Positions 1-64,000 of a stretch of DNA of 64,000 nt are shown in pieces (the first letter of the stretch is position 1; every line of letters begins with the position of its first letter). The position numbers were made by a program, and so were the translations under genes. Below the pieces are notes generated by a model. That model had not been told where the DNA came from, made no database searches, and saw nothing but the letters and a program-made list of their open reading frames with translations. This DNA comes from an uncultured Flavobacteriaceae bacterium (GTDB taxonomy: Bacteria > Bacteroidota > Bacteroidia > Flavobacteriales > Flavobacteriaceae). Location: positions 62,001 to 126,000 of the forward strand of contig CALTCK010000008.1 of the NCBI GenBank assembly GCA_943842625.1, in the 5' to 3' direction.

Positions 1-82
1 GAGCACGCGTTCTTTTGTGTGTTATAATCATATTTTTATTTGTTCAAAAATACTACAATAAAAAGAGAAATTTAAATTGTGT

Positions 83-1576
83 TTAACTCTGGTTAATTAA
101 AACTTCTGCAATTTTTCGATTATCAGACAGTCTAGGTACTTTATTTTGCCCACCTAGTTTCCCTTGAGATTTCATATAGTTATTAAAACTATCGGTTTTT
201 AAAGAGGTGATTTTTAAAGTTTGAAGAACCTTGCCTGTAATCAAATCTTTATAATACGTATTTTGATCTTGCATGATGGTGTCCATAAAAAATGCTATTT
301 CTTCAAGATTTTCCGGCAATGTCTCGAACTCTATTAGCCATTCATGATATGGTAATTCTCCATTTAAAGAGTTGATTTGTGGAGCAACAGTGAATTCTGA
401 AATTGAAAACTTAAACTCATTCATAGCCTCCTTTATTGCGTGCTCTACTTCTTTACCGATGACATGTTCACCAAAAGCTGAAATAAAATGTTTGATTCTA
501 CCTGAAACAATCACTCTATATGGGCTTGTTGAGGTAAACATCACCGTATCTCCAATATTATATCCCCAAAGACCAGCATTCGTGGAGATAATCATTACAT
601 AATTTACTCCAACTTTTACTTCTCCAATGGTCAATCGTTTTGAATTCTCCTCATAAAATTTAGAAGCTTCAATAAATTCATAAAAGATTCCAGAATTTAA
701 TTGTAGTAACATCCCCTTTTGTTTTTGAGAATCTTGAAAGGCGAAAAAACCTTCAGAAGCAGGATACAATTCTATACTATCCACGCTTCTTCCGATCATT
801 TCTTCAAATTTTGCTCGATAAGGTTCGTAGTTAACTCCTCCGTAAACAAAAAGCTGATAGTTTTTAAAAAGTTCTCCTACTTTTTTATTGGATGCTTTTT
901 GAAGCTTCTCATAATACATTTGTATCCAAGATGGAATTCCTCCAATGAGTGTCATATTCTCATCTTTGGTTTCTTCAACAATTGCGTCCACTTTCGTTTC
1001 CCAATCATCAATACAATTGGCTTCCCAACTTGGTAATCTGTTTTTTTGTAAATATTTTGGAACAAAATGGGCAACAATACCAGATAATCGACCAATATTA
1101 ATCCCGTTTTTTATTTCTAATTTTGGGCTTCCTTGTAAAAAAATCATTTTACCATTTACAAAATCCACATTTCCAGTTTCTTCAATATAACATAATAAAG
1201 CATTTTTTGCTGCTTCAATATGAGACGGCATTGATTGTTTGGTAATTGGAATGTATTTAGCTCCAGAAGTAGTTCCCGAAGTTTTTGCTATGTAAGTAGG
1301 CTTTCCTTTCCATAATACATTTTCTTCGCCATTTGCGGTTCTTTCAAAATATTCTTTTAAGCCCTCGTAATCCCTTGCTGTAACACGTTTAACAAAATCT
1401 TGATGTGTTTTAATACTTTGAAAATCATGGTCTTTACCAAAAGAAGTATTTTTGGCTTGAGTAATTAGTTTTTGAAAAACTTTTTGCTGAGTCTCTATTG
1501 GCTTAGAAGCCCATCTTTTTATGCTTTTTGTTGCTTTTTTAGCTAGTATTTTGGCTCCTAAAGATTTTAAAAACAT
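83..1576 (-). CDS. GH3 auxin-responsive promoter family protein (acyl-adenylate-forming)
   Basis: This 497-residue protein belongs to the GH3 family of the ANL adenylating superfamily, which joins acyl substrates to amino acids through acyl-AMP. The ATP/AMP-binding motif TSGTTSGAKYIPIT lies near residue 100. A second nucleotide motif, YPASEGFFAF, lies in the middle, and TNAGLWGYNIGDT supplies the third. There is no signal peptide, so it is probably cytoplasmic. The bacterial substrate is unknown. The gene starts 3 nt after the M23 peptidase stop codon on the same strand, so the two are probably cotranscribed. The order GH3, M23, TatA, DUF4837, MltD is familiar in flavobacteria. The family call is secure, the function is not. 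Confidence 0.88.
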   Translation of the reverse strand: MFLKSLGAKILAKKATKSIKRWASKPIETQQKVFQKLITQAKNTSFGKDHDFQSIKTHQDFVKRVTARDYEGLKEYFERTANGEENVLWKGKPTYIAKTSGTTSGAKYIPITKQSMPSHIEAAKNALLCYIEETGNVDFVNGKMIFLQGSPKLEIKNGINIGRLSGIVAHFVPKYLQKNRLPSWEANCIDDWETKVDAIVEETKDENMTLIGGIPSWIQMYYEKLQKASNKKVGELFKNYQLFVYGGVNYEPYRAKFEEMIGRSVDSIELYPASEGFFAFQDSQKQKGMLLQLNSGIFYEFIEASKFYEENSKRLTIGEVKVGVNYVMIISTNAGLWGYNIGDTVMFTSTSPYRVIVSGRIKHFISAFGEHVIGKEVEHAIKEAMNEFKFSISEFTVAPQINSLNGELPYHEWLIEFETLPENLEEIAFFMDTIMQDQNTYYKDLITGKVLQTLKITSLKTDSFNNYMKSQGKLGGQNKVPRLSDNRKIAEVLINQS

Positions 1577-1579
1577 AGT

Positions 1580-2443
1580 TTATTCAAAGTCTATAAAATT
1601 AGTTGGGTCAATAGGGTAACCGTCACTCCATAATTCAAAATGTAAATGGGGACCTGTAGATAATTCACCTGTATTTCCTGCAGTAGCTATAACTTCTCCT
1701 GTCTTTACTAAGCTACCTTGTTCTTTTAAAAGCTGTGAATTGTGCTTATAAACAGATATTAAGTTATTAGAATGCTCAATAATAATTACATAACCGGTTT
1801 GAGTGGTCCATTCTGAAAATATTACGGTCCCGTCTGCAGCAGATTTTACTGGTGCGTCTTTTGAAGTAACAATATCAATGGCATAGTGTTTTTCACGTGC
1901 GTTGAACTCGTGCGAAATAGTTCCTTTGACTGGAGGAAATAAAACAAAATTAATTTCAGAATTATTAATTAACGGGTTGTATTTATCTTCTAACGATACT
2001 ATTTCCCTTAACAACGAATCTTCTTTTGAAGTATTTATTTCTATACCTGTTAAATCTATCTTAGCAGCTTCAATAATTGAATCTTTATTGAAATTTACGC
2101 TTGACACATCTCCTTTTAATACTTTTTTTATAGAACTAAAATAGAGTTCATTTATTTTAATTACTTGCTGTAAGGAATCTGTTTTATAAGCAAGTTGCGC
2201 AGCGTTTTTCTTTAGTGTGACCGAGGAATATCCTGGGATATATTCTCTTAAAGGGGTAAATGCGATTAAAATACTGGTAGCTAAAATTAGAGTAAACACG
2301 AGAATAATACTAAATACAAATACGTTTAGACGGTTGAGTTTAAAAGTAAAGCGTTCTTCAAAAGTATCTTCATTTAACACCACTAAACGATACTTGTTTA
2401 GCAATTTATATTTAATTTTTCTTGATTTATTTTCTTTAGCCAT
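1580..2443 (-). CDS. M23-family (LytM-like) peptidase, membrane anchored
   Basis: A 287-residue predicted peptidoglycan endopeptidase or divisome/envelope factor. A charged cytoplasmic N-terminus is followed by one transmembrane helix (about residues 39-62) and a short coiled linker. The LytM/M23 domain covers roughly residues 165-280. Zinc-ligand motifs are visible: HYAID (the HxxxD motif) and HLHFE near the C-terminus, so the enzyme looks catalytically competent. It is the first gene of a two-gene unit with the GH3 gene. A TATATTTG box lies about 20 nt upstream of its ATG. The domain call is strong; the cleavage specificity cannot be read from the sequence. Confidence 0.9.
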   Translation of the reverse strand: MAKENKSRKIKYKLLNKYRLVVLNEDTFEERFTFKLNRLNVFVFSIILVFTLILATSILIAFTPLREYIPGYSSVTLKKNAAQLAYKTDSLQQVIKINELYFSSIKKVLKGDVSSVNFNKDSIIEAAKIDLTGIEINTSKEDSLLREIVSLEDKYNPLINNSEINFVLFPPVKGTISHEFNAREKHYAIDIVTSKDAPVKSAADGTVIFSEWTTQTGYVIIIEHSNNLISVYKHNSQLLKEQGSLVKTGEVIATAGNTGELSTGPHLHFELWSDGYPIDPTNFIDFE

Positions 2444-2462
2444 TATAGAGATGTCCGAACAG

Positions 2463-2572
2463 CAAATATAAAAATTAGTATGCTAGTATTTGATTTACTG
2501 ATATAAGTTTATTAATAATAAAAGCTTAATTAGTTTTAAAACGATGTTTCTGATGATTTCTTATTACATTTG
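2463..2572. promoter_or_regulatory. Divergent Bacteroidota -7 boxes for M23 gene (-) and tatA (+)
   Basis: On the minus strand TATATTTG occupies 2463-2470, about 20 nt before the M23 peptidase ATG. On the plus strand TACATTTG occupies 2565-2572, 12 nt before the preferred tatA ATG. Both match the TAnnTTTG box known for Bacteroidota. I see no convincing TTG (-33) at the right spacing for either, so these are partial promoter matches. Confidence 0.5.
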
Positions 2573-2584
2573 TCTTTTAAATCT

Positions 2585-2782
2585 ATGATAATGAATATAG
2601 CAATGTTACCTTTAGTTATTGGATGGCCACAAATAGTCTTAATTGTCGTGGTGGTATTATTATTGTTTGGAGGAAGAAAAATTCCCGAATTAATGCGTGG
2701 TTTAGGTAGCGGTCTTAAGGAATTTAAGGATGCCTCAAAAGATGCTTCTAAAGACGAAAATCAACTAGACGAAGAAAAATAA
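2585..2782 (+). CDS. tatA: Sec-independent protein translocase subunit TatA/TatE
   Basis: A 65-residue TatA-type pore subunit of the twin-arginine translocase, which exports folded proteins across the inner membrane. It has an N-terminal hydrophobic helix, then the hinge [16 protein letters not shown] typical of TatA, then a charged amphipathic tail rich in Lys and Asp ([11 protein letters not shown]). The start chosen is the ATG at 2585; a second ATG at 2591 is possible. The -7 box at 2565-2572 makes a start further upstream unlikely. The 3' end converges with the DUF4837 gene, 5 nt apart. No tatC is in the window. Confidence 0.9.
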
Positions 2783-2787
2783 ATCGT

Positions 2788-3768
2788 CTATTTGCTAATC
2801 CTTACCGATTGAATTATTGATTCCAACTCAAACTGAAGATTCCGTTTTCGTTCTGCTGGCGCAAACGTAAATCCCTCGATAATTAAGTATCTTTTGTTAA
2901 TGGTATCTCTTACTGCATAATTTACAAAAGGCCCTGCCATAAATTCATTTTCTATATCCCACATCCCTTTTGTTTTGTATGCAAAATTTCCGTCTAATTC
3001 TGTAATATAAAAATTTGGAGAATAAGAATAGTCTGTACCAAATTTACTATTATCTTCTACCGGCAAAAGGCTCCCCCCGATTGAATCTCTTATTACTGTT
3101 AATATTTGCCCAAGAGCTAAACTATCACTTGTTATTTTATTTATTGCTGTTTCATATATAAAAATATTAGTAGATCCTGTTTTTTTTAAATCTTTTCGGA
3201 GCCAAAAGAAATCTTTGCCTTTATGAGCTGTTCGATACGCCGAAGGTATATTTATTGTCAAACCAAAATACTCCTTTAAAGAATCGATTACTTTTAAGGA
3301 TATGGCGGTCCTTCTTTGACGTTCTTTTATTTCTGAATTATTGTAGGCATTGATTATTTCTTTTTGATTTTCGACGATTAACTTTAGTAAGGTTTCTTCG
3401 GTTTTCGCTGTAATTATTGCCCCTGTCTGTGGCCTCGCGTAAGGATCGGTTACTAAAGTATAGTTGTCTTCTTCTCCAATGGTAACATGTAAGAAAAGAC
3501 GATTACTTTTTATAAAACCTGAAAAAGTAGAAGGATCCATTTGATTGATTGAGAATAAAGGCTCTTCTTGAGGCAATCCTTCAGTAGGAGCTGCAAAATA
3601 ATCTCTTATTTTTTCGCCAACTTTATTATTCCATAATTCGTCAGTTATCAATATTTGGAGTGAATTAATATTTCCTACTGACTTTTGTTTATAGGTGTTT
3701 TTATTACCGTTATTAACACAAGAAATTAAAGTGAATAAAATTAAGGACGTAAAATAGATTGATTTCAT
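2788..3768 (-). CDS. DUF4837 family lipoprotein
   Basis: A 326-residue secreted lipoprotein of the Bacteroidota-specific DUF4837 family, whose molecular role is unknown to me. The N-terminus is a signal peptide ending in the lipobox LISC, so the mature protein would be lipidated at Cys and envelope-anchored. The ATG at 3768 is preferred over a TTG two codons upstream. It follows the MltD-like gene by about 20 nt on the same strand. This pgk-mltD-DUF4837 order suggests a link to cell-wall maintenance, but that is inference from context only. Confidence 0.8.
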   Translation of the reverse strand: MKSIYFTSLILFTLISCVNNGNKNTYKQKSVGNINSLQILITDELWNNKVGEKIRDYFAAPTEGLPQEEPLFSINQMDPSTFSGFIKSNRLFLHVTIGEEDNYTLVTDPYARPQTGAIITAKTEETLLKLIVENQKEIINAYNNSEIKERQRRTAISLKVIDSLKEYFGLTINIPSAYRTAHKGKDFFWLRKDLKKTGSTNIFIYETAINKITSDSLALGQILTVIRDSIGGSLLPVEDNSKFGTDYSYSPNFYITELDGNFAYKTKGMWDIENEFMAGPFVNYAVRDTINKRYLIIEGFTFAPAERKRNLQFELESIIQSVRISK

Positions 3769-3790
3769 TAACAATTGTTTTTTTAAAATA

Positions 3791-5373
3791 TTAACCTTTA
3801 GAAACTTTTAATTTCATACCGGGTTTTAAATTGTTACTACTAATATCGTTCCATTTTTTAATATTCTGTATGGAAACTCCAGGAAAATTTTGAGAAATAC
3901 TCCACAAAGAGTCTCCTTTTTTAACAATGTACAGACTCCCGTTATCTTTTCTAGAAGGATTTTCTGCAACTATTGGCTCAGTTGGGTAAATAGTTAATCG
4001 CTGTCCTACTTTAAGATTGTCGCTTGTTAGATCATTCCATCTTTTAATCTGACTTACACCAACACCATATCGCTCAGCTATTTTTCCCAAATAATCACCA
4101 CTTTTTACGCGATATCTAATTCTATCAGGTTGCTCTATGTATTTGGGAATATTAGCATTTTTTTTACTATTTTCCTCCTCAGCTAATGCATAAATTAAAT
4201 CTTCGTTAGTAACGAACTTTCCAATAGCTTGAATTGGCAAACGTAGCGCATAATTTTTATCATTAACATATGGAATAATTTTTAGTTTGTAGGAGGGATT
4301 TAAAAACTGAATTTCTTCTACAGATAAATTTAACGCTTTTGAGATTTGCTCAAAAGTAATTAACCTTTTAACTTGTATGGTGTCTGTTGCTATAGAATGG
4401 TATCGAGGCCCACTACTCTTAAAACCATGTTCAGCGGCATATTCAAAAATATACATCGTTGCTAAAAAAGCTGGTACATAACTAGCTGTTTCTCTGGGTA
4501 ATTTATTTCTAATTTTCCAATAATTGGTTTCTCCTCCTGAACGACGAATTGCTTTTGAAACATTTCCAGGACCAGAGTTATAAGCTGCTAAAGCCAAATC
4601 CCAATCGTCAAAAATTTTATAAAGACTCTTTAGGTACTTTGCGGCTGCAGCTGTTGCCAATGCCGGATCGGATCTTTCGTCCACGTATGAACTTACTTCA
4701 AGACCATAAATTTTTCCAGTCGTGAACATAAATTGCCACAAACCTTTAGCCCCAACTCTAGACTTTGCTGAAGGATTTAAAGCGGACTCTACAACTGCTA
4801 AATATTTAATTTCTAAAGGCAAATCATATTTGTCAAACTCCTCTTCAAACATCGGAAAAAAGTAATCACTTAAAGCCATTAACCTAGACATGGATGCTCT
4901 TCTTGTTTTTAGATAGTGCTTGATTAACCTTTCTAATGAAGGATTGTAACTTACATCAAAAGGCGTTTTGGCGTCTAGTTCTTCTAAGCGCTGTTTAAGC
5001 AAGTTCTGTTGGTAAATCTTCATATTCAGTAAGTTCAATTTCTTCACTAGTAATACTTCCAAAAACTTCTTCAAATCTTGTGGAGTCGTAAAGTTCTTTC
5101 AACCACAAGCTATCACTAGATTTTGCTTTTTTTTGATCTTTTAGATCAAGCATTAAAGAATCACTATAAGAGAAATTAAGATTTGATAAGCTGTTATCAA
5201 TTTTAAAGTCTTGAAGGATTAATTGTGTCTTGGCGTTTGACACTTTTTGCTGGAGATAGGGGACTAACACTTTTTAAGCTGTCAACAACTTCAACTACTT
5301 GTGCGTTCATTTTTATAATGCTAGTATATAAAAATATTACAAGAATTGATGGGGATAAAAATCTGATGGTCAT
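3791..5373 (-). pseudogene. MltD-like lytic transglycosylase with LysM repeats; frame broken by two apparent +1 insertions
   Basis: Three overlapping frames read together give one 526-residue protein of the usual length. A signal peptide (from the ATG at 5373, ending near KMNAQ) is in the first frame. The middle segment carries LWLKELYDSTRFEEVF. The SLT catalytic domain (ESALNPSAKSRVGAKGLWQF, with the catalytic Glu, and AAYNSGPGNV) and two C-terminal LysM repeats (SGDYLGKIAERYGV, KGDSLWSISQNF) follow. The frame changes once between about 5225 and 5270 and once at about 5000, where removing one base restores PTELLKQRLEEL. Both are +1 shifts, and 1583 nt minus 2 is divisible by 3. With the same pattern in neighbouring pgk, sequence error is more likely than true decay. 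The enzyme would cut peptidoglycan glycan strands in the periplasm. Confidence 0.85.
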
Positions 5374-5484
5374 ACAGAAAAGTGTGAGTCCTATTTAAAT
5401 TAATTATAAATTTAGGAAAAGAGACTCTAAAGGCAACTATTTTTGAGAATCTTTTGTTAATTATTTATTATAATTCGAGAAAAA

Positions 5485-6675
5485 TTACTCTAATATTGCT
5501 TGAATCCCAGGAAGTGTTTTCCCTTCTAACATTTCTAACATAGCGCCTCCACCAGTTGAAACATAGCTTACTTTTTCGGTTAAATTAAATTGTTTTACAG
5601 CAGCCACCGAGTCTCCACCGCCTACTAATGAAAATGTGCCTTTTTCGGTAGCTTCTGCAATTGCATTTCCTAAAGATATGGTTCCAGTTGCAAAATTCTC
5701 CATTTCAAAAACACCTACGGGCCCATTCCACAAAATAGTTTTGGAGCTTAAAATAACTTCTCTAAAAATAGCATTGGTTTTAGATCCAACATCCAGTCCC
5801 ATCCATCCTTCAGGAATGGCTGTTGACGGCCTCTGTTTTTGTATGAGCATCATTCGAAAACTGATCTGCTATGATAGCATCTACAGGTAAATGTATTTGT
5901 ACATTCTTTCTCTTCTGCCAATTTTAAAATAGACAATGCTAACTCTTGTTTGTCGTCTTCCACCAAAGAAGATCCAACTTCTTCCGCCTTGCGCTTTAAC
6001 AAAGGTAAAGGCCATACCACCACCAATTATTAAATGATCTATTTTATCTAAAATACTTTCTATAATCGTAATTTTTGAAGATACTTTTGCTCCACCAATG
6101 ATCGCTGTAACCGGTTTTTCACTATGCGTTAATACCTTTTCGATATTCTCGATTTCTGAAGCTAATAACTTACCAAAACATTTGTTCTCTGAAAAATAGT
6201 TTGCAATTACCGAGGTAGAAGCATGTGCTCTATGTGCAGAACCAAAAGCATCATTAATATAAATATCCCCCAACTTTGAAAGTTCTAAGGCAAACTTATC
6301 ATCACCTGCTTTTTCCTCTTTGTGAAATCGTAGGTTTTCTAGAAGTAAAATTTCTCCATTTTCTAATTCTGCGGCGGCTTTTTCAGCTTTTTCACCTATA
6401 CAATGTTCAGAAAATTGAACCTGTACACCAATAATTTCAGTTACTTTAGAAGCTATGTTTTTTAGTGAAAACTTTTCTTCTACACCATTGGGTCTTCCTA
6501 AGTGAGACATTAAAACACAACTACCTCCATCTTCTAAAACTTTAATAATGGTGTTTTTGGCAGCTAAGATTCGAGTGCTATCAGTAACTTCTAAATTCTC
6601 ATTTAAAGGCACATTAAAATCTACCCTAATTAGTGCTTTTTTGTTTTCAAAATTAAAGTCGTTAACCGTTTTCAT
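5485..6675 (-). pseudogene. pgk: Phosphoglycerate kinase, reading frame broken by three apparent +1 insertions
   Basis: Glycolytic/gluconeogenic kinase converting 1,3-bisphosphoglycerate and ADP to 3-phosphoglycerate and ATP. The N-terminal part is intact, with ALIRVDFNVPL, LMSHLGRP and INDAFGSAHRAHAS. The C-terminal part carries [14 protein letters not shown] and [13 protein letters not shown]. Between them the frame moves three times. Removing one base near 5981, 5906 and 5827 gives a continuous family sequence: AQGGKVGSSLVEDD, then [19 protein letters not shown], then [13 protein letters not shown]. Because there are three insertions, the outer parts share one frame. The repaired length is 395 residues, normal for the family. 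I start at the ATG at 6675 rather than seven codons upstream. pgk is normally essential, so an error in the sequence is the likely cause. Confidence 0.93.
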
Positions 6676-6693
6676 AAATTGGATTTTGGACTG

Positions 6694-6710
6694 CAAATAT
6701 ACTATTTTTG
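6694..6710. promoter_or_regulatory. Back-to-back -7 boxes: pgk (-) and holB (+)
   Basis: CAAATATA at 6694-6701 reads TATATTTG on the minus strand, 18 nt before the pgk ATG. TATTTTTG at 6703-6710 faces holB, with a TTG 21 nt upstream at 6679-6681. The two boxes are separated by a single base, so RNA polymerase could hardly occupy both at once. Confidence 0.55.
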
Positions 6711-6747
6711 AAGGGTTCTTTTTAACTAAAAAACCGTAATATTGTGT

Positions 6748-7902
6748 ATGACTTTCTCACGTGTTTTAGGGCAACAGCACATAAAATCTCATCTAACCAG
6801 GACGGTCAAAGATGGCAGAATACCGCATACCCAACTATTTATCGGAAAGTCAGGATCTGGGATATTACCTTTAGCATTAGGTTATGCAAACGAAATATTG
6901 TGCCTGTCCTATAACAAGGAAAGTCTTCCATATACCAATTGTAAAACTAAAGTTGAAAAATTAGCACATCCTGATTTACATTTTGTCTATCCTGTTAATA
7001 CCAATGAGAGTGTTAAAAAAAACCCTGTCTCTGACAATTTTTTGGCTAAGTGGAGGGCCTTTGTCATTCAAAACTCCTATTCTTCTTTATATGATTGGTA
7101 TCAATTTATAGGAATAGAAAATAAACAAGGGAATATCAGTAAGCATGAAGCGGTTTCTATTACAAAAAAGCTGTCCTTAAAATCATATGAGGGGGGGTAT
7201 AAGGTTCTTATAATTTGGATGGCTGATAAAATGAATAACGAATGTGCGAATCAATTATTAAAACTTATAGAAGAACCTCCTGAAAAAACAGTGCTATTGC
7301 TTTTAACAGAAAATGTTGAGAATATTCTGGGAACCATTCAATCTCGTTGTCAAAAATTACATGTTCCTCTTCTAGCTGAGGAGGATATTTACCTAGGATT
7401 ATTAGAGGCTTATGCATTAACAAATAATGAGGCAAGAAAAATTAGTCAACAGTCCAATGGAGATTTAAATAGAGCGATTCAACTCATAAAAAATGGTGGT
7501 AACGAAGTTTTATTTGAAGATCTTTTTGTGCATTGGATGCGTACCGCTTTTAAAGCCAAAAAGAACAGAGAAGCTATAAATGAGTTATTTAGTTGGAGCG
7601 AAAGAATCGCTGAAGAAGGTCGCGAAACTCAAAAGAAATTCTTAAATTTTTGTTTGGAAATTTTTAGGCAAGCAATGCTTAAAAATTACAAAGCAGAGTC
7701 ACTAATTTACTTTCAAAGTCATGATGGAAAATTTTCTTTTAATAAGTTCTCGGAATATGTTCACCATAATAACATTTTAGAAATAAATGAAGAGATAGAA
7801 AAAGCTATTTTTCATATTGAGAGAAATGGAAATTCAAAAATAATTTTTACAGATCTATCTATTCAATTAACACGATTGATACAAAAAAAAGAAACCTTAT
7901 AA
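6748..7902 (+). CDS. holB: DNA polymerase III subunit delta' (clamp loader)
   Basis: A 384-residue clamp-loader subunit of the AAA+ delta'/gamma type. The N-terminus reads FSRVLGQQHIKSHLTRTV and is followed by a degenerate P-loop (GKSGSG without the Lys), as expected for delta', which does not hydrolyse ATP. The clamp-loader motif ANQLLKLIEEPPEKTVLLLLT and the sensor-like TIQSRCQ are clear. The C-terminal half is helical and matches the collar domain region. The ATG at 6748 is preferred to a TTG two codons earlier. The gene is divergent from pgk and has its own -7 box at 6703-6710. Confidence 0.9.
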   Translation: MTFSRVLGQQHIKSHLTRTVKDGRIPHTQLFIGKSGSGILPLALGYANEILCLSYNKESLPYTNCKTKVEKLAHPDLHFVYPVNTNESVKKNPVSDNFLAKWRAFVIQNSYSSLYDWYQFIGIENKQGNISKHEAVSITKKLSLKSYEGGYKVLIIWMADKMNNECANQLLKLIEEPPEKTVLLLLTENVENILGTIQSRCQKLHVPLLAEEDIYLGLLEAYALTNNEARKISQQSNGDLNRAIQLIKNGGNEVLFEDLFVHWMRTAFKAKKNREAINELFSWSERIAEEGRETQKKFLNFCLEIFRQAMLKNYKAESLIYFQSHDGKFSFNKFSEYVHHNNILEINEEIEKAIFHIERNGNSKIIFTDLSIQLTRLIQKKETL

Positions 7903-8046
7903 GAGTTGTCTATTATAATTTCTTTAGCAATAGGTTATTCTTATTAAATCTGGTTTAATTACAGGCGTTTCTTTAGCCACGTAACAGAATATCACTACAT
8001 CTATTGGTTAAGCTCATAAAACCGTCTTAAATGTGCTTATTTTAAT

Positions 8047-8895
8047 TTATTGCGGTTTTTTGTAGCAATAAATAAGTGATGAATATTCCTTAGTAGATAA
8101 AGCGTATAAATTTGATATTAATCCCACAAAAAAAGCTTTAAGTAAATTTATTTTTCCTGTTTTATTTTTTTCTGAGAGTATACTTACGTAAAAAGAATCG
8201 AAAACCATCGGACTTATTTTTAAGAGTGAAAATTTATCGGTGAAAAGTTTATTCATAGAAACTTTTGAAAAATGCCATAAATGTCTAGGTGCGTCAAAAG
8301 CAGCCCAAAAACTTTTATAATAAGCCGCATCAAAAGAATAAAAATTAGGAACAGCAACTATTAATAATCCATTCGGTTTCAATAAAGCTTCTACATCAAG
8401 AATTGTTTCTTCTAGGTTAGGAACGTGCTCTAAAACATGCCACATTGTAATTACATCAAACAATTTTCCTTTAACGTTTTTTATGTCTTCTTCTAGAAAA
8501 ATTCCCTTATTTTGTGCTAATTCTCTGGCTTTTGAGTTGGGTTCAACACCTATTACTGACCTTGATTCAGATTGAATAAAACTTAAAAAATCACCCGTTC
8601 CTGCTCCAATATCAAGGATACTTTTGGCGTCCTTTTTTAGCACGTTAATTAAACCTAGTTTGTTCTTTAGAGATCTTCTTTTTACAACCTGATATAAAAA
8701 CGGAACGAGACCATTTTTGTTATCAGTATGAGAAATATACTGTTCACTCTCGTAATATTTAGAAAGTTTACTAGTCTCTGGCTGCGGTTTAGTTAAAAGC
8801 ATTTCTTTTTCAGCGTCAAACTCGAGAGTGAACTCTTCATTAGACACTAAATAATCTTTAACAGTTAAGGGAAAGTTTTCTTGTTTTAGTTGCAT
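8047..8895 (-). CDS. Class I SAM-dependent methyltransferase
   Basis: A 282-residue methyltransferase. The Rossmann motif I is ILDIGAGTGDFLSF, motif II ends in GVEP, and the later motif WHVLEHVPN is typical of the methyltransferase type 11/23 families. LKPNGLLIVAVPN completes the fold. An N-terminal segment of about 60 residues precedes the domain. The substrate is unknown; small molecules, lipids or glycans are common for this type. The gene lies directly downstream of mnmG on the same strand, separated only by a parS site, so the two are probably cotranscribed. Confidence 0.8.
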   Translation of the reverse strand: MQLKQENFPLTVKDYLVSNEEFTLEFDAEKEMLLTKPQPETSKLSKYYESEQYISHTDNKNGLVPFLYQVVKRRSLKNKLGLINVLKKDAKSILDIGAGTGDFLSFIQSESRSVIGVEPNSKARELAQNKGIFLEEDIKNVKGKLFDVITMWHVLEHVPNLEETILDVEALLKPNGLLIVAVPNFYSFDAAYYKSFWAAFDAPRHLWHFSKVSMNKLFTDKFSLLKISPMVFDSFYVSILSEKNKTGKINLLKAFFVGLISNLYALSTKEYSSLIYCYKKPQ

Positions 8896-8924
8896 TATAA
8901 AATATTATTAGATAAACGCATGAA

Positions 8925-8940
8925 TGTTTCACGTGAAACA
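8925..8940. promoter_or_regulatory. parS centromere site (ParB binding)
   Basis: The 16-bp perfect palindrome TGTTTCACGTGAAACA matches the bacterial parS consensus used by ParB/Spo0J. It lies between the mnmG stop codon and the methyltransferase start. Together with the second site at 10830-10845 it indicates an origin-proximal location. Confidence 0.93.
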
Positions 8941-8946
8941 AACAAC

Positions 8947-10818
8947 TTATCTGCCCATGTAAACCAATAAAACAGAAATGTCGTTTGGTGAAACGCCACT
9001 GATTCTTGATGCTTGTGAAACAGTAACCGGCTTAATCGACCGAAGTTTTTCGAGAGCTTCATAAGAAAGTGATTTTAATTTGGAATAGTCAAAGTTTTCA
9101 GGTATTCTGATTCCTTCCAATCTATTTAACTTATCAGCATTAACTCTTTCTTTGTTAATATAACCTGCATATTTTATTTGAATTTCTGTTTGCTCTAATA
9201 CCTCTCTACCAAGTTTATTTTTTGTTATATATTCTTCTACATCATTAATTTTTCTCATATCATCCATTGTAATATTTGGACGTGAGAACGGTTTGTACAA
9301 TTTGTCCATTTGTTTCACTGGAGCAGATTCTTTTGAGATTAGAATTGGGTTTAAAATTGCATGGCTAACGCTCGTGTTTTTAAAAAATTGAATCAAATCT
9401 TCAGACTGTTTCTTTTTTTTCTCCATGGTTATTAAGCGATTTTCTGAAGCTAAACCAAGATCAAATGATTTTTTTGTTAATCTAAAATCCGCGTTGTCTT
9501 GTCTTAGTAGAGTTCTATATTCTGCTCTTGAAGTGAACATTCTATAGGGTTCTTTGGTCCCTTTAGTAATTAAATCATCTATTAAAACACCTATATAAGC
9601 CTCATCACGACTTAATGTAAAAGCTTCTTTTTCTTGTACTTGTTGATGTGCATTAATCCCTGCTATCAAACCCTGTGATGCAGCTTCTTCATAACCAGTA
9701 GTTCCATTTATTTGTCCTGCAAAATATAAGCCAGATATAAGCTTTGTTTCTAGGGTATGTTTTAGTTGCGTTGGCGGAAAGTAATCATATTCGATTGCAT
9801 AACCAGGACGAAAGAATTTAACATTCTCAAAACCTGATACTTGCTTTAAAGCCTTGTACTGAACCTCTTCAGAAAGCGATGTAGAAAAACCATTAATATA
9901 ATACTCTATGGTTTTCCAGCCCTCAGGCTCAACAAAAAGCTGGTGTCGATCTTTATCGGCAAAACGATTTATTTTTTCTTCTATGGAAGGACAATATCTT
10001 GGACCACTCGATTGAATTGCGCCGTTAAACATTGGCGATTTATCAAACCCCTCCTTTAAGGCATCATGCACATCTTGACTTGTGTAGGACATGTAACAAG
10101 AACGCTGATGTGTTAAAACGGAGGTAGTATTTAAATAAGAAAATTTTTCTGGTTGTGCATCACCTGGCTGTTCAATCATCTTGGTAAAGTCTAAAGAACG
10201 GCCATCTACCCTTGGAGGTGTTCCTGTTTTCATTCTACCGGACTCAAAACCTAATTGAATAAGATCCTTAGTAATACCTGTTGACGCTCTTTCTCCGGCT
10301 CTTCCTCCTCCAAACTGTTTTTCTCCGATGTGAATAACTCCATTTAAAAAAGTTCCATTGGTAAGAACAACAGTTTTAGATCGTATTTCAATGCCTAAAG
10401 ACGTTTTAACACCGACAACTTTATTATTTTTAGTGATAAGACCCAGAACCATTTCTTGATAAAAATCTAAATTAGGAGTCTTTTCTAGCATATCTCTCCA
10501 AGTTTCAGAAAAACGCATTCGATCGCTTTGAACTCTTGGACTCCACATGGCCGGGCCTTTTGATTTATTTAGCATTTTAAATTGAATAGCTGTTTCATCT
10601 GAAACAATACCGCTATAGCCACCCAAGGCATCTATTTCACGAATAATTTGTCCCTTAGCTATTCCGCCCATGGCAGGATTACAAGACATCTGTGCGATAT
10701 TTTGTAAGTTCATAGTTACTAGAAGAGTTTTAGACCCTAAATTCGCAGCAGAAGCTGCCGCCTCGGATCCAGCATGGCCTGCACCAACAACTATAACATC
10801 ATATTCATTTGGAAACAT
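8947..10818 (-). CDS. mnmG: tRNA uridine-5-carboxymethylaminomethyl modification enzyme MnmG (GidA)
   Basis: A full-length 623-residue FAD enzyme that, with MnmE and folate, installs the cmnm5 group on U34 of several tRNAs. The FAD-binding motif VVGAGHAGSEAA is at the N-terminus. Family signatures follow: MSCNPAMGGIAKGQ and RGPAMWSPRVQSD-like residues (here SKGPAMWSPRVQSDRMRF), then GLYFAGQINGTTGYEEAA. The helical C-terminus ends in SQASRISGVSPNDISVLLVY. parS palindromes lie immediately on both sides of the gene. The upstream one sits in its 5' untranslated region, downstream of the -7 box at 10888-10895. Confidence 0.97.
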   Translation of the reverse strand: MFPNEYDVIVVGAGHAGSEAAASAANLGSKTLLVTMNLQNIAQMSCNPAMGGIAKGQIIREIDALGGYSGIVSDETAIQFKMLNKSKGPAMWSPRVQSDRMRFSETWRDMLEKTPNLDFYQEMVLGLITKNNKVVGVKTSLGIEIRSKTVVLTNGTFLNGVIHIGEKQFGGGRAGERASTGITKDLIQLGFESGRMKTGTPPRVDGRSLDFTKMIEQPGDAQPEKFSYLNTTSVLTHQRSCYMSYTSQDVHDALKEGFDKSPMFNGAIQSSGPRYCPSIEEKINRFADKDRHQLFVEPEGWKTIEYYINGFSTSLSEEVQYKALKQVSGFENVKFFRPGYAIEYDYFPPTQLKHTLETKLISGLYFAGQINGTTGYEEAASQGLIAGINAHQQVQEKEAFTLSRDEAYIGVLIDDLITKGTKEPYRMFTSRAEYRTLLRQDNADFRLTKKSFDLGLASENRLITMEKKKKQSEDLIQFFKNTSVSHAILNPILISKESAPVKQMDKLYKPFSRPNITMDDMRKINDVEEYITKNKLGREVLEQTEIQIKYAGYINKERVNADKLNRLEGIRIPENFDYSKLKSLSYEALEKLRSIKPVTVSQASRISGVSPNDISVLLVYMGR

Positions 10819-10829
10819 AAACTTAAATT

Positions 10830-10845
10830 TGTTCCACGTGGAACA
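10830..10845. promoter_or_regulatory. parS centromere site (ParB binding), upstream of mnmG
   Basis: The 16-bp perfect palindrome TGTTCCACGTGGAACA is the classical parS sequence. It lies 11 nt upstream of the mnmG ATG, inside the predicted 5' untranslated region. ParB loading or spreading here could affect mnmG transcription, which is inference. Confidence 0.94.
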
Positions 10846-10887
10846 TTACTTTTCAAATTAATCAATTCTTGATTTTACAAGAGCGTG

Positions 10888-10895
10888 CAAATATA
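10888..10895 (-). promoter_or_regulatory. -7 box TATATTTG for mnmG
   Basis: CAAATATA on the plus strand reads TATATTTG on the coding strand, about 70 nt upstream of the mnmG ATG. It matches the Bacteroidota TAnnTTTG box. No TTG at 17-23 nt upstream is obvious, so the call is tentative. Confidence 0.4.
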
Positions 10896-10950
10896 AGTAA
10901 TTAACTTAAAATTGAAGCGATTATTGTTTATTTTATTGATTATCAATAGG

Positions 10951-11367
10951 TTACATAAAGGTTCTTTGAGAAAGTGCTTCATCCTCTTTTTTTCTCATCA
11001 AAGCAGCTTCTGCTTTAGTTTTGTCGTTAAAGCCGCAATAATGTAGAACTCCGTGGATAATAACACGATGTAATTCGTCTTCGAAACTAGTTTTGTAAGT
11101 ATTCGCATTCTCTTTTACGCGTTCAATAGATATAAAAATATCTCCATTAATTTGATTTCCTAAACTGTTATCAAAACTGATAATATCGGTTAATGTATCG
11201 TGATTTAAGAACTCTAGATTTAACTTATGAAGGTATTGATCGTCGCAAAATATATAACTAATTTTTCCCTCTTCTCGTTTTAGGTAGTTGATAATTTTAG
11301 ATATCCAACGAGCTATTCCATCTGGATTTTGAAGTCTAAATGCTGTCTCTGAGAAAAAATCAATCAT
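10951..11367 (-). CDS. ybeY: Endoribonuclease YbeY (16S rRNA maturation)
   Basis: A 138-residue YbeY-family metallo-endoribonuclease involved in 16S rRNA 3' processing and ribosome quality control. The core reads LNHDTLTDIISFD followed by the metal motif HRVIIHGVLHYCGFNDKTK. The usual third His of the HGxLHxxGxxH motif is replaced in the GFND segment, where Asp could serve as ligand; I recall this as usual in Bacteroidota homologues. The start codon overlaps the 3' end of the DUF4175 gene by 8 nt, which indicates translational coupling in a DUF4175-ybeY operon. Confidence 0.92.
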   Translation of the reverse strand: MIDFFSETAFRLQNPDGIARWISKIINYLKREEGKISYIFCDDQYLHKLNLEFLNHDTLTDIISFDNSLGNQINGDIFISIERVKENANTYKTSFEDELHRVIIHGVLHYCGFNDKTKAEAALMRKKEDEALSQRTFM

Positions 11368-14300
11368 TTTTATTCTTAAAATATTCTTGTACCTTTTGTT
11401 TGTATTCCAAATTTAAAGGTAAGGATTCTCTATTAAGGATTTCTGTTGTGTTAAAATATTTTTTTATTTCTGCAGGACTTAATGTTAGGTTGTTATTAAA
11501 TTGCTGATTATTTGTTCGTGACTCCCTCTTTGATTCTTTTCCTTGTTCAAAGGTTGCTTTATCTAATTTCAATAATTCATGTTTTAGATTTTGCATTCTT
11601 TCTAGTGTTTGTTGATTAAAGCCTTTATCTAACAATTGCTGTTCTATTTTTTCCATTTCGCGAAGCAAAGCTCCTGCATTTGCTTTATCTCCAAGTTGAC
11701 TGATTTTATTTTGTAGTTGTTCCCGTAGTTGTTGTTGTTGTTTGTAAATTTCAAATAATTTTCCATTTATATCTTCAGTATTTCCATATCCCTCTTTCTT
11801 GTTTGGGTTACTATTTTCCTTAGTACCTCTTTTGCCGTTTTCTGAAGAGCCCTCGCTACCTCCTTGACCTTCACCTTCGCCTTGACCTTTACCTTTAGTA
11901 TCTTTGCCGTCTGCTCCTTCTTTTTCAAGACCTTCTTCCATTTTTTTTGTAAGGCTTTCTTGTTTTTTTATAATATCTGGCAATTGAAATCCCTGGCCTT
12001 CGCCTTCACCCTCTCCTATTCCTTTACCTTTGCCTTTACCTTTACCTTGCCCCATGCTGCTCATTTGATTTTGCATATTGCTTAAAATATCGCTAAGCAG
12101 AACAGCAAGTTCGTTAGCTCCCGTAATAGTATATTGTTGGCTAGAAACTCCTATTTCCATTTCATTTTCTGCGAGTCTTTCTAAACTTTTATCTAGATTA
12201 AAGTTAATTCGGGTTAAGGAAGAGTTAATAGCTACGCCCAGCATGGGTTGTCTTAGGGATAAACTAAAAAGACTATCGTCTATGTGTTCAAAGTTTTGTT
12301 TTAACTCATTTTGTCTGATTAATTTTCTGCCAAAAAGTGCATTGCCATAATCTATTTTTTTAAAATCTTTCATAAGCGCTTCTTGTTTAAAAGAAAAAAC
12401 TACAAGATTATCTAAAATTTGTCGCAACATCTCCGAATCTTCATCCATTGTATTCATCTGACCTGATTGCATTTGCATTTGCATTTTACGGCCCATTTGT
12501 TTCATCTTTTTTGCAGCAGCTTTTTGGTTTTGCTTGGCAGCGTTTTTATTATCGTTTTTTAGGTTATCTGTAGCCTCTTTTTGTTCTTCTTTAACTTTTT
12601 CCTGTTCTTTTTGATCGTTAGGAATATCTAACGGGTTTTTTAAATCATTGTTTTCCTTTTCTAATTTCTCTTTTTCTTCAGTATATTCTTTAAACTTCTT
12701 ATTTAGAAGCTCTTGGGCTTCTTTGGTGTTTTTTTCATCTTTAACATTCGTTAATTTTTCCTGCTCTTCAGCAAGTTTATTTAATTCTTCAGCAAGCTTT
12801 TCTGCTTTCTTAGTTACATAATATCGTTTGGTTAGCTCCAAAAGTTGCTCTAGGTTTTTTTCTTGATTTTTATTTTGTTTTGATAGCTGTTCTAGTTTCT
12901 CGGTCAACTCTTCTTTCTTTATCTTCTCTTGAAGATTTTTAAGCTCCTCTATAAGCTTTTCGTTTTTCTCTATAAGTTTTTCATTTTCTTGAAAGCGTTC
13001 TCTCAATTGTTCTTTAACAGGATCGTTGTCTCGATTTTTCGGTTGAAAATTTTCTAAATTTTCATTTAATTCTTTCGAGAAGTTTTTCATTATTTTTTCT
13101 TGTTCTTGCTGCTTCATGAGAAACTTTTCTAGTTTCTTTTTATCATTCCAATTGAGTTGTTCACTTTCTTTTTGAGACTTTGAAAGTTCCTTTAAAGTTT
13201 GGTCTTGATCTTTTATATTTTCTAAGGACCTATCCAAACTCTTAATGGTATTTTCTTGTTTCTGAAGTTGTTCGTTTTCAATCTCTTCCTGAGTCTGTTT
13301 TCTATATGAAAAAAGGGAAGACCTACTAGACTTAAAGTTTTGAAGCGCATCATTGTCAAATACTTCAAAATAATAATTATAGGAGACACCGCTTTTCAAA
13401 GAAAGATTTCCGGGAAAGACATAGGTAAATTGATCATAATTTGAGGCGCTTAGCGCTAGGCTTATGTTTTTTTTACTAGCTTCATCTGAGGATGGATAAT
13501 AGACTAATTGTAGTTTAGTGAGCCCATAGTCGTCAGAAACAGTTCCTAAACAATAGGTTTTTTGATTGTAGACACTATCCTGTTGAGTGGCTACATTTAT
13601 TTCGGGATATTGGTCTCTTATAACAGATAGAGTAAAAGATAAGTTTTCGTATTCTTTTAATTTAGCGTTGGAAGTGGTAAGTGTATAATTTAAATTTTTA
13701 TAGATTCTTTTTTTTAGCCTGAATAGTTTTTTGTCTTTTAGTAAATTATATGCTGTTTCTAATGTTTTTAATTGTACTTGATTTGTGTTTTTGGTTTCAA
13801 CAAACCAAGAGACTAGCGTTCCTTGAGGGATGGTGGCATTTCCTGTACTTTCTATAACCTGAGGTTTTTTTCCAATATAGTTTGGATAGTCTAGCTTCAT
13901 TTTAAAGCCTACTAAAGATGGAGTTTTTAACACATTAAGGGTGTATTCTTTAGACTTAACCTGGTTTGCTGTTAAATTAAAGCTAATTGAATTAATGGGC
14001 TGAATAAATGTATGTTCAAAAATATCCGGAGAAGTTTGATTTAAATAGTAAGTTTGTTTGTTGTATTTTATAGTAACATTTTCAGGCGTATACTTCCCGG
14101 TTGTTTTAATTCTTAACAAAAAACTTTTGTTTTCTAGAGTAGTGAGTGATTTGTTTTTAACCTGAAATTTAAATGGCGCGGGGGGCTCAAAAGCGGTGTT
14201 GTAATTAACAACCCTGTTATAACTACTATAAAAGATATCTTTTTCCCCTAGTACCGAAAACAATACATAAATAACAATGGGTACCAGTGCATATTTTAGG

Positions 14301-14755
14301 TACTTTTTATTTGCTTTGAAATTAATTGCGGCTTTAAAAGGTACTAGTTGTAATTCTTCTGCCTTTTGGTGGATACTTGCGAGCAATAACTCTGATTCTC
14401 TTTGATTTTGGTTTAGTTGAATTACATTAAGAAGCTTATCGCTAACCTCAGGAAAATGATTTCCTATTAACTTAGACGCTTCAACATCTGAAATTCCTTG
14501 TTGAAGATTAAATAATTTTAATAACGGGAAAGTTATTAGTTTTATAAACAGTAAGGTTTCTACCGTTATAAATACCCAAAACAATAAAGTTCGACCTACA
14601 GGAGTTAGCCATAAATAATGTTCAATAAGCAGGGTAATAATTAGGTATACTAATCCAATGCTAAAAAAAAGAATGACTCCTTTTATTAACTTGCTAGTGT
14701 AGTATTTTTTAATAAACTGTTCCAGCTTTGACTGGATTTCTAAAAAACTGCTCAT
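11360..14755 (-). CDS. DUF4175 family large membrane protein
   Basis: A 1131-residue Bacteroidota protein of the DUF4175 type with unknown function. Two transmembrane helices lie near the N-terminus (about residues 22-45 and 55-75), with a third hydrophobic segment near 150-170. A beta-rich extracytoplasmic region follows. Residues of roughly 490-780 form a long coiled coil extremely rich in Glu, Lys, Gln and Asn. A Gly/Lys/Glu low-complexity stretch (GQGKGKGKGKGIGEGEGEGQ) lies near residues 905-925, with a second GQGEGEGQGG block after it. It overlaps ybeY. The composition suggests a scaffold spanning the periplasm, but this is speculation. Confidence 0.8.
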   Translation of the reverse strand: MSSFLEIQSKLEQFIKKYYTSKLIKGVILFFSIGLVYLIITLLIEHYLWLTPVGRTLLFWVFITVETLLFIKLITFPLLKLFNLQQGISDVEASKLIGNHFPEVSDKLLNVIQLNQNQRESELLLASIHQKAEELQLVPFKAAINFKANKKYLKYALVPIVIYVLFSVLGEKDIFYSSYNRVVNYNTAFEPPAPFKFQVKNKSLTTLENKSFLLRIKTTGKYTPENVTIKYNKQTYYLNQTSPDIFEHTFIQPINSISFNLTANQVKSKEYTLNVLKTPSLVGFKMKLDYPNYIGKKPQVIESTGNATIPQGTLVSWFVETKNTNQVQLKTLETAYNLLKDKKLFRLKKRIYKNLNYTLTTSNAKLKEYENLSFTLSVIRDQYPEINVATQQDSVYNQKTYCLGTVSDDYGLTKLQLVYYPSSDEASKKNISLALSASNYDQFTYVFPGNLSLKSGVSYNYYFEVFDNDALQNFKSSRSSLFSYRKQTQEEIENEQLQKQENTIKSLDRSLENIKDQDQTLKELSKSQKESEQLNWNDKKKLEKFLMKQQEQEKIMKNFSKELNENLENFQPKNRDNDPVKEQLRERFQENEKLIEKNEKLIEELKNLQEKIKKEELTEKLEQLSKQNKNQEKNLEQLLELTKRYYVTKKAEKLAEELNKLAEEQEKLTNVKDEKNTKEAQELLNKKFKEYTEEKEKLEKENNDLKNPLDIPNDQKEQEKVKEEQKEATDNLKNDNKNAAKQNQKAAAKKMKQMGRKMQMQMQSGQMNTMDEDSEMLRQILDNLVVFSFKQEALMKDFKKIDYGNALFGRKLIRQNELKQNFEHIDDSLFSLSLRQPMLGVAINSSLTRINFNLDKSLERLAENEMEIGVSSQQYTITGANELAVLLSDILSNMQNQMSSMGQGKGKGKGKGIGEGEGEGQGFQLPDIIKKQESLTKKMEEGLEKEGADGKDTKGKGQGEGEGQGGSEGSSENGKRGTKENSNPNKKEGYGNTEDINGKLFEIYKQQQQLREQLQNKISQLGDKANAGALLREMEKIEQQLLDKGFNQQTLERMQNLKHELLKLDKATFEQGKESKRESRTNNQQFNNNLTLSPAEIKKYFNTTEILNRESLPLNLEYKQKVQEYFKNKND
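12021..12051. repeat. Short 6-bp-period tandem repeat inside DUF4175 gene
   Basis: Plus-strand CCTTTA/CCTTTG units repeat about five times and encode the Gly-Lys dipeptide run of the DUF4175 protein. Such runs are prone to in-frame length change by slippage. Confidence 0.7.
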
Positions 14756-14901
14756 TAATTAACTCTGTAAAATTATATCTTCGAAAATACATTATTAATT
14801 TAAATCTTTCTGTTAATTTTTTACTGTAAAAATTATGACGCTGTTGCTTTTTAAAATCTCTTTAGGTGTGTACCTTTGCTTTGTTATTTTTATAAAAACA
14901 C

Positions 14902-16428
14902 ATGTCAAAAAAAGTTAGAGTTCGTTTTGCTCCAAGCCCAACCGGACCACTACACATAGGAGGTGTAAGAACAGCGCTATTTAATTATTTATTTGCTAAA
15001 AAATTTGGCGGAAAGTTTATTTTACGTATTGAGGATACGGATCAAAACAGATATGTTGAGGGTGCTGAAGCTTATATTGTCGAAACCTTAAATTGGTTAA
15101 ATATTCCCTTTGACGAGGGTATAGGTAAAGAAGGTATTTATGGCCCTTACAGACAAAGTGAGCGCAAAAAAATGTATAAGCGCTATGCAGAACAACTAAT
15201 TAACAAAGGTAAAGCCTATTACGCCTTTGACACAAATGATGAGCTTAATTATCATAGAAAAGACCATGAAAGAAAAGGAAAAACATTTATTTACAATTGG
15301 CATAATAGAGAAAAACTAAGCAACTCAATTTCTTTAACAAAAGAAGAGGTGGAAAAAAAGATAGCAAATGGTGAAGATTATGTGGTCCGTTTTAAAATGT
15401 ATGATCCTAGTCAAAACACAGAAGAAGAAGTTATTGCCAAAGACTTAATTAGAGGAAATGTGTCATTTAAAAAAGCACTACTTGACGATAAAGTCTTATT
15501 TAAACAAGATGGTATGCCAACTTATCACTTGGCAAATATCGTTGACGATCACTTTATGGAGATTAGTCATGTTATTAGGGGTGAGGAATGGTTGCCCTCA
15601 GTACCCTTACATATTGAGTTGTACAAAGCACTGGATTGGGAGATTCCAAAATTTGCTCACCTTCCATTGATTATGAAACCGGTTGGTAAAGGAAAATTAA
15701 GTAAACGTGACGGCGATAAAATGGGTTTTCCAGTTTTTCCAATTCAATGGAATGCAAACAATGGGGACGTTTTTTCAGGATATAGAGAAGATGGTTATTT
15801 TTCTGAGGCTGTTATTAATATGCTTGCTTTATTAGGATGGAATCCAGGAACTGAGCAAGAAATTTTCAGCTTAGACGAACTTATAGAATCGTTCAGTTTA
15901 ACAAGGGTTAACAAAGCGGGAGCTAGATTTGATCCTGAAAAAACAAAGTGGTTCCAGCATCATTATTTACAAGAGAAAGATGACGAGAGCTTATCGATTT
16001 TATTTACAAACTTATTAATTAAAAAAGGAATTGATCATGATAAAAACCTTAAAAAGATTATTGGTTTAATAAAAGAACGATCATCTTTCGTAGCTGATTT
16101 TTGGGAACAAGGGAGTTACTTTTTTGAAGCGCCAGTTATGTACAATGAGAAAGCGGCAAAAAAAGCGTTTAAAGAGAAAACTCCACAACTACTTTCAAAT
16201 TTGATTAGTTTATTAGAGGAATGTATTGATTTTTCTTCAGAAAGTTTAGCTGATAAAACTAAAAACTGGATTACTAAAAATGAAATTGGATTTGGCAACG
16301 TAATGATGCCTTTACGATTAGCGCTTGTCGGAGAAATGAAAGGTCCTGATGTGTTTGAAATTGCTGCGATACTGGGTAAAAAAGAAGTGATTTCAAGGAT
16401 AAATAAAGTGATTACTTTTTTATCTTGA
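14902..16428 (+). CDS. gltX: Glutamate--tRNA ligase
   Basis: A 508-residue class I aminoacyl-tRNA synthetase that charges tRNA-Glu. The N-terminal RFAPSPTGPLHIGGVRTALFN contains the HIGH-equivalent HIGG. RIEDTDQNRY and the KMSKS-equivalent KLSKRDGDK are present. The length is normal for the family. The C-terminal anticodon-binding domain is complete (ITKNEIGFGNVMMPLRLAL, close to the usual GKVMMPLR segment). A TACCTTTG box at 14871-14878 lies 23 nt upstream of the ATG, with a TTG 24 nt further up. A terminator hairpin follows at 16462-16488. Confidence 0.97.
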   Translation: MSKKVRVRFAPSPTGPLHIGGVRTALFNYLFAKKFGGKFILRIEDTDQNRYVEGAEAYIVETLNWLNIPFDEGIGKEGIYGPYRQSERKKMYKRYAEQLINKGKAYYAFDTNDELNYHRKDHERKGKTFIYNWHNREKLSNSISLTKEEVEKKIANGEDYVVRFKMYDPSQNTEEEVIAKDLIRGNVSFKKALLDDKVLFKQDGMPTYHLANIVDDHFMEISHVIRGEEWLPSVPLHIELYKALDWEIPKFAHLPLIMKPVGKGKLSKRDGDKMGFPVFPIQWNANNGDVFSGYREDGYFSEAVINMLALLGWNPGTEQEIFSLDELIESFSLTRVNKAGARFDPEKTKWFQHHYLQEKDDESLSILFTNLLIKKGIDHDKNLKKIIGLIKERSSFVADFWEQGSYFFEAPVMYNEKAAKKAFKEKTPQLLSNLISLLEECIDFSSESLADKTKNWITKNEIGFGNVMMPLRLALVGEMKGPDVFEIAAILGKKEVISRINKVITFLS

Positions 16429-16461
16429 AAGAAACGGAAATATCTTCTAAATAAAAAAATT

Positions 16462-16488
16462 AAAGGTTGTTATAAGCGGCCTTTTTTT
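16462..16488 (+). terminator. Intrinsic terminator after gltX
   Basis: An AAAGGTTGTT arm (16462-16471) pairs, with G-U wobbles, with AGCGGCCTTT (16475-16484) around a 3-nt loop, and is followed by a run of T. It lies between gltX and the SPFH gene. Confidence 0.65.
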
Positions 16489-16523
16489 GTATATTGATGA
16501 TTGTATTTAAATTAAAAAATATT

Positions 16524-17507
16524 ATGAGCTATATTTGGATTCTTTTTTTTTCTATTTTAATAGTACTTGTTTTTGCTTCTTTTTTTATTGTTAAGCAACA
16601 AACAATTGCGGTTGTAGAACGATTTGGAAAATTTACCAGAGATTATGGAGCGGGTATCAATATGAAAATTCCATTTATCGATAGAGTTGCAGGAAGAGTT
16701 AGTTTACGGATTCAACAATTAGATGTCATTGTTGAAACTAAAACAAAAGATGATGTTTTTGTTCACTTGAAAATTTCAGTACAATTTCAAATTCAGCGAG
16801 AACATGTTTACAACGCATTTTATAAGCTACAGAATCCGCATGAACAAATAACTGCGTTTATATTTGATGTGGTTCGTGCAGAAGTTCCAAAAATGATTCT
16901 AGACGACGTTTTTGTTAAAAAGGAAGAAATAGCATTAGCAATACAACGAGAGTTAAAAGAGGCAATGCTCAATTATGGCTATGACATTGTAAAAGCTCTG
17001 GTTACTGATATTGATCCTGATCAAAAAGTAAAAATTGCTATGAACCGAATTAATGCTGCAGAACGAGAAAAGGTAGCGGCCCAACATGAAGGAGACGCAC
17101 AGCGTATTTTAATTATTGAAAGAGCAAAAGCTGAAGCTGAAAGCAAACGTTTACAGGGATTGGGTATCGCCGATCAACGTAGAGAGATTGCTAGGGGGCT
17201 GGAAGATAGTGTTGACGTATTAAATAATGTTGGTATTAATTCGCAAGAGGCTTCTGCCTTAATTGTGGTAACCCAACATTACGACACCTTACAATCGGTG
17301 GGAGAAGCTACTAACTCTAATTTAATATTACTACCTAATTCGCCTCAAGCAGGAAGCGACATGTTAAATAATATGATTGCTTCATTTGCAGCGAGTAATC
17401 AAATTGGTGAGCAGATGAAAAAAGACAATGCGGCTAAAGGTATTGTGAATAAAAAAACCACCCGTGAGGGACCAAAAGAACCGCCAAAAACAGATTTTGA
17501 TTATTAA
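16524..17507 (+). CDS. SPFH/Band 7 domain protein (slipin/HIR-like)
   Basis: A 327-residue stomatin/prohibitin-type membrane scaffold. A single N-terminal membrane helix is followed by the SPFH domain (VVERFGKFTRDYGAGINMKIPFID) and a helical stretch rich in Ala, Glu and Arg (RINAAEREKVAAQHEGDAQR). The C-terminus carries NLILLPNSPQAG. These proteins form oligomeric microdomain scaffolds that influence membrane proteases and fluidity. I start at the ATG at 16524, directly before the hydrophobic helix; an ATG nine codons upstream at 16497 is also in frame. The gene is convergent with glnS, whose stop codon is 7 nt away. Confidence 0.88.
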   Translation: MSYIWILFFSILIVLVFASFFIVKQQTIAVVERFGKFTRDYGAGINMKIPFIDRVAGRVSLRIQQLDVIVETKTKDDVFVHLKISVQFQIQREHVYNAFYKLQNPHEQITAFIFDVVRAEVPKMILDDVFVKKEEIALAIQRELKEAMLNYGYDIVKALVTDIDPDQKVKIAMNRINAAEREKVAAQHEGDAQRILIIERAKAEAESKRLQGLGIADQRREIARGLEDSVDVLNNVGINSQEASALIVVTQHYDTLQSVGEATNSNLILLPNSPQAGSDMLNNMIASFAASNQIGEQMKKDNAAKGIVNKKTTREGPKEPPKTDFDY

Positions 17508-17514
17508 TAAAAAA

Positions 17515-19542
17515 CTAGTAATTAATTTTACTTGCCTCGGCAACTAATAGTTCGTTTTTATCCTCTAAAGCTTTTCTTACAAATGTTTTAATTTCAGGGG
17601 TTATTTCTTGATTATTTTTTATTAAAACACCAAGAGCAATCATTGTTACAATTCGTGTGCCCACTTTTTTAAGGGCTGTTCCAAAAAACGGAATTAGCTC
17701 TTCATAAGAAATACTCTTTGCTAATTCTTGTATTCTAAGCTTAGTTTCTTGCTGCTTTTCAACAGGAAATTTAGTGTACTTTTTTCCAAAACGCATAATT
17801 TCGTTTAAAGGATAAATTGCGGCTTTTTGCGTTGGTAATATTTTATTTTTAACCGGTTTCTTATTAGTCCAAGAATCGCGTAAACCAACTGTTTTGTTAA
17901 AAACGAGTGTTTCACTCGTAGAGTCATCGTCAACTTTAAAATACCCTAATCGCTGAAATTGAAAGCTATTATTTTTTTTTGCTAAAGCTAAGCTTGGCTC
18001 CACAAAAGCCTGTGAAACAGTTAAGGAATTTGGATTAACAAAATCCATAAATATCTTGTCTTTGTGACTATCGGGAGCTTCATCTGTAAACAACCGATCA
18101 TACGATCTTACTTCGGCTTTAATTGAATGAGAGATAGAAACCCAATGAAGTGTTCCTTTAACTTTTCTTAGACTTGCTTCAGTACCCGTTCCGCTAAGAC
18201 TGTCGGCGTCATAAGAACATTTTATTTCTTTAAGGATACCTTCAGAGTCTTTAATAATTGAATCTGCTTTTATAATGTAAGCGTTTTTTAACCGAACTTC
18301 CTTTCCTAAAGTTAAACGGAAAAATTTACTGTTTGCGTCTTCTTTAAAATCTTCTCTTTCTATATATAGTTCTTTTGAAAAGGGTACTTCTCGATAACCG
18401 ACAGTTTCGTCTTCAGGATTGTTTTCAGCTTTTAAAAACTCTTCTTTTCCCTCGGGATAATTTGTAATAGTAAGTTTAACAGGATTTAGAACCGCCATGA
18501 CACGAGGCGCTATTTTATTTAAATCTTCTCGGATACAAAATTCTAATAAAGAAACATCAATAACGTTTTCCCTTTTAGCAACCCCTACAGCTTCAATAAA
18601 CTTTTTAATAGCGTTTGGAGTGTAGCCCCTTCTTCGTAAGCCAGAGATAGTTGGCATTCTTGGATCATCCCAACCAGTAACAATTTTTTCGTTTACCAAC
18701 TGTAATAACTTACGCTTACTCATAACGGTATAGCTTAGATTTAAACGTGCAAATTCTCGTTGTTTAGGCGCTAACGGAAGCTGATTAAAATTATCATTGT
18801 AAACCTCATCTCTAAACCAATTATAGAGCTTTCTGTGAGGTTTAAACTCTAAAGAACATAAAGAATGTGAAATTTGTTCGATGTAATCGCTTTCACCGTG
18901 CGTCCAATCGTACATTGGGTAAATACACCAATCGTTACCTGTTCGGTGATGTGCTTTTTTTAAAATACGATACATTATTGGATCTCGCATTAACATGTTT
19001 GGGTCTTCCATATTAATCTTAGCCCGCAACACATGAGTTCCTTCTTTAAATTCACCGTTTTTCATTTTAATGAATAAATCTAAATTTTCTTCGATAGATC
19101 TTGTTCTGTATGGACTATTAGTACCTAACTGTGTTGGAGATCCTTTTTGTAGTCTCATCTCGTCACTGGATTGAGAATCTATATAAGCCAATCCTTTTTT
19201 AATGAAACTAATTGCCCAATTGTATAAAATTTGAAAATAATCGGATGAGTATACTTCTTGATCCCACTGGTAACCCATCCAAGCAATATCTTCTTTGATA
19301 GCGTCTACATATTTCTGTTCTTCTTTTGCTGGATTCGTGTCATCAAAACGAAGGTTGACCGGAGCTTGATATTTTTCGCCCAGTCCAAAGCTAATTCCTA
19401 TAGCTTTGGTGTGTCCAATATGTAAATAACCATTTGGCTCAGGTGGAAAACGAAAACGTAGGTCTTCCTTTGACATTCCGTTCGTTAAATCTTCTTCTAT
19501 GATGTGCTCAATAAAATTGAGAGCTGCTGGTTTTTCTGACAT
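17515..19542 (-). CDS. glnS: Glutamine--tRNA ligase with C-terminal extension
   Basis: A 675-residue class I synthetase that charges tRNA-Gln. RFPPEPNGYLHIGHTKA contains HIGH, NLRFDDTNP follows, and VMSKRKL is the KMSKS loop. The usual GlnRS end (VFNKTVGLRDSW) is reached about 113 residues before the stop codon. The remaining tail, from about PTQKAAIYPLNEI to the C-terminus, is helical and contains EELIPFFGTALKKVGTRIV. Similar tailed GlnRS proteins occur in Bacteroidota, some annotated as YqeY fusions; I cannot confirm that homology by eye. The ATG at 19542 matches the conserved start better than the one four codons upstream. A TATTTTTG box (19603-19610, minus strand) lies upstream. Confidence 0.95.
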   Translation of the reverse strand: MSEKPAALNFIEHIIEEDLTNGMSKEDLRFRFPPEPNGYLHIGHTKAIGISFGLGEKYQAPVNLRFDDTNPAKEEQKYVDAIKEDIAWMGYQWDQEVYSSDYFQILYNWAISFIKKGLAYIDSQSSDEMRLQKGSPTQLGTNSPYRTRSIEENLDLFIKMKNGEFKEGTHVLRAKINMEDPNMLMRDPIMYRILKKAHHRTGNDWCIYPMYDWTHGESDYIEQISHSLCSLEFKPHRKLYNWFRDEVYNDNFNQLPLAPKQREFARLNLSYTVMSKRKLLQLVNEKIVTGWDDPRMPTISGLRRRGYTPNAIKKFIEAVGVAKRENVIDVSLLEFCIREDLNKIAPRVMAVLNPVKLTITNYPEGKEEFLKAENNPEDETVGYREVPFSKELYIEREDFKEDANSKFFRLTLGKEVRLKNAYIIKADSIIKDSEGILKEIKCSYDADSLSGTGTEASLRKVKGTLHWVSISHSIKAEVRSYDRLFTDEAPDSHKDKIFMDFVNPNSLTVSQAFVEPSLALAKKNNSFQFQRLGYFKVDDDSTSETLVFNKTVGLRDSWTNKKPVKNKILPTQKAAIYPLNEIMRFGKKYTKFPVEKQQETKLRIQELAKSISYEELIPFFGTALKKVGTRIVTMIALGVLIKNNQEITPEIKTFVRKALEDKNELLVAEASKINY

Positions 19543-19616
19543 GTTTAGGATCAAATTTTATAATCAAATACCTTAACAGTAAATTAAGGATTTGTAACTT
19601 TACAAAAATAGTTGAA

Positions 19617-19973
19617 ATGAGCACGATACGATTAAAAAATATTAAAATTTATGCTTTTCATGGTTGTTTACTAGAAGAAGGGCAGATTGGTTCTGATTAT
19701 TTAGTAAACCTTTCAGTTAGAGGAAATTTAAATAAGGCTATTAAAAGTGACGAATTAAAAGATACTATTGACTATGTGGTCTTACAAAAGATTGTAGTGG
19801 AAGAAATGGAAATTAGATCTAAATTATTAGAACATGTAGGACAACGTATTATTGATAAGGTATTTATTAAGGCACCGTTAGTAAATTGCGTTAAGGTGAC
19901 GGTAGCAAAAGTGAACCCGCCTATAGGTGGCGATGTAGCAGAGGTAAATGTAACTTTAAGCGCTAAAAGATAA
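19617..19973 (+). CDS. folB: Dihydroneopterin aldolase
   Basis: A 118-residue FolB of normal length for this folate-pathway enzyme, which converts 7,8-dihydroneopterin to 6-hydroxymethyl-dihydropterin and glycolaldehyde. IKIYAFHGCLLEEGQIGSDY at the N-terminus, DTIDYVVLQKIV in the middle and VTVAKVNPPIGGDVAEVNV at the end are the family landmarks, including the catalytic Lys/Tyr region. It is divergent from glnS across a 74-bp gap and is followed by tRNA-Cys on the same strand with its own promoter. Confidence 0.95.
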   Translation: MSTIRLKNIKIYAFHGCLLEEGQIGSDYLVNLSVRGNLNKAIKSDELKDTIDYVVLQKIVVEEMEIRSKLLEHVGQRIIDKVFIKAPLVNCVKVTVAKVNPPIGGDVAEVNVTLSAKR

Positions 19974-19985
19974 GTTAGTTTTTAA

Positions 19986-20015
19986 TTGAAAAAATTGAAC
20001 TTTATAGTATATTTG
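19986..20015 (+). promoter_or_regulatory. Promoter of tRNA-Cys (TTG-N19-TATATTTG)
   Basis: TTG at 19986-19988 and TATATTTG at 20008-20015 are separated by 19 nt, a full match to the Bacteroidota consensus. The tRNA begins 16 nt after the box. Confidence 0.8.
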
Positions 20016-20030
20016 CCTACTATTAATTAT

Positions 20031-20101
20031 GGCGTCGTGGCCGAGTGGCTAGGCCGGGCTCTGCAAAAGCTCTTACAGCGGTTCGAATCCGCTCGACGCC
20101 T
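20031..20101 (+). tRNA. tRNA-Cys (anticodon GCA)
   Basis: The cloverleaf is complete. The acceptor GGCGTCG pairs with CGACGCC. The D arm is GCCGAGTGGCTAGGC. The anticodon stem GGGCT/AGCTC encloses the loop CTGCAAA with anticodon GCA. The T arm AGCGG-TTCGAAT-CCGCT follows a short variable loop. The discriminator base is T (U), as usual for tRNA-Cys. CCA is not encoded. Confidence 0.97.
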
Positions 20102-20103
20102 CT

Positions 20104-20134
20104 AAAAAGCTTCAGATTCTCTGAAGCTTTTTTA
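20104..20134. terminator. Intrinsic terminator after tRNA-Cys
   Basis: A 13-bp arm AAAAAGCTTCAGA (20104-20116), loop TTC, and TCTGAAGCTTTTT (20120-20132) continue into T residues. The A-rich 5' side makes it usable in both directions, which suits the opposite-strand LysE gene that ends just downstream. Confidence 0.9.
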
Positions 20135-20183
20135 TTAAATAATATCTATTTTGGAAACAATTGACAATTTTAAATTATTCCTT

Positions 20184-20867
20184 TTATTCTAAACCTTTAT
20201 TGGTTTTAGGAATATATTCCAATCCGTCTTGAATATTATCTAGGAAAACTCCTTGTATTAATAATAAAACTCCAAAACTAATAATTAAAATACTTACCAA
20301 TTTTTTTGTTTTTATAATAAAACGTGGTGTTAAATTGCTTTTTAGTTTTTTTGCTAAAATAATTTTTAACAAGTCAGTTATAAATAAAGTAATCATTACG
20401 GTGCCTAAAAATAATAGTACTCCGTTTTTATGAGTGGTTAAGGCTTGTGCAATAATAATAGTTGCAATCCAACCTGCTAATACTCCAAAATTTACAAAGT
20501 TTAATAAAAACCCCTTTAAGAAAAGACCTCCATGGTTTTTTTTTGTCGCAACCGAATAATGCTCCCTAACAATTTTTATAAAAGATTTTGAAGTACGTAT
20601 ATATGATATTGAGCCAAAAGCGATTAATATCATACCGCCAAATACTAATAATGCTGGATCGTCTTTTAGTTTATCTAATAATTTATTAGTGCCATAAAAC
20701 GCAATGGTAATAAAAACGACATCAGAAAATAAAGAGCCTAAATCAAAAAAGATAGCCGCTTTTATTCCTTTAGTGATACTAGTCTCTATAAGAGTAAAAA
20801 AAACTGGACCTATAGCAAAGGCTAGTATAAATCCATAAAAAGCAGCGTATAATAAACCATCAAACAT
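20184..20867 (-). CDS. LysE-family translocator (amino-acid exporter-like)
   Basis: A 227-residue inner-membrane protein with about six hydrophobic helices. Its N-terminus, YGFILAFAIGPVFFTLIETS, shows the LysE/RhtB pattern with the conserved Gly-Pro followed by the ETS/KG segment. A central loop (KIVREHYSVATKKNHGG) precedes another set of helices. The family exports amino acids and related metabolites, but the substrate here is unknown. It lies downstream of rnr on the same strand, with a 20-bp palindrome between the two. Confidence 0.82.
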   Translation of the reverse strand: MFDGLLYAAFYGFILAFAIGPVFFTLIETSITKGIKAAIFFDLGSLFSDVVFITIAFYGTNKLLDKLKDDPALLVFGGMILIAFGSISYIRTSKSFIKIVREHYSVATKKNHGGLFLKGFLLNFVNFGVLAGWIATIIIAQALTTHKNGVLLFLGTVMITLFITDLLKIILAKKLKSNLTPRFIIKTKKLVSILIISFGVLLLIQGVFLDNIQDGLEYIPKTNKGLE

Positions 20868-20883
20868 ACGCTGTAAAAATACA

Positions 20884-20903
20884 AAATCATTAGCTAATGA
20901 TTT
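20884..20903. repeat. 20-bp perfect palindrome between rnr and the LysE gene
   Basis: AAATCATTAGCTAATGATTT lies in the 55-nt gap. It could be an operator for the LysE-type gene. It could also be a weak minus-strand terminator hairpin for rnr, since T-rich sequence follows on that strand. Confidence 0.6.
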
Positions 20904-20922
20904 ATGAAAGAAAAACTAACTG

Positions 20923-23142
20923 TTAATTCGTTGTGAATTCTTTTTTGTGCCCTAACATTTTAAAATCAAGTTGCTTTTTTACTAAATCTGCATTTTTGAC
21001 TTGTACATAAACTTCATCTCCGAGCTGATAACTATTTTTAGTTCGAACTCCAACAGCTGCAAATTCTTCTTTGTAGAAAGTATAATGATCATCTTTCATG
21101 TCTTGTAGTCTGATCATTCCTTCACATTTATTAGAAATAATTTCAACATAGATTCCCCAATCGGTCACACCAGAAATTACACCTAAAAAGTTTTGGTCTT
21201 GATGATCAAACATATATTTTACTTGCATGTATTTAATACTAGCTCGTTCAGCTTGGGCTGCTAAACCTTCCATTTCACTACTGTGTCTACATTTTTCTTC
21301 AAACTGATCTTTATTTGCGCTATTTTCTTTATTTAAATAAAACTGTAAAAGTCGATGGACCATTACATCTGGATAACGCCTAATAGGTGAGGTAAAATGT
21401 GTATAAAAATCAAAAGCTAAACCGTAATGACCAATATTTTCTGTAGTATAAACCGCCTTGCTCATTGAGCGTATTGTAAGTGTATCCACTAAATTTTGTT
21501 CTTTTTTACCTTGAACCTCTTTTAATAAATTATTTAAAGAGTTAGAAGTTGTTTTTCGATCTCTAGTATCTATTTTATATCCAAATTGTCTAATTATATT
21601 TTGTAAAGCCGCAATTTTCTCATCATCAGGTTCATCATGAACTCTATAAATAAATGTTTTTTTAATGCTTTGTTTTCCTATAAATTCAGCAACACTTCTA
21701 TTTGCTAATAACATAAATTCTTCTATTAATTTATTAGCTTCTTTACTTTCTTTAAAATGAACTCCTTCTGGATTATTGTCTTTATCTAGGTGAAATTTTA
21801 CCTCTACTTTATCAAAAGAAATAGCTCCTTGTTTCATTCTTTTTCTTCTTAATATTTTAGCTAATTCATCTAATTTTAAAATAGCTTTAGAGATTTCATT
21901 CTGAACATTATAAGTTTTTCCAGTAATAGAAATATCAGAGGGAATATTTATAAGCTCTCTTTTATTTATTGTTTCTTTTTCAATAATAAATTGAGCTTCT
22001 TCATAAGTAAAACGTGCGTCACTATAAGTAACTGTTCTTCCAAACCATTGATCAATAATTACAGCTTTATTATTTATTTTAAATACCACTGAAAAAGTAA
22101 ACTTTTCTTCGTTTGGTCTTAAAGAACAAGCATTATTTGATAATACTTCAGGAAGCATTGGTACTACTCTATCTACAAGATAAACTGAAGTTGCACGCTC
22201 GTAAGCTTCATCGTCTAATATAGTTCCTGGTGTTAAGTAATGAGAAACATCAGCTATATGGATACCTATTTCATAGGTGCCATCTTTTAAATCCTTAAAA
22301 GACAAAGCATCATCAAAATCTTTAGCATCTTTTGGATCGATTGTAAAAGTTAATTCACCGCGCATATCACGGCGTTTTTTTATTTCTTCTTCTTTGATTG
22401 TGGTATCTATATTATTAGCATAATCTTCTACTTCTTTATCAAATTCGTACGGTAAACCAAATTGTGCTAAAATAGAGTGTATTTCAGTATTATGCTCTCC
22501 TGGTTTTCCTAGAATTTTAATTACTTTACCATAAGGTGATCCTGCCTTTTCTGGCCAACTTTCGATTTCTACCAGGACTTTATCACCATTTTTAGCATTG
22601 TTTATATTTTCTTTAGATACAAATATATCAGTATACATTTTTGTATCCTGACATTCAACAAAAGCGAATCGTTCTTGAATTTTAATTACTCCAACAAAGT
22701 CTGTTTTCTTTCTTTCTAAAATCTTAGTAATTTCCCCTTCTGCCTTTCCACCTCTATTTCTTTTAAAAATATAAACTTCAACAGTATCACCATGTAAAGC
22801 ATGGTTTATATTTTTTTGATTAACAAAAATATCTTCCTCTAAATCCTCTATTACGATATAAGCTTGTCCTCTAGAAGTTACATCTGCTATACCAATGTAA
22901 TAATTTGTTGAAGCTTTTATTATATATTTTCCTCTGGATGATTCTTCTATTTTTTCTTCAGACTGAAGTTTTTTTATTTTTTTAATTAATAAATTTCTAG
23001 TGCTGGTATCTCTAATATTTAAAATGGATGCTATTTGTTTATAATTAATTGGTTTTGCATTTTGTTTTTTTAATACAGTTAGTATACTTTGGGTAAGATC
23101 TGAATTGCTTGATTTCTTTCTAGTCTTTTTTCTTCTCGACAT
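20923..23142 (-). CDS. rnr: Ribonuclease R
   Basis: A 739-residue processive 3'-5' exoribonuclease of the RNase II/R family, able to degrade structured RNA. An N-terminal helix-turn-helix-like segment and two cold-shock domains lead to the catalytic RNB domain. That domain is marked by TIDPKDAKDFDDALSF (the metal-binding aspartates) and HIADVSHYLTPGT. FYTHFTSPIRRYPDVMVHR is the C-terminal RNB signature, and an S1 domain (GVISGVTDWGIYVEI) follows. Length and architecture are normal. The coding sequence is very A/T-rich at third positions, like its neighbours up to rpiB. Confidence 0.96.
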   Translation of the reverse strand: MSRRKKTRKKSSNSDLTQSILTVLKKQNAKPINYKQIASILNIRDTSTRNLLIKKIKKLQSEEKIEESSRGKYIIKASTNYYIGIADVTSRGQAYIVIEDLEEDIFVNQKNINHALHGDTVEVYIFKRNRGGKAEGEITKILERKKTDFVGVIKIQERFAFVECQDTKMYTDIFVSKENINNAKNGDKVLVEIESWPEKAGSPYGKVIKILGKPGEHNTEIHSILAQFGLPYEFDKEVEDYANNIDTTIKEEEIKKRRDMRGELTFTIDPKDAKDFDDALSFKDLKDGTYEIGIHIADVSHYLTPGTILDDEAYERATSVYLVDRVVPMLPEVLSNNACSLRPNEEKFTFSVVFKINNKAVIIDQWFGRTVTYSDARFTYEEAQFIIEKETINKRELINIPSDISITGKTYNVQNEISKAILKLDELAKILRRKRMKQGAISFDKVEVKFHLDKDNNPEGVHFKESKEANKLIEEFMLLANRSVAEFIGKQSIKKTFIYRVHDEPDDEKIAALQNIIRQFGYKIDTRDRKTTSNSLNNLLKEVQGKKEQNLVDTLTIRSMSKAVYTTENIGHYGLAFDFYTHFTSPIRRYPDVMVHRLLQFYLNKENSANKDQFEEKCRHSSEMEGLAAQAERASIKYMQVKYMFDHQDQNFLGVISGVTDWGIYVEIISNKCEGMIRLQDMKDDHYTFYKEEFAAVGVRTKNSYQLGDEVYVQVKNADLVKKQLDFKMLGHKKEFTTN

Positions 23143-23233
23143 TTTTAAATTTTAATAATGGTAAATGTAAGGTTTATAATTTTATAGGGATATTAATAAA
23201 TAATTATCTTAGTATTGTTAAAATTTTAATAAT

Positions 23234-23473
23234 TTGAAAGAATTTATAACAATAGCTCGATTTACATATCCAAGTGAGTATGCTGTTCTTAAATTATTAT
23301 TAGAACGCTCTCATATTAATTTTATTTTTTTAAACGAAACAGCTATTAATGTTATGCCTTTTCATTCCAATGCTTTTGGAGGAATTAGACTTCAAGTACA
23401 TCAAAAGGATAAAGAGAGAGCAATTCAAATAATTAGAGAATTAAATAACACTTCTAAATTAGAAATCGTTTAA
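23234..23473 (+). CDS. DUF2007-type small protein (putative signal-transducing protein)
   Basis: A 79-residue protein resembling the DUF2007 family. It begins KEFITIARFTYPSEYAVLKLLLE, typical of short ferredoxin-like alpha/beta proteins, and ends in a helix (HQKDKERAIQIIRELN). The only upstream in-frame start that preserves the conserved N-terminus is the TTG at 23234. The family has no established function. The gene is divergent from rnr and followed by a long gene-free stretch. Confidence 0.65.
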   Translation: MKEFITIARFTYPSEYAVLKLLLERSHINFIFLNETAINVMPFHSNAFGGIRLQVHQKDKERAIQIIRELNNTSKLEIV

Positions 23474-23986
23474 TAATTAGAATAATTTCACTTATTAACA
23501 ATCATAATATAAACTATTATTTTATTTAATTAATTTTAAAAAGAAATGATTTATATTATAGGATGTTAATATGTAGAATAACTTTTTTATAATTTATTTT
23601 TATATTTAATTAATTAATTTTATTATCAATATATAAACATATATAAAACCTTTTTATTTATTGAAAACTAGATGAATAGTGTTTATAGTTAACAACTGTT
23701 AATAGTATTATAAGTAAGTTATTATTAATAAATAATTTATTAATAATAGTTAAAAAAAACTATAAATAAATAAATAACTTGTTTAAACTTAGTGATTATT
23801 TTAATTGGAAATTTTTTAAAAAAGAACTAATAGAATAAATTTAAATAACATCAAAAAATATTTTTAATAAATATATAAACAGAAGTTAACAGTTTATTAA
23901 AAAACATATATACAAAGCATGGTGCTCTTTTATATTTTATTAAATTTATACGATGTATTTATTTATTAATAATAAAATTAATTTTT
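23474..23986. other. 513-bp gene-free, extremely A+T-rich region
   Basis: No open frame of note on either strand. A hand count over 23521-23940 gives 53 G/C of 420, about 13%. It contains many short TTAAT/ATTAA motifs and inverted repeats (e.g. GTTAACAACTGTTAA around 23688-23702). I see no DnaA boxes (TTATCCACA type), no tRNA and no terminator with a convincing T tract. Confidence 0.7.
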
Positions 23987-24418
23987 ATGAAAATAGCTAT
24001 TGGAAATGATCATGCTGGACCTGCTTATAAGGAAGCTATAGTAAATTTCCTAAATTCTAAAAAAATTACAATTTTTAATTATGGTACTGACACTAACGAC
24101 AGTGTTGATTATCCAGATTTTATTCACCCTGTTGCAAGTGATGTTGCTAGTAGTAAGGTAGATTTCGGTATTATTATTTGTGGTTCTGGTAATGGAGCTG
24201 CTATGACTGCTAATAAATATCAAGAAGTAAGAGCGGCACTTTGTTGGACAAAAGAAATTACAGAATTAGCCAGATTACATAACAATGCTAATATATTAAG
24301 CATTCCAGCACGATATACTAGTATACCACAAGCAATTACTATGGTTAAAATTTTTATAAACACAGACTTTGAAGGTGGTAGACATCAAAAAAGAGTGGAT
24401 AAAATTAGTTGTATTTAA
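23987..24418 (+). CDS. rpiB: Ribose-5-phosphate isomerase B
   Basis: A 143-residue RpiB/LacAB-family isomerase that interconverts ribose-5-phosphate and ribulose-5-phosphate in the pentose phosphate pathway. MKIAIGNDHAGPAYKEAI is the N-terminal phosphate/sugar-binding signature. DYPDFIHPVA and FGIIICGSGNGAAMTANK follow, with the catalytic Cys in ICGSGNG. ALCWTKEITELARLHNNANI covers the other active-site region. The length is standard. It starts after the very A+T-rich gap and is followed 13 nt later by the ElaA-like gene, so the two are likely cotranscribed. Confidence 0.95.
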   Translation: MKIAIGNDHAGPAYKEAIVNFLNSKKITIFNYGTDTNDSVDYPDFIHPVASDVASSKVDFGIIICGSGNGAAMTANKYQEVRAALCWTKEITELARLHNNANILSIPARYTSIPQAITMVKIFINTDFEGGRHQKRVDKISCI

Positions 24419-24431
24419 TTATAATATTTAA

Positions 24432-24872
24432 ATGAAGGTAAGCTTTAAAACTTTTTCAGAATTAACAACTAAAGAATTATATCAAATTTTACAATTACGT
24501 TCAGAAGTTTTTGTGGTGGAGCAAAATTGTGTTTACCAAGATATTGATGGAAAAGATGAAAAAGCGATTCATATCATCGGAGTTGTTCAAAATAAAATAG
24601 TTGCTTATACTCGTTGTTTTAAGCCAGGTGAGTATTTTAAAGAAGCTTCAATAGGAAGAGTTGTTGTAAAAAAAACTGAAAGGAAATTAAAAAGAGGTAA
24701 TCAAATTATGATTCATTCTATTAAAGTAATTGAAAAACTTTTTCAAACTAACACTATCATAATATCTGCGCAGTCACACTTAATATTTTTTTACAATAAT
24801 CTTGGTTTTTATAGTGTTGGAAACGAATATTTAGAAGATGGAATACCACATATAGAAATGATAAAGAACTAA
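24432..24872 (+). CDS. ElaA-like GNAT-family N-acetyltransferase
   Basis: A 146-residue acyl-CoA N-acyltransferase close to E. coli ElaA. The N-terminal segment LYQILQLRSEVFVVEQNCVYQDIDGKD is diagnostic. The acetyl-CoA-binding region follows (ASIGRVVVKKTERKLKRGNQ), then AQSHLIFFYNNLGFYSVG and the C-terminal EDGIPHIEM. The substrate is unknown. It lies 13 nt behind rpiB and converges with the sterol desaturase-like gene, whose stop codon is 4 nt away. Confidence 0.85.
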   Translation: MKVSFKTFSELTTKELYQILQLRSEVFVVEQNCVYQDIDGKDEKAIHIIGVVQNKIVAYTRCFKPGEYFKEASIGRVVVKKTERKLKRGNQIMIHSIKVIEKLFQTNTIIISAQSHLIFFYNNLGFYSVGNEYLEDGIPHIEMIKN

Positions 24873-24876
24873 TTAT

Positions 24877-25704
24877 TTATTTTTTTGGAATAGATTTAAT
24901 TTCATTTTTATTAAAAGGAACTTTTAATTGAAAAATAAAATTTTCGTCATCTGTGTGGTTTGAAGAGTCTAAACCATATTTTATCCTTTTAGGATCTTCA
25001 TATATAAAAGTACCGAATAATCTATCCCAAATAGAGAGAACATTCCCAAAATTACTATCTGTCCAAGGTTGTTGATAATGATGATGAAACTTATGCATAT
25101 TTGGAGATACAATTAAATAACTTAAACCTTTGTCCAACCAAAGAGGTAAGGAAATATCTGCATGATTAAAATAAGTGAAAGGAATAGTTATCATCCTATA
25201 AAAAAAATAAAAAGATACCGGCATCCCCATAATTATAACCACTAACAAAGCCATGGTTTCGCGTATTAAAAAATCAAAAGGGTGGTGCCTTGTTCCTGTT
25301 GTAACATCAACATTTTTATCTGTGTGGTGCACCAAATGTAATCTCCACATCCACCTTACTTTATGTAATAAAAAATGTACAAAATATTGAGAGGTAAAAT
25401 CAAGAACTACAATAGATAAAATTATCTTTTTCCAAAGAACCACATCCAGTATATTAAGAATTCCAAACTCCGTTTTCTTTAACCAGACATCTATAAAAGT
25501 CAAAAAAATCCCAAAAAATGAGTTAATTAGAATAACAAATAACAATAATAATAAATTTGTTTTTGCGTGCTTCCATTTATTGAAATTACTTTTGTAAAAA
25601 GAATAATATCCTTCAATAATCCAGAAAAGAGTAATAAAGAAAATAATCCAACCCCCTTTTAACCAGATTGGCAAGTGTTCAAAAAAAAACAAAAATCCCT
25701 CCAT
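24877..25704 (-). CDS. Sterol desaturase / fatty acid hydroxylase family protein
   Basis: A 275-residue di-iron membrane hydroxylase. Hydrophobic helices cover roughly residues 15-110. Three histidine clusters are visible: HFLLH, LHLVHHTDK with TRHHPFD, and MHKFHHHYQQ. The second cluster is followed by the typical SNFGNVLSIWDRLFGTF motif. The family hydroxylates or desaturates sterols, fatty acids or alkylglycerols; the substrate here is unknown. It follows the S41 peptidase gene with no intergenic space, as the third gene of an rnpA operon. Confidence 0.85.
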   Translation of the reverse strand: MEGFLFFFEHLPIWLKGGWIIFFITLFWIIEGYYSFYKSNFNKWKHAKTNLLLLLFVILINSFFGIFLTFIDVWLKKTEFGILNILDVVLWKKIILSIVVLDFTSQYFVHFLLHKVRWMWRLHLVHHTDKNVDVTTGTRHHPFDFLIRETMALLVVIIMGMPVSFYFFYRMITIPFTYFNHADISLPLWLDKGLSYLIVSPNMHKFHHHYQQPWTDSNFGNVLSIWDRLFGTFIYEDPKRIKYGLDSSNHTDDENFIFQLKVPFNKNEIKSIPKK

Positions 25705-25705
25705 A

Positions 25706-27328
25706 TTATTTTAATATATTATTGTATAAAGATTTATTTTTTAAAACTGAAACAGCTTTAATAATCTCTGCACTATGGGTTAGGTGATAGGAATACATTC
25801 CTTCACGATAAAAATAACGCTTTAAAATCTCGTCGCTTAATAAAGTAATAATCTCCTTTTTCTTTGCTACCAGCATTTCTTCTTTAGCCTTATCAATATC
25901 AGTCATGAGTTGATTATAACTTAAATCTATATTATCTTTTAAATTTTCTTCAGAAGTTTTACGCATGGCTTTAGAAAATAATTTTTCAGATTCTGTTTCA
26001 TACTTAAACTTATTTTCTTTTATAAAAACCAAGAATTCTTCAAAATTAACATCTGTAAACATAAAATCTTCAGGACTTTCTAAATTATTTAAATAATAGT
26101 ACTGAGTTGCATAATTAAAAATCACCTGATTTTTCAACAGAGCAGTTGTAATGGTGCTAAATTTACCTGATTCAAGCTCTATGTCTGGCATTATACCACC
26201 TCCATCATAAACAATTCTTCCCCCTTTTGTTTTAAAGGAATTATATTCTTTTGAATCTACTCTTACAGGATCACCGTTTTCATCTCTATTCCAATAATCT
26301 AAAGCTTGAATACACCTACCACTCGGTGTGTAATATCTTGAGATAGTAACCTTTAATTGGGTGCCATAAGTTAATTTTTTTGGTCGTTGCACTAAGCCTT
26401 TTCCAAAACTACGAGCACCAATAATTACCGCCCTGTCTAAATCCTGCAAACCTCCCGAAACAATTTCACTAGCAGATGCACTTCGCCCATTAATAAGAAT
26501 CACTAGTGGAATTTGTAAGTCAAAAGCAGTCTTTTGAGTTTTATATGTTTTATTATACTTCTTCACAGCAGATTTAGTGGTGACAATAGGTTCGCCTTTT
26601 GGCACAAATAAATTCACAATATTCACCGCCTCTGTTAATAATCCGCCAGGATTACCCCTCAAGTCTAATATTAGTTTCGTAGCACCCTGATTTTTTAAGT
26701 CTGTTAGAGCTGCCTTTGTTTCTTTAGTGGTCTTCTTATTAAATTTAGACAAAACAATGTAACCTATATCATCACCTATCAATCTATAAAAAGGAACCGC
26801 ACGAACATCTATAGCTCCTCTTATTAAAGACGTTTCTTCTTTTTTTCCTTGACGTAAATAAGTGAGATTCACTTTTGTATCTGCCATTCCCTTTAATAAT
26901 TCGCTTGAATCTCCTTCATGTTCTTTTATATTAATATCATTAATAGTGATTATTTCATCCCCTGCTTTTAATCCAGCAATATCTGCTGGAAATCCTTTAA
27001 AAGGTTCTAAAATCACCATTTTCCCATTTTTATTTTTTACAGTTGCTCCAATACCAGTATAGACACCTGAGTTGTTTATTCTAGCATCTTCAACCTCTTG
27101 TTCGTTCCAATAAACCGTATATGGATCTAAATCGTCTAACATTCCTTTAATCGCTTTGTTTATTAAATCAGAAGGAGTGGTTTCATCTACATAATTCATG
27201 TTTAGTTCCTTAAATAAGGTGGTAAAGATTTCAATTTGCTTGGCGATTTCAAAAAAATCTTTTTTAAAACTTACCGACGCAAGTAAAATTCCTAAAGCAA
27301 GAAAAGGAATAAGAATTTTCTTTTTCAT
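25706..27328 (-). CDS. S41-family C-terminal processing peptidase
   Basis: A 540-residue CtpA/Prc-type serine protease with an N-terminal signal anchor (residues 5-20). A PDZ domain follows (GIGATVKNKNGKMVILEPF to about residue 165). The S41 domain contains LDLRGNPGGLL, the catalytic Ser within SASASEIVSGG (residues 283-293) and the catalytic Lys in RSFGKGLVQ (Lys310). A roughly 180-residue C-terminal region follows. Such enzymes trim or degrade periplasmic proteins. Its ATG overlaps the rnpA stop codon by 4 nt (ATGA), indicating coupled translation. Confidence 0.93.
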   Translation of the reverse strand: MKKKILIPFLALGILLASVSFKKDFFEIAKQIEIFTTLFKELNMNYVDETTPSDLINKAIKGMLDDLDPYTVYWNEQEVEDARINNSGVYTGIGATVKNKNGKMVILEPFKGFPADIAGLKAGDEIITINDINIKEHEGDSSELLKGMADTKVNLTYLRQGKKEETSLIRGAIDVRAVPFYRLIGDDIGYIVLSKFNKKTTKETKAALTDLKNQGATKLILDLRGNPGGLLTEAVNIVNLFVPKGEPIVTTKSAVKKYNKTYKTQKTAFDLQIPLVILINGRSASASEIVSGGLQDLDRAVIIGARSFGKGLVQRPKKLTYGTQLKVTISRYYTPSGRCIQALDYWNRDENGDPVRVDSKEYNSFKTKGGRIVYDGGGIMPDIELESGKFSTITTALLKNQVIFNYATQYYYLNNLESPEDFMFTDVNFEEFLVFIKENKFKYETESEKLFSKAMRKTSEENLKDNIDLSYNQLMTDIDKAKEEMLVAKKKEIITLLSDEILKRYFYREGMYSYHLTHSAEIIKAVSVLKNKSLYNNILK

Positions 27329-27681
27329 TTTTTCATTTTTTTAAGCACATTAACAAGTGATGTATCAATAGTGGTGTAAGCTGAATTTTCTTTTCCAATA
27401 TATAAAAAGAACATCAAATACTTTAAATCACCATCATTTTTTAATAAATGTTTTTGATGTCGATATGCTTCTTTTAGTTGTCTTTTTATACGATTTCGAG
27501 TCACAGCTTTTTTAAAATTGTGTTTCGGAACTGAAAATGCCGCCTTTGTTTTATAGCTGCTTTCTATTGGAAGATAAAACAACTTTATAGGATACTTAGT
27601 GACCGTGTTGCCTTCTGCAAAAAGAAGCTTAATTGCTTTTTTACTCTTAAGTTTTTCAGATTTTGGAAAGCTAAAATTCAT
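27325..27681 (-). CDS. rnpA: Ribonuclease P protein component
   Basis: A 118-residue basic protein that assists the RNase P RNA in 5' maturation of tRNAs. FSFPKSEKLKSKKAIKLLF is the N-terminal pattern. The RNR motif is clear in KKAVTRNRIKRQLKEAYR. The usual partner rpmH is not upstream here; the 122 bp before it contain no ribosomal protein frame. Instead rnpA heads an operon with the S41 peptidase and the desaturase, an arrangement I recall from other flavobacteria. Confidence 0.94.
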   Translation of the reverse strand: MNFSFPKSEKLKSKKAIKLLFAEGNTVTKYPIKLFYLPIESSYKTKAAFSVPKHNFKKAVTRNRIKRQLKEAYRHQKHLLKNDGDLKYLMFFLYIGKENSAYTTIDTSLVNVLKKMKK

Positions 27682-27803
27682 GTTGGTAAATGTATTAAAT
27701 AAGGGGCAGTATCACCAATAAATTAGAAGCCAATATCTAAATCTACCCGGTTTCTGCTTCCGTTTCTTTAGCGTATTAGCGTTGTGAGATAACTTTTCAA
27801 CAA

Positions 27804-29612
27804 CTATTTTAGATTGTAAGTATTGTTTTCTAGATTAATATCTGCCATTAGGCTAGAGGCGTCAATCACAATGCTTTTAATTTTCTTCTCTTTTTTAAGA
27901 ATAAAGGAGTAGTTTGGGTAAGCCCAAGCCCAGTCTGGTAAAACATTCCAACTTTCATTAAGCCGTGGGTTTGGCTTATTGGTTCGCATCATTTGTAATG
28001 GAATGTAAAAGTTATCCGTCGTACCGTCTTCATAAGTTACCTTAATATCTATTGGCATGGGCATTAAACCAATCCTTTCAAGAGTTATAGTCGTCTTTTC
28101 TTTTTCAGAAACTATATTCTTGATGCCGTAATCTATAGTATTAGTTGTCTGTGTCCAGTCCGTCAAATACCAATCTAATTCTGCGCCCGACACTTTTTCT
28201 GCAACTCTTATAAAATCGTTAGGTGTTGGGTGTTTAAAAGCCCACTCTTTATAATATCGTAACAGTGTTTTCTTTAAATTATCTTTACCCATTACATATT
28301 CAAGTTGGGAAAGAAAAACAGCACCTTTGCTATATGCGGCAATACCGTATCCAGTATTGGTGGTATAACGATCTGCTTGAGTAGACTGGGGTTGCTCTTT
28401 ACCGCTAGTAGCAATATAATTATATCCTCTGTATGAGTTTGAATTCGGATTGTCTTTTCCTTCCTTCATTATTTCATTCATAGCCAGGTTAGAAATATAG
28501 GAGGTAAATCCTTCATCCATCCATTCGTGTTTACTTTCGTTTGTCGCTAATAAAAATTGAAACCATGTGTGAGCCAATTCATGAGCTGTAACCCCAATTA
28601 AACTTCCTAGCTTTCTTTTACCAGTAATTAAAGTACACATTGCATATTCCATGCCCCCATCACCGCCTTGAATAACAGAATACTGTTTATAGGGATAATC
28701 ACCAACATGTTCATTAAAATAAGACAATAGTTGCGCTGTTTTTTCTTGTAGACTTTTCCAATTTTCAATAATTTCAGGATCGTTTTTATAGTAAAAATTT
28801 AGGATAACCCCATTAGGACCCGTATAAGTGTCGTGGACAAAATCTTTATCCGCCGCCCAAGCAAAGTCATGAACATTTGGCGCTTTAAAATGCCAAGTTC
28901 TGGTCTTTCCCTTAGTTTTTTTACCTAAACCTTTTTTATCTCCATTCTGAAGATATCCAGTGCCACCTATAATATAGTTTTCATCAAGTTTTATTCGCAC
29001 ATCATAATTTCCCCATACACTGTGAAATTCACGCGCTATGTATGGTATCGCATGCCAACCTTCAAAATCATATTCTGCTATTTTTGGAAACCACTGTGTC
29101 ATAGAATACGCGATACCTTCCGAGTTATTTCTTCCCGATCTCCTTATTTGAACCGGTATCTGCGCGTCCCAATCCATTGTAAATACAGTTGATTTGTTAG
29201 GTAAAATGGGAGTATTTAAGTCAACTTCTAATATAGTCCCAGCAATTTCAAAAGACAAAAGAACTCCATCTTGTGTTAGTCGTTGAGGTTTTATAAAACC
29301 AATTTCTGAGGGTAATAATTTAGAAATACGATCACCAACCCTTTTGTCTGAATCTTCAATATTTCTTGAACGAACATCCATTTCGCTGCCAGGTTGAAAA
29401 GCATTAAAGTATAAATGATAAAACACCCGATATAAAGTATCGGGTGAGTTGTTAGTGTAAGTTAGCTCTTGAACACCTTTATATTGGTGGGTTTCAACAT
29501 CCAAATCTATTGCTATTTTGTAGTCTGCTTTTTGTTGCCAGTAAGAAGTGTTGTTTTGGGAAAACCCCACACCAAACACCATTAAAAAAATAAGATTTAA
29601 AAATAACTTCAT
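27804..29612 (-). CDS. M1-family metallopeptidase, secreted
   Basis: A 602-residue gluzincin aminopeptidase with a clear signal peptide ending near GFSQ. The zinc site is HELAH at residues 344-348 with the third ligand Glu367 in EWMDEGF. GDGGMEYAM (about 317-325) is the counterpart of the GAMEN substrate motif. The N-terminal beta domain starts DYKIAIDLDVETHQY. It lacks the large C-terminal helical domain of classical aminopeptidase N, as is common for Bacteroidota versions. It lies 4 nt behind the S8 peptidase gene on the same strand. Confidence 0.92.
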   Translation of the reverse strand: MKLFLNLIFLMVFGVGFSQNNTSYWQQKADYKIAIDLDVETHQYKGVQELTYTNNSPDTLYRVFYHLYFNAFQPGSEMDVRSRNIEDSDKRVGDRISKLLPSEIGFIKPQRLTQDGVLLSFEIAGTILEVDLNTPILPNKSTVFTMDWDAQIPVQIRRSGRNNSEGIAYSMTQWFPKIAEYDFEGWHAIPYIAREFHSVWGNYDVRIKLDENYIIGGTGYLQNGDKKGLGKKTKGKTRTWHFKAPNVHDFAWAADKDFVHDTYTGPNGVILNFYYKNDPEIIENWKSLQEKTAQLLSYFNEHVGDYPYKQYSVIQGGDGGMEYAMCTLITGKRKLGSLIGVTAHELAHTWFQFLLATNESKHEWMDEGFTSYISNLAMNEIMKEGKDNPNSNSYRGYNYIATSGKEQPQSTQADRYTTNTGYGIAAYSKGAVFLSQLEYVMGKDNLKKTLLRYYKEWAFKHPTPNDFIRVAEKVSGAELDWYLTDWTQTTNTIDYGIKNIVSEKEKTTITLERIGLMPMPIDIKVTYEDGTTDNFYIPLQMMRTNKPNPRLNESWNVLPDWAWAYPNYSFILKKEKKIKSIVIDASSLMADINLENNTYNLK

Positions 29613-29616
29613 ATAA

Positions 29617-31281
29617 TTACAGTTTGCTTGCTAAAATTAGTGCGTTGTATAAATTTACTGTTTTTCCAGATTTAGAGATAGCAGTAAACGGCTGCATTTT
29701 AGATTCGTCTCCGCCAACAATTACTGAGGCAGAAACACTTAAGCCGCTATCCATTAACACTCGCTTTACTTGTTTAGCGGATAGTTTTGGATAATAAGAG
29801 CGAACCATGGCTGCAACTCCCGCAGCGTTAGGCGATGCCATTGATGTTCCTTGTAAATACTCATAGGTATCTAGTGGAGTTGTTGACCAAATTTTTACAC
29901 CAGGAGAAAATAGATCAACATTTGCCGCTCCATAATTAGAAAAAGTAGCAACCATCTCTTTTCCATACTTATAATTTAAAGCCCCAATTGTGATAAAATT
30001 ATCACTAATCTCTTCGCTTTTTATTGCTTCGTCGTTGGGGTAACTCACTACAACATCTAAATTGTTTGCATCGTTTCCTGCTGCATTAACGATTAACACA
30101 TCTTTTTTTGCAGCATATTTAATAGCATCCCAAACCCATTCTGGGTTTTGTGAAAACGCTTTACCAAAACTAGTGTTGATTACCTTTGCTCCATTATCAG
30201 CAGCATAACGGATTGCCAACGCCACATCTTTATCATATTCATCTCCGTCTGGTACAGCTCTTAATGCCATGATTTCAACATTTTGAGCCACTCCATCCAT
30301 TCCAATATTATTACCTCTTTGCGCTGCAATAATTCCAGCTACATGAGTTCCGTGCTTTGCATCTTCTTTTTTTAAATCTGGCCCATCAACATCATTATTA
30401 CCATAAACATTATCGTTAATATCGTATGGATTGTCCTTAAGAACAGCTCTAAAATCAGTATCCATTGTGAAGTGATTTTCTAATCGGCCCTGAAAGTACT
30501 GAACTCCTCCATTAAGACGTTCTTTAAATTCGGGAATAGTACCTCCATAAGAAAGCATTTGAGAAAGAATGCCAATATTTTTTTGATCCTCTTCTGTCGG
30601 ATCTGAAATACTAGTTAAATCCTCAGCGCTGTAATCTTCTTTTCCTACTTTTTTAGAAATAGCGTCATGAGATACTGTTACTTGATTAAGCATCTGGCTA
30701 TACCTATCAAAGTTAGCTTTTGTTTCTTTGTGCTCTTTATTATATTCTGATTTTGCACTCTCGTAAAGGTTGAAAGTATCTTTTTCGCTTTCCTCAATAT
30801 CATCTTTACTTTTTCCATCAAAAGCAGCATTGTATCTTTTTATAATACGAACAAATTCAAGGTTTTCACCAACAATATCACCTAAAAAGTTCCATCCATG
30901 AACGTCATCTATATATCCGTTTTTATCGTCGTCAATTCCGTTGTTTGGAATCTCCTTTGTATTCGTCCAAATTACGTTTTTTAAATCTTCATGCTCAATA
31001 TCAACTCCACTATCAATTACAGCAACGATTACTTTTGTTCCTTTAAGACTTGGAATTAATTCCGCATAAGCTTTATCAACACTCATACCAGGTATGGTGT
31101 CAGAAGCTAAATCAGTGTAGCTCCAACTTTTAAGCTGGGCATCTTCAATTTTAGTTGTTTTAACTGTTTTTTCGTTTGTATTTTTTAAAAGAGCCGCATT
31201 AATTGGCTTTACAGTACTTCCACAACTTGTTAATAATATAGTTGTTGTAGCTGCGAATAAAAGAGGTTTTAATATTTTCAT
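29617..31281 (-). CDS. S8-family (subtilisin-like) serine peptidase, lipoprotein
   Basis: A 554-residue subtilase with a lipoprotein signal (ILLTSCGS, Cys20). The triad is visible: Asp90 in VIAVIDSGVD, His310 in HGTHVAGI and Ser479 in GTSMASPNAAG. Asn402 in NAAGND would form the oxyanion hole. The Asp-His distance of 220 residues is far larger than in subtilisin because of a helical, charged insertion (about residues 130-300). A pro-region of about 60 residues precedes the domain. It is probably cotranscribed with the upstream metallo-hydrolase and downstream M1 peptidase genes, since gaps are 4-6 nt. Confidence 0.93.
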   Translation of the reverse strand: MKILKPLLFAATTTILLTSCGSTVKPINAALLKNTNEKTVKTTKIEDAQLKSWSYTDLASDTIPGMSVDKAYAELIPSLKGTKVIVAVIDSGVDIEHEDLKNVIWTNTKEIPNNGIDDDKNGYIDDVHGWNFLGDIVGENLEFVRIIKRYNAAFDGKSKDDIEESEKDTFNLYESAKSEYNKEHKETKANFDRYSQMLNQVTVSHDAISKKVGKEDYSAEDLTSISDPTEEDQKNIGILSQMLSYGGTIPEFKERLNGGVQYFQGRLENHFTMDTDFRAVLKDNPYDINDNVYGNNDVDGPDLKKEDAKHGTHVAGIIAAQRGNNIGMDGVAQNVEIMALRAVPDGDEYDKDVALAIRYAADNGAKVINTSFGKAFSQNPEWVWDAIKYAAKKDVLIVNAAGNDANNLDVVVSYPNDEAIKSEEISDNFITIGALNYKYGKEMVATFSNYGAANVDLFSPGVKIWSTTPLDTYEYLQGTSMASPNAAGVAAMVRSYYPKLSAKQVKRVLMDSGLSVSASVIVGGDESKMQPFTAISKSGKTVNLYNALILASKL

Positions 31282-31287
31282 TGTTAT

Positions 31288-32148
31288 TTAATTAAAAAAT
31301 TCGTTAATCGTAAAACACTCGTCGAGACGAACTCCTCTGTCGGTATGTTTTACAGTAATAATTGGATTATGAGCATCATGCTCTAGAAATAAATAGTAAT
31401 TATTATTTGCTGCCAAATTTAGAAATTTTTCTTTTTCCGGCATAGTTAATAAAGGTCTTGTGTCATATCCCATTACAAAAGGCAAGGGTATATGTCCAAC
31501 GGTTGGCAATAAATCTGCCATAAAGACTACCTTTTTTCCTTTATAATTAATATGTGGAATCATTTGTTTCTCGGTATGACCATCTGCAAAAAAAATATCA
31601 AAATTCATTTTTTTTGATTCTAAAAAATCATCATCATAGCTCTCAACAAAATTTAATTGTCCACTTTCTTGTATCGGTATTATATTTTCGACTAGAAAAG
31701 ATGCTTTTTCTCGACGATTTGGTTTTGTAGCCCAATCCCAGTGATTTTTATTGCTCCAATAGGTTGCGTTTTTAAAGGAAGGCTCATAACCTGTTTTATT
31801 TTTATTCCACTGTATGGCACCCCCACAATGGTCAAAATGGAGGTGAGACAAAAACACATCTGTAATATCATCTTTATGGAAACCTTTGTTGTTTAGTGAA
31901 GACTCTAACTTATGCTCTCCCCAGGGATAGTAATATCCAAAAAATTTATCACTTTGTTTATTGCCCATACCTGTATCTATTAAGGTAAGCCTATTGCCAT
32001 CTTCGATTAATAGACAGCGAGCAGCAATATCTATCATATTGTTATTATCACTTGGATTTGTTTTGGACCAAATTGATTTAGGAACCACGCCAAACATAGC
32101 TCCGCCATCTAATTTAAAATTACCTGCTTCGATAGGGTGTAATTCCAT
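31288..32148 (-). CDS. Metallo-beta-lactamase fold hydrolase
   Basis: A 286-residue MBL-fold metallo-hydrolase. The metal motif is LSHLHFDHCGGA (HxHxDH). Asp in LIDTGMGNK, His in FADGHTEKQM and His in LFLEHDAHNP give the other ligands. There is no signal peptide. The family includes lactonases and other hydrolases, and the arrangement resembles quorum-quenching lactonase-like proteins, but the substrate is unknown. It is the first gene of an MBL-S8-M1 unit. Confidence 0.85.
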   Translation of the reverse strand: MELHPIEAGNFKLDGGAMFGVVPKSIWSKTNPSDNNNMIDIAARCLLIEDGNRLTLIDTGMGNKQSDKFFGYYYPWGEHKLESSLNNKGFHKDDITDVFLSHLHFDHCGGAIQWNKNKTGYEPSFKNATYWSNKNHWDWATKPNRREKASFLVENIIPIQESGQLNFVESYDDDFLESKKMNFDIFFADGHTEKQMIPHINYKGKKVVFMADLLPTVGHIPLPFVMGYDTRPLLTMPEKEKFLNLAANNNYYLFLEHDAHNPIITVKHTDRGVRLDECFTINEFFN

Positions 32149-32258
32149 AGGAGAACAAAGGTAATTAAACAGATGAATAAGGGCAAAATCTTATGAGATT
32201 ATTAAGATATTATGCTAATTTGTATTTGTAAAATAATTTTAGAATTTAAAGCGTTGAT

Positions 32259-34481
32259 TTATTTGTTAAGAATTGCAGCTAATTTCTCTCCATAATCTAT
32301 AAAAGCAATAGTCTCATCCGTCCGAGCTAACTTTATATTATCAAATATTAAAAGCGCATTACCGCTACTTTCAATGTGATAAATATACTGGCTTTCAAAG
32401 AAGCGAATAATTTCTTCAGTGAAAAATGACCGAATTTCAGATTCATTGTTTCCCATAAGTAAGAATTTTTTTGAAAAATCAGGATACATTTCAAAATCAA
32501 TATCTTTATAACCCGTAAACGCCATAACCCGATCAAAAATTTTCCCCAAAACCCCTTCCTTTTCCATAGAGAAAACAGGAATTTTTTTATTTAGCTTTAG
32601 AACCATTAACGTGGTATTAAAAGTTTCAGCTGTAAAAGCTTGTCCCTGATTAAATGTTATATCTGCAATTTCCCAAGACACGCCTATACCTTGAAACGAC
32701 CCCTTCAAACTATTGTATTTTTGTTCAATAGGTCTAATCTCAAAAAAATGAAACTTTTTAAAATAGTCCGTATTCCAATCCACTTGACTCGAGAATTGAA
32801 AGTCTTTTTCGGTTGCTAAATTTCTTAAGCGTTTTTGTCTTTGAGATAATTTAGCGTCAGAGCTAGTCAAACAAATTTTCAAAGCTCTATTATGGCTGGA
32901 TGACGATACGTGCAAGTCTAGTCCAGTAATAAAAACTTTCCCACCAGACGCTCTTTGTGTTTTTAGATATTCCGCCAAGTAATCCATATAGGTAATACCT
33001 ACCAATCTAGTTTCTGATAAATCAATGTTGACATCAGCACCTTGAGGTATTTGTGCTATTAGCTTATCAACTTTTAAAATCCCTAAAAAATTAGCAACTC
33101 CTTTAATTTTAAGATCGAAAGCAGTGTCAGACAATTTCACGAGCCTGGTCCTTGATTTATAAATCATTTTAAAAAATTGCGGGATAGATAACTTCGCTAA
33201 TAGCATATGTGTAATCAGCGCTAGTAGAAGGCCGCCAAGTAAACCACCCAATAAATTAGTGTATAAAGTTAAAACCATAGTAAAAACAAAGAAAACAAGC
33301 TGCTCTGTTCCTTGGTTGTAAACTTGTTTAAAAACTGCGGGTGATGCTAATTTAAAACCAGTGTATACAAGTAAAACAGCAAAAGCACACAAAGGCACCT
33401 GTCTCATTATTGGGCTTAATAATACGATAAAAACTAATAACAATAGGCCTTGATACATGTTTGACCATTTTGTTTTTGCTCCATTGTGAATGTTTACAGT
33501 ACTTCTAATAATAACAGCAATTATGGGGAGTCCTCCAATTAAACCTGCTACCATTGTACTTATACCAATCCCTGTTAAGTCCTTATTTAAATTTGTTTTT
33601 CGTCTGTATGGATCAATTTTATCAACTGCTTTTGCGATAGCCAAGGACTCTATACTTGTAATTATTAACATTGAAAATACTGTTGTCCAAAACTCGAGGG
33701 TATTTATTTTACTAAAGTTAGGGTGCATTACAGAATCCATTATTGAATCAGGAATATCCAACAGTAAATCAGGGCCTATATCGTAGGCTTTTCCAAAAAA
33801 AGAAACGGTTTGTTGATCAAAGAAATTGAACGCGTATACAAATGGGATCGAAAGAGCTATAACCCACATGGGCGCTGGTAAAATATGAAAAAATCGATAA
33901 CTGGTTTTAGAATGAAATAGCAACAATAACAACCCTGTCAAAGCGATAACTAAAACAAAGGGATTGGCTTCTGGCAACAATAAAAAAGCATCGATTAGAT
34001 TTTGAATAATACTGCTGCTGTCAGAATTTGTTCCCAGCGCAACATGTATTTGTTTTGCAAAAATGATTATTCCTATGGCTGCCAATATACCATGAATTAC
34101 AGAAGAATGAAAGACCTCTGCTAATCTTCCTAATTTCAACAACCCGAGCAGCATTTGAATTGCACCTGAAATTACCACAGCTGCTAATACATAATTAAAC
34201 GCTTGCCCAGACCCATCGTCCATCAAAACAATACCTAAAAGAATTACCCCGATAACCCCTTTAGCAGGACCATTGACCGAGATATGACCACCCCGGTATA
34301 AGGTGGTAACAACTCCTCCAATAATTGCAGAAAAGATACCAGACATTGCGGGTGCTCCCGCAGCAAGAGCAATACCTAACGAAAGAGGTAAAGCAATAAG
34401 CGCCACACTTACCGCAGCAATTAAATCACTTCGCCAATTTTGAATTAACCCCTGAACACCTTTCTTTGGTATGGTTTCCAT
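32259..34481 (-). CDS. SulP-family inorganic anion transporter with STAS domain and extra C-terminal domain
   Basis: A 740-residue transporter. About 10-12 hydrophobic helices fill residues 15-430. SulP signatures are visible at the start (VALIALPLSLGIALAAGAPA), in HISVNGPAKG, and in VDKIDPYRRKTNLNKDLTGI. A STAS domain follows (about 447-540, NIDLSETRLVGITYMDYLAE). The last roughly 150 residues (from about 590) form an additional domain ending in SSGNALLIFDNIK that is not part of a standard SulP protein. Likely substrates are sulfate or bicarbonate; there is no carbonic anhydrase or sulfur gene next to it to decide. Confidence 0.88.
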   Translation of the reverse strand: METIPKKGVQGLIQNWRSDLIAAVSVALIALPLSLGIALAAGAPAMSGIFSAIIGGVVTTLYRGGHISVNGPAKGVIGVILLGIVLMDDGSGQAFNYVLAAVVISGAIQMLLGLLKLGRLAEVFHSSVIHGILAAIGIIIFAKQIHVALGTNSDSSSIIQNLIDAFLLLPEANPFVLVIALTGLLLLLFHSKTSYRFFHILPAPMWVIALSIPFVYAFNFFDQQTVSFFGKAYDIGPDLLLDIPDSIMDSVMHPNFSKINTLEFWTTVFSMLIITSIESLAIAKAVDKIDPYRRKTNLNKDLTGIGISTMVAGLIGGLPIIAVIIRSTVNIHNGAKTKWSNMYQGLLLLVFIVLLSPIMRQVPLCAFAVLLVYTGFKLASPAVFKQVYNQGTEQLVFFVFTMVLTLYTNLLGGLLGGLLLALITHMLLAKLSIPQFFKMIYKSRTRLVKLSDTAFDLKIKGVANFLGILKVDKLIAQIPQGADVNIDLSETRLVGITYMDYLAEYLKTQRASGGKVFITGLDLHVSSSSHNRALKICLTSSDAKLSQRQKRLRNLATEKDFQFSSQVDWNTDYFKKFHFFEIRPIEQKYNSLKGSFQGIGVSWEIADITFNQGQAFTAETFNTTLMVLKLNKKIPVFSMEKEGVLGKIFDRVMAFTGYKDIDFEMYPDFSKKFLLMGNNESEIRSFFTEEIIRFFESQYIYHIESSGNALLIFDNIKLARTDETIAFIDYGEKLAAILNK

Positions 34482-34586
34482 TTTTAATCTTTGACAGTTT
34501 TATTACTAAATAGCTAAAATAGTAAATATTCAGAATTATTTCTATACTAATAAGACAAAGAGATGATCCAATCAGGTGTCGTGTAA

Positions 34587-34919
34587 CTATAATTCTTCAG
34601 GTGCTAGCTCTAAATACAGTCCCTCTAACCCTTTTGTTATAGATATTTGACAACCTAACCTACTATTTTCTTTAACATTAAACGCTTCAGATAACATAGC
34701 TTCTTCTTCTTCTCCTTTTTCAGGAATAGCGTGTTTGGAATGAATATAGCATTGACAAGAGGCACACATAGCCAACCCACCACAAATCCCAATAGTCCCT
34801 TCCGGAGCTAATTCATAAGACCGCACAATTTCCATGATATTCATAGCCATGTCTGTTGGTGCTAGAACTTTATGAATATGTCCATCTCTATCCTTTATAG
34901 TGATATTAATGTCTGACAT
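34587..34919 (-). CDS. 2Fe-2S ferredoxin
   Basis: A 110-residue adrenodoxin-type ferredoxin. Four cysteine ligands fit the pattern: CGGLAMCASCQC gives three, and LGCQIS the fourth. An extra Cys lies in the first cluster. The N-terminus INITIKDRDGHIHKV starts the beta-grasp fold. The gene lies 2 nt behind the ferredoxin reductase gene, so the two presumably work as a redox pair passing electrons from NAD(P)H to an unknown acceptor. Confidence 0.93.
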   Translation of the reverse strand: MSDINITIKDRDGHIHKVLAPTDMAMNIMEIVRSYELAPEGTIGICGGLAMCASCQCYIHSKHAIPEKGEEEEAMLSEAFNVKENSRLGCQISITKGLEGLYLELAPEEL

Positions 34920-34921
34920 TA

Positions 34922-35980
34922 TTAATTATTATGATTGAGCGACTGAATGACGGGTTTTTTAGCTTCTTTTCTAGTGCCGTCAAAACCATCAATACCACTT
35001 ACTGTAGTATATCTAAAAATATTCTTTTTCCCAGGATTTATTATTTTAAACGCAGATTGACACATCAATGTTGCTTCGTGAAATCCACATAAAATAAGTT
35101 TTAATTTTCCAGGATAGGTATTGATATCACCAATTGCAAATATACCAGGAATGTTTGTCTGGTAATCAAAGGTGTCTACCTTAATAGCATTTTTTTCAAT
35201 TTCTAACCCCCAATCAGCAATAGGCCCAAGCCTTGGGGATAAGCCAAAAAGTGGAATAAAGTGATCTAAGTCAATATTGCTATCAACTTTATCTTTTGTG
35301 ATAACAATTCTCTCTAATTTTTCTTTTCCAATAAGTTGAGTAATCTCAGCTGGAGTAATGATGTTTATCTTTTTTTGGGTTTTTAATTCTCTCGCTTTTT
35401 CAAGAGAATCTAAAGCCCCCCTAAATTCATTTCTTCGATGAACAAGTGTAACTTCTTTAGCAATATCTGCCAAATAAATACTCCAATCGAGGGCCGAATC
35501 ACCCCCCCCAGCAATAACAATGCGCTTGTTTTTATAAATAGCAGGATCCTTAATAATATACTCCACCCCTTTACCCTCGTAAAAATTTAAGTTGTCCAGA
35601 CCGGGCTTTCTGGGCTCAAAACTTCCTAAACCTCCAGCAATAGCAATTACGGGCGCTTGATGCTTTGTTCCGCTACTTGTTACAACCACAAACATTCCGT
35701 TTTCATCTTTTGAAATTTTTTCTGCACGCTCCCCAAGAGTAAATCCAGGCTCAAATTGCTTACATTGTTCCAATAAGTTATTGGTTAGATCTCCAGCAAG
35801 AATTTCTGGAAAACCAGGAATGTCATAGATGGGTTTTTTTGGATAAATTTCGGAACACTGTCCCCCAGCTTGAGGAAGCGCGTCTATAAGGTGGCATTTA
35901 AGCTTTAGTAAACCCGCTTCAAACACTGTAAACAAACCTGTTGGTCCAGCCCCAATGATTAAGATATCCGTTTTTATCAT
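34922..35980 (-). CDS. Ferredoxin--NADP+ reductase, thioredoxin-reductase-like
   Basis: A 352-residue FAD/NAD(P)-dependent oxidoreductase of the TrxR-like FNR type. The FAD motif is IIGAGPTGLFTVFEAG. The NAD(P) motif is IVIAGGGDSALDWSIYLA, and IFAIGDINTYPGKLKLI contacts FAD. There is no CxxC redox pair, which separates it from true thioredoxin reductase. It heads a two-gene unit with the 2Fe-2S ferredoxin and is divergent from a 4Fe-4S ferredoxin gene 211 bp away. Confidence 0.92.
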   Translation of the reverse strand: MIKTDILIIGAGPTGLFTVFEAGLLKLKCHLIDALPQAGGQCSEIYPKKPIYDIPGFPEILAGDLTNNLLEQCKQFEPGFTLGERAEKISKDENGMFVVVTSSGTKHQAPVIAIAGGLGSFEPRKPGLDNLNFYEGKGVEYIIKDPAIYKNKRIVIAGGGDSALDWSIYLADIAKEVTLVHRRNEFRGALDSLEKARELKTQKKINIITPAEITQLIGKEKLERIVITKDKVDSNIDLDHFIPLFGLSPRLGPIADWGLEIEKNAIKVDTFDYQTNIPGIFAIGDINTYPGKLKLILCGFHEATLMCQSAFKIINPGKKNIFRYTTVSGIDGFDGTRKEAKKPVIQSLNHNN

Positions 35981-36164
35981 GTTAATATTTTTTCAAAATT
36001 GAAACCGCAAAATTACAAACCTTTTATCTTTTTTCTTGATTTTGAAGATTTTTTCTAATAGAAGTAAAGTTATTTAAAGTCAAAAGTATTGAGTTTTTTA
36101 ATTATCAGGAGTATTTTATAATAACTTTATGAAAATACATCCTTTATAATACGGAGATAAATTT

Positions 36165-36172
36165 TAGTTTTG
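36165..36172 (+). promoter_or_regulatory. -7 box TAGTTTTG upstream of the 4Fe-4S ferredoxin gene
   Basis: Matches TAnnTTTG and lies 19 nt before the GTG start. No clear TTG at 17-23 nt upstream. Confidence 0.4.
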
Positions 36173-36191
36173 TTCTTTTAAAAATTGAGTT

Positions 36192-36542
36192 GTGGCTATT
36201 AAAATTACAGATGAGTGTATTAATTGTGATGCTTGCGTTGCAGAATGTCCAAATAATGCAATTTATGAACCAGATCAGGAGTGGTCTTTTTCAGATGAAA
36301 CAATTTTAACAGGATTAATCACCTTGCCTGACGGTTCTAAGGCAGATGCTGACGCACAAAACGAACCAGGTTCTGATGAATTTTATTATATAGTGACCGA
36401 TAAATGTACAGAATGCAAAGGTTTTCACGAAGAGCCTCAATGTGCAGCCGTTTGTCCTGTTGATTGCTGTGTCCCTGATGAAAAAAATATAGAATCAGAA
36501 GCCGTCTTGCTCATTAAAAAATCTTGGATGCACGGAGAGTAA
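36192..36542 (+). CDS. 4Fe-4S dicluster ferredoxin
   Basis: A 116-residue ferredoxin of the YfhL/Fdx type. The first cluster motif is CINCDACVAECPNNAIY. The second is CTECKGFHEEPQCAAVCPVDCC, with the insertion typical of the Allochromatium-type family. The start codon is GTG at 36192; no ATG preserves the conserved N-terminus MAIKITDECINC. It is divergent from the ferredoxin reductase and convergent with lepA. Confidence 0.93.
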   Translation: MAIKITDECINCDACVAECPNNAIYEPDQEWSFSDETILTGLITLPDGSKADADAQNEPGSDEFYYIVTDKCTECKGFHEEPQCAAVCPVDCCVPDEKNIESEAVLLIKKSWMHGE

Positions 36543-36556
36543 ATCCCTTTCACGCT

Positions 36557-38353
36557 TTAATCATTTAGCTTAAGTACAGCCATAAAAGCTTCCTGAGGGA
36601 TTTCTACATTCCCTACCTGACGCATTCGTTTTTTTCCTTTTTTCTGTTTTTCAAGTAGTTTACGCTTACGAGAAATATCACCACCGTAACATTTTGCAGT
36701 AACATCCTTACGGAGCGCTTTTACTGTTTCTCTTGAAATAATTTTTGCTCCAATCGCTGCTTGAATAGGAATATCAAATTGCTGTCTTGGGATTAGTTGG
36801 CGTAGCTTTTCACACATTTTTTTTCCTACATCATAAGCATTGTCTTGATGTAATAAAGCAGATAAAGCGTCTACCGGATTACCATTTAATAATACATCTA
36901 CCTTTACTAATTTAGAAACTCGCATTCCTGTTGGATGATAATCAAAAGAAGCATATCCTTTTGACACTGTTTTTAAACGATCATAAAAATCGAAAACAAT
37001 TTCAGCGAGAGGCATATCAAAAGATAACTCAACCCTTTCAGGGGTTAAATAGGTTTGATTGGTAATCTGCCCGCGCTTACCAATACATAACGACATAACT
37101 GGGCCAACAAAATCCGATTTTGTGATAATTGAAGCTTTTATATAAGGCTCTTCAACCCGGTTTAAACTAGATGGTTCCGGTAAATCGGAAGGATTATTTA
37201 CTAACAGTATTTCGTCAGGCTCTTTATTGGTATAAGCATAATAAGAAACGTTAGGAACAGTCGTAATTACGGTCATTCCGAATTCTCGCTCTAAACGCTC
37301 TTGAATAATTTCTAAATGAAGCATTCCTAAAAAGCCACAGCGAAAACCAAAACCAAGCGCAGCTGAACTTTCTGGCTGAAAAACCAAAGAAGCATCGTTA
37401 AGCTGAAGTTTTTCCATGGAATTCCTTAACTCCTCGTAATCATCTGTGTCTACAGGATAGATCCCTGCAAACACCATTGGTTTAACATCTTCGAAACCAT
37501 CAATACTATTTTTAGTTGGATTTTTAAAATCGGTAATAGTATCACCCACTTTTACTTCCTTAGCTTCTTTAATCCCTGTGATTAAGTAACCCACATCTCC
37601 AGCTTTTACGCTGCTTTTTATTTCTTGTTTTAATTTAAGAGCCCCCACCTCGTCTGCATAATAGTCATTATTGGTTGCCATAAATTTAATATGCTGGCCC
37701 TTTTTAATTTCCCCGTTTAATATCCTGAAATAGGTTTCAACTCCCCTAAAAGGATTGTAAACAGAGTCAAATATTAGAGCCTGTAATGGCTCGTTTACAT
37801 CTCCTTGTGGAGCTGGTATTCTTTCAATAATAGCCTCTAAAATAGTCTCAATTCCAATACCTGTTTTAGCACTCGCTGGAATTACTTCTTCCGCATCACA
37901 ACCCAAGAGTCCAACAATATCATCAGTTACTACCTCTGGATTTGCAGATGGTAAATCAACTTTGTTTAACACAGGGATAATTTCTAGATCATTCTCAAGT
38001 GCCAAATACAAATTAGATATGGTTTGAGCCTGAATACTTTGAGCAGCATCAACTACCAACAAGGCTCCTTCGCAAGCCGCAATTGACCTGGAAACCTCGT
38101 AAGAAAAGTCGACATGCCCAGGAGTATCTATTAAATTTAAAACATACGTTTCTCCTTTATAAACATATTCCATTTGTATCGCGTGACTTTTAATGGTAAT
38201 ACCTCGTTCTCGCTCCAAATCCATACTGTCTAACAATTGGTTTTGTTTTTCGCGTGCAGTAACTGCTCCAGTGGCGTCTAAAAGACGATCAGCTAGGGTG
38301 CTTTTACCATGATCAATATGGGCAATAATGCAAAAATTACGTATGTTTTTCAT
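36557..38353 (-). CDS. lepA: Elongation factor 4 (LepA), translational GTPase
   Basis: A full-length 598-residue EF4. G1 is AHIDHGKST, followed by the switch I/G2 [15 protein letters not shown]3 DTPGHVDF and G4 [11 protein letters not shown]. The LepA-specific C-terminal domain ([50 protein letters not shown]) is complete. LepA promotes correct ribosome assembly or translocation on the membrane-associated fraction. A TATATTTG box (38381-38388, minus strand) lies 27 nt upstream of the ATG. Confidence 0.98.
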
Positions 38354-38566
38354 AAAAAAAGACTACTCTTATTGAGTTTGCAAATATAGAATAAAAGGAA
38401 CCAATTTACAGTGCTTAATTAAAAACCGTTTTAAAAAACTAATTAAAATAATTGTCAATACGATAATTACAAAAAACCAGCTTATGTGGTTTATTAAAAT
38501 CTAAATAATTACTCTTATATACAGACGTATACAGATAGCCATTAATTTACTTATTTTTGCAAACAT

Positions 38567-39559
38567 ATGGTTAAAATAGACACTATAGAACTAGGAGATT
38601 TTCCGCTGTTACTCGCTCCTATGGAAGATGTAAGCGACCCTCCGTTCCGTGCCTTGTGCAAAGAACAAGGAGCAGATGTTGTTTATACGGAGTTTATATC
38701 GTCTGAGGGTTTGATTCGCGACGCTGCAAAAAGCGTTATGAAACTTGATATTTATGAAAAAGAACGACCTGTTGGAATTCAAATTTTTGGCGCAAATTTA
38801 GATTCAATGCTTCGAAGTATCGAAATAGTGGAAGCTTCGAATCCAGATATTATTGATATTAACTTTGGTTGTCCGGTAAAAAAAGTCGTTTCTAAAGGAG
38901 CGGGTGCTGGGATATTAAAAGATATTGATTTAATGGTTTCTTTAACTAAAGCTATGGTTGAACATACTTCTTTACCAATAACAGTAAAAACGCGTTTGGG
39001 TTGGGATGAAGAAACTATAAAAATTGTAGAGGTAGCCGAAAGATTACAAGATGTAGGCTGCAAAGCAATAGCTATTCATGGAAGAACAAGAAAACAAATG
39101 TACAAGGGAGCTGCTGATTGGGCTCCTATTGCAGCGGTAAAAAACAATCCGAGAATGCACATACCTGTTTTCGGAAATGGCGACGTTAATACTCCAGAAC
39201 GCGCCAAAGAAATGAGAGATTCATTTGGTCTTGACGGCGCAATGATTGGTAGAGCGAGTATTGGCAACCCTTGGTTTTTTAGAGAGGTACAACATTATTT
39301 AAAAACAGGTAAAAAATTATTAAATCCTACGATGTCCGAACGTATTGAAGCCGCAAGAAGACATTTACAAATGGCGATCGATTGGAAAGGTGAAAAATTA
39401 GGTGTTTTTGAAACAAGAAGGCATTATACAAATTATTTTAGAGGAATACCTCATTTTAAGGAATATAGAATGAAAATGGTCACTAGTGATGATTCCATTG
39501 ATGTTTTTAATGTAATTAACGAAGTAGCTTTAAAGTTTAAGGACTATCAGTTTGACTAA
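38567..39559 (+). CDS. dusB: tRNA-dihydrouridine synthase, DusB-like
   Basis: A 330-residue FMN enzyme that reduces specific uridines in tRNA D loops. LLAPMEDVSDPPFRALC starts the TIM barrel. The catalytic Cys is in INFGCPVKKV. VKTRLGWD, AIHGRTRKQMYKG and GNGDVNTPERAKEM bind FMN and substrate. The C-terminal helical domain is present (ETRRHYTNYFRGIPHF). A TATTTTTG box at 38552-38559 lies only 7 nt before the ATG, so the transcript would be nearly leaderless. The end overlaps the convergent permease gene by 4 nt. Confidence 0.95.
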   Translation: MVKIDTIELGDFPLLLAPMEDVSDPPFRALCKEQGADVVYTEFISSEGLIRDAAKSVMKLDIYEKERPVGIQIFGANLDSMLRSIEIVEASNPDIIDINFGCPVKKVVSKGAGAGILKDIDLMVSLTKAMVEHTSLPITVKTRLGWDEETIKIVEVAERLQDVGCKAIAIHGRTRKQMYKGAADWAPIAAVKNNPRMHIPVFGNGDVNTPERAKEMRDSFGLDGAMIGRASIGNPWFFREVQHYLKTGKKLLNPTMSERIEAARRHLQMAIDWKGEKLGVFETRRHYTNYFRGIPHFKEYRMKMVTSDDSIDVFNVINEVALKFKDYQFD

Positions 39560-40755
39560 GCAATTAACTTTTTTGTAACTCGAGTTGCTGCAATTTTTGA
39601 AGCCATACCACCCAAAAAAAGGATAGTTACCAACACAATTACGACATTTATAAATTCAAGCTTTACCGGATAAGGCATGTTTGGAGCTATAGACACAAAA
39701 CCAAACTTTTGTTGAAAAAAGATTACTGCTATTCCAAAGAAAAGACCCACTAATAAGCCTGTAGACGTCATTAATAATCCATTGTAAAAAAATATTCTTC
39801 TAACTTCTTTTAGCGTTAGCCCCAATGAAACGAGTGTTTTAATATTATTTCGTTTATCGATAATGATCATGATTATCGTCCCAGTGATATTAAATATGGC
39901 AATTGCAGCGATTAAACTTACAAATATGTAAACAAATAAATTTTCGATATTTAACATTTTATATAAACCGTCGTTCTGCTGAATTCTATTTTTAACAGTA
40001 ACACTATTATTGAAAATTGATTTAATTTCTGATCGCACGAAATCTTCGTTGGCATTCGAAGAAAGTTTGATTTCTATCGATGTTACCTCATTTTTTTTCA
40101 TAGCCAATAAAGCCCCTGCATACTCAATATCAGAGAAAACATATTCGCTATCTAACTCTTCATTTACACTGTACATACCTGATGCAACAGCTTTTCTTTT
40201 GGTAAAAGCATCCGTGGGATTTAAAATTTGACCAGTTCCGGGTTTAGGAACATAAATTTCAAGTAAATTACCATAGTCTAAAACTCCCAAAGAAAGTTTC
40301 TGCGAAATTCCCAAACCAATGACAACCTCATCGCGATTAGGAACCAACCAATCGTTTAAAAACAAAATACTGTCAATAGGGATTACATTTTTAAAATTTT
40401 GGTCTACCCCTTTAATTTTCGCTACATGATTTTTACCTCGATATTGAATAAAAACTCTTTCCTCTATTGTTTTTGTATAAGCTTCTATTCCTTTAATTTC
40501 TGACAGTCTATTTTCGAATTCCTCTGGAAATAGGATGGTTTTATCTTGGTAAGAATAAACTTTTAGATCAGCATCAAACAAATTGGTAAACTGAAGGCTA
40601 AACTCTCTTAGACCAGAAAACCCAGAAAGAACAATAAACAAAGCAATAGATCCAACCGCAGCAGCAGTAACTGCAATTCTAGCAATAATGTTAATTGCAT
40701 TTTTGCTGCTTTTTGAAAATAAATATCGCTTCGCAATGTAGAAAGGAAAATTCAA
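39556..40755 (-). CDS. ABC transporter permease, LolC/LolE-FtsX type
   Basis: A 399-residue inner-membrane protein with one N-terminal helix, a periplasmic MacB-like domain of about 220 residues, and three C-terminal helices. YIAKRYLFSKSSKNAINIIARIAV is the expected N-terminal pattern of lipoprotein-releasing or FtsX-like permeases. The start codon is TTG at 40755, placed directly after the rbfA stop codon (TAATTG), so translation is probably coupled to rbfA. No ATPase partner is encoded nearby. The family call is firm; lipoprotein release is a likely but unproven role. Confidence 0.88.
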   Translation of the reverse strand: MNFPFYIAKRYLFSKSSKNAINIIARIAVTAAAVGSIALFIVLSGFSGLREFSLQFTNLFDADLKVYSYQDKTILFPEEFENRLSEIKGIEAYTKTIEERVFIQYRGKNHVAKIKGVDQNFKNVIPIDSILFLNDWLVPNRDEVVIGLGISQKLSLGVLDYGNLLEIYVPKPGTGQILNPTDAFTKRKAVASGMYSVNEELDSEYVFSDIEYAGALLAMKKNEVTSIEIKLSSNANEDFVRSEIKSIFNNSVTVKNRIQQNDGLYKMLNIENLFVYIFVSLIAAIAIFNITGTIIMIIIDKRNNIKTLVSLGLTLKEVRRIFFYNGLLMTSTGLLVGLFFGIAVIFFQQKFGFVSIAPNMPYPVKLEFINVVIVLVTILFLGGMASKIAATRVTKKLIA

Positions 40756-41151
40756 TTATATTTTTTTTCGTTTGTCCAGTAAATTAGGGTCTATAATGGG
40801 GTTTTCTTTTCCCTGAACCGCACCCTCAAGTTTGTTTATATACTCTAAAGAATCATCATTATAGAAGGCTAAATCAGGCATTTTACGCAGCTGATGTTTT
40901 GTTTTTTGAGCTATTTGATGCTTGATTTTTGGCTTTAACTCGTTCAGTTCTTTTACAATATCGTCTGATTTTTCTGCTGGAAAAACACTGGTATACACTT
41001 TTGACAAGGACAAATCTGTTGTAACGGTCACTTTGGTCACCGAAATAATAATACCTAACTGACCAGATTCGTGTAACATTTTTTGTAATACGACCGCCAG
41101 ATCGTTTTGTAAAACACCTGCAATCTTCTTTTGTCTATTCGTTTCATTCAT
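40756..41151 (-). CDS. rbfA: 30S ribosome-binding factor RbfA
   Basis: A 131-residue KH-like protein that binds the 30S subunit and helps mature the 16S rRNA 5' end. NETNRQKKIAGVLQNDLAVVLQ is the N-terminal pattern, followed by ISVTKVTVTTDLSLSKVYTSVF and HQIAQKTKHQLRKMPDLAFYNDDSLEYI. The ATG at 41151 fits the family start better than an upstream in-frame codon at 41169. It forms a unit with the LolC/E-like permease gene. Confidence 0.95.
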   Translation of the reverse strand: MNETNRQKKIAGVLQNDLAVVLQKMLHESGQLGIIISVTKVTVTTDLSLSKVYTSVFPAEKSDDIVKELNELKPKIKHQIAQKTKHQLRKMPDLAFYNDDSLEYINKLEGAVQGKENPIIDPNLLDKRKKI

Positions 41152-41227
41152 CCTGCAAAAATACCACAATTAAAAAAAAGAAACTTTAATTAAGTAAACA
41201 GAAGACACGTATGGTAATTAGAATTCT

Positions 41228-41235
41228 TATTTTTG
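41228..41235 (+). promoter_or_regulatory. -7 box TATTTTTG upstream of mce
   Basis: Matches TAnnTTTG, 21 nt before the ATG of the epimerase gene; AAGGA lies between as a possible ribosome-binding site. Confidence 0.45.
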
Positions 41236-41256
41236 TTTAATAATAGATAAGGAATC

Positions 41257-41658
41257 ATGAAAAAAATAGAACATATTGGGATCGCCGTAAGAAACCTTAA
41301 AGATTCAAATAAAGTTTATGAAAGCTTGTTGGGAAGCCCTCCCTATAAAATGGAGGAAGTAAAAAGCGAAGGAGTTCGTACTTCTTTTTTTAAGATTGGC
41401 GAAAGCAAAGTAGAGCTTTTAGAGGCGAGTAATCCAGAAAGCACTATTTCAAAATTTATAGATAAAAGAGGAGAAGGCGTGCACCACATTGCTTTTTTAG
41501 TTGATGATATTGAATCCGAGCTTTTAAGATTAAAAAATGAAGGTTTTGTCGTATTGAACGAAACACCAAAAAAAGGAGCCGATAATAAATGGGTTGCTTT
41601 CCTGCACCCTAAAACTACAAGTGGGGTTTTGATTGAATTATGCCAAGAGATAAAATAA
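41257..41658 (+). CDS. mce: Methylmalonyl-CoA epimerase
   Basis: A 133-residue vicinal-oxygen-chelate protein. EHIGIAVRNL supplies the first metal His, GVHHIAFLVDD the second, and VLIELCQ at the C-terminus the Glu ligand. KVELLEASNP and ADNKWVAFLHPK fit the epimerase. It interconverts (R)- and (S)-methylmalonyl-CoA for B12-dependent methylmalonyl-CoA mutase, so the organism probably uses cobalamin. That is relevant to the B12-type regulator 1.1 kb downstream. Confidence 0.93.
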   Translation: MKKIEHIGIAVRNLKDSNKVYESLLGSPPYKMEEVKSEGVRTSFFKIGESKVELLEASNPESTISKFIDKRGEGVHHIAFLVDDIESELLRLKNEGFVVLNETPKKGADNKWVAFLHPKTTSGVLIELCQEIK

Positions 41659-41670
41659 TAAAAAAATAGC

Positions 41671-41700
41671 TTGCCAAATATATAAAGAGTTATAAATTTG
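41671..41700 (+). promoter_or_regulatory. Promoter of the CAU tRNA (TTG-N19-TAAATTTG)
   Basis: TTG at 41671-41673 and TAAATTTG at 41693-41700 are separated by 19 nt, the same geometry as the tRNA-Cys promoter. The tRNA begins 13 nt after the box. Confidence 0.8.
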
Positions 41701-41712
41701 CAGAACAAAGTC

Positions 41713-41786
41713 GGTCCCATAGCTCAGCTGGTTAGAGCACCTGACTCATAATCAGGGGGTCCTTGGTTCGAGCCCAAGTGGGACCA
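41713..41786 (+). tRNA. tRNA with anticodon CAU (tRNA-Met, or Ile2 if lysidine-modified)
   Basis: A complete cloverleaf. The acceptor GGTCCCA pairs with TGGGACC. The D arm is GCTCAGCTGGTTAGAGC. The anticodon stem CCTGA/TCAGG encloses CTCATAA with anticodon CAU. The T arm is CTTGG-TTCGAGC-CCAAG, and the discriminator is A. A paired first acceptor base pair argues against initiator tRNA. Elongator Met versus lysidine-modified Ile cannot be settled by eye. Confidence 0.95.
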
Positions 41787-41798
41787 CAAGCAAAATTT

Positions 41799-41827
41799 AA
41801 GGTTTACATAGGTGTAAGCCTTTTTTT
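41799..41827 (+). terminator. Intrinsic terminator after the CAU tRNA
   Basis: AAGGTTTACA (41799-41808) pairs with TGTAAGCCTT (41813-41822) around TAGG, followed by T residues. Confidence 0.85.
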
Positions 41828-41914
41828 ATGGACATCATCCAGAACAACAAAACTTCACTATAGAAATAATAGATAGATTAAGTGATTATTCAGATAAACA
41901 ACTTGATAATGCTA

Positions 41915-42110
41915 TTAAGAATTAAATGTTTTATAAATAATATGGAGAATAATTAAAATAACAATAATCCACCAATATTTTTTAAACATATAATCAGTCC
42001 ACTTATTTGCTCCCCACATAATATAAAATTAATAATTCAAATATAATGCTATTATAAATTAACACTCCAAGAAAACCTATTATAGAAAGCTTTAAAAGAC
42101 CTATTTCTTA
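41915..42110 (-). pseudogene. Remnant of a small hydrophobic membrane protein (split frame)
   Basis: Two adjacent minus-strand frames are both strongly hydrophobic. The upstream one (to the stop codon at 42003-42005) reads LSIIGFLGVLIYNSIIFELL and lacks a start codon. The downstream one (41915-42019) starts MWGANKWTDYMFKKYWWIIV and ends HIIYKTFNS. One frame change near 42005-42015 would join them into a roughly 65-residue protein with two membrane helices. It could instead be a genuine 34-residue single-helix peptide. I do not recognise a family. Confidence 0.4.
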
Positions 42111-42220
42111 ACAAAACTATATACTATAAAAGGTAAGGTTGTAATAAGATTTAAATAGAATTATATTTACTATTTAGATTTTACAATTTTATATAACCAC
42201 ACTCTACAATAATTTATTTT

Positions 42221-42541
42221 ATGAAAAAAGTATTTGGCCTATTGTGTATCATAGGAATAGCTTATCCTTACTATTACATCTTTAAATTTATTGAAACCAA
42301 TAATTGGGAATGGTCTACTTCACTATTTTTTGAACAAATTAATCAGAATTATGCAATGAGTATTTTAAATGCTGATTTAACTATTGCAGCCACATCTTTT
42401 CTTATTTTTCTTATTTACAGATTAAGAGTAAAAGCAATTAGTAAAAATCAGTTCATAAAGTATTTGGTATCTTTATTTACAGTTGGTTTTTCATTAGCCC
42501 TGCCACTATATCTATATGACAATTATGAAAAGAATACCTAA
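42221..42541 (+). CDS. DUF2834 family small membrane protein
   Basis: A 106-residue protein with three hydrophobic helices (about residues 4-22, 48-65 and 80-98). The pattern matches DUF2834: IGIAYPYYYIFKFIE at the start, a central NADLTIAATSFLIFLIYR, and the C-terminal GFSLALPLYLYDNY. Function is unknown. It lies in a patch of decayed accessory genes between the CAU tRNA and the carotenoid cluster. Its stop codon overlaps that of a recombinase remnant on the other strand. Confidence 0.75.
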   Translation: MKKVFGLLCIIGIAYPYYYIFKFIETNNWEWSTSLFFEQINQNYAMSILNADLTIAATSFLIFLIYRLRVKAISKNQFIKYLVSLFTVGFSLALPLYLYDNYEKNT

Positions 42542-42707
42542 ACCATAGGCATGTCTTCTTCTTTCAATTCTACTATTTCTAAACTTCTTAAGTAGGTTAA
42601 ACTTACATTTATAGATGAATGCCCATAGCTTTCTGTAGCTTGGCTATAGAGTCTGTTCTCTTAAAGCGCTTAACATTTCTAAACCTTATAAAATTTACAC
42701 CCTTTTT
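42538..42707 (-). pseudogene. Tyrosine recombinase (integrase) C-terminal remnant, frameshifted
   Basis: Minus-strand translation gives RTDSIAKLQKAMG in one frame and GHSSINVSLTYLRSLEIVEL, followed by KEEDMPMV and a TAG, in the next. Joined, this is the C-terminal catalytic end of a phage-type tyrosine recombinase, with the GHSSI His region and the nucleophile Tyr in LTYL. One base is missing at the junction (ATGGGCATTC), and nothing upstream of about 42707 continues the gene. It is therefore a dead fragment. Its position 0.8 kb from a tRNA is typical of an old integrated element. Confidence 0.75.
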
Positions 42708-42762
42708 TAATTAAAATGAATCTATTAAATCATTAATTTACAATTATTTACATAAAAAATTC

Positions 42763-42791
42763 TTGTCTATTAAATAAAAAGAGTACTTTTG
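42763..42791 (+). promoter_or_regulatory. Promoter of the MerR/CarH-like gene (TTG-N18-TACTTTTG)
   Basis: TTG at 42763-42765 and TACTTTTG at 42784-42791 are separated by 18 nt. The ATG at 42801 is only 9 nt after the box, so the transcript is predicted to be leaderless or nearly so. Confidence 0.75.
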
Positions 42792-42800
42792 TTTGATAAA

Positions 42801-43727
42801 ATGGACAAATTGATAAACAAGATTAAAGACACTTTCACCATTCAGGATTTAGAAATCTTGACTGGGATAAAGGCGCACACCATTCGAATTTGGGAGAAGC
42901 GTTATGAACTCCTAAGTCCGACACGCCTCAACAGAAATGTTAGGACCTATGCTATCACAGATTTACAAAAAATATTAAACGTTACCCTTCTTTACAAAAG
43001 CGGATACAAAATCTCAAAAATATCTAAACTATCTGATAATCAAATAGCTGATGAAACAAAAGCCTTTGCCTTAAATGATTTTGCTAATACTTACGAAATC
43101 AATTCTTTAATCATATGCATGTATACCTTTGATCAAAATTTATTTCATGAAATATATGATCAACAAAGTAAAAAAATAACTTTTAGAGAGATATTTACCA
43201 ATACTTATATCCCACTACTTAACCATCTAGGCTTACTTTGGCAAACTGATTCTCTTAAACCTGCACATGAACATTTTGTGTCCAATTTAATCTACCAAAA
43301 AATTGCACTTAATATTGCTAAAATTCCAGTCAACAAAAAATCAAATAACCCTATAAACGTTTTGTTTTTGCCTTACGGCGAGATCCATGAATTAGGGCTT
43401 TTGTTTTTAAATTACTATCTAAAATTAGTAGGTGAAGAGGTAATTTACCTAGGCAAAAGCATTCCATTTGATAATTTATTTTACTTGAATTCTCAAATAA
43501 AGAATATCACTTGGATCACTTATTTTATGATTGATAAAACCGTTGAAGAAAAAGACGAATTTACTCTTAGCGTTGCTAAACTATTAGAGCACACTAAGAA
43601 TAAGTGTATAATAGTAGGAAATATTTGGGATGATTACAAAAAGGCCAATACCAACAATCAAATTATCTTTAAAGATAAGCTAGAAGAACTAGTATCGGTA
43701 AACGAAGTTAAGCTTTCCGTAATTTAA
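42801..43727 (+). CDS. MerR-family regulator with B12-binding domain (CarH/LitR-like)
   Basis: A 308-residue regulator. An N-terminal MerR winged helix (FTIQDLEILTGIKAHTIRIW, residues 12-31, through about 80) is followed by a helical cap and a Rossmann-like cobalamin domain. The cap carries the CarH motif W-x9-EH (Trp147, Glu157-His158). The B12 motif ExHxxG is GEIHELG, with His196 as predicted lower cobalt ligand. In Thermus CarH, as I recall, a His after the Trp binds cobalt after illumination; here that residue is Gln148. Such proteins repress carotenoid genes in the dark with adenosylcobalamin. The ATG at 42801 is chosen because an in-frame TTG upstream lies inside the -7 box. The gene is followed by its own terminator and then crtI. 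Confidence 0.88.
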   Translation: MDKLINKIKDTFTIQDLEILTGIKAHTIRIWEKRYELLSPTRLNRNVRTYAITDLQKILNVTLLYKSGYKISKISKLSDNQIADETKAFALNDFANTYEINSLIICMYTFDQNLFHEIYDQQSKKITFREIFTNTYIPLLNHLGLLWQTDSLKPAHEHFVSNLIYQKIALNIAKIPVNKKSNNPINVLFLPYGEIHELGLLFLNYYLKLVGEEVIYLGKSIPFDNLFYLNSQIKNITWITYFMIDKTVEEKDEFTLSVAKLLEHTKNKCIIVGNIWDDYKKANTNNQIIFKDKLEELVSVNEVKLSVI

Positions 43728-43754
43728 ACAACACACAATTTAAATAAATCACTT

Positions 43755-43780
43755 AAGGATGAATTTTTCATCCTTTTTTT
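43755..43780 (+). terminator. Intrinsic terminator after the MerR/CarH-like gene
   Basis: AAGGATGAA (43755-43763), loop TTT and TTCATCCTT (43767-43775), then a T run. It separates the regulator transcript from the crt operon. Confidence 0.9.
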
Positions 43781-43827
43781 ATTCTCAATATATTATATAA
43801 GAGCAATTTAATTTATAAATATAAAAA

Positions 43828-43860
43828 TGTTTAACAAAAAGTTAAATTTGTTTAACAAAA
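43828..43860. promoter_or_regulatory. Candidate operator: phased TTTAAC half-sites upstream of crtI
   Basis: TGTTTAACAAAA occurs twice (43828-43839 and 43849-43860), exactly 21 bp apart. An inverted copy GTTAAA lies between (43841-43846). This gives three half-sites at 10-11 bp steps, one helical turn each. The array overlaps a TTG that could be the -33 element of the crt promoter. Thermus CarH also binds repeats of about 11 bp over the -35 region, so the MerR/CarH-like protein is the natural candidate ligand. Confidence 0.55.
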
Positions 43861-43881
43861 TATTTTTTTATTAGATATTTG
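43848..43881 (+). promoter_or_regulatory. Candidate crt promoter (TTG-N23-GATATTTG)
   Basis: TTG at 43848-43850 and GATATTTG at 43874-43881, 23 nt apart, with one mismatch to TAnnTTTG. A start near 43888 would give a leader of about 128 nt containing the hairpin at 43954-43988. Confidence 0.4.
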
Positions 43882-43953
43882 TGAAAATTAAAAAAAATAA
43901 CCATTAATAAAAACTTAAAAATACAAAGAATTGTTGTTAGGTTTTGATTGAAG

Positions 43954-43988
43954 CCCCTCATTGAAAGCAATTTCTAGAGGGGTTTTTT
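43954..43988 (+). terminator. Terminator-like hairpin in the crtI leader
   Basis: CCCCTC (43954-43959) pairs with GAGGGG (43977-43982), with a small inner ATTG/CAAT stem, and is followed directly by TTTTTT. It lies 28 nt before the crtI ATG. It may attenuate crt transcription, or end a small RNA of about 100 nt that starts at the promoter near 43888. Confidence 0.7.
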
Positions 43989-44003
43989 AATAAATTAATT
44001 ATC

Positions 44004-44011
44004 TATATTTG
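44004..44011 (+). promoter_or_regulatory. -7 box TATATTTG immediately before crtI
   Basis: An exact TAnnTTTG match ending 4 nt before the crtI ATG. If used, the mRNA would start at or next to the start codon (leaderless). No TTG is present 17-23 nt upstream, so activity may need a regulator. Confidence 0.45.
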
Positions 44012-44015
44012 AAAC

Positions 44016-45485
44016 ATGAGTAAAACTATAAACATCCTGGGTTCTGGATTTTCATCTTTAGCAGCGTCTTGTTATCTAGCAAAGGCAGGTCACAAAGTAA
44101 CTGTTTTTGAAAAAAACAGTCAAATAGGAGGAAGGGCAAGGCAATATAAAAAAGATGGATTTTTATTTGATATGGGGCCAACATGGTACTGGATGCCAGA
44201 TGTTTTTGAACGCTTTTTTAACGACTTTAATAAAAAACCATCGGATTATTATCAATTAGAAAAATTAAATCCTGCATATGAGGTTTATTTTGGGATTGGC
44301 GATTCGGCAATTATACCAGACAGTCTAGATCAAATTTATTCTTTATTTGAGAAAGAAGAAAAAGGCTCGTCGTTGCATTTAAAAAAATTCTTAAAGCAAG
44401 CAAAAAACAATTACGATGTCGCAGTGAAAGATCTCGTTTATAGACCAGGCGTATCACCTTTAGAATTGATCACTCCAAAAACAATAAACAAGTTAAATCA
44501 ATTGTTTTTTGATATTCGTAGTCAAATACAAAAAAGGTTTAACAATCCACGACTCATTAAAATTTTAGAGTTCCCTGTATTGTTTCTTGGCGCTAAACCC
44601 GGAAACACTCCTGCCATGTATAATTTTATGAACTGGGCAGATTTTGGTTTAGGTACTTGGCACCCAACTGGAGGGATGTTTGAGGTAATAAAAGCGATGG
44701 AGTCCTTAGCTAAAGAGCTGGGTGTTACTTTTAAAACAAATGCTAACGTTGAAAAAATTAAGGTAGTGAATGGTAGCGTTAAGGGTATTGTTGTAAACGG
44801 AGAGTCTCACAATAGTGCCGACGTCGTGCTAAGTGGAGCAGATTATCACCATACCGAAACATTATTAGAGGCTCAATATAGGCAATATTCAGAAGCGTAT
44901 TGGAACAAGAAAACGTTTGCACCATCTTCCTTACTTTTTTACGTAGGGTTTAATAAAAAACTCAAGAATGTTTCTCATCATACCTTGTTTTTTGATGAAG
45001 AATTCGATTCGCACGCTGAGTACATATACGATACACCTTCTTGGCCTAAAGACCCGCTTTTTTACGCGAGCTTTCCAAGTATTTCTGATAATGCTTTTGC
45101 ACCAAAAGAAAAAGAAGCCGCCACTTTTTTAATACCTATAGCTTCAGGAATTGAAGATACTGAAGCTCACAGAGAAAAATATTTTAATATTATCCTCGAT
45201 CGATTAGAAAAATTAACCAAACAAAAACTAAAGGACGATGTATTGTTTGTAAAGTCTTACTGCATTAATGATTTTGTTGAAGATTATAACTCTTATAAAG
45301 GCAATGCTTATGGGTTAGCCAACACACTTACACAAACGGCATTTTTAAGGCCAAAAATTAAAAGTAAGAAAGTAAAAAATTTGTATTTTACAGGACAATT
45401 AACAGTACCCGGTCCTGGTGTTCCGCCCGCATTAATTTCAGGAAAAATAGCAGCAGAATCCATATTAAAGCACTTTAAATACTGA
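44016..45485 (+). CDS. crtI: Phytoene desaturase
   Basis: A 489-residue CrtI-type FAD enzyme that desaturates phytoene to lycopene at the membrane. INILGSGFSSLAASCYLAKA is the dinucleotide-binding motif, followed by VFEKNSQIGGRARQYKKDG and FDMGPTWYWMPDVF. The C-terminal signature NLYFTGQLTVPGPGVPPAL is typical of bacterial CrtI. It is the first gene of the crtI-crtB-crtZ-crtY-SRPBCC operon, with gaps of 1-27 nt or a 4-nt overlap between later genes. The leader contains candidate operator and attenuator elements. Confidence 0.95.
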   Translation: MSKTINILGSGFSSLAASCYLAKAGHKVTVFEKNSQIGGRARQYKKDGFLFDMGPTWYWMPDVFERFFNDFNKKPSDYYQLEKLNPAYEVYFGIGDSAIIPDSLDQIYSLFEKEEKGSSLHLKKFLKQAKNNYDVAVKDLVYRPGVSPLELITPKTINKLNQLFFDIRSQIQKRFNNPRLIKILEFPVLFLGAKPGNTPAMYNFMNWADFGLGTWHPTGGMFEVIKAMESLAKELGVTFKTNANVEKIKVVNGSVKGIVVNGESHNSADVVLSGADYHHTETLLEAQYRQYSEAYWNKKTFAPSSLLFYVGFNKKLKNVSHHTLFFDEEFDSHAEYIYDTPSWPKDPLFYASFPSISDNAFAPKEKEAATFLIPIASGIEDTEAHREKYFNIILDRLEKLTKQKLKDDVLFVKSYCINDFVEDYNSYKGNAYGLANTLTQTAFLRPKIKSKKVKNLYFTGQLTVPGPGVPPALISGKIAAESILKHFKY

Positions 45486-45510
45486 ACTAACACTAAATCA
45501 AAACCAGCAA

Positions 45511-46350
45511 ATGAAACAACTATATGACAGTATTTCCAGTGAAAGTTCAAAAATTATCACTAAAAAATACAGCACTTCCTTTTCAATAGCAGTCAATCTA
45601 TTATCTTCTAATATTCGTGAGGCAATATATAACATATACGGATTTGTTAGAGTTGCAGATGAAATAGTAGATAGTTTTGAAGAGTACCCTAAGGAAGAAT
45701 TATTAGATAGATTTGAAGAAGAATATAGATATTCTTTAAAAGTTGGTATAAGCACAAACCCTGTTATTAACGCATTTCAAGGAACTGTTTCAAAATACAA
45801 CATTGATCATGCTCTTGTGGATTCCTTTTTAAAAAGCATGAGAACAGATTTAGAAAAACAAAATTATGACAATCAGGAGGAGATAGATAATTATATTTAT
45901 GGCTCAGCAGATGTTGTTGGGCTAATGTGTTTAAAAGTTTTTGTTCAAGGTGATGATGAGAAGTACAATAACTTAAAAGAGCCTGCCATGAAATTAGGTT
46001 CTGCATTTCAAAAAGTAAATTTTTTAAGAGACTTAAATGAGGATTTTGAAAACTTAAATCGATCGTATTTTCCTAATATCAACCCTAACAATTTCACAGA
46101 GGCCGATAAATCTAGAGTCTTACTTGAAATAAATAACGACTTTGAAGAAGCTTACAAGGGTATTGTAAAGTTACCTAAGGAGGCAAAGCTTGCTGTTTAT
46201 GTTGCTTACAAATATTACTTTAATTTGTTACATAAGATAGAAAGAACTCCTTCAAAAATATTAAAAGAAAAACGAATACGAGTTTCCAACCCAAAAAAAA
46301 TGGCGCTTTTGGTAGAATCGTATTTTAATTTTAAGCTTAATTTAGTCTAG
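45511..46350 (+). CDS. crtB: Phytoene synthase
   Basis: A 279-residue squalene/phytoene synthase that condenses two geranylgeranyl-PP molecules to phytoene. Both Asp-rich substrate-binding motifs are visible: VADEIVDSFEE near residue 50, and FLRDLNEDFENLNRSYFP near residue 175. YIYGSADVVGLMCLKVF lies between, as in CrtB. The gene starts 25 nt after crtI. Confidence 0.95.
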   Translation: MKQLYDSISSESSKIITKKYSTSFSIAVNLLSSNIREAIYNIYGFVRVADEIVDSFEEYPKEELLDRFEEEYRYSLKVGISTNPVINAFQGTVSKYNIDHALVDSFLKSMRTDLEKQNYDNQEEIDNYIYGSADVVGLMCLKVFVQGDDEKYNNLKEPAMKLGSAFQKVNFLRDLNEDFENLNRSYFPNINPNNFTEADKSRVLLEINNDFEEAYKGIVKLPKEAKLAVYVAYKYYFNLLHKIERTPSKILKEKRIRVSNPKKMALLVESYFNFKLNLV

Positions 46351-46377
46351 ATACTTTAAAAACCCAACAAATATAAA

Positions 46378-46842
46378 ATGACAATTACATATTATATACT
46401 GATAACTATAATCACCTACACGGGTATGGAAGGAGTTACTTGGTTCGTTCATAAATATGTTATGCACGGTTTTTTGTGGGCACTTCATGAAGATCATCAC
46501 CAGCCGAGATATCAGCATGTTTTCGAGAAAAACGATACATTTTTTGTGATTGGAGCCATTCCAAGTATTGCGCTGTTTTATTTTGGTGTTCATCCAGAAT
46601 TAAATTATAAGTTTTTTATTGGTTTAGGAATCTTATTTTATGGGATTACTTATTTTATGGTTCACGATGTATTAATTCATCAACGGTTTAAATGGTTTAA
46701 AAACACAAAAAATAGTTATTTAATAGGTTTGCGTAAGGCACATAAAATACACCACAAACACCTTGGAAAAGAAGATGGCGAATGTTTTGGAATGCTAAAT
46801 GTTCCAAAAAAATATTTTAAGAAACCCTTTTCAACTAAATGA
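46378..46842 (+). CDS. crtZ: Beta-carotene hydroxylase
   Basis: A 154-residue di-iron membrane hydroxylase of the CrtZ type that adds 3- and 3'-hydroxyl groups to beta-carotene to make zeaxanthin. Histidine clusters HKYVMH, HEDHHQ, HDVLIHQR and HKIHHKH are in the canonical order among about four hydrophobic helices. Its stop codon overlaps the start of the cyclase gene by 4 nt (ATGA), indicating coupled translation. Confidence 0.94.
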   Translation: MTITYYILITIITYTGMEGVTWFVHKYVMHGFLWALHEDHHQPRYQHVFEKNDTFFVIGAIPSIALFYFGVHPELNYKFFIGLGILFYGITYFMVHDVLIHQRFKWFKNTKNSYLIGLRKAHKIHHKHLGKEDGECFGMLNVPKKYFKKPFSTK

Positions 46843-47531
46843 CACCGCTCTACCTTTATATACTTTTCTTTTCTATTGCTGTTCCTTTACTTTATACCAT
46901 AATTTTTAAAGACTTTATAAAGTATTGGAAGTATTTTACTATTTCCACAGTATTAGTAGCTACAATTTTTTTGATATGGGATTATTATTTTACAGCAATT
47001 GGTGTTTGGTCGTTTAATTATGACTATTGCATAGGGATTGAATTCTTTGGCATGCCCCTTGAAGAATGGCTATTCTTTTTAATTATTCCCTTTTGTAGTT
47101 TGTTTATACATTATTGTGCTATCACCGTAAATCCAAATTTTAAATTTAATAAAAAAGCTTCACTGTACTTTACTTTAATTATTATGGCTTTAGTTACCAC
47201 CGTTGCTATTGTTAATATTACAAAGTATTATACCGCAGTTAATTTTCTTTTTTTAGCCATGGTATTATTTCTAGGCTTATTATTTTTTAGAACTCACCTC
47301 CAAAAATTTTATGCTAGTTTTATTATTATACTAATTCCTTTTTTCATAGTGAACGGCATTTTAACAGGTTCTTTTATTGAGACTCCTATTGTTAGTTATA
47401 ATAATTTAGAAAATTTAGGAATTCGCCTTTTTACAATCCCAATTGAAGACATTGGCTACGCTTTTTCAATGCTATTTGGAAATCTTATGATTTTTGAAAC
47501 CTTAAAAAAAAGACTCCATAAAACAACTTAA
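46839..47531 (+). CDS. Lycopene beta-cyclase (CrtYcd-type fused membrane cyclase)
   Basis: A 230-residue integral membrane protein with about seven helices, made of two homologous halves as in fused CrtYc-CrtYd cyclases of Bacteroidota, archaea and fungi. The acidic motif of each half is visible: GMPLEEWLFFLIIPF in the first and FTIPIEDIGYAF in the second. It would cyclise both ends of lycopene to beta-carotene. It lacks the FAD motif of CrtY/CrtL flavoprotein cyclases. Overlap with crtZ and a 1-nt gap to the next gene confirm the operon. Confidence 0.88.
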   Translation: MTPLYLYILFFSIAVPLLYTIIFKDFIKYWKYFTISTVLVATIFLIWDYYFTAIGVWSFNYDYCIGIEFFGMPLEEWLFFLIIPFCSLFIHYCAITVNPNFKFNKKASLYFTLIIMALVTTVAIVNITKYYTAVNFLFLAMVLFLGLLFFRTHLQKFYASFIIILIPFFIVNGILTGSFIETPIVSYNNLENLGIRLFTIPIEDIGYAFSMLFGNLMIFETLKKRLHKTT

Positions 47532-47532
47532 A

Positions 47533-48018
47533 ATGTCCCTATCTATTAAAAGTCATTCTAATATTTTTACGTTAAAATCGGAAGTTACTTTACCGATGTC
47601 AACTTCAAAAGCTTGGGATTTTTTTAGCTCTCCAAATAATCTTTCAAAAATCACACCTGCAGAGATGAATTTTTTAATTACTTCGGGGCCACCAAAAAAA
47701 GTATACGCTGGACAAATAATAAGCTATAAGGTCAACGTGTTAAAGTATTTTCGATTGAATTGGGTAACCGAAATTACTCAGGTAGAATTTGAAGAATACT
47801 TTATAGATGAACAACGATTTGGACCTTATAAAATGTGGCATCATGAGCATTTGTTTGAGTCTGTTGATACTAATAACTGCAAAATGACCGATATTGTTAG
47901 TTATAAATTACCGTACGGGCTACTTGGTAAGTTAGGTCACAAGCTTTTTATAAAAAAACAGTTGATGTCCATTTTCGAGTACCGAACACAGCAAATTAAA
48001 AGCCTCGGAATCTCTTAA
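47533..48018 (+). CDS. SRPBCC (START/Bet v1-like) ligand-binding protein
   Basis: A 161-residue protein of the SRPBCC superfamily, whose fold holds hydrophobic ligands. The pattern is SEVTLPMSTSKAWDFFSSPNNLSKITPAEM at the start (a helix-grip opening), GPYKMWHHEHLFE in the middle, and a long C-terminal helix (FEYRTQQIKSLG). It is the last gene of the crt operon, 1 nt behind the cyclase. A role in carrying or modifying carotenoid or another lipid is possible from context, but no function is established by the sequence. Confidence 0.8.
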   Translation: MSLSIKSHSNIFTLKSEVTLPMSTSKAWDFFSSPNNLSKITPAEMNFLITSGPPKKVYAGQIISYKVNVLKYFRLNWVTEITQVEFEEYFIDEQRFGPYKMWHHEHLFESVDTNNCKMTDIVSYKLPYGLLGKLGHKLFIKKQLMSIFEYRTQQIKSLGIS

Positions 48019-48067
48019 AATCCTTTAAAAAATTGCTTTAGAGTAAACACAATAGCTAAAAAAAATA

Positions 48068-48655
48068 TTAATACCCTTGAGTGAGTCGTTTAATATATTT
48101 GCCAACCACATCAAATTCTAAATTTACGCGAGTACCAACATTAAATTTTTTAAAATTCGTATGATTGATGGTGTATGGAATAATAGCAACAGTAAACTCA
48201 TTTTTTTTTGAGCCCACTACCGTTAAGCTCACTCCGTTTATTGTAATAGACCCTTTTTCAATAGTTACATTACTATAATCGTCATCATACTTAAAGCTAA
48301 AATAGGTACTTCCTTCTACTTCAGATACACGAGTACATATTCCAGTTTGATCTACATGCCCTTGAACGATGTGACCGTCTAGACGTTGTTGTAATTTCAT
48401 GGATCTCTCAAGGTTTACCAAATCTCCTACTTTTAAGTCTCCAATATTCGATTTGTCTAGCGTTTCCTTTATAGCGGTAACTACATAGTTATCCTCATTA
48501 ATTTTAACAACGGTTAAGCAAACACCATTATGGGCGAGACTTTGATCTATTTTTAATTCTTGGGTTATAGAACTTTTTACTTCAATATGAATATTGGTTC
48601 CCTCTTTTGTTAGGGAAATAATTTCTCCCATTGATTCAATTATTCCTGTAAACAT
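48068..48655 (-). CDS. ribE: Riboflavin synthase alpha subunit
   Basis: A 195-residue lumazine-binding protein that dismutates two 6,7-dimethyl-8-ribityllumazine molecules to riboflavin. Two homologous halves are visible: MFTGIIESMGEI with LAHNGVCLTVV in the first, and HIVQGHVDQTG with ITINGVSLTVV in the second. The length is normal. No FMN riboswitch fits in the 60-nt leader region shared with pdxA. Confidence 0.95.
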   Translation of the reverse strand: MFTGIIESMGEIISLTKEGTNIHIEVKSSITQELKIDQSLAHNGVCLTVVKINEDNYVVTAIKETLDKSNIGDLKVGDLVNLERSMKLQQRLDGHIVQGHVDQTGICTRVSEVEGSTYFSFKYDDDYSNVTIEKGSITINGVSLTVVGSKKNEFTVAIIPYTINHTNFKKFNVGTRVNLEFDVVGKYIKRLTQGY

Positions 48656-48668
48656 AATTACATTTAGT

Positions 48669-48689
48669 TACATTTGTAAAACAAAAATA
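48669..48689. promoter_or_regulatory. Overlapping divergent -7 boxes: pdxA (+) and ribE (-)
   Basis: TACATTTG at 48669-48676 faces pdxA. CAAAAATA at 48682-48689 reads TATTTTTG towards ribE, 26 nt before its ATG. The rightward box lies to the left of the leftward box, so the two promoters overlap face to face within a 60-nt gap. Confidence 0.5.
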
Positions 48690-48715
48690 ATGATAAAAAA
48701 AGGGATCTAGGTTAA

Positions 48716-49777
48716 ATGAATAAGCAAAATAAAATAGTAGTTGGAATTTCTATTGGAGACTTAAATGGTATTGGTAGCGAAGTAGTTTTAAAAACATTGC
48801 AGGACCCAAGAATTCTTGACTTTTTCACACCAGTAATATTTGCTTCTCTTGAAATCATGAATTTCTTTAAAGAGCATTATCATTTAGAGTGCAATCTATT
48901 TGGGATTGATAAATTAGAGGCCATCAATCATAAAAAAATTAATGTCTTTAATACATGGAAAGAGTCTGTAACTATAAATTTTGGATCAGAGAATTCAAAA
49001 ATAGGATCGTATGCCATAAAATCTTTAAGCGCATCGGTGGCAGCGTTAAAAAGCAATAAAATAGACGTATTGGTCACGGCTCCTATTAATAAATCTAACA
49101 TTCAATCAGAAGATTTTAATTACCCAGGTCATACGGATTTTTTAAATAGAGAGTTAGAGGGCGAAAGTTTAATGTTGATGATTAAAGATTCATTAAGAGT
49201 TGGATTGTTAACAGATCACGTTGCGGTTAAAGATATCTCTAAAAGAATAACCAAAGAATTAATAGAAAAAAAAATAAGGACTATAAAGGATAGCTTGATC
49301 AAAGATTTTGGTATTCGAAAGCCAAAAATCGCAGTTTTAGGTATTAATCCTCATAATGGAGACCGCGGCGTAATCGGGACTGAAGACGAAACTTTACTAA
49401 GACCAGTTTTACAAAACCTATTCAATGAAGGAACATTAGTTTACGGACCTTATGCGGCAGATAGTTTTTTTGGTTCAGGAAATTACGAGAGTTTCGACGC
49501 TATAATAGCATCCTATCACGATCAGGGTCTAGTGCCATTTAAGACATTGTCATTTGGTAGAGGGGTAAATTATACTGCTGGTTTAAATAAAATTAGAACA
49601 TCTCCAGATCACGGAACTGCTTTTGATATTGCTGGTAAAAACATAGCAGATAATACTTCATTTAAAGCAGCCCTTTTTAATGCAATTGAGATATTCAAAA
49701 AAAGAGAGGAATACCAATTACTTTCTAAAAATCCTTTAGAAATAGCAACCCAAAAGAGAATATTTAACAAGAACTAA
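48716..49777 (+). CDS. pdxA: 4-hydroxythreonine-4-phosphate dehydrogenase
   Basis: A 353-residue PdxA of the pyridoxal-5'-phosphate pathway. GISIGDLNGIGSEVVLKTL is the N-terminal pattern. The metal/substrate segments are TAPINKSNIQ, FNYPGHTDFL with its conserved His, GINPHNGDRG and ASYHDQGLVPFK. GVNYTAGLNKIRTSPDHGTAFDIA closes the active site. The length is slightly above the usual 330. It is followed by DUF177 and rpmF on the same strand. Confidence 0.95.
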   Translation: MNKQNKIVVGISIGDLNGIGSEVVLKTLQDPRILDFFTPVIFASLEIMNFFKEHYHLECNLFGIDKLEAINHKKINVFNTWKESVTINFGSENSKIGSYAIKSLSASVAALKSNKIDVLVTAPINKSNIQSEDFNYPGHTDFLNRELEGESLMLMIKDSLRVGLLTDHVAVKDISKRITKELIEKKIRTIKDSLIKDFGIRKPKIAVLGINPHNGDRGVIGTEDETLLRPVLQNLFNEGTLVYGPYAADSFFGSGNYESFDAIIASYHDQGLVPFKTLSFGRGVNYTAGLNKIRTSPDHGTAFDIAGKNIADNTSFKAALFNAIEIFKKREEYQLLSKNPLEIATQKRIFNKN

Positions 49778-49883
49778 TAATAACTTTAATGGATTTTTAT
49801 CTCTTTTAGTGATTTCTTTAGGATTCAAAAAATTAAACATAAAAAAGAATTCCTAAAATAGACATGCAGTATAATTATTTTTT

Positions 49884-49891
49884 TATCTTTG
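49884..49891 (+). promoter_or_regulatory. -7 box TATCTTTG upstream of DUF177-rpmF
   Basis: Matches TAnnTTTG and lies about 46 nt before the DUF177 ATG at 49938. Confidence 0.45.
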
Positions 49892-49937
49892 CAGCCGCGT
49901 TATTGAAAAGTTAAATGTGTTTAACAGCGGCGTGATT

Positions 49938-50483
49938 ATGAAGCAATTGAAAGAATTTGTAATCCCTTTTATAGGGTTGAAATTAGGAGGGCACACGTTT
50001 GACTTTAAGATAACCAAAACGTTCTTTGAGTATTTTGAGTATGAAGACTTTAATAATTCAGACATTAATCTTGAAGTATTGCTGATTAAGAAAAACACCA
50101 TGTTGGAGTTTACGCTTAGCTTTAAAGGCTGCGTAAATGTAAACTGTGATGTAACTAATGAGCCTTACGACCAAAACATTACAGGTTCTTTTCATTTTAT
50201 TGTAAAATTTGGAGATGAATTTAATGATGATAACGAAGAATTAATTACAATACCTCATGGAAGTTATGAATTTAATATTCAACAATACGTCTATGAAACA
50301 ATAGTTCTTGCGGTTCCAACAAAGAGAACCCACCCAGGAATCGAAGCTGGAACATTAAAATCTGATATTCTCAATAAATTAGAAGAATTACGTCCAACCC
50401 CTGATGGCAATAAAACAGATGGGGAAGACGAAAATATAGACCCAAGATGGGACAAATTAAAAAATTTATTAACAGACAAATAA
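49938..50483 (+). CDS. DUF177 domain protein (YceD-like)
   Basis: A 181-residue protein of the DUF177/YceD family. In many bacteria it precedes rpmF and is linked to 23S rRNA accumulation, as here (7 nt before rpmF). The core reads [31 protein letters not shown], with the two cysteines usual for the family, and the C-terminus ends [11 protein letters not shown]. The ATG at 49938 is preferred to a GTG seven codons upstream because [11 protein letters not shown] matches the family start. Confidence 0.85.
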
Positions 50484-50490
50484 AAAAGTA

Positions 50491-50685
50491 ATGGCACATC
50501 CAAAAAGAAAAATCTCAAAAACCAGAAGAGATAAAAGAAGAACTCATTACAAAGCGACAACGCCTCAAATAGCTACAGATCCAACAACTGGAGAGTCTCA
50601 CTTATACCATAGGGCTCACTGGCATGAAGGAAAGCTATATTACCGTGGTCAAATTGTTATTGACTCTGTAGAAGAGGTAGCTTAG
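50491..50685 (+). CDS. rpmF: 50S ribosomal protein L32
   Basis: A 64-residue L32. [20 protein letters not shown] is the conserved basic N-terminus, and [20 protein letters not shown] the C-terminal part. The zinc-binding cysteines of some L32 proteins are absent, as usual in Bacteroidota. It is coupled to DUF177 and followed by a perfect terminator palindrome. Confidence 0.97.
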
Positions 50686-50702
50686 TATCTAAATACAGTA
50701 TT

Positions 50703-50734
50703 AAAAAACGCTCACATTAATGTGAGCGTTTTTT
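50703..50734. terminator. Intrinsic terminator after rpmF
   Basis: A perfect 32-bp palindrome with centre between 50718 and 50719: the arm AAAAAACGCTCACATT is followed by its exact complement, ending in TTTTTT. Confidence 0.93.
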
Positions 50735-50789
50735 ATTGTAATACTTTTTTTTAATAAGATAAAAACTAAGCGTTTTTTTCTTGTTTTTG

Positions 50790-50839
50790 ACTAATTTTTA
50801 GTAATTTTCGACCGATTTAGAGGAATTTTGCCTCTTTTT
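50790..50839 (+). promoter_or_regulatory. fabH leader inverted repeats
   Basis: ACTAA-TTT-TTAGT (50790-50802) and AGAGG-AATTTTG-CCTCT (50819-50835, followed by TTTT) lie in the 170-nt gap before fabH. The second resembles a short terminator and could attenuate fabH-accB-accC. No regulator is identified. Confidence 0.35.
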
Positions 50840-50858
50840 GATAAATTAATTCAAAAAT

Positions 50859-51854
50859 ATGAGTAAAATCACAGCAGCGATTACAGCTGTAGGAGGCTAT
50901 GTCCCAGATTACGTTTTATCCAACGAAATTTTGGAAACTATGGTAGATACCAATGACGACTGGATAACTGCTCGAACAGGTATAAAAGAACGTAGAATAC
51001 TAAAAGATAAGGATAAGGGAACATCCTTCCTTGCCATTCAGGCCGCAAAAAACCTCCTGAAAAAAAATAATACCGACCCCAAGGAAATAGATATGATTGT
51101 CATGGCAACTGCAACACCTGATATGCCAGTTGCAGTGACCGGATCTTATGTAGCAACTCAAATTGGAGCAGAAAATGCTTTTTCATACGATTTGATGGCT
51201 GCTTGTTCCAGTTTTTTATTCGGAATGTCAGTAGCAGCAAAATATATTGAATCGGGACGTTACAATAAAGTACTTTTAATAGGTGCTGATAAAATGTCTT
51301 CTATACTTGATTATAAAGATCGTACTACCTGTATCATTTTTGGCGATGGAGCAGGAGCGGCACTTTTTGAACCTAATTATGAAGGTTTGGGTGTACAAGA
51401 CGAATTTTTAAGGACAGATGGCTCAGGAAGAGAATCTTTAAAAATTGACGCTGGAGGATCTTTGCTTCCAGCTTCTGCAGAAACCGTTGAAAATAACCAA
51501 CATGTTGTTTTTCAAGACGGAAAAACAGTCTTTAAATTTGCTGTTACAAGAATGGCGGATGTTTCTGAAAAAATATTAGAAAGAAATCAGTTAACTGGAG
51601 ATGATATTCAATGGCTGGTACCTCATCAAGCAAATAACAGAATTATAGACGCAACTTCAAATAGAATGAAGTTAGCAGAAGAGAAAGTGATGAAAAATAT
51701 TCATAAATATGGGAATACAACTTCAGCGACTTTACCTTTATGTCTCTGGGATTACGAGAAAAAACTAAAAAAAGGAGATAAATTAGTATTCGCCGCCTTT
51801 GGAGGTGGATTTACTTGGGGAGCCATGTATCTTACTTGGGCATATGACTCCTAA
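50859..51854 (+). CDS. fabH: 3-oxoacyl-ACP synthase III (KAS III)
   Basis: A 331-residue initiating condensing enzyme of type II fatty-acid synthesis. The catalytic Cys is in MAACSSFLFGMS near residue 113, the His in WLVPHQANNRII, and the Asn in KYGNTTSATLPL. NDDWITARTGIKERRI is the N-terminal signature. plsX, often found between rpmF and fabH, is absent here. It leads the fabH-accB-accC group, with gaps of 26 and 80 nt. Confidence 0.96.
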   Translation: MSKITAAITAVGGYVPDYVLSNEILETMVDTNDDWITARTGIKERRILKDKDKGTSFLAIQAAKNLLKKNNTDPKEIDMIVMATATPDMPVAVTGSYVATQIGAENAFSYDLMAACSSFLFGMSVAAKYIESGRYNKVLLIGADKMSSILDYKDRTTCIIFGDGAGAALFEPNYEGLGVQDEFLRTDGSGRESLKIDAGGSLLPASAETVENNQHVVFQDGKTVFKFAVTRMADVSEKILERNQLTGDDIQWLVPHQANNRIIDATSNRMKLAEEKVMKNIHKYGNTTSATLPLCLWDYEKKLKKGDKLVFAAFGGGFTWGAMYLTWAYDS

Positions 51855-51880
51855 TAAATAGAACAATTAAAACTGAAACC

Positions 51881-52366
51881 ATGAATTTAAAAGAGATTCA
51901 AAATTTAATCAAGTTTGTAGCAAAATCTGGAGCTACAGAAGTAAAACTTGAAATGAATGATGTAAAGATTACAATTAAAACAGTTGATGTACAAACAAAA
52001 ACGGATACTACTTACATTCAACAAATGCCTTCTTTAGCACCTCAAGTTGCTTCTGCACCAGTGGCTGCACCTCAAGTTGCTTCTGCACCTGCTGAAGTAT
52101 CTTTAGAAACAGCAGAGGATACAAATTATATAACGGTAAAGTCACCGATAATTGGCACTTTTTACAGGAAATCATCACCAGATCAACCTGCTTTTGTAGA
52201 GGTTGGAGATACCATTAAAGAAGGTGATGTATTGTGTATTATCGAGGCAATGAAGCTTTTTAACGAAATTGAAAGTGAGGTTTCTGGAAAAATTGTTAAG
52301 TTTTTAGTCGACGACGCAACACCGGTAGAGTTTGATCAACCATTATTTTTGGTAGACCCATCTTAA
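51881..52366 (+). CDS. accB: Acetyl-CoA carboxylase biotin carboxyl carrier protein
   Basis: A 161-residue BCCP. The biotinylation site is EAMKLFNEI, with Lys as acceptor, in a C-terminal biotinyl domain (about residues 88-160). The N-terminal helix LKEIQNLIKFVAKSGATEVKLE is typical. A flexible Ala/Pro/Val linker with a duplicated 10-residue unit joins the two. It acts with AccC directly downstream in making malonyl-CoA. Confidence 0.95.
   Translation: MNLKEIQNLIKFVAKSGATEVKLEMNDVKITIKTVDVQTKTDTTYIQQMPSLAPQVASAPVAAPQVASAPAEVSLETAEDTNYITVKSPIIGTFYRKSSPDQPAFVEVGDTIKEGDVLCIIEAMKLFNEIESEVSGKIVKFLVDDATPVEFDQPLFLVDPS
52037..52089 (+). repeat. In-frame direct repeat in the accB linker
   Basis: A 23-bp sequence (52037-52059) recurs exactly at 52067-52089, a period of 30 bp or 10 codons. 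It encodes two copies of APQVASAP in the flexible BCCP linker and looks like a recent duplication. Confidence 0.85.
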
Positions 52367-52446
52367 CTAATTAAATCTAAACAAGTCAAAATTCAAATTC
52401 ATAATTTTAAGGATATGTTTTTGACGCATTGAAATTTATTGAAATT

Positions 52447-53805
52447 ATGTTTAAAAAAATATTAATTGCCAATAGAGGAGAAATAGCATTACGAGTAATC
52501 CGTACTTGTAAAGAAATGGGGATAAAATCTGTAGCAGTTTATTCCACTGCGGATGCCGAAAGTCTTCATGTTAGATTTGCTGATGAAGCTGTTTGTATTG
52601 GTCCCGCACCAAGTAACGAAAGTTATTTAAAAATACCCAATATAATAGCAGCAGCAGAAATTACAAACGCCGATGCGATTCATCCAGGATATGGTTTCCT
52701 CTCTGAAAATGCTAAGTTCTCTAAATTATGTGAAGAGCACAATATTAAGTTTATTGGTGCTTCTGAAGACATGATTAACCGTATGGGTGATAAAGCAATG
52801 GCTAAAACGACTATGATTGAGGCTGGGGTTCCTTGCGTTCCGGGTAGTGAAGGTATCATTCCAGATCTTAAGACATGTTTAAAAGCAGCTAAAGATACAG
52901 GATATCCTGTGATGCTTAAAGCAAGTGCTGGCGGAGGAGGTAAAGGAATGAGAGCTGTTTGGAATGAAGAAGGTCTTGAAAATGCATGGAAATCTGCTAG
53001 AGCAGAAAGTAAAGCTGCTTTTGGGAATGATGATATGTACATGGAAAAACTTATTGAAGAGCCTCGCCATATTGAAATACAAATCATTGGAGACAGTAAA
53101 GGAAACGCATGTCATTTAAGCGAAAGAGATTGTTCTATACAAAGACGTCATCAGAAGTTAACCGAAGAAACTCCAAGTCCGTTTATGACGGATAAACTCC
53201 GTAAAGAAATGGGACTAGCTGCCGTTAGAGCAGCTGAATATATAAAATATGAGGGAGTTGGAACGGTTGAGTTTTTAGTTGATAAACATCGAAATTTTTA
53301 TTTTATGGAAATGAATACTCGAATTCAAGTTGAACACCCAATTACAGAACAAGTCATTATTGATTTCGACTTAATAAGAGAACAAATAAAAGTTGCAGCG
53401 GGTATTCCTATTACGGGGGTTAATTACTTTCCTAAACTTCATTCCATTGAGTGTCGTATCAATGCCGAAGATCCCTTTAATGATTTTAGACCTCACCCTG
53501 GAAAAATTACAGAACTACATTCTCCAGGAGGCCATGGAGTTCGATTAGACACGCATGTTTATGCAGGATATACAATTCCTCCAAATTACGATTCGATGAT
53601 AGCTAAATTAATCACTACGGCACAAACACGTGAAGAAGCGATTAGTAAAATGCGTAGGGCATTGGATGAGTTTGTTATAGAAGGAATTAAAACGACCATC
53701 CCTTTTCACAGACAATTGATGGACCATCCCGATTTCATAGAAGGTAATTTTACAACTGCCTTTATGGATAGCTTTGAAATGAGCGAAATAGAAGAGGAAG
53801 AATAA
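52447..53805 (+). CDS. accC: Acetyl-CoA carboxylase biotin carboxylase subunit
   Basis: A 452-residue ATP-grasp biotin carboxylase. [20 protein letters not shown] opens the pre-ATP-grasp domain. [16 protein letters not shown] is the glycine-rich ATP loop. [20 protein letters not shown] and [15 protein letters not shown] contain substrate and metal residues. The ATG at 52447 is chosen over a TTG six codons upstream because the protein then begins with the conserved [13 protein letters not shown] strong terminator follows. Confidence 0.97.
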
Positions 53806-53810
53806 TATGA

Positions 53811-53838
53811 AACTCCGAACTTAACGTTCGGAGTTTTT
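53811..53838. terminator. Intrinsic terminator after accC
   Basis: AACTCCGAAC (53811-53820), a 5-nt loop, GTTCGGAGTT (53826-53835) and T residues. Confidence 0.92.
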
Positions 53839-53871
53839 ATTTAATAACAATACCAGTAAACAGATAATTTA

Positions 53872-54330
53872 ATGACTCCTCAAGAATTAAAATTTGAATT
53901 ACAACAGCAGTGCAAAGATCTTATTAAGATCAGGTATGAAAGTATAAATAAGACTATCACCAATATTGAGCAGGCGCTAAGAGATGAATCAAAAGGGACC
54001 AGTGGTGATAAACATCATACCGAACGTGCCATGTTGCAAATTGAACGAGAAGCAGCTGGTAAGCAGTTAAGGGAGATTGAAAAAGTAATGTTACAACTGG
54101 ATAAAGTAACTATTAGTGACGTTTCAGAAACAATTCGCCTAGGAAGTATAATCGAAACCAACCAAGCGAATTTTTTTATAAGTATATCCGTAGGTAAATT
54201 AGAAGTTAAAGGTGCTATTTACCTAGGTATCGCTCCAGCAGCTCCAATAGGTCGTTGTCTTTTAGGAAAAGTAAAAAATGACCAATTCAATTTTAATGGA
54301 GCTGTATATAAAATAAAAAAAGTTTACTAA
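53872..54330 (+). CDS. GreA/GreB-like protein
   Basis: A 152-residue protein with two parts. Residues 1 to about 85 are helical and charged, compatible with a coiled coil (YESINKTITNIEQALRDESK). The C-terminal part ends IAPAAPIGRCLLGKVKNDQF, which resembles the FKBP-like C-terminal domain of GreA (the SPIGRALLGK segment). Gre factors enter the RNA polymerase secondary channel and stimulate transcript cleavage. The two acidic residues at a Gre coiled-coil tip are not obvious here, so it may be a paralogue with another role. Homologues are sometimes labelled 3-oxoacyl-ACP synthase, which the sequence does not support. Confidence 0.65.
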   Translation: MTPQELKFELQQQCKDLIKIRYESINKTITNIEQALRDESKGTSGDKHHTERAMLQIEREAAGKQLREIEKVMLQLDKVTISDVSETIRLGSIIETNQANFFISISVGKLEVKGAIYLGIAPAAPIGRCLLGKVKNDQFNFNGAVYKIKKVY

Positions 54331-54431
54331 TTGATATAGGTATTAAAATATTCAGTATATATCAAAATTTAATAGCAATCCATTTTGAAGATTAGAAGTT
54401 GCTGAATTAGAATAATTAAAAGAAGATATGT

Positions 54432-54713
54432 CTAATTTTCTGCCCAATTTTCTCCAGAATCACCTATAAATTCACAAGTTTCCCAGTCAATATTAAATAC
54501 CTCTGCAAACTTTTCAATTCTTTCATATACACCCCATAGTTCAGCACTTCCATCAAAATCTTCACCGGATTCCATAAGTTCATTATCAGAACCTTCAAAT
54601 TTAAATATGGCGATTCCTTTTTCATAATTGTCCTTATCAACACTTTCCGTATCAAAATTAGGATCAACATATTTTAATTTTTGGTTGAGTTCAGAAATAA
54701 TTTTTATTTTCAT
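54432..54713 (-). CDS. Hypothetical acidic protein
   Basis: A 93-residue protein I do not recognise. It has no signal peptide or membrane segment. Asp and Glu clearly outnumber Lys and Arg, especially in the second half (FEGSDNELMESGEDFDGSAE, then IGDSGENWAEN). Two Trp occur in the segment SAELWGVYERIEKFAEVFNIDWETCEFI. A TAAATTTG box (54732-54739, minus strand) lies 18 nt before its ATG, which supports a real, separately transcribed gene. It lies between the GreA-like gene and asd. Confidence 0.55.
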   Translation of the reverse strand: MKIKIISELNQKLKYVDPNFDTESVDKDNYEKGIAIFKFEGSDNELMESGEDFDGSAELWGVYERIEKFAEVFNIDWETCEFIGDSGENWAEN

Positions 54714-54756
54714 CGTTTGTTATTTTCAAAACAAATTTATAATATTTATTATTTGA

Positions 54757-55749
54757 TTATGATTTTAAGAAATTGTTTAAAACAAATTCAGCAATTTGGA
54801 CGGCATTGGTTGCAGCACCTTTTCTTAAATTATCACTAACAATCCACATATTTAACGAATTGGCTTGGCTCTCGTCTTTTCTAATTCGCCCCACAAACAC
54901 TTCGTCTTTATCGTGCGCATAGATAGGCATGGGATAGGTATTGGTAATTGGATTATCTTGAACGGTAATCCCTGGAGTTTCGTGTAGGATTTTTCTAATC
55001 TCACTAAGTTCAAAACTTTTTTCAAACTCAACATTTACAGATTCACTATGTCCACCAGCTGTAGGGATTCGGACCGCAGTTGCAGAAATTGCAAACGATT
55101 GGTCATCTAGTATTTTTTGAGGCTCACGAGCCAATTTCATTTCTTCTTTAGTATAGCCATTCTCTTCAAAATCATCACAGTGAGGTAATGCATTTTTATG
55201 AATTGGATAGGGATATGCCATTTCGGTTTTTAAACCTTTAATTTCGTTATCTAATTGCTTAACAGCTTTAACACCAGTCCCAGAAACAGATTGATAGGTA
55301 GAAACAATGACACGTTTCATTTTATATTTATTATGTAACGGAGCTAGTGCCATTACTAATTGTATCGTGGAGCAGTTTGGGTTGGCAATAATTTTGTCCT
55401 CTTTGGTTAAAACAGAGGCATTAATTTCTGGGACTATTAATTTTTTTGTTACATCCATTCTCCAAGCCGAAGAATTATCAATTACTATAGTTCCTAACTC
55501 GGCAAATTTAGGAGCCCATTTTAAAGAGACAGAACTTCCTGCAGAGAATATAGCAATTTCAGGCTTCTTTAAAACCGCTTCTTCTAATCCAATTATTTTT
55601 ATAGTGCGACCCTGATAACGAATCAGGTTTCCGATAGAATTTTTTGAGGCAACTACCAATAGTTCTGAAATTGGAAATTTTCGCTCTTCTAATAATTTTA
55701 TCATAATGGTTCCTACCATTCCGGTAGCACCAATAACTGCTAATTTCAT
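54757..55749 (-). CDS. asd: Aspartate-semialdehyde dehydrogenase
   Basis: A 330-residue NADPH enzyme that makes aspartate semialdehyde for lysine/diaminopimelate, threonine and methionine synthesis. AVIGATGMVGTIMIKLLEER is the nucleotide-binding start. The catalytic Cys is in ANPNCSTIQLVMAL and the His in RIPTAGGHSESVNVE. The length is standard. It is the only gene of its unit, with 105 bp between it and the alr gene upstream. Confidence 0.96.
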   Translation of the reverse strand: MKLAVIGATGMVGTIMIKLLEERKFPISELLVVASKNSIGNLIRYQGRTIKIIGLEEAVLKKPEIAIFSAGSSVSLKWAPKFAELGTIVIDNSSAWRMDVTKKLIVPEINASVLTKEDKIIANPNCSTIQLVMALAPLHNKYKMKRVIVSTYQSVSGTGVKAVKQLDNEIKGLKTEMAYPYPIHKNALPHCDDFEENGYTKEEMKLAREPQKILDDQSFAISATAVRIPTAGGHSESVNVEFEKSFELSEIRKILHETPGITVQDNPITNTYPMPIYAHDKDEVFVGRIRKDESQANSLNMWIVSDNLRKGAATNAVQIAEFVLNNFLKS

Positions 55750-55854
55750 ATATGTGTTTACTTGAAAGTTTTGTCTTTCAGTTTATACAACTGTAAAAAT
55801 AAGGCATTGACGTCTAAACTTTTTTAATAGTGAAAAAATTTTTTTATCCAACGA

Positions 55855-56964
55855 TTATTTTCTAGTTATTACTCGTTTTACTCTTTGTGAGATAGCTGTT
55901 AATAATTCGTATGAAATGGAGTTAATGCTATCCGTAAGATTTTCTATACTATTTTCTCCTCCAAAGACAATTACTTCGTCTCCTTCTTTGCAATCGATAG
56001 TTGTAATCTCTATCATTAACATATCCATACAAACATTCCCAATTATAGGAGCTTTTTTACCATGAACCCACACCCATCCTTTTCCATTCCCATAAGACCT
56101 ACTAATGCCATCAGCGTGACCAATGGGTAAAGTGGCAGTAATTATAGGGCTTGTACTTTTAAAAGATCTATTATATCCAACACTTTCACCATCGTTAATA
56201 TGATGAATTTGCGATATAACGGTTTTTAAGGTGGCGACTGGAGTAAAATTTTTCTGCTCTTTTGTAATATTACTAAAACCATACAAGCCAATACCACATC
56301 TGACCATATCAAATTGTGCCTCAGGAAAATTTAACAATCCAGAGGTATTACACATATGTAATTTAGGTTGCTGGTTAATTTTTGTAGATAGATTACTAGA
56401 AATAGATGTAAATAAATTAATTTGAGTTTCTGAAAAATCTTTTTCCTTTAAATCTTCACTAACCGCTAAGTGAGAGAATATCGAAGCAACCTTTATAGAT
56501 GTTGTTGTATTTAATACTGAAAAAATTTTATCTACCTCACGTTCATGAAATCCCAATCGATTTAAACCAGTATTAAATTTTAAATGAACAGGATAGTTAG
56601 ATTGTTTCTTTTCTGTAGCAATTTTTATGAAATGATTTAGTGCCCTTCCGCTATATAAACTTGGCTCTAAGCATCGATCGATGAGTGTTTCAAAATTTTC
56701 AAGCTGAGGATGCAACACTAATATAGGGGTTTTAATCCCTGCATTTCTTAGATTGACCCCTTCGCTAACATAAGCAACCGCGAAATAATCAATACCTAAA
56801 ACCTCTAATTCTTTGGCTACAACAATAGCATCACTTCCGTAAGCAAATGCTTTGGCAACCCCTAAAAATTTTGTGTCATCATTTAATTTAGATTTTAAAT
56901 AACGATAGTTATTCCCTAGGGCGGTAAGATTTATTTCTAAAATTGTTTCAGTAGTTTTTGGCAT
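55855..56964 (-). CDS. alr: Alanine racemase
   Basis: A 369-residue fold-type III PLP enzyme that produces D-alanine for peptidoglycan. The PLP lysine lies in LGVAKAFAYGSD, in a segment equivalent to the usual VKANAYG. LKFNTGLNRLGF and the catalytic Tyr region VGYNRSFKS are present, and IGNVCMDMLMIEI near the C-terminus binds substrate. It lies 3 nt behind tdk, so tdk-alr are cotranscribed. Confidence 0.94.
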   Translation of the reverse strand: MPKTTETILEINLTALGNNYRYLKSKLNDDTKFLGVAKAFAYGSDAIVVAKELEVLGIDYFAVAYVSEGVNLRNAGIKTPILVLHPQLENFETLIDRCLEPSLYSGRALNHFIKIATEKKQSNYPVHLKFNTGLNRLGFHEREVDKIFSVLNTTTSIKVASIFSHLAVSEDLKEKDFSETQINLFTSISSNLSTKINQQPKLHMCNTSGLLNFPEAQFDMVRCGIGLYGFSNITKEQKNFTPVATLKTVISQIHHINDGESVGYNRSFKSTSPIITATLPIGHADGISRSYGNGKGWVWVHGKKAPIIGNVCMDMLMIEITTIDCKEGDEVIVFGGENSIENLTDSINSISYELLTAISQRVKRVITRK

Positions 56965-56967
56965 CCC

Positions 56968-57606
56968 TTAGGCTTCCTTTTTTTTAGAAATATCTTCAGG
57001 TTCTTGAACATTGATGTTTTTGACCTTTTCTCGCAACATTAATTTATAGTAAGCAGATCTGCTTAGGGGTTCATACTCATCCACTTCCCCCAACAAGACC
57101 AATTCATCACTCTTAGCCTTCCGGTAACTATAATTTGCAAGATTTCCAGTACGCGTGCAAACCGCATGAACTTTTGTAACATATTCAGCGGTTGCCATAA
57201 GAGCTGGCATAGGACCAAAAGGATTTCCTTTAAAGTCCATATCTAATCCCGCAATAATTACTCGAACTCCTCTATTTGCTAGATCATTGCATACTTTCAC
57301 GATTTCATCATCAAAAAATTGAGCTTCATCAATACCCACGACATCACAATTATCAGCTAAAATAGGAATGTTAGCGGCTGCTGGAACGGGCGTAGATTGG
57401 ATTTCATTACTATCATGAGACATTACTCTTTTGTCATCATAACGAGTGTCGATAGCGGGTTTAAAAATTTCAACTTTTTGCTTGGCAAACTTTGCGCGTT
57501 TTAAACGTCTTATTAATTCCTCTGTTTTACCTGAAAACATTGAACCAGCGATTACTTCAATCCATCCAAATTTTTCTTTTTGATTTACCGTATTTTCGAG
57601 AAACAT
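56968..57606 (-). CDS. tdk: Thymidine kinase
   Basis: A 212-residue type II thymidine kinase that phosphorylates thymidine in salvage. The P-loop is [27 protein letters not shown] is the Walker B/catalytic segment, with Glu as base. In the lasso region the usual zinc cysteines are partly replaced ([15 protein letters not shown] has a single Cys), which I recall as common in Bacteroidota. A Lys/Glu-rich tail ends the protein. It is the first gene of tdk-alr. Confidence 0.93.
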
Positions 57607-57705
57607 AAATTTTTTTTAAACTAAAACTAAATTCTTTGACGTTTACATAAAGGTTGTGTAAATTTATAAAAACAAAATAGAAAATTTGCTTTATTTTAAT
57701 AAGTT

Positions 57706-58416
57706 ATGAAGAAGAAAGTCCTTACCCAAATAAATGCAATAGCTCAGGGGATTGTTAACTCAGAAAATGAGATCGACATTACCAAATTAAAAAACTCATT
57801 AATACAGCTTTATGAAAAGCTAACAATTTTAGAATTCTTAGAATCTAGTGTTGAAACCGAATTTGAAAAATCAGCAAGATCTGCAACAGACTCCAAAACG
57901 TATAGAGAACAAAACTGGTTTAAAGAGCCAGATCCGGTTCCGCAAAGCCCTCATAAAGAAGAATTAGTAGAACCCTTAACCGAAAAAATTAAAGATATAG
58001 TTGCCAATATGCCCAATGAAAACGAGGAGGCTATTGAAGAATTATTAAAAGAAATTATACCATCAAAAGAAACTTCTAACAGTGATTTAGAGGAATTTGC
58101 CGCATCTTATAGAGAAAACCCTGTTTTTGAAAGAAAACAAAAGATAACAGCTGAGGAAAAACCAAAGTCGATCAATGACAAAGTCAATTCAGGTCTTCCT
58201 ATTGGATTAAACGATCGAATAGCCTTTATAAAACAATTATTTGATGGTAGTACAGACGATTATACGAGAGTTTTATCTCAGATAAATTCTATGACTACAT
58301 TTCAAGAGTCAGTTTCTTTTGTTGAAAACAATATTAAGCCAGATTACAATAATTGGGTCGGCAAAGAAGAATATGTAGATCGTTTTTTATCAATTATCGA
58401 AAAACGTTTTAACTAA
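57706..58416 (+). CDS. Conserved hypothetical protein upstream of rsmI
   Basis: A 236-residue protein without recognised domains, signal peptide or membrane helices. The N-terminal 60 residues are helical (KLKNSLIQLYEKLTILEFLE). A Glu/Pro-rich, probably disordered middle (EPDPVPQSPHKEELVEPLTE) leads to a compact C-terminal part (about 165-236), GLPIGLNDRIAFIKQLFDGS to VDRFLSIIEKRFN. Similar proteins precede rsmI in other flavobacteria as far as I recall. The 2-nt gap to rsmI indicates an operon. Confidence 0.7.
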   Translation: MKKKVLTQINAIAQGIVNSENEIDITKLKNSLIQLYEKLTILEFLESSVETEFEKSARSATDSKTYREQNWFKEPDPVPQSPHKEELVEPLTEKIKDIVANMPNENEEAIEELLKEIIPSKETSNSDLEEFAASYRENPVFERKQKITAEEKPKSINDKVNSGLPIGLNDRIAFIKQLFDGSTDDYTRVLSQINSMTTFQESVSFVENNIKPDYNNWVGKEEYVDRFLSIIEKRFN

Positions 58417-58418
58417 AA

Positions 58419-59090
58419 ATGGGTAAACTTTATTTAGTTCCAACACCAATAGGAAACCTAAAGGATATTACTTTTAGAGCAATTGAAGTTTTAAATGAAG
58501 TAGACTTCATTCTTGCAGAAGACACTCGAACAAGTGGAAAATTGTTAAAGTATTATGAGATTACCACACCCATGCAATCTCATCATATGCATAATGAGCA
58601 TAAAACAGTAGATCATATAGTAAGAAAAATTTTGAATGGGGAAACAGTAGCTTTAATTAGTGATGCTGGTACTCCAGCTATAAGTGATCCAGGATTTTTG
58701 TTAACTAGAGCTTGTGTCGAAGCTCACATTGAGGTAGACTGTCTGCCAGGAGCTACAGCCTTTGTACCTGCATTGGTAAATAGTGGTTTACCAAACGATA
58801 AATTTGTGTTTGAAGGTTTCTTACCAGTAAAAAAAGGGAGACAAACGAGGCTAAAATTATTAGCTGAAGAAACTAGAACCATGATTTTTTACGAATCTCC
58901 TCATAAACTAATCAAAACACTTAATCATTTTGTTGAATATTTTGGTGCGGAAAGACCTATGTCCGTGTCAAGAGAAATCACTAAAATTCATGAAGAAACG
59001 CTACGAGGAACCCTACAAGAAGTATTAAATTATTATACTACAAAACCACCCAAAGGAGAAATTGTGATTGTAGTTGGCGGTAAAAGTTAA
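58419..59090 (+). CDS. rsmI: 16S rRNA (cytidine(1402)-2'-O)-methyltransferase
   Basis: A 223-residue tetrapyrrole-methylase-fold enzyme that 2'-O-methylates C1402 in the ribosomal decoding centre. LYLVPTPIGNLKDITFRAIE is the family start. AEDTRTSGKLL, ALISDAGTPAISDPGFLL and LPGATAFVPALVNSGLP follow, and KPPKGEIVIVVGG ends it. It follows the hypothetical gene by 2 nt. Confidence 0.96.
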   Translation: MGKLYLVPTPIGNLKDITFRAIEVLNEVDFILAEDTRTSGKLLKYYEITTPMQSHHMHNEHKTVDHIVRKILNGETVALISDAGTPAISDPGFLLTRACVEAHIEVDCLPGATAFVPALVNSGLPNDKFVFEGFLPVKKGRQTRLKLLAEETRTMIFYESPHKLIKTLNHFVEYFGAERPMSVSREITKIHEETLRGTLQEVLNYYTTKPPKGEIVIVVGGKS

Positions 59091-59213
59091 TTGACAAGCT
59101 TTAATTAAAAGGGGTATATTAATATAGGTGTTAATTTTTTAAATGATGTTGAGAATTCTATTTTTCTAGTTACTTTTACTTATAACTTCCCTTTTTAAGA
59201 TTGAATATTTTTT

Positions 59214-60905
59214 ATGCGTTGGACAATTAAACCAAAACCAGATCCAAGTAAAGTTGCTCGTTTATCTAAGGAGTTAGCAATCGATTCGACGACTTCCTTT
59301 TTATTAGCACAACGGGGAATTGAGACTTTTGAGGAAGCTAAAAACTTTTTTAGACCCGATTTAAACGATTTGCATGATCCTTTCTTAATGAAGGATATGG
59401 AAAAAGCAGTTTCAAGAATTGAAGATGCGGTCAAAAATCAAGAAAATATTTTAGTGTACGGAGATTACGATGTAGATGGGACAACAAGTGTTGCTTTAAT
59501 GTCTTCTTATATATTGTCATTTTATCCAAATGTTGCCACCTACATTCCAGACAGATATGAGGAAGGTTATGGTATTTCTTATAAAGGAATTGATTTTGCT
59601 GAAGACAATAATTTTAGTTTAATCATTGCTTTGGATTGTGGTATTAAAGCTATTGAAAAAATAACGTATGCTACTAAAAAAGGTATTGATTTTATTATTT
59701 GTGATCATCATAGGCCAGGACCTGAAATTCCGAAAGCAAAGGCAATTTTAGACGCTAAACAAGAAGATTGTAAATACCCCTTTAAAGAATTATGTGGTTG
59801 TGGAGTAGGTTTTAAACTCATACAAGCATTGGCATCCAAAAAAGGAGTAACTATCAATGATTTAGTGCTGTATTTAGATTTAGTAGCAACCGCCATTGGA
59901 GCGGATATTGTACCGATAGTAGGAGAGAATAGAATACTAGCTTATCATGGATTAAAAGTTATAAATGAAAATCCTCGTCCAGGATTTGAAGCTATTTTAA
60001 AACAAGTAAAAAAAGAAAAGCTAACCATAACGGATGTTGTGTTTATTATTGCTCCTCGAATTAATGCAGCCGGAAGAATGAAACACGGTAATCATGCAGT
60101 TACGTTACTATGTGAAACGGATATTAATTTAGCAGCTGAATATGCTCTTGACATAGATACTTACAATACAGATCGACGAGATGCAGATAAACGAATTACC
60201 ATTGAAGCACTTACTCAAATTGAAGAAAATGAGGAACAAGATAGATTTGCCTCTATCGTTTATAATGAGAATTGGCATAAAGGGGTGATTGGTATTGTAG
60301 CATCCAGACTTACAGAAACATACTATCGGCCTACTTTGGTTTTTACAAAGAGTGGCGAAATGCTAGCAGCTTCAGCCAGAAGTGTCAAAGGTTTTGACGT
60401 ATATAATGCGCTGGAAAAATGTTCAGAGTTTATAGAACAATTTGGTGGCCACAAATATGCTGCCGGATTAACGCTAAAACCAGAAAACTATAAAGGCTTT
60501 AAAGCCCAGTTTGAAAAGGTAGTTGAAAAAACTATCGATCCAAAAATGCTCATACCAGAAATTAGTATTGATTCACAAATTAGTCTTTCGGATATTACTC
60601 CAAAACTTTATAGGATTTTAAGTCAGTTTGCACCTTTTGGCCCTGGAAATATGACGCCCGTTTTTATGTCGGGAGATTTAAAAGATACAGGATATGGAAA
60701 ACAAGTGGGAGAAGATAAAACACACTTACGATTTACGGCAACCCAACATGGAAAAGGTAAAATTGTGGGTATTGGTTTTGGCCTGGGAGAACATATAGAA
60801 CTTATTAAAAACAATAAACTATTTAAAGCTGCTTATTGTATAGATGAAAATGAATGGAACGGAAATGTTAGCTTACAATTAAAGCTAAAAGATATTAAAC
60901 CTTAA
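59214..60905 (+). CDS. recJ: Single-stranded-DNA-specific exonuclease RecJ
   Basis: A 563-residue DHH-superfamily 5'-3' exonuclease of recombination and mismatch repair. Manganese-binding motifs are visible: VYGDYDVDGTTSVALM, ALDCGIK and FIICDHHRPG with the DHH triplet. GGHKYAAGLTLKPEN is the DHHA1 GGGH-equivalent. A C-terminal OB-like domain is present (GKIVGIGFGLGEH). The 3' end overlaps the convergent exonuclease gene by 11 nt. Confidence 0.96.
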   Translation: MRWTIKPKPDPSKVARLSKELAIDSTTSFLLAQRGIETFEEAKNFFRPDLNDLHDPFLMKDMEKAVSRIEDAVKNQENILVYGDYDVDGTTSVALMSSYILSFYPNVATYIPDRYEEGYGISYKGIDFAEDNNFSLIIALDCGIKAIEKITYATKKGIDFIICDHHRPGPEIPKAKAILDAKQEDCKYPFKELCGCGVGFKLIQALASKKGVTINDLVLYLDLVATAIGADIVPIVGENRILAYHGLKVINENPRPGFEAILKQVKKEKLTITDVVFIIAPRINAAGRMKHGNHAVTLLCETDINLAAEYALDIDTYNTDRRDADKRITIEALTQIEENEEQDRFASIVYNENWHKGVIGIVASRLTETYYRPTLVFTKSGEMLAASARSVKGFDVYNALEKCSEFIEQFGGHKYAAGLTLKPENYKGFKAQFEKVVEKTIDPKMLIPEISIDSQISLSDITPKLYRILSQFAPFGPGNMTPVFMSGDLKDTGYGKQVGEDKTHLRFTATQHGKGKIVGIGFGLGEHIELIKNNKLFKAAYCIDENEWNGNVSLQLKLKDIKP

Positions 60906-61608
60906 GGATTTCATCATCTACTAGTAATTCTTCATTTCGCAGTCTCAATATAATTTGAGCAACCGCAATGGTATCTTTTTCACAATATCTAATAATACGA
61001 TCAATATCTTGATCTATATAAAAAACATCTCGTACTTCACTACCATCAATATCATTTTTTGGAGATGGAATGCCTAAAATATGAGTCATTAATTTTAAGG
61101 AAGTATAGGTTTTATAATCACCAAATTTCCATAACTCAAGGGTATCTAAATACGGAACCTCCCACGGTTTTTTCCCAAATAAATTTAGTTTAAATGGAAT
61201 GTCAATGTGATTGATAATCATTCTTCTTGCTATAAATGGAAAATCAAATTCTTTTCCATTATGAGCACACAATAAATGATAAGGTTTGCTAAAGTGAGTT
61301 TCTAGCAGGTTTTTAAAGTCATTTAGAATATTCTTTTCTTCTCCAAAAAAAGATTTTACTCTAAAATTTCGAATATCTCCTGTAAAAACAAAATGTCCAA
61401 CCGATATACAGATAATTTTTCCAAATTCTGCCCAAATACCTGCTCTATCATAAAATTCTTCAGGTGTAAATTCGTCTTTTCTTTGATAATTAGTTTTTTG
61501 CTCCCATAGTAGTTTTGCGTTTTCATCGATTTCAGAATATTTAGCAAATAAAGGAACTGTTTCAATGTCCAGAAAAAGTGTGTTTTCTAGTTTAATTTTT
61601 TTTAACAT
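60895..61608 (-). CDS. Predicted 3'-5' exonuclease (DEDDy, PolB-like)
   Basis: A 237-residue stand-alone exonuclease of the DnaQ-like fold. The first acidic pair is in LFLDIETVPLF, the second Asp in CAHNGKEFDFPFIARRM, and the final Tyr-x3-Asp in RYCEKDTIAVAQI, which marks the DEDDy class. It lacks polymerase domains. It is probably involved in DNA repair, but its in vivo substrate is unknown. It overlaps the recJ 3' end on the opposite strand. Confidence 0.85.
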   Translation of the reverse strand: MLKKIKLENTLFLDIETVPLFAKYSEIDENAKLLWEQKTNYQRKDEFTPEEFYDRAGIWAEFGKIICISVGHFVFTGDIRNFRVKSFFGEEKNILNDFKNLLETHFSKPYHLLCAHNGKEFDFPFIARRMIINHIDIPFKLNLFGKKPWEVPYLDTLELWKFGDYKTYTSLKLMTHILGIPSPKNDIDGSEVRDVFYIDQDIDRIIRYCEKDTIAVAQIILRLRNEELLVDDEILKV

Positions 61609-61762
61609 AGTTGATCAGTTATAATTGGGGAGGAATTATAAAGATAATAAAAATTAAAAAACAATTTTAATTTGTGCTATAATAGTATTTCTTTAAATAA
61701 AAAGCTATCTGAGTTTTTATTTGTTAAAAAATTCAGACATTTACATTCGACAATAATAGCTT

Positions 61763-62602
61763 ATGTTAACAATCGAAAATTTTAAATCTCTTGAAAACGG
61801 TGATATTACCAAAAAACAATTCTTAGAATTAATTAAGTCCACTAGTTCATCTCCTAAATTAGAGAAAATTTTATACAATTTAGAATACGAAAATCAACTC
61901 TATAAGTTACAATCTGAGTTGGTAAACCTTCAAGAATGGGTGTCAAAAAATAAAAAGAGAGTTTGTATCATATTTGAAGGTAGAGATGCAGCTGGAAAAG
62001 GAGGGGCAATCAGAAGAATGACTCAACATTTAAATCCAAGGGCAAGACGGGTTGTGGCCCTAGCTAAGCCTACAGAAATAGAACAAGGACAATGGTATTT
62101 TAGAAGATATATTAAAGAAATGCCCAACCCAGGAGAACTTGTTTTTTTTGACAGAAGTTGGTATAATAGAGCGGTAGTAGAGCCGGTCATGGGTTTTTGC
62201 ACTCAAGAACAATACAAAAAATTTATGATTCAAGTCCCTGAGTTTGAACAGATGCTGCATGAAGACGGAATTATATTAATTAAATTTTGGTTTTCAGTCA
62301 CTAAAGATGAGCAGTTAAGAAGGTTTAAATCTCGAATTGCAAGCCCTTTAAAAAAGTGGAAGTTCAGTTCAGTTGATGAGGAAGGTCAAAATAAATGGGA
62401 CTTATATACGCAATACAAAGATCAAATGTTTGCCCATACCCACACTACCTCTAGTCCTTGGATAATTATTAAAACAAATAATAAAAAAGAAGCTCGATTA
62501 GAAAGTTTGAGACATGTGCTTTCAAGATTTGAATATGATGGTAAAGGTAGTTCAGGAGTGACACTCTTGCCTGATCCAAATATTGTACAACCTTATCACT
62601 GA
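61763..62602 (+). CDS. ppk2: Polyphosphate kinase 2 (first paralogue)
   Basis: A 279-residue PPK2-family kinase that transfers phosphate between polyphosphate and nucleotides. Walker A is FEGRDAAGKGGAIRR and Walker B FFDRSWYNRAVVEPVMGF. The lid module is ARRVVALAKPTEIEQGQWYF. The one-domain length fits class I, which mainly uses ADP or GDP, but class cannot be fixed by eye. The second paralogue starts 22 nt later, so both are probably cotranscribed. Confidence 0.93.
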   Translation: MLTIENFKSLENGDITKKQFLELIKSTSSSPKLEKILYNLEYENQLYKLQSELVNLQEWVSKNKKRVCIIFEGRDAAGKGGAIRRMTQHLNPRARRVVALAKPTEIEQGQWYFRRYIKEMPNPGELVFFDRSWYNRAVVEPVMGFCTQEQYKKFMIQVPEFEQMLHEDGIILIKFWFSVTKDEQLRRFKSRIASPLKKWKFSSVDEEGQNKWDLYTQYKDQMFAHTHTTSSPWIIIKTNNKKEARLESLRHVLSRFEYDGKGSSGVTLLPDPNIVQPYH

Positions 62603-62624
62603 ACCTCAAAAAAACGCGATAAAA

Positions 62625-63437
62625 ATGAAGGATAAATTTACAGGGAAAGATATCGAGCTTTTAAATAAAAAAAGGGGCTTAAAGTTGTTGTTATCAAAAG
62701 ATAAGGTCAATATTGCAAGAGCTTTGAGATACATGCGTTATGAAAATAGATTAAAGCAACTACAGGAAGAATTGATAAAGCTTCAAAAGTGGGTTAAAAA
62801 AAATAATGAAAAAATAGTCTTTGTTTATGAAGGTAGAGATGCAGCAGGAAAGGGAGGTGCAATTCGCAGAGTTACTGAACATTTAAATCCAAGGGAATTT
62901 AAAGTAGTCGCCTTACCCAAACCAACAGATGAAGAAAGAGGACAATGGTATTTTCAGCGCTACACAAATTTATTGCCGAGGAAAGGAACGATGATTTTTT
63001 TTGATAGAAGTTGGTATAACAGAGCAATTGTAGAACCGGTAAACAAATTTTGTACTCAAGAGGAATATGAAATATTTATGAATCAAGTAAATGATTACGA
63101 AAGAATGATTACTGAATCAGGAATTCGTTTAATAAAATTATACTTTTCGATTTCTAAAAATGAACAAGAAAAACGATTTAAAGATATCATCGAAAGTCCT
63201 ATCAAAAAATGGAAATTTAGTGCGATCGATCAAAAAGCATTAGAACTTTGGGAGGATTATACAGATTATAAGGATAATATGTTTTTAAAAACGAATACTT
63301 CAATTGCTCCCTGGAAAATTATTAGAGCTAATAAAAAAACAAAGGCAAGAATTGAAGCTATTGAATATATTTTGGGCAAAATTCCTTATGAGAATAAGGA
63401 CTTAAACATTATCAAACCCGTCGATTACGACGTTTAG
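62625..63437 (+). CDS. ppk2: Polyphosphate kinase 2 (second paralogue)
   Basis: A 270-residue PPK2-family kinase with the same motifs as its neighbour: VYEGRDAAGKGGAIRR, FFDRSWYNRAIVEPVNKF and VVALPKPTDEERGQWYF. Many positions differ, so the duplication is not recent. The ATG at 62625 is preferred over an in-frame TTG at 62583, which would overlap the upstream gene. Two copies may divide adenine and guanine nucleotide work, which is speculation. Confidence 0.93.
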   Translation: MKDKFTGKDIELLNKKRGLKLLLSKDKVNIARALRYMRYENRLKQLQEELIKLQKWVKKNNEKIVFVYEGRDAAGKGGAIRRVTEHLNPREFKVVALPKPTDEERGQWYFQRYTNLLPRKGTMIFFDRSWYNRAIVEPVNKFCTQEEYEIFMNQVNDYERMITESGIRLIKLYFSISKNEQEKRFKDIIESPIKKWKFSAIDQKALELWEDYTDYKDNMFLKTNTSIAPWKIIRANKKTKARIEAIEYILGKIPYENKDLNIIKPVDYDV

Positions 63438-63508
63438 TTTTTAGATAGAAGTGTCAAATTACTTAGAAGATATAAAATTCCATATATTTAATAAATTTAT
63501 TTGCAGTT

Positions 63509-64000
63509 ATGAGTAGAACATCTTTTAAATTATTCGGGGTTTTTATTTTTTTTATATTCGGATTTCAATCTGAAACGACCTTTTCACAATCTAATAACGA
63601 AACTTATTTTAGTTCTTTAGAATACCGACTTTTAGGACCTTTTCGTGGTGGGAGAAGCGCTGCAGTTGCGGGAGTTTCTTCCAAACCCAATCTATTTTAT
63701 TTTGGAGCAACAGGTGGTGGAATTTGGAAAACAGAAGATGGTGGTCGCCAGTGGAAAAATATTTCAGATGGATTTTTTGGTGGCTCTATCGGCTCAATAG
63801 CTGTTAGTGAAGATGATTCCAATGTAATATATGTTGGAGGTGGAGAATCAACTGTTAGAGGGAATGTTTCTTCCGGATATGGAGTATGGAAAACAGAAAA
63901 CGCAGGGAAATCATGGGAGTCTGTAGGTTTAGAAAATAGCCGTCACATTCCTAGACTTGTTATTCATCCAAGAGACCATCAAACTGTTTACGCAGCTGTT
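63509..64000 (+). CDS. Secreted BNR/VPS10-type beta-propeller protein (partial, runs off window)
   Basis: The first 164 codons of a larger protein, open to the window end. A signal peptide (KLFGVFIFFIFGFQSETTFS) is followed by YRLLGPFRGGRSAAVAG and the repeat motif GGIWKTEDGGRQWKNISDG, repeated as YGVWKTENAGKSWESVGLEN. These are BNR/Asp-box-like blades of the sortilin/VPS10 glycosidase-like type, commonly large secreted proteins in Bacteroidota. Function is unknown; some relatives sit in polymer-degrading loci. Confidence 0.8.
   Translation, partial: MSRTSFKLFGVFIFFIFGFQSETTFSQSNNETYFSSLEYRLLGPFRGGRSAAVAGVSSKPNLFYFGATGGGIWKTEDGGRQWKNISDGFFGGSIGSIAVSEDDSNVIYVGGGESTVRGNVSSGYGVWKTENAGKSWESVGLENSRHIPRLVIHPRDHQTVYAAV

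Follow-up and report, generated by a model that had tools for sequence, protein, structure and literature searches.

A predicted CarH-type B12 photoreceptor without the His132 ligand, beside the carotenoid genes of an uncultured Flavobacteriaceae bacterium

The gene at positions 42801 to 43727 of the window (the whole 64,000-nucleotide stretch of DNA analyzed, from an uncultured marine Flavobacteriaceae bacterium; all features given by window position lie on the forward strand) encodes a MerR/cobalamin regulator of 308 amino acids. Its assignment as a CarH-type B12 photoreceptor, with cobalamin binding and a light response predicted, is supported by full-length kinship to CarH of Thermus thermophilus (TtCarH), a complete published photosensing signature, order-wide linkage to carotenoid (crt) genes and the presence of genes for adenosylcobalamin (AdoCbl) supply; the same evidence bears out a sequence-only reading of this DNA, which had proposed a CarH-like candidate here. 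New in this work is a conserved candidate operator at 43828-43860, in front of crtI, carrying a GTTTAACAAAA box. We consider it probable that the regulator is an AdoCbl-dependent photoreceptor-repressor that sits on these boxes as an oligomer in the dark, is released by light, and has a light state other than a bis-His complex. In the dark, AdoCbl would be bound base-off with His196 as the lower cobalt ligand, while Trp147, Glu157 and His158 would hold the adenosyl group. The dark oligomer would occupy the boxes at 43828-43860 and block the crtI promoter, and, elsewhere in the genome, the promoters of proteorhodopsin/blh and a photolyase operon would probably be blocked likewise. Blue or green light would then break the Co-C bond, the adenosyl group would leave, the oligomer would disassemble into its non-bis-His light state, and the genes would be expressed. 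This reading rests on homology, the conserved pocket, synteny, the AdoCbl supply genes and the conserved boxes; from these we infer AdoCbl binding, the light response, repression and the regulator's own binding to the boxes.

Translation from the conserved ATG gives the 308 residues, the open reading frame listing beginning four codons upstream at a TTG. The N terminus matches Pfam MerR_1 (PF13411; E = 9.5e-11), as expected from the MerR DNA-binding domain described earlier, and a four-helix cap matches B12-binding_2 (PF02607; E = 2.8e-6). TtCarH chains are the best solved relatives of the regulator in the PDB (E = 5.5e-12). Alignment of a 62-sequence family alignment to TtCarH with hhalign was full-length and collinear (99.8% probability, E = 1.6e-29; TtCarH reference sequence checked against PDB 3whp/5c8d) and included the Rossmann half, so the helix-bundle-only architecture of class II LitR was rejected for this protein. 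A family-profile search of the PDB placed CarH at the top (E = 6.8e-25) and also matched photocobilins 8j2w/8j2x and, more weakly, CtMerR (E = 1.6e-6). An AlphaFold model built from four sequences reached a pLDDT of 47 and was not used for fold searches. The regulator scored 55.3 bits against the NCBIfam CarH equivalog NF052513, under the curated cut-off of 400 (TtCarH control, 510.2 bits), and had no match to Pfam B12-binding (PF02310), which detected the TtCarH control at E = 1.4e-5. It falls outside the NCBIfam CarH equivalog while belonging to the broader CarH/LitR family. The PF02310 miss and the NF052513 shortfall, together with a missing His132 and a degraded GG motif, count against the CarH-type reading.

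On the TtCarH alignment, W147 corresponds to W131, Q148 to H132, E157/H158 to E141/H142, E194 to E175, H196 to H177 and G199 to G180, so that the residue numbers given earlier for Trp147, Glu157, His158 and His196 are exact. The cap motif spans residues 144-158 (43230-43274; G144xxW147, Q148, E157, H158), and GEIHELG, with the predicted cobalt ligand His196, spans residues 193-199 (43377-43397). The published light-response signature of cobalamin domains, made up of GxxW, EH, GxxH and GxxxP (PMC11796333), is complete here, as G144LLW147, E157H158, G193EIH196 and G218KSIP222. Among the 62 Flavobacteriales homologues (Thermus numbering), G128, W131, E141 and E175 are invariant (62/62 each), and H142 and H177 occur in 61/62 and 60/62, respectively; the first G of GxxH is frequently N or D, making this element looser than published. 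The GG tail-binding motif of the Rossmann half is reduced to V272-G273, its second G kept in 47 of the 62. At the His132 position, Gln occurs in 42 homologues, Leu in 16, Arg in 2, and Gly and Ile in 1 each, and His in none of the 62. The earlier observation of Gln instead of His after Trp147 thus holds and extends to the absence of His across the sampled family, and the caution it voiced over the photochemistry was well placed.

In TtCarH, His132 becomes the upper cobalt ligand after light exposure, and the H132A variant photolyses yet stays mostly tetrameric in the light (PMC10442372). With Gln148, the regulator cannot reach the bis-His light state that Thermus CarH makes with His132. An alternative hypothesis is that the regulator binds cobalamin but reports B12 status or redox state, undergoing photolysis without an oligomer switch because His132 is lacking. 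The family-wide absence of this residue, the behavior of H132A and the degraded GG motif all fit such a protein. We nevertheless regard it as unlikely, because CtMerR, which has Arg here, changes from a tetramer in the dark to a monomer in the light by native mass spectrometry (PMC11796333), because the adenosyl-contacting W, E and H are retained as part of the light-responsive signature, and because common boxes sit at photolyase and rhodopsin promoters. The photocobilin SasPcob, with a natural Gln at the His132 position, has a water- or hydroxide-ligated Co(III) light state (PMC11796333, PMC10979010). Given the CtMerR and SasPcob precedents, the Flavobacteriales family is plausibly photoactive without bis-His ligation, and its His132-less members probably sense light through a somewhat different B12 chemistry.

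The cell appears to import vitamin B12 and has a gene for making the adenosyl form. The genome encodes a PduO-type cobalamin adenosyltransferase (PF01923), and a cobalamin riboswitch immediately precedes a TonB-dependent receptor gene, from which a gene for a periplasmic binding protein diverges. Cobalamin-domain genes are also present, some of the size of methylmalonyl-CoA mutase (judged by size only). Cobalamin-domain ORFs that match in size (469 and 499 amino acids) lie on two contigs (G000:C1:218527-221102 and G000:C15:9370-11945), for which a duplicate and assembly contamination are candidate readings. Across 148 genomes, PF01923 was found in 65 of the 67 with a full-length regulator vs 55 of the 81 without one (Fisher 2e-6, a figure inflated by shared ancestry and reduced endosymbionts), and both regulator genomes that lack it are incomplete. 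In two relatives (loci L083 and L085; genomes G026 and G014), the lower-ligand His of the regulator is replaced by Asn (H177N); an adenosyltransferase is nevertheless encoded in both genomes.

Comparison of the regulator with those of three congeners gave dN of 0.016-0.071 and dS of 0.51, 1.8 and 2.5, which indicates purifying selection. This selection, the order-wide homologues and the near-invariant motif residues in 62 of them show that the open reading frame is not a chance one. Roughly half of the sampled Flavobacteriales genomes have a homologue (full-length in 67/148), and by tblastn synteny the regulator lies beside crtI-crtB in most relatives. In many of these, crtI is 5-130 bp downstream, and the regulator probably opens the crt operon; a large group (L066-L085) has a gap of about 620-1170 bp, with space for an extra gene, and in certain small-genome lineages regulator and crtI are divergent. 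Small-genome Flavobacteriales also carry short relatives of about 200-236 amino acids with the MerR domain and helix bundle only, like class II LitR (G126:C3:36516, G061:C3:16542, G076:C2:152441, G045:C15:19447, G106:C18:1362, G131:C3:234601 and G117:C36:2971). The constraint on the pocket residues across the regulator family bears on a second alternative, that the regulator is a B12-independent repressor taking its light input from a partner protein. Such repressors exist: Myxococcus CarA retains the B12 motif without needing B12 (PMC8156234), and class II LitRs rely on a LOV partner (PMC9758184). The regulator, however, has the Rossmann half that class II proteins lack, and no antirepressor or LOV gene was seen adjoining it; with the pocket under constraint as well, we consider this alternative unlikely too, slightly more so than the B12-status one. 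Within the literature collection searched, no paper characterizes a Bacteroidota CarH; in Chryseobacterium lacus, carotenoids are light induced, and a CarA/LitR-like gene was speculated (PMC7064467).

Downstream of the regulator lie crtI, encoding a phytoene desaturase (44016-45485; NCBIfam CrtID); crtB, encoding phytoene synthase (45511-46350; Pfam SQS_PSY, E = 7.8e-47); a crtZ-like beta-carotene hydroxylase gene (46378-46842), recognized by its histidine boxes and without a Pfam match; and a crtY-like gene for a CarR-type lycopene cyclase (46839-47531; Pfam Lycopene_cyc, E = 1.4e-34; TIGR03462). A small ORF adjoining crtY (47533-48018) has no family match in Pfam or NCBIfam and recurs beside crt genes and the regulator in relatives (tblastn synteny). 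The regulator had been described as directly upstream of four zeaxanthin genes. Its position before crtI-crtB-crtZ-crtY stands. An intrinsic terminator conserved in congeners (43755-43781; 9-bp stem, 3-nt loop and T run) follows the regulator, and this terminator (43755-43775 within the feature) and the 288-bp gap to crtI make the regulator a separate transcription unit in the genus. Zeaxanthin itself is presumptive, because the crtI product passes the NCBIfam cut-off for bifunctional phytoene desaturase/3,4-desaturase (723.9 vs 640 bits), and the end product may be other than plain zeaxanthin. The Bacteroidota promoter consensus is TTG (-33) and TAnnTTTG (-7). A predicted promoter of this type, kept in four congeners, precedes the regulator at 42762-42791, with TTG at -33 and TACTTTTG at -7; sigma-70 promoter scans gave results at or under the shuffle background.

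The intergenic region between regulator and crtI has diverged among four congeners save for two islands. The first, within the 43800-43900 region, is the candidate operator TGTTTAACAAAAAGTTAAATTTGTTTAACAAAA (43828-43860), in which two copies of GTTTAACAAAA, 21 bp apart, flank an inverted GTTAAA. (G/C)ATATTTG follows it, and GATATTTG at 43874-43881, whose ATATTTG is kept in the four congeners, is the -7-like element of a predicted crt-side promoter. Most MerR proteins are activators, and the region upstream of a -7-like element, where the candidate operator lies, is one where MerR activators also bind. Characterized B12-binding CarH/LitR proteins, however, repress in the dark (PMC8156234), which leaves a light-time activator or antirepressor of crt, in place of a dark repressor, very improbable. 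The pattern of three half-sites occurs once in the 1.94-Mb genome (control, 0). The bare palindrome TTTAAC-N4-6-GTTAAA was at background level (6 in the genome vs 5 with the control reversed); we therefore relied on the longer GTTTAACAAAA box and on its conservation alone. Each GTTTAACAAAA box contains TnnACA (a TTAACA core, twice), and TnnACA is the core of the CarH direct repeats (PMC9304148). In the CarH type of operator, such repeats stand in tandem at 11 bp and overlap the promoter. A search of the candidate operator for strict tandem 11-bp TnnACA repeats found none; the 21-bp spacing with an inverted half-site, in place of such repeats, counts against the CarH-type reading.

In 135 kb of the genome, intergenic GTTTAACAAA has four copies, all at light-gene promoters: two at crtI, one at a photolyase/cryptochrome operon (L112:9226) and one between proteorhodopsin and blh (L112:8210). 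These stretches were partly picked for light genes, which makes the pattern suggestive rather than a test of the whole genome. In two congeners the photolyase copy forms a conserved island. The surrounding region (L112:7465-14084; G000:C6) holds proteorhodopsin, the beta-carotene dioxygenase gene blh and a photolyase/cryptochrome/flavin-reductase-like cluster, and their promoter regions have GTTTAACAAA, as crtI does. Among Flavobacteriaceae-type loci, TAnnTTTGTTTA is present in 15 of 19 regulator promoters vs 5 of 123 other genes; the 19 loci are related, so the p-value overstates the contrast. In small-genome lineages whose residue at the His132 position is mostly Leu, all 7 regulator promoters carry TATACA, likewise a TnnACA, against 10 of 42 others. 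The boxes at crtI, photolyase and proteorhodopsin/blh suggest a shared light regulon, which we predict on this basis. At the corresponding locus of the closest relative (L038:7127-8714), the candidate operator is separated from the crtI leader by two DUF4397 genes, and these may be under the same control as crt.

The second island is the leader, of about 95 nt (43923-44015), directly ahead of crtI; it is near-invariant in the congener alignment, although synonymous sites among the congeners are near saturation (dS up to 2.5). It contains a terminator-like hairpin, CCCCTC...GAGGGG followed by T6 (43953-43988), with a fold of -15.5 kcal/mol and kept in four congeners. A second -7-like element, TATATTTG (44004-44011), invariant in four congeners, lies 4 nt before the crtI ATG and has no clear -33 partner. 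The leader had no match in Rfam, a covariance model of it matched only within the genus among the loci covered, and a scan of viral contigs found none. The DUF4397 genes that separate operator from leader in the closest relative indicate that the leader travels with crtI. It may act as an attenuator, mark the end of a small RNA or serve as a separate promoter; a hairpin between the candidate operator and crtI counts against the CarH-type repressor reading.

Arguments on the CarH mechanism come mainly from Thermus, in which the break-up of the tetramer is attributed to His132. With this residue absent in 62 of 62 homologues and the rest of the pocket kept, it can be tested directly whether bis-His ligation is needed. 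We speculate, tentatively, that a His132-free CarH with a water-ligated instead of a bis-His light state serves the whole order Flavobacteriales in running one carotenoid, photolyase and proteorhodopsin regulon through GTTTAACAAA, and that the hairpin leader adds a second gate on crtI in this genus. The shared boxes suggest that in marine bacteria vitamin B12 ties the sensing of light to carotenoids, to DNA repair and to photoheterotrophy based on rhodopsin. For specialists, the interest lies in a family that lacks His132 throughout and in the light regulon predicted from the shared boxes.

Among known systems, CarH of T. thermophilus (PDB 3whp, 5c8d-5c8f) shares with the regulator its domain order, crt linkage and full-length collinear alignment, as well as the W-x9-EH cap, the ExHxxG loop with the lower cobalt ligand and the G-xxx-P loop. 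The regulator differs in having Gln148 for His132 and VG for GG, at about 18% identity, and in boxes 21 bp apart with an inverted site where Thermus has three tandem 11-bp repeats. CtMerR (PDB 8jbs/8jbt; PMC11796333) is likewise a MerR-cobalamin photoreceptor without His132 (Arg), but its DNA-binding domain differs from that of TtCarH and it matches the family profile more weakly. SasPcob (PMC10979010, PMC11796333) shares the natural Gln at the His132 position; unlike the regulator, it carries a biliverdin-binding domain and is not a MerR regulator. In Myxococcus xanthus, CarA (PMC8156234) resembles the regulator described here in joining a MerR domain to a B12 motif, in repressing a crt promoter, as predicted for the regulator, and in having an operator with inverted repeats; it differs in that it does not need B12 and depends on the antirepressor CarS.
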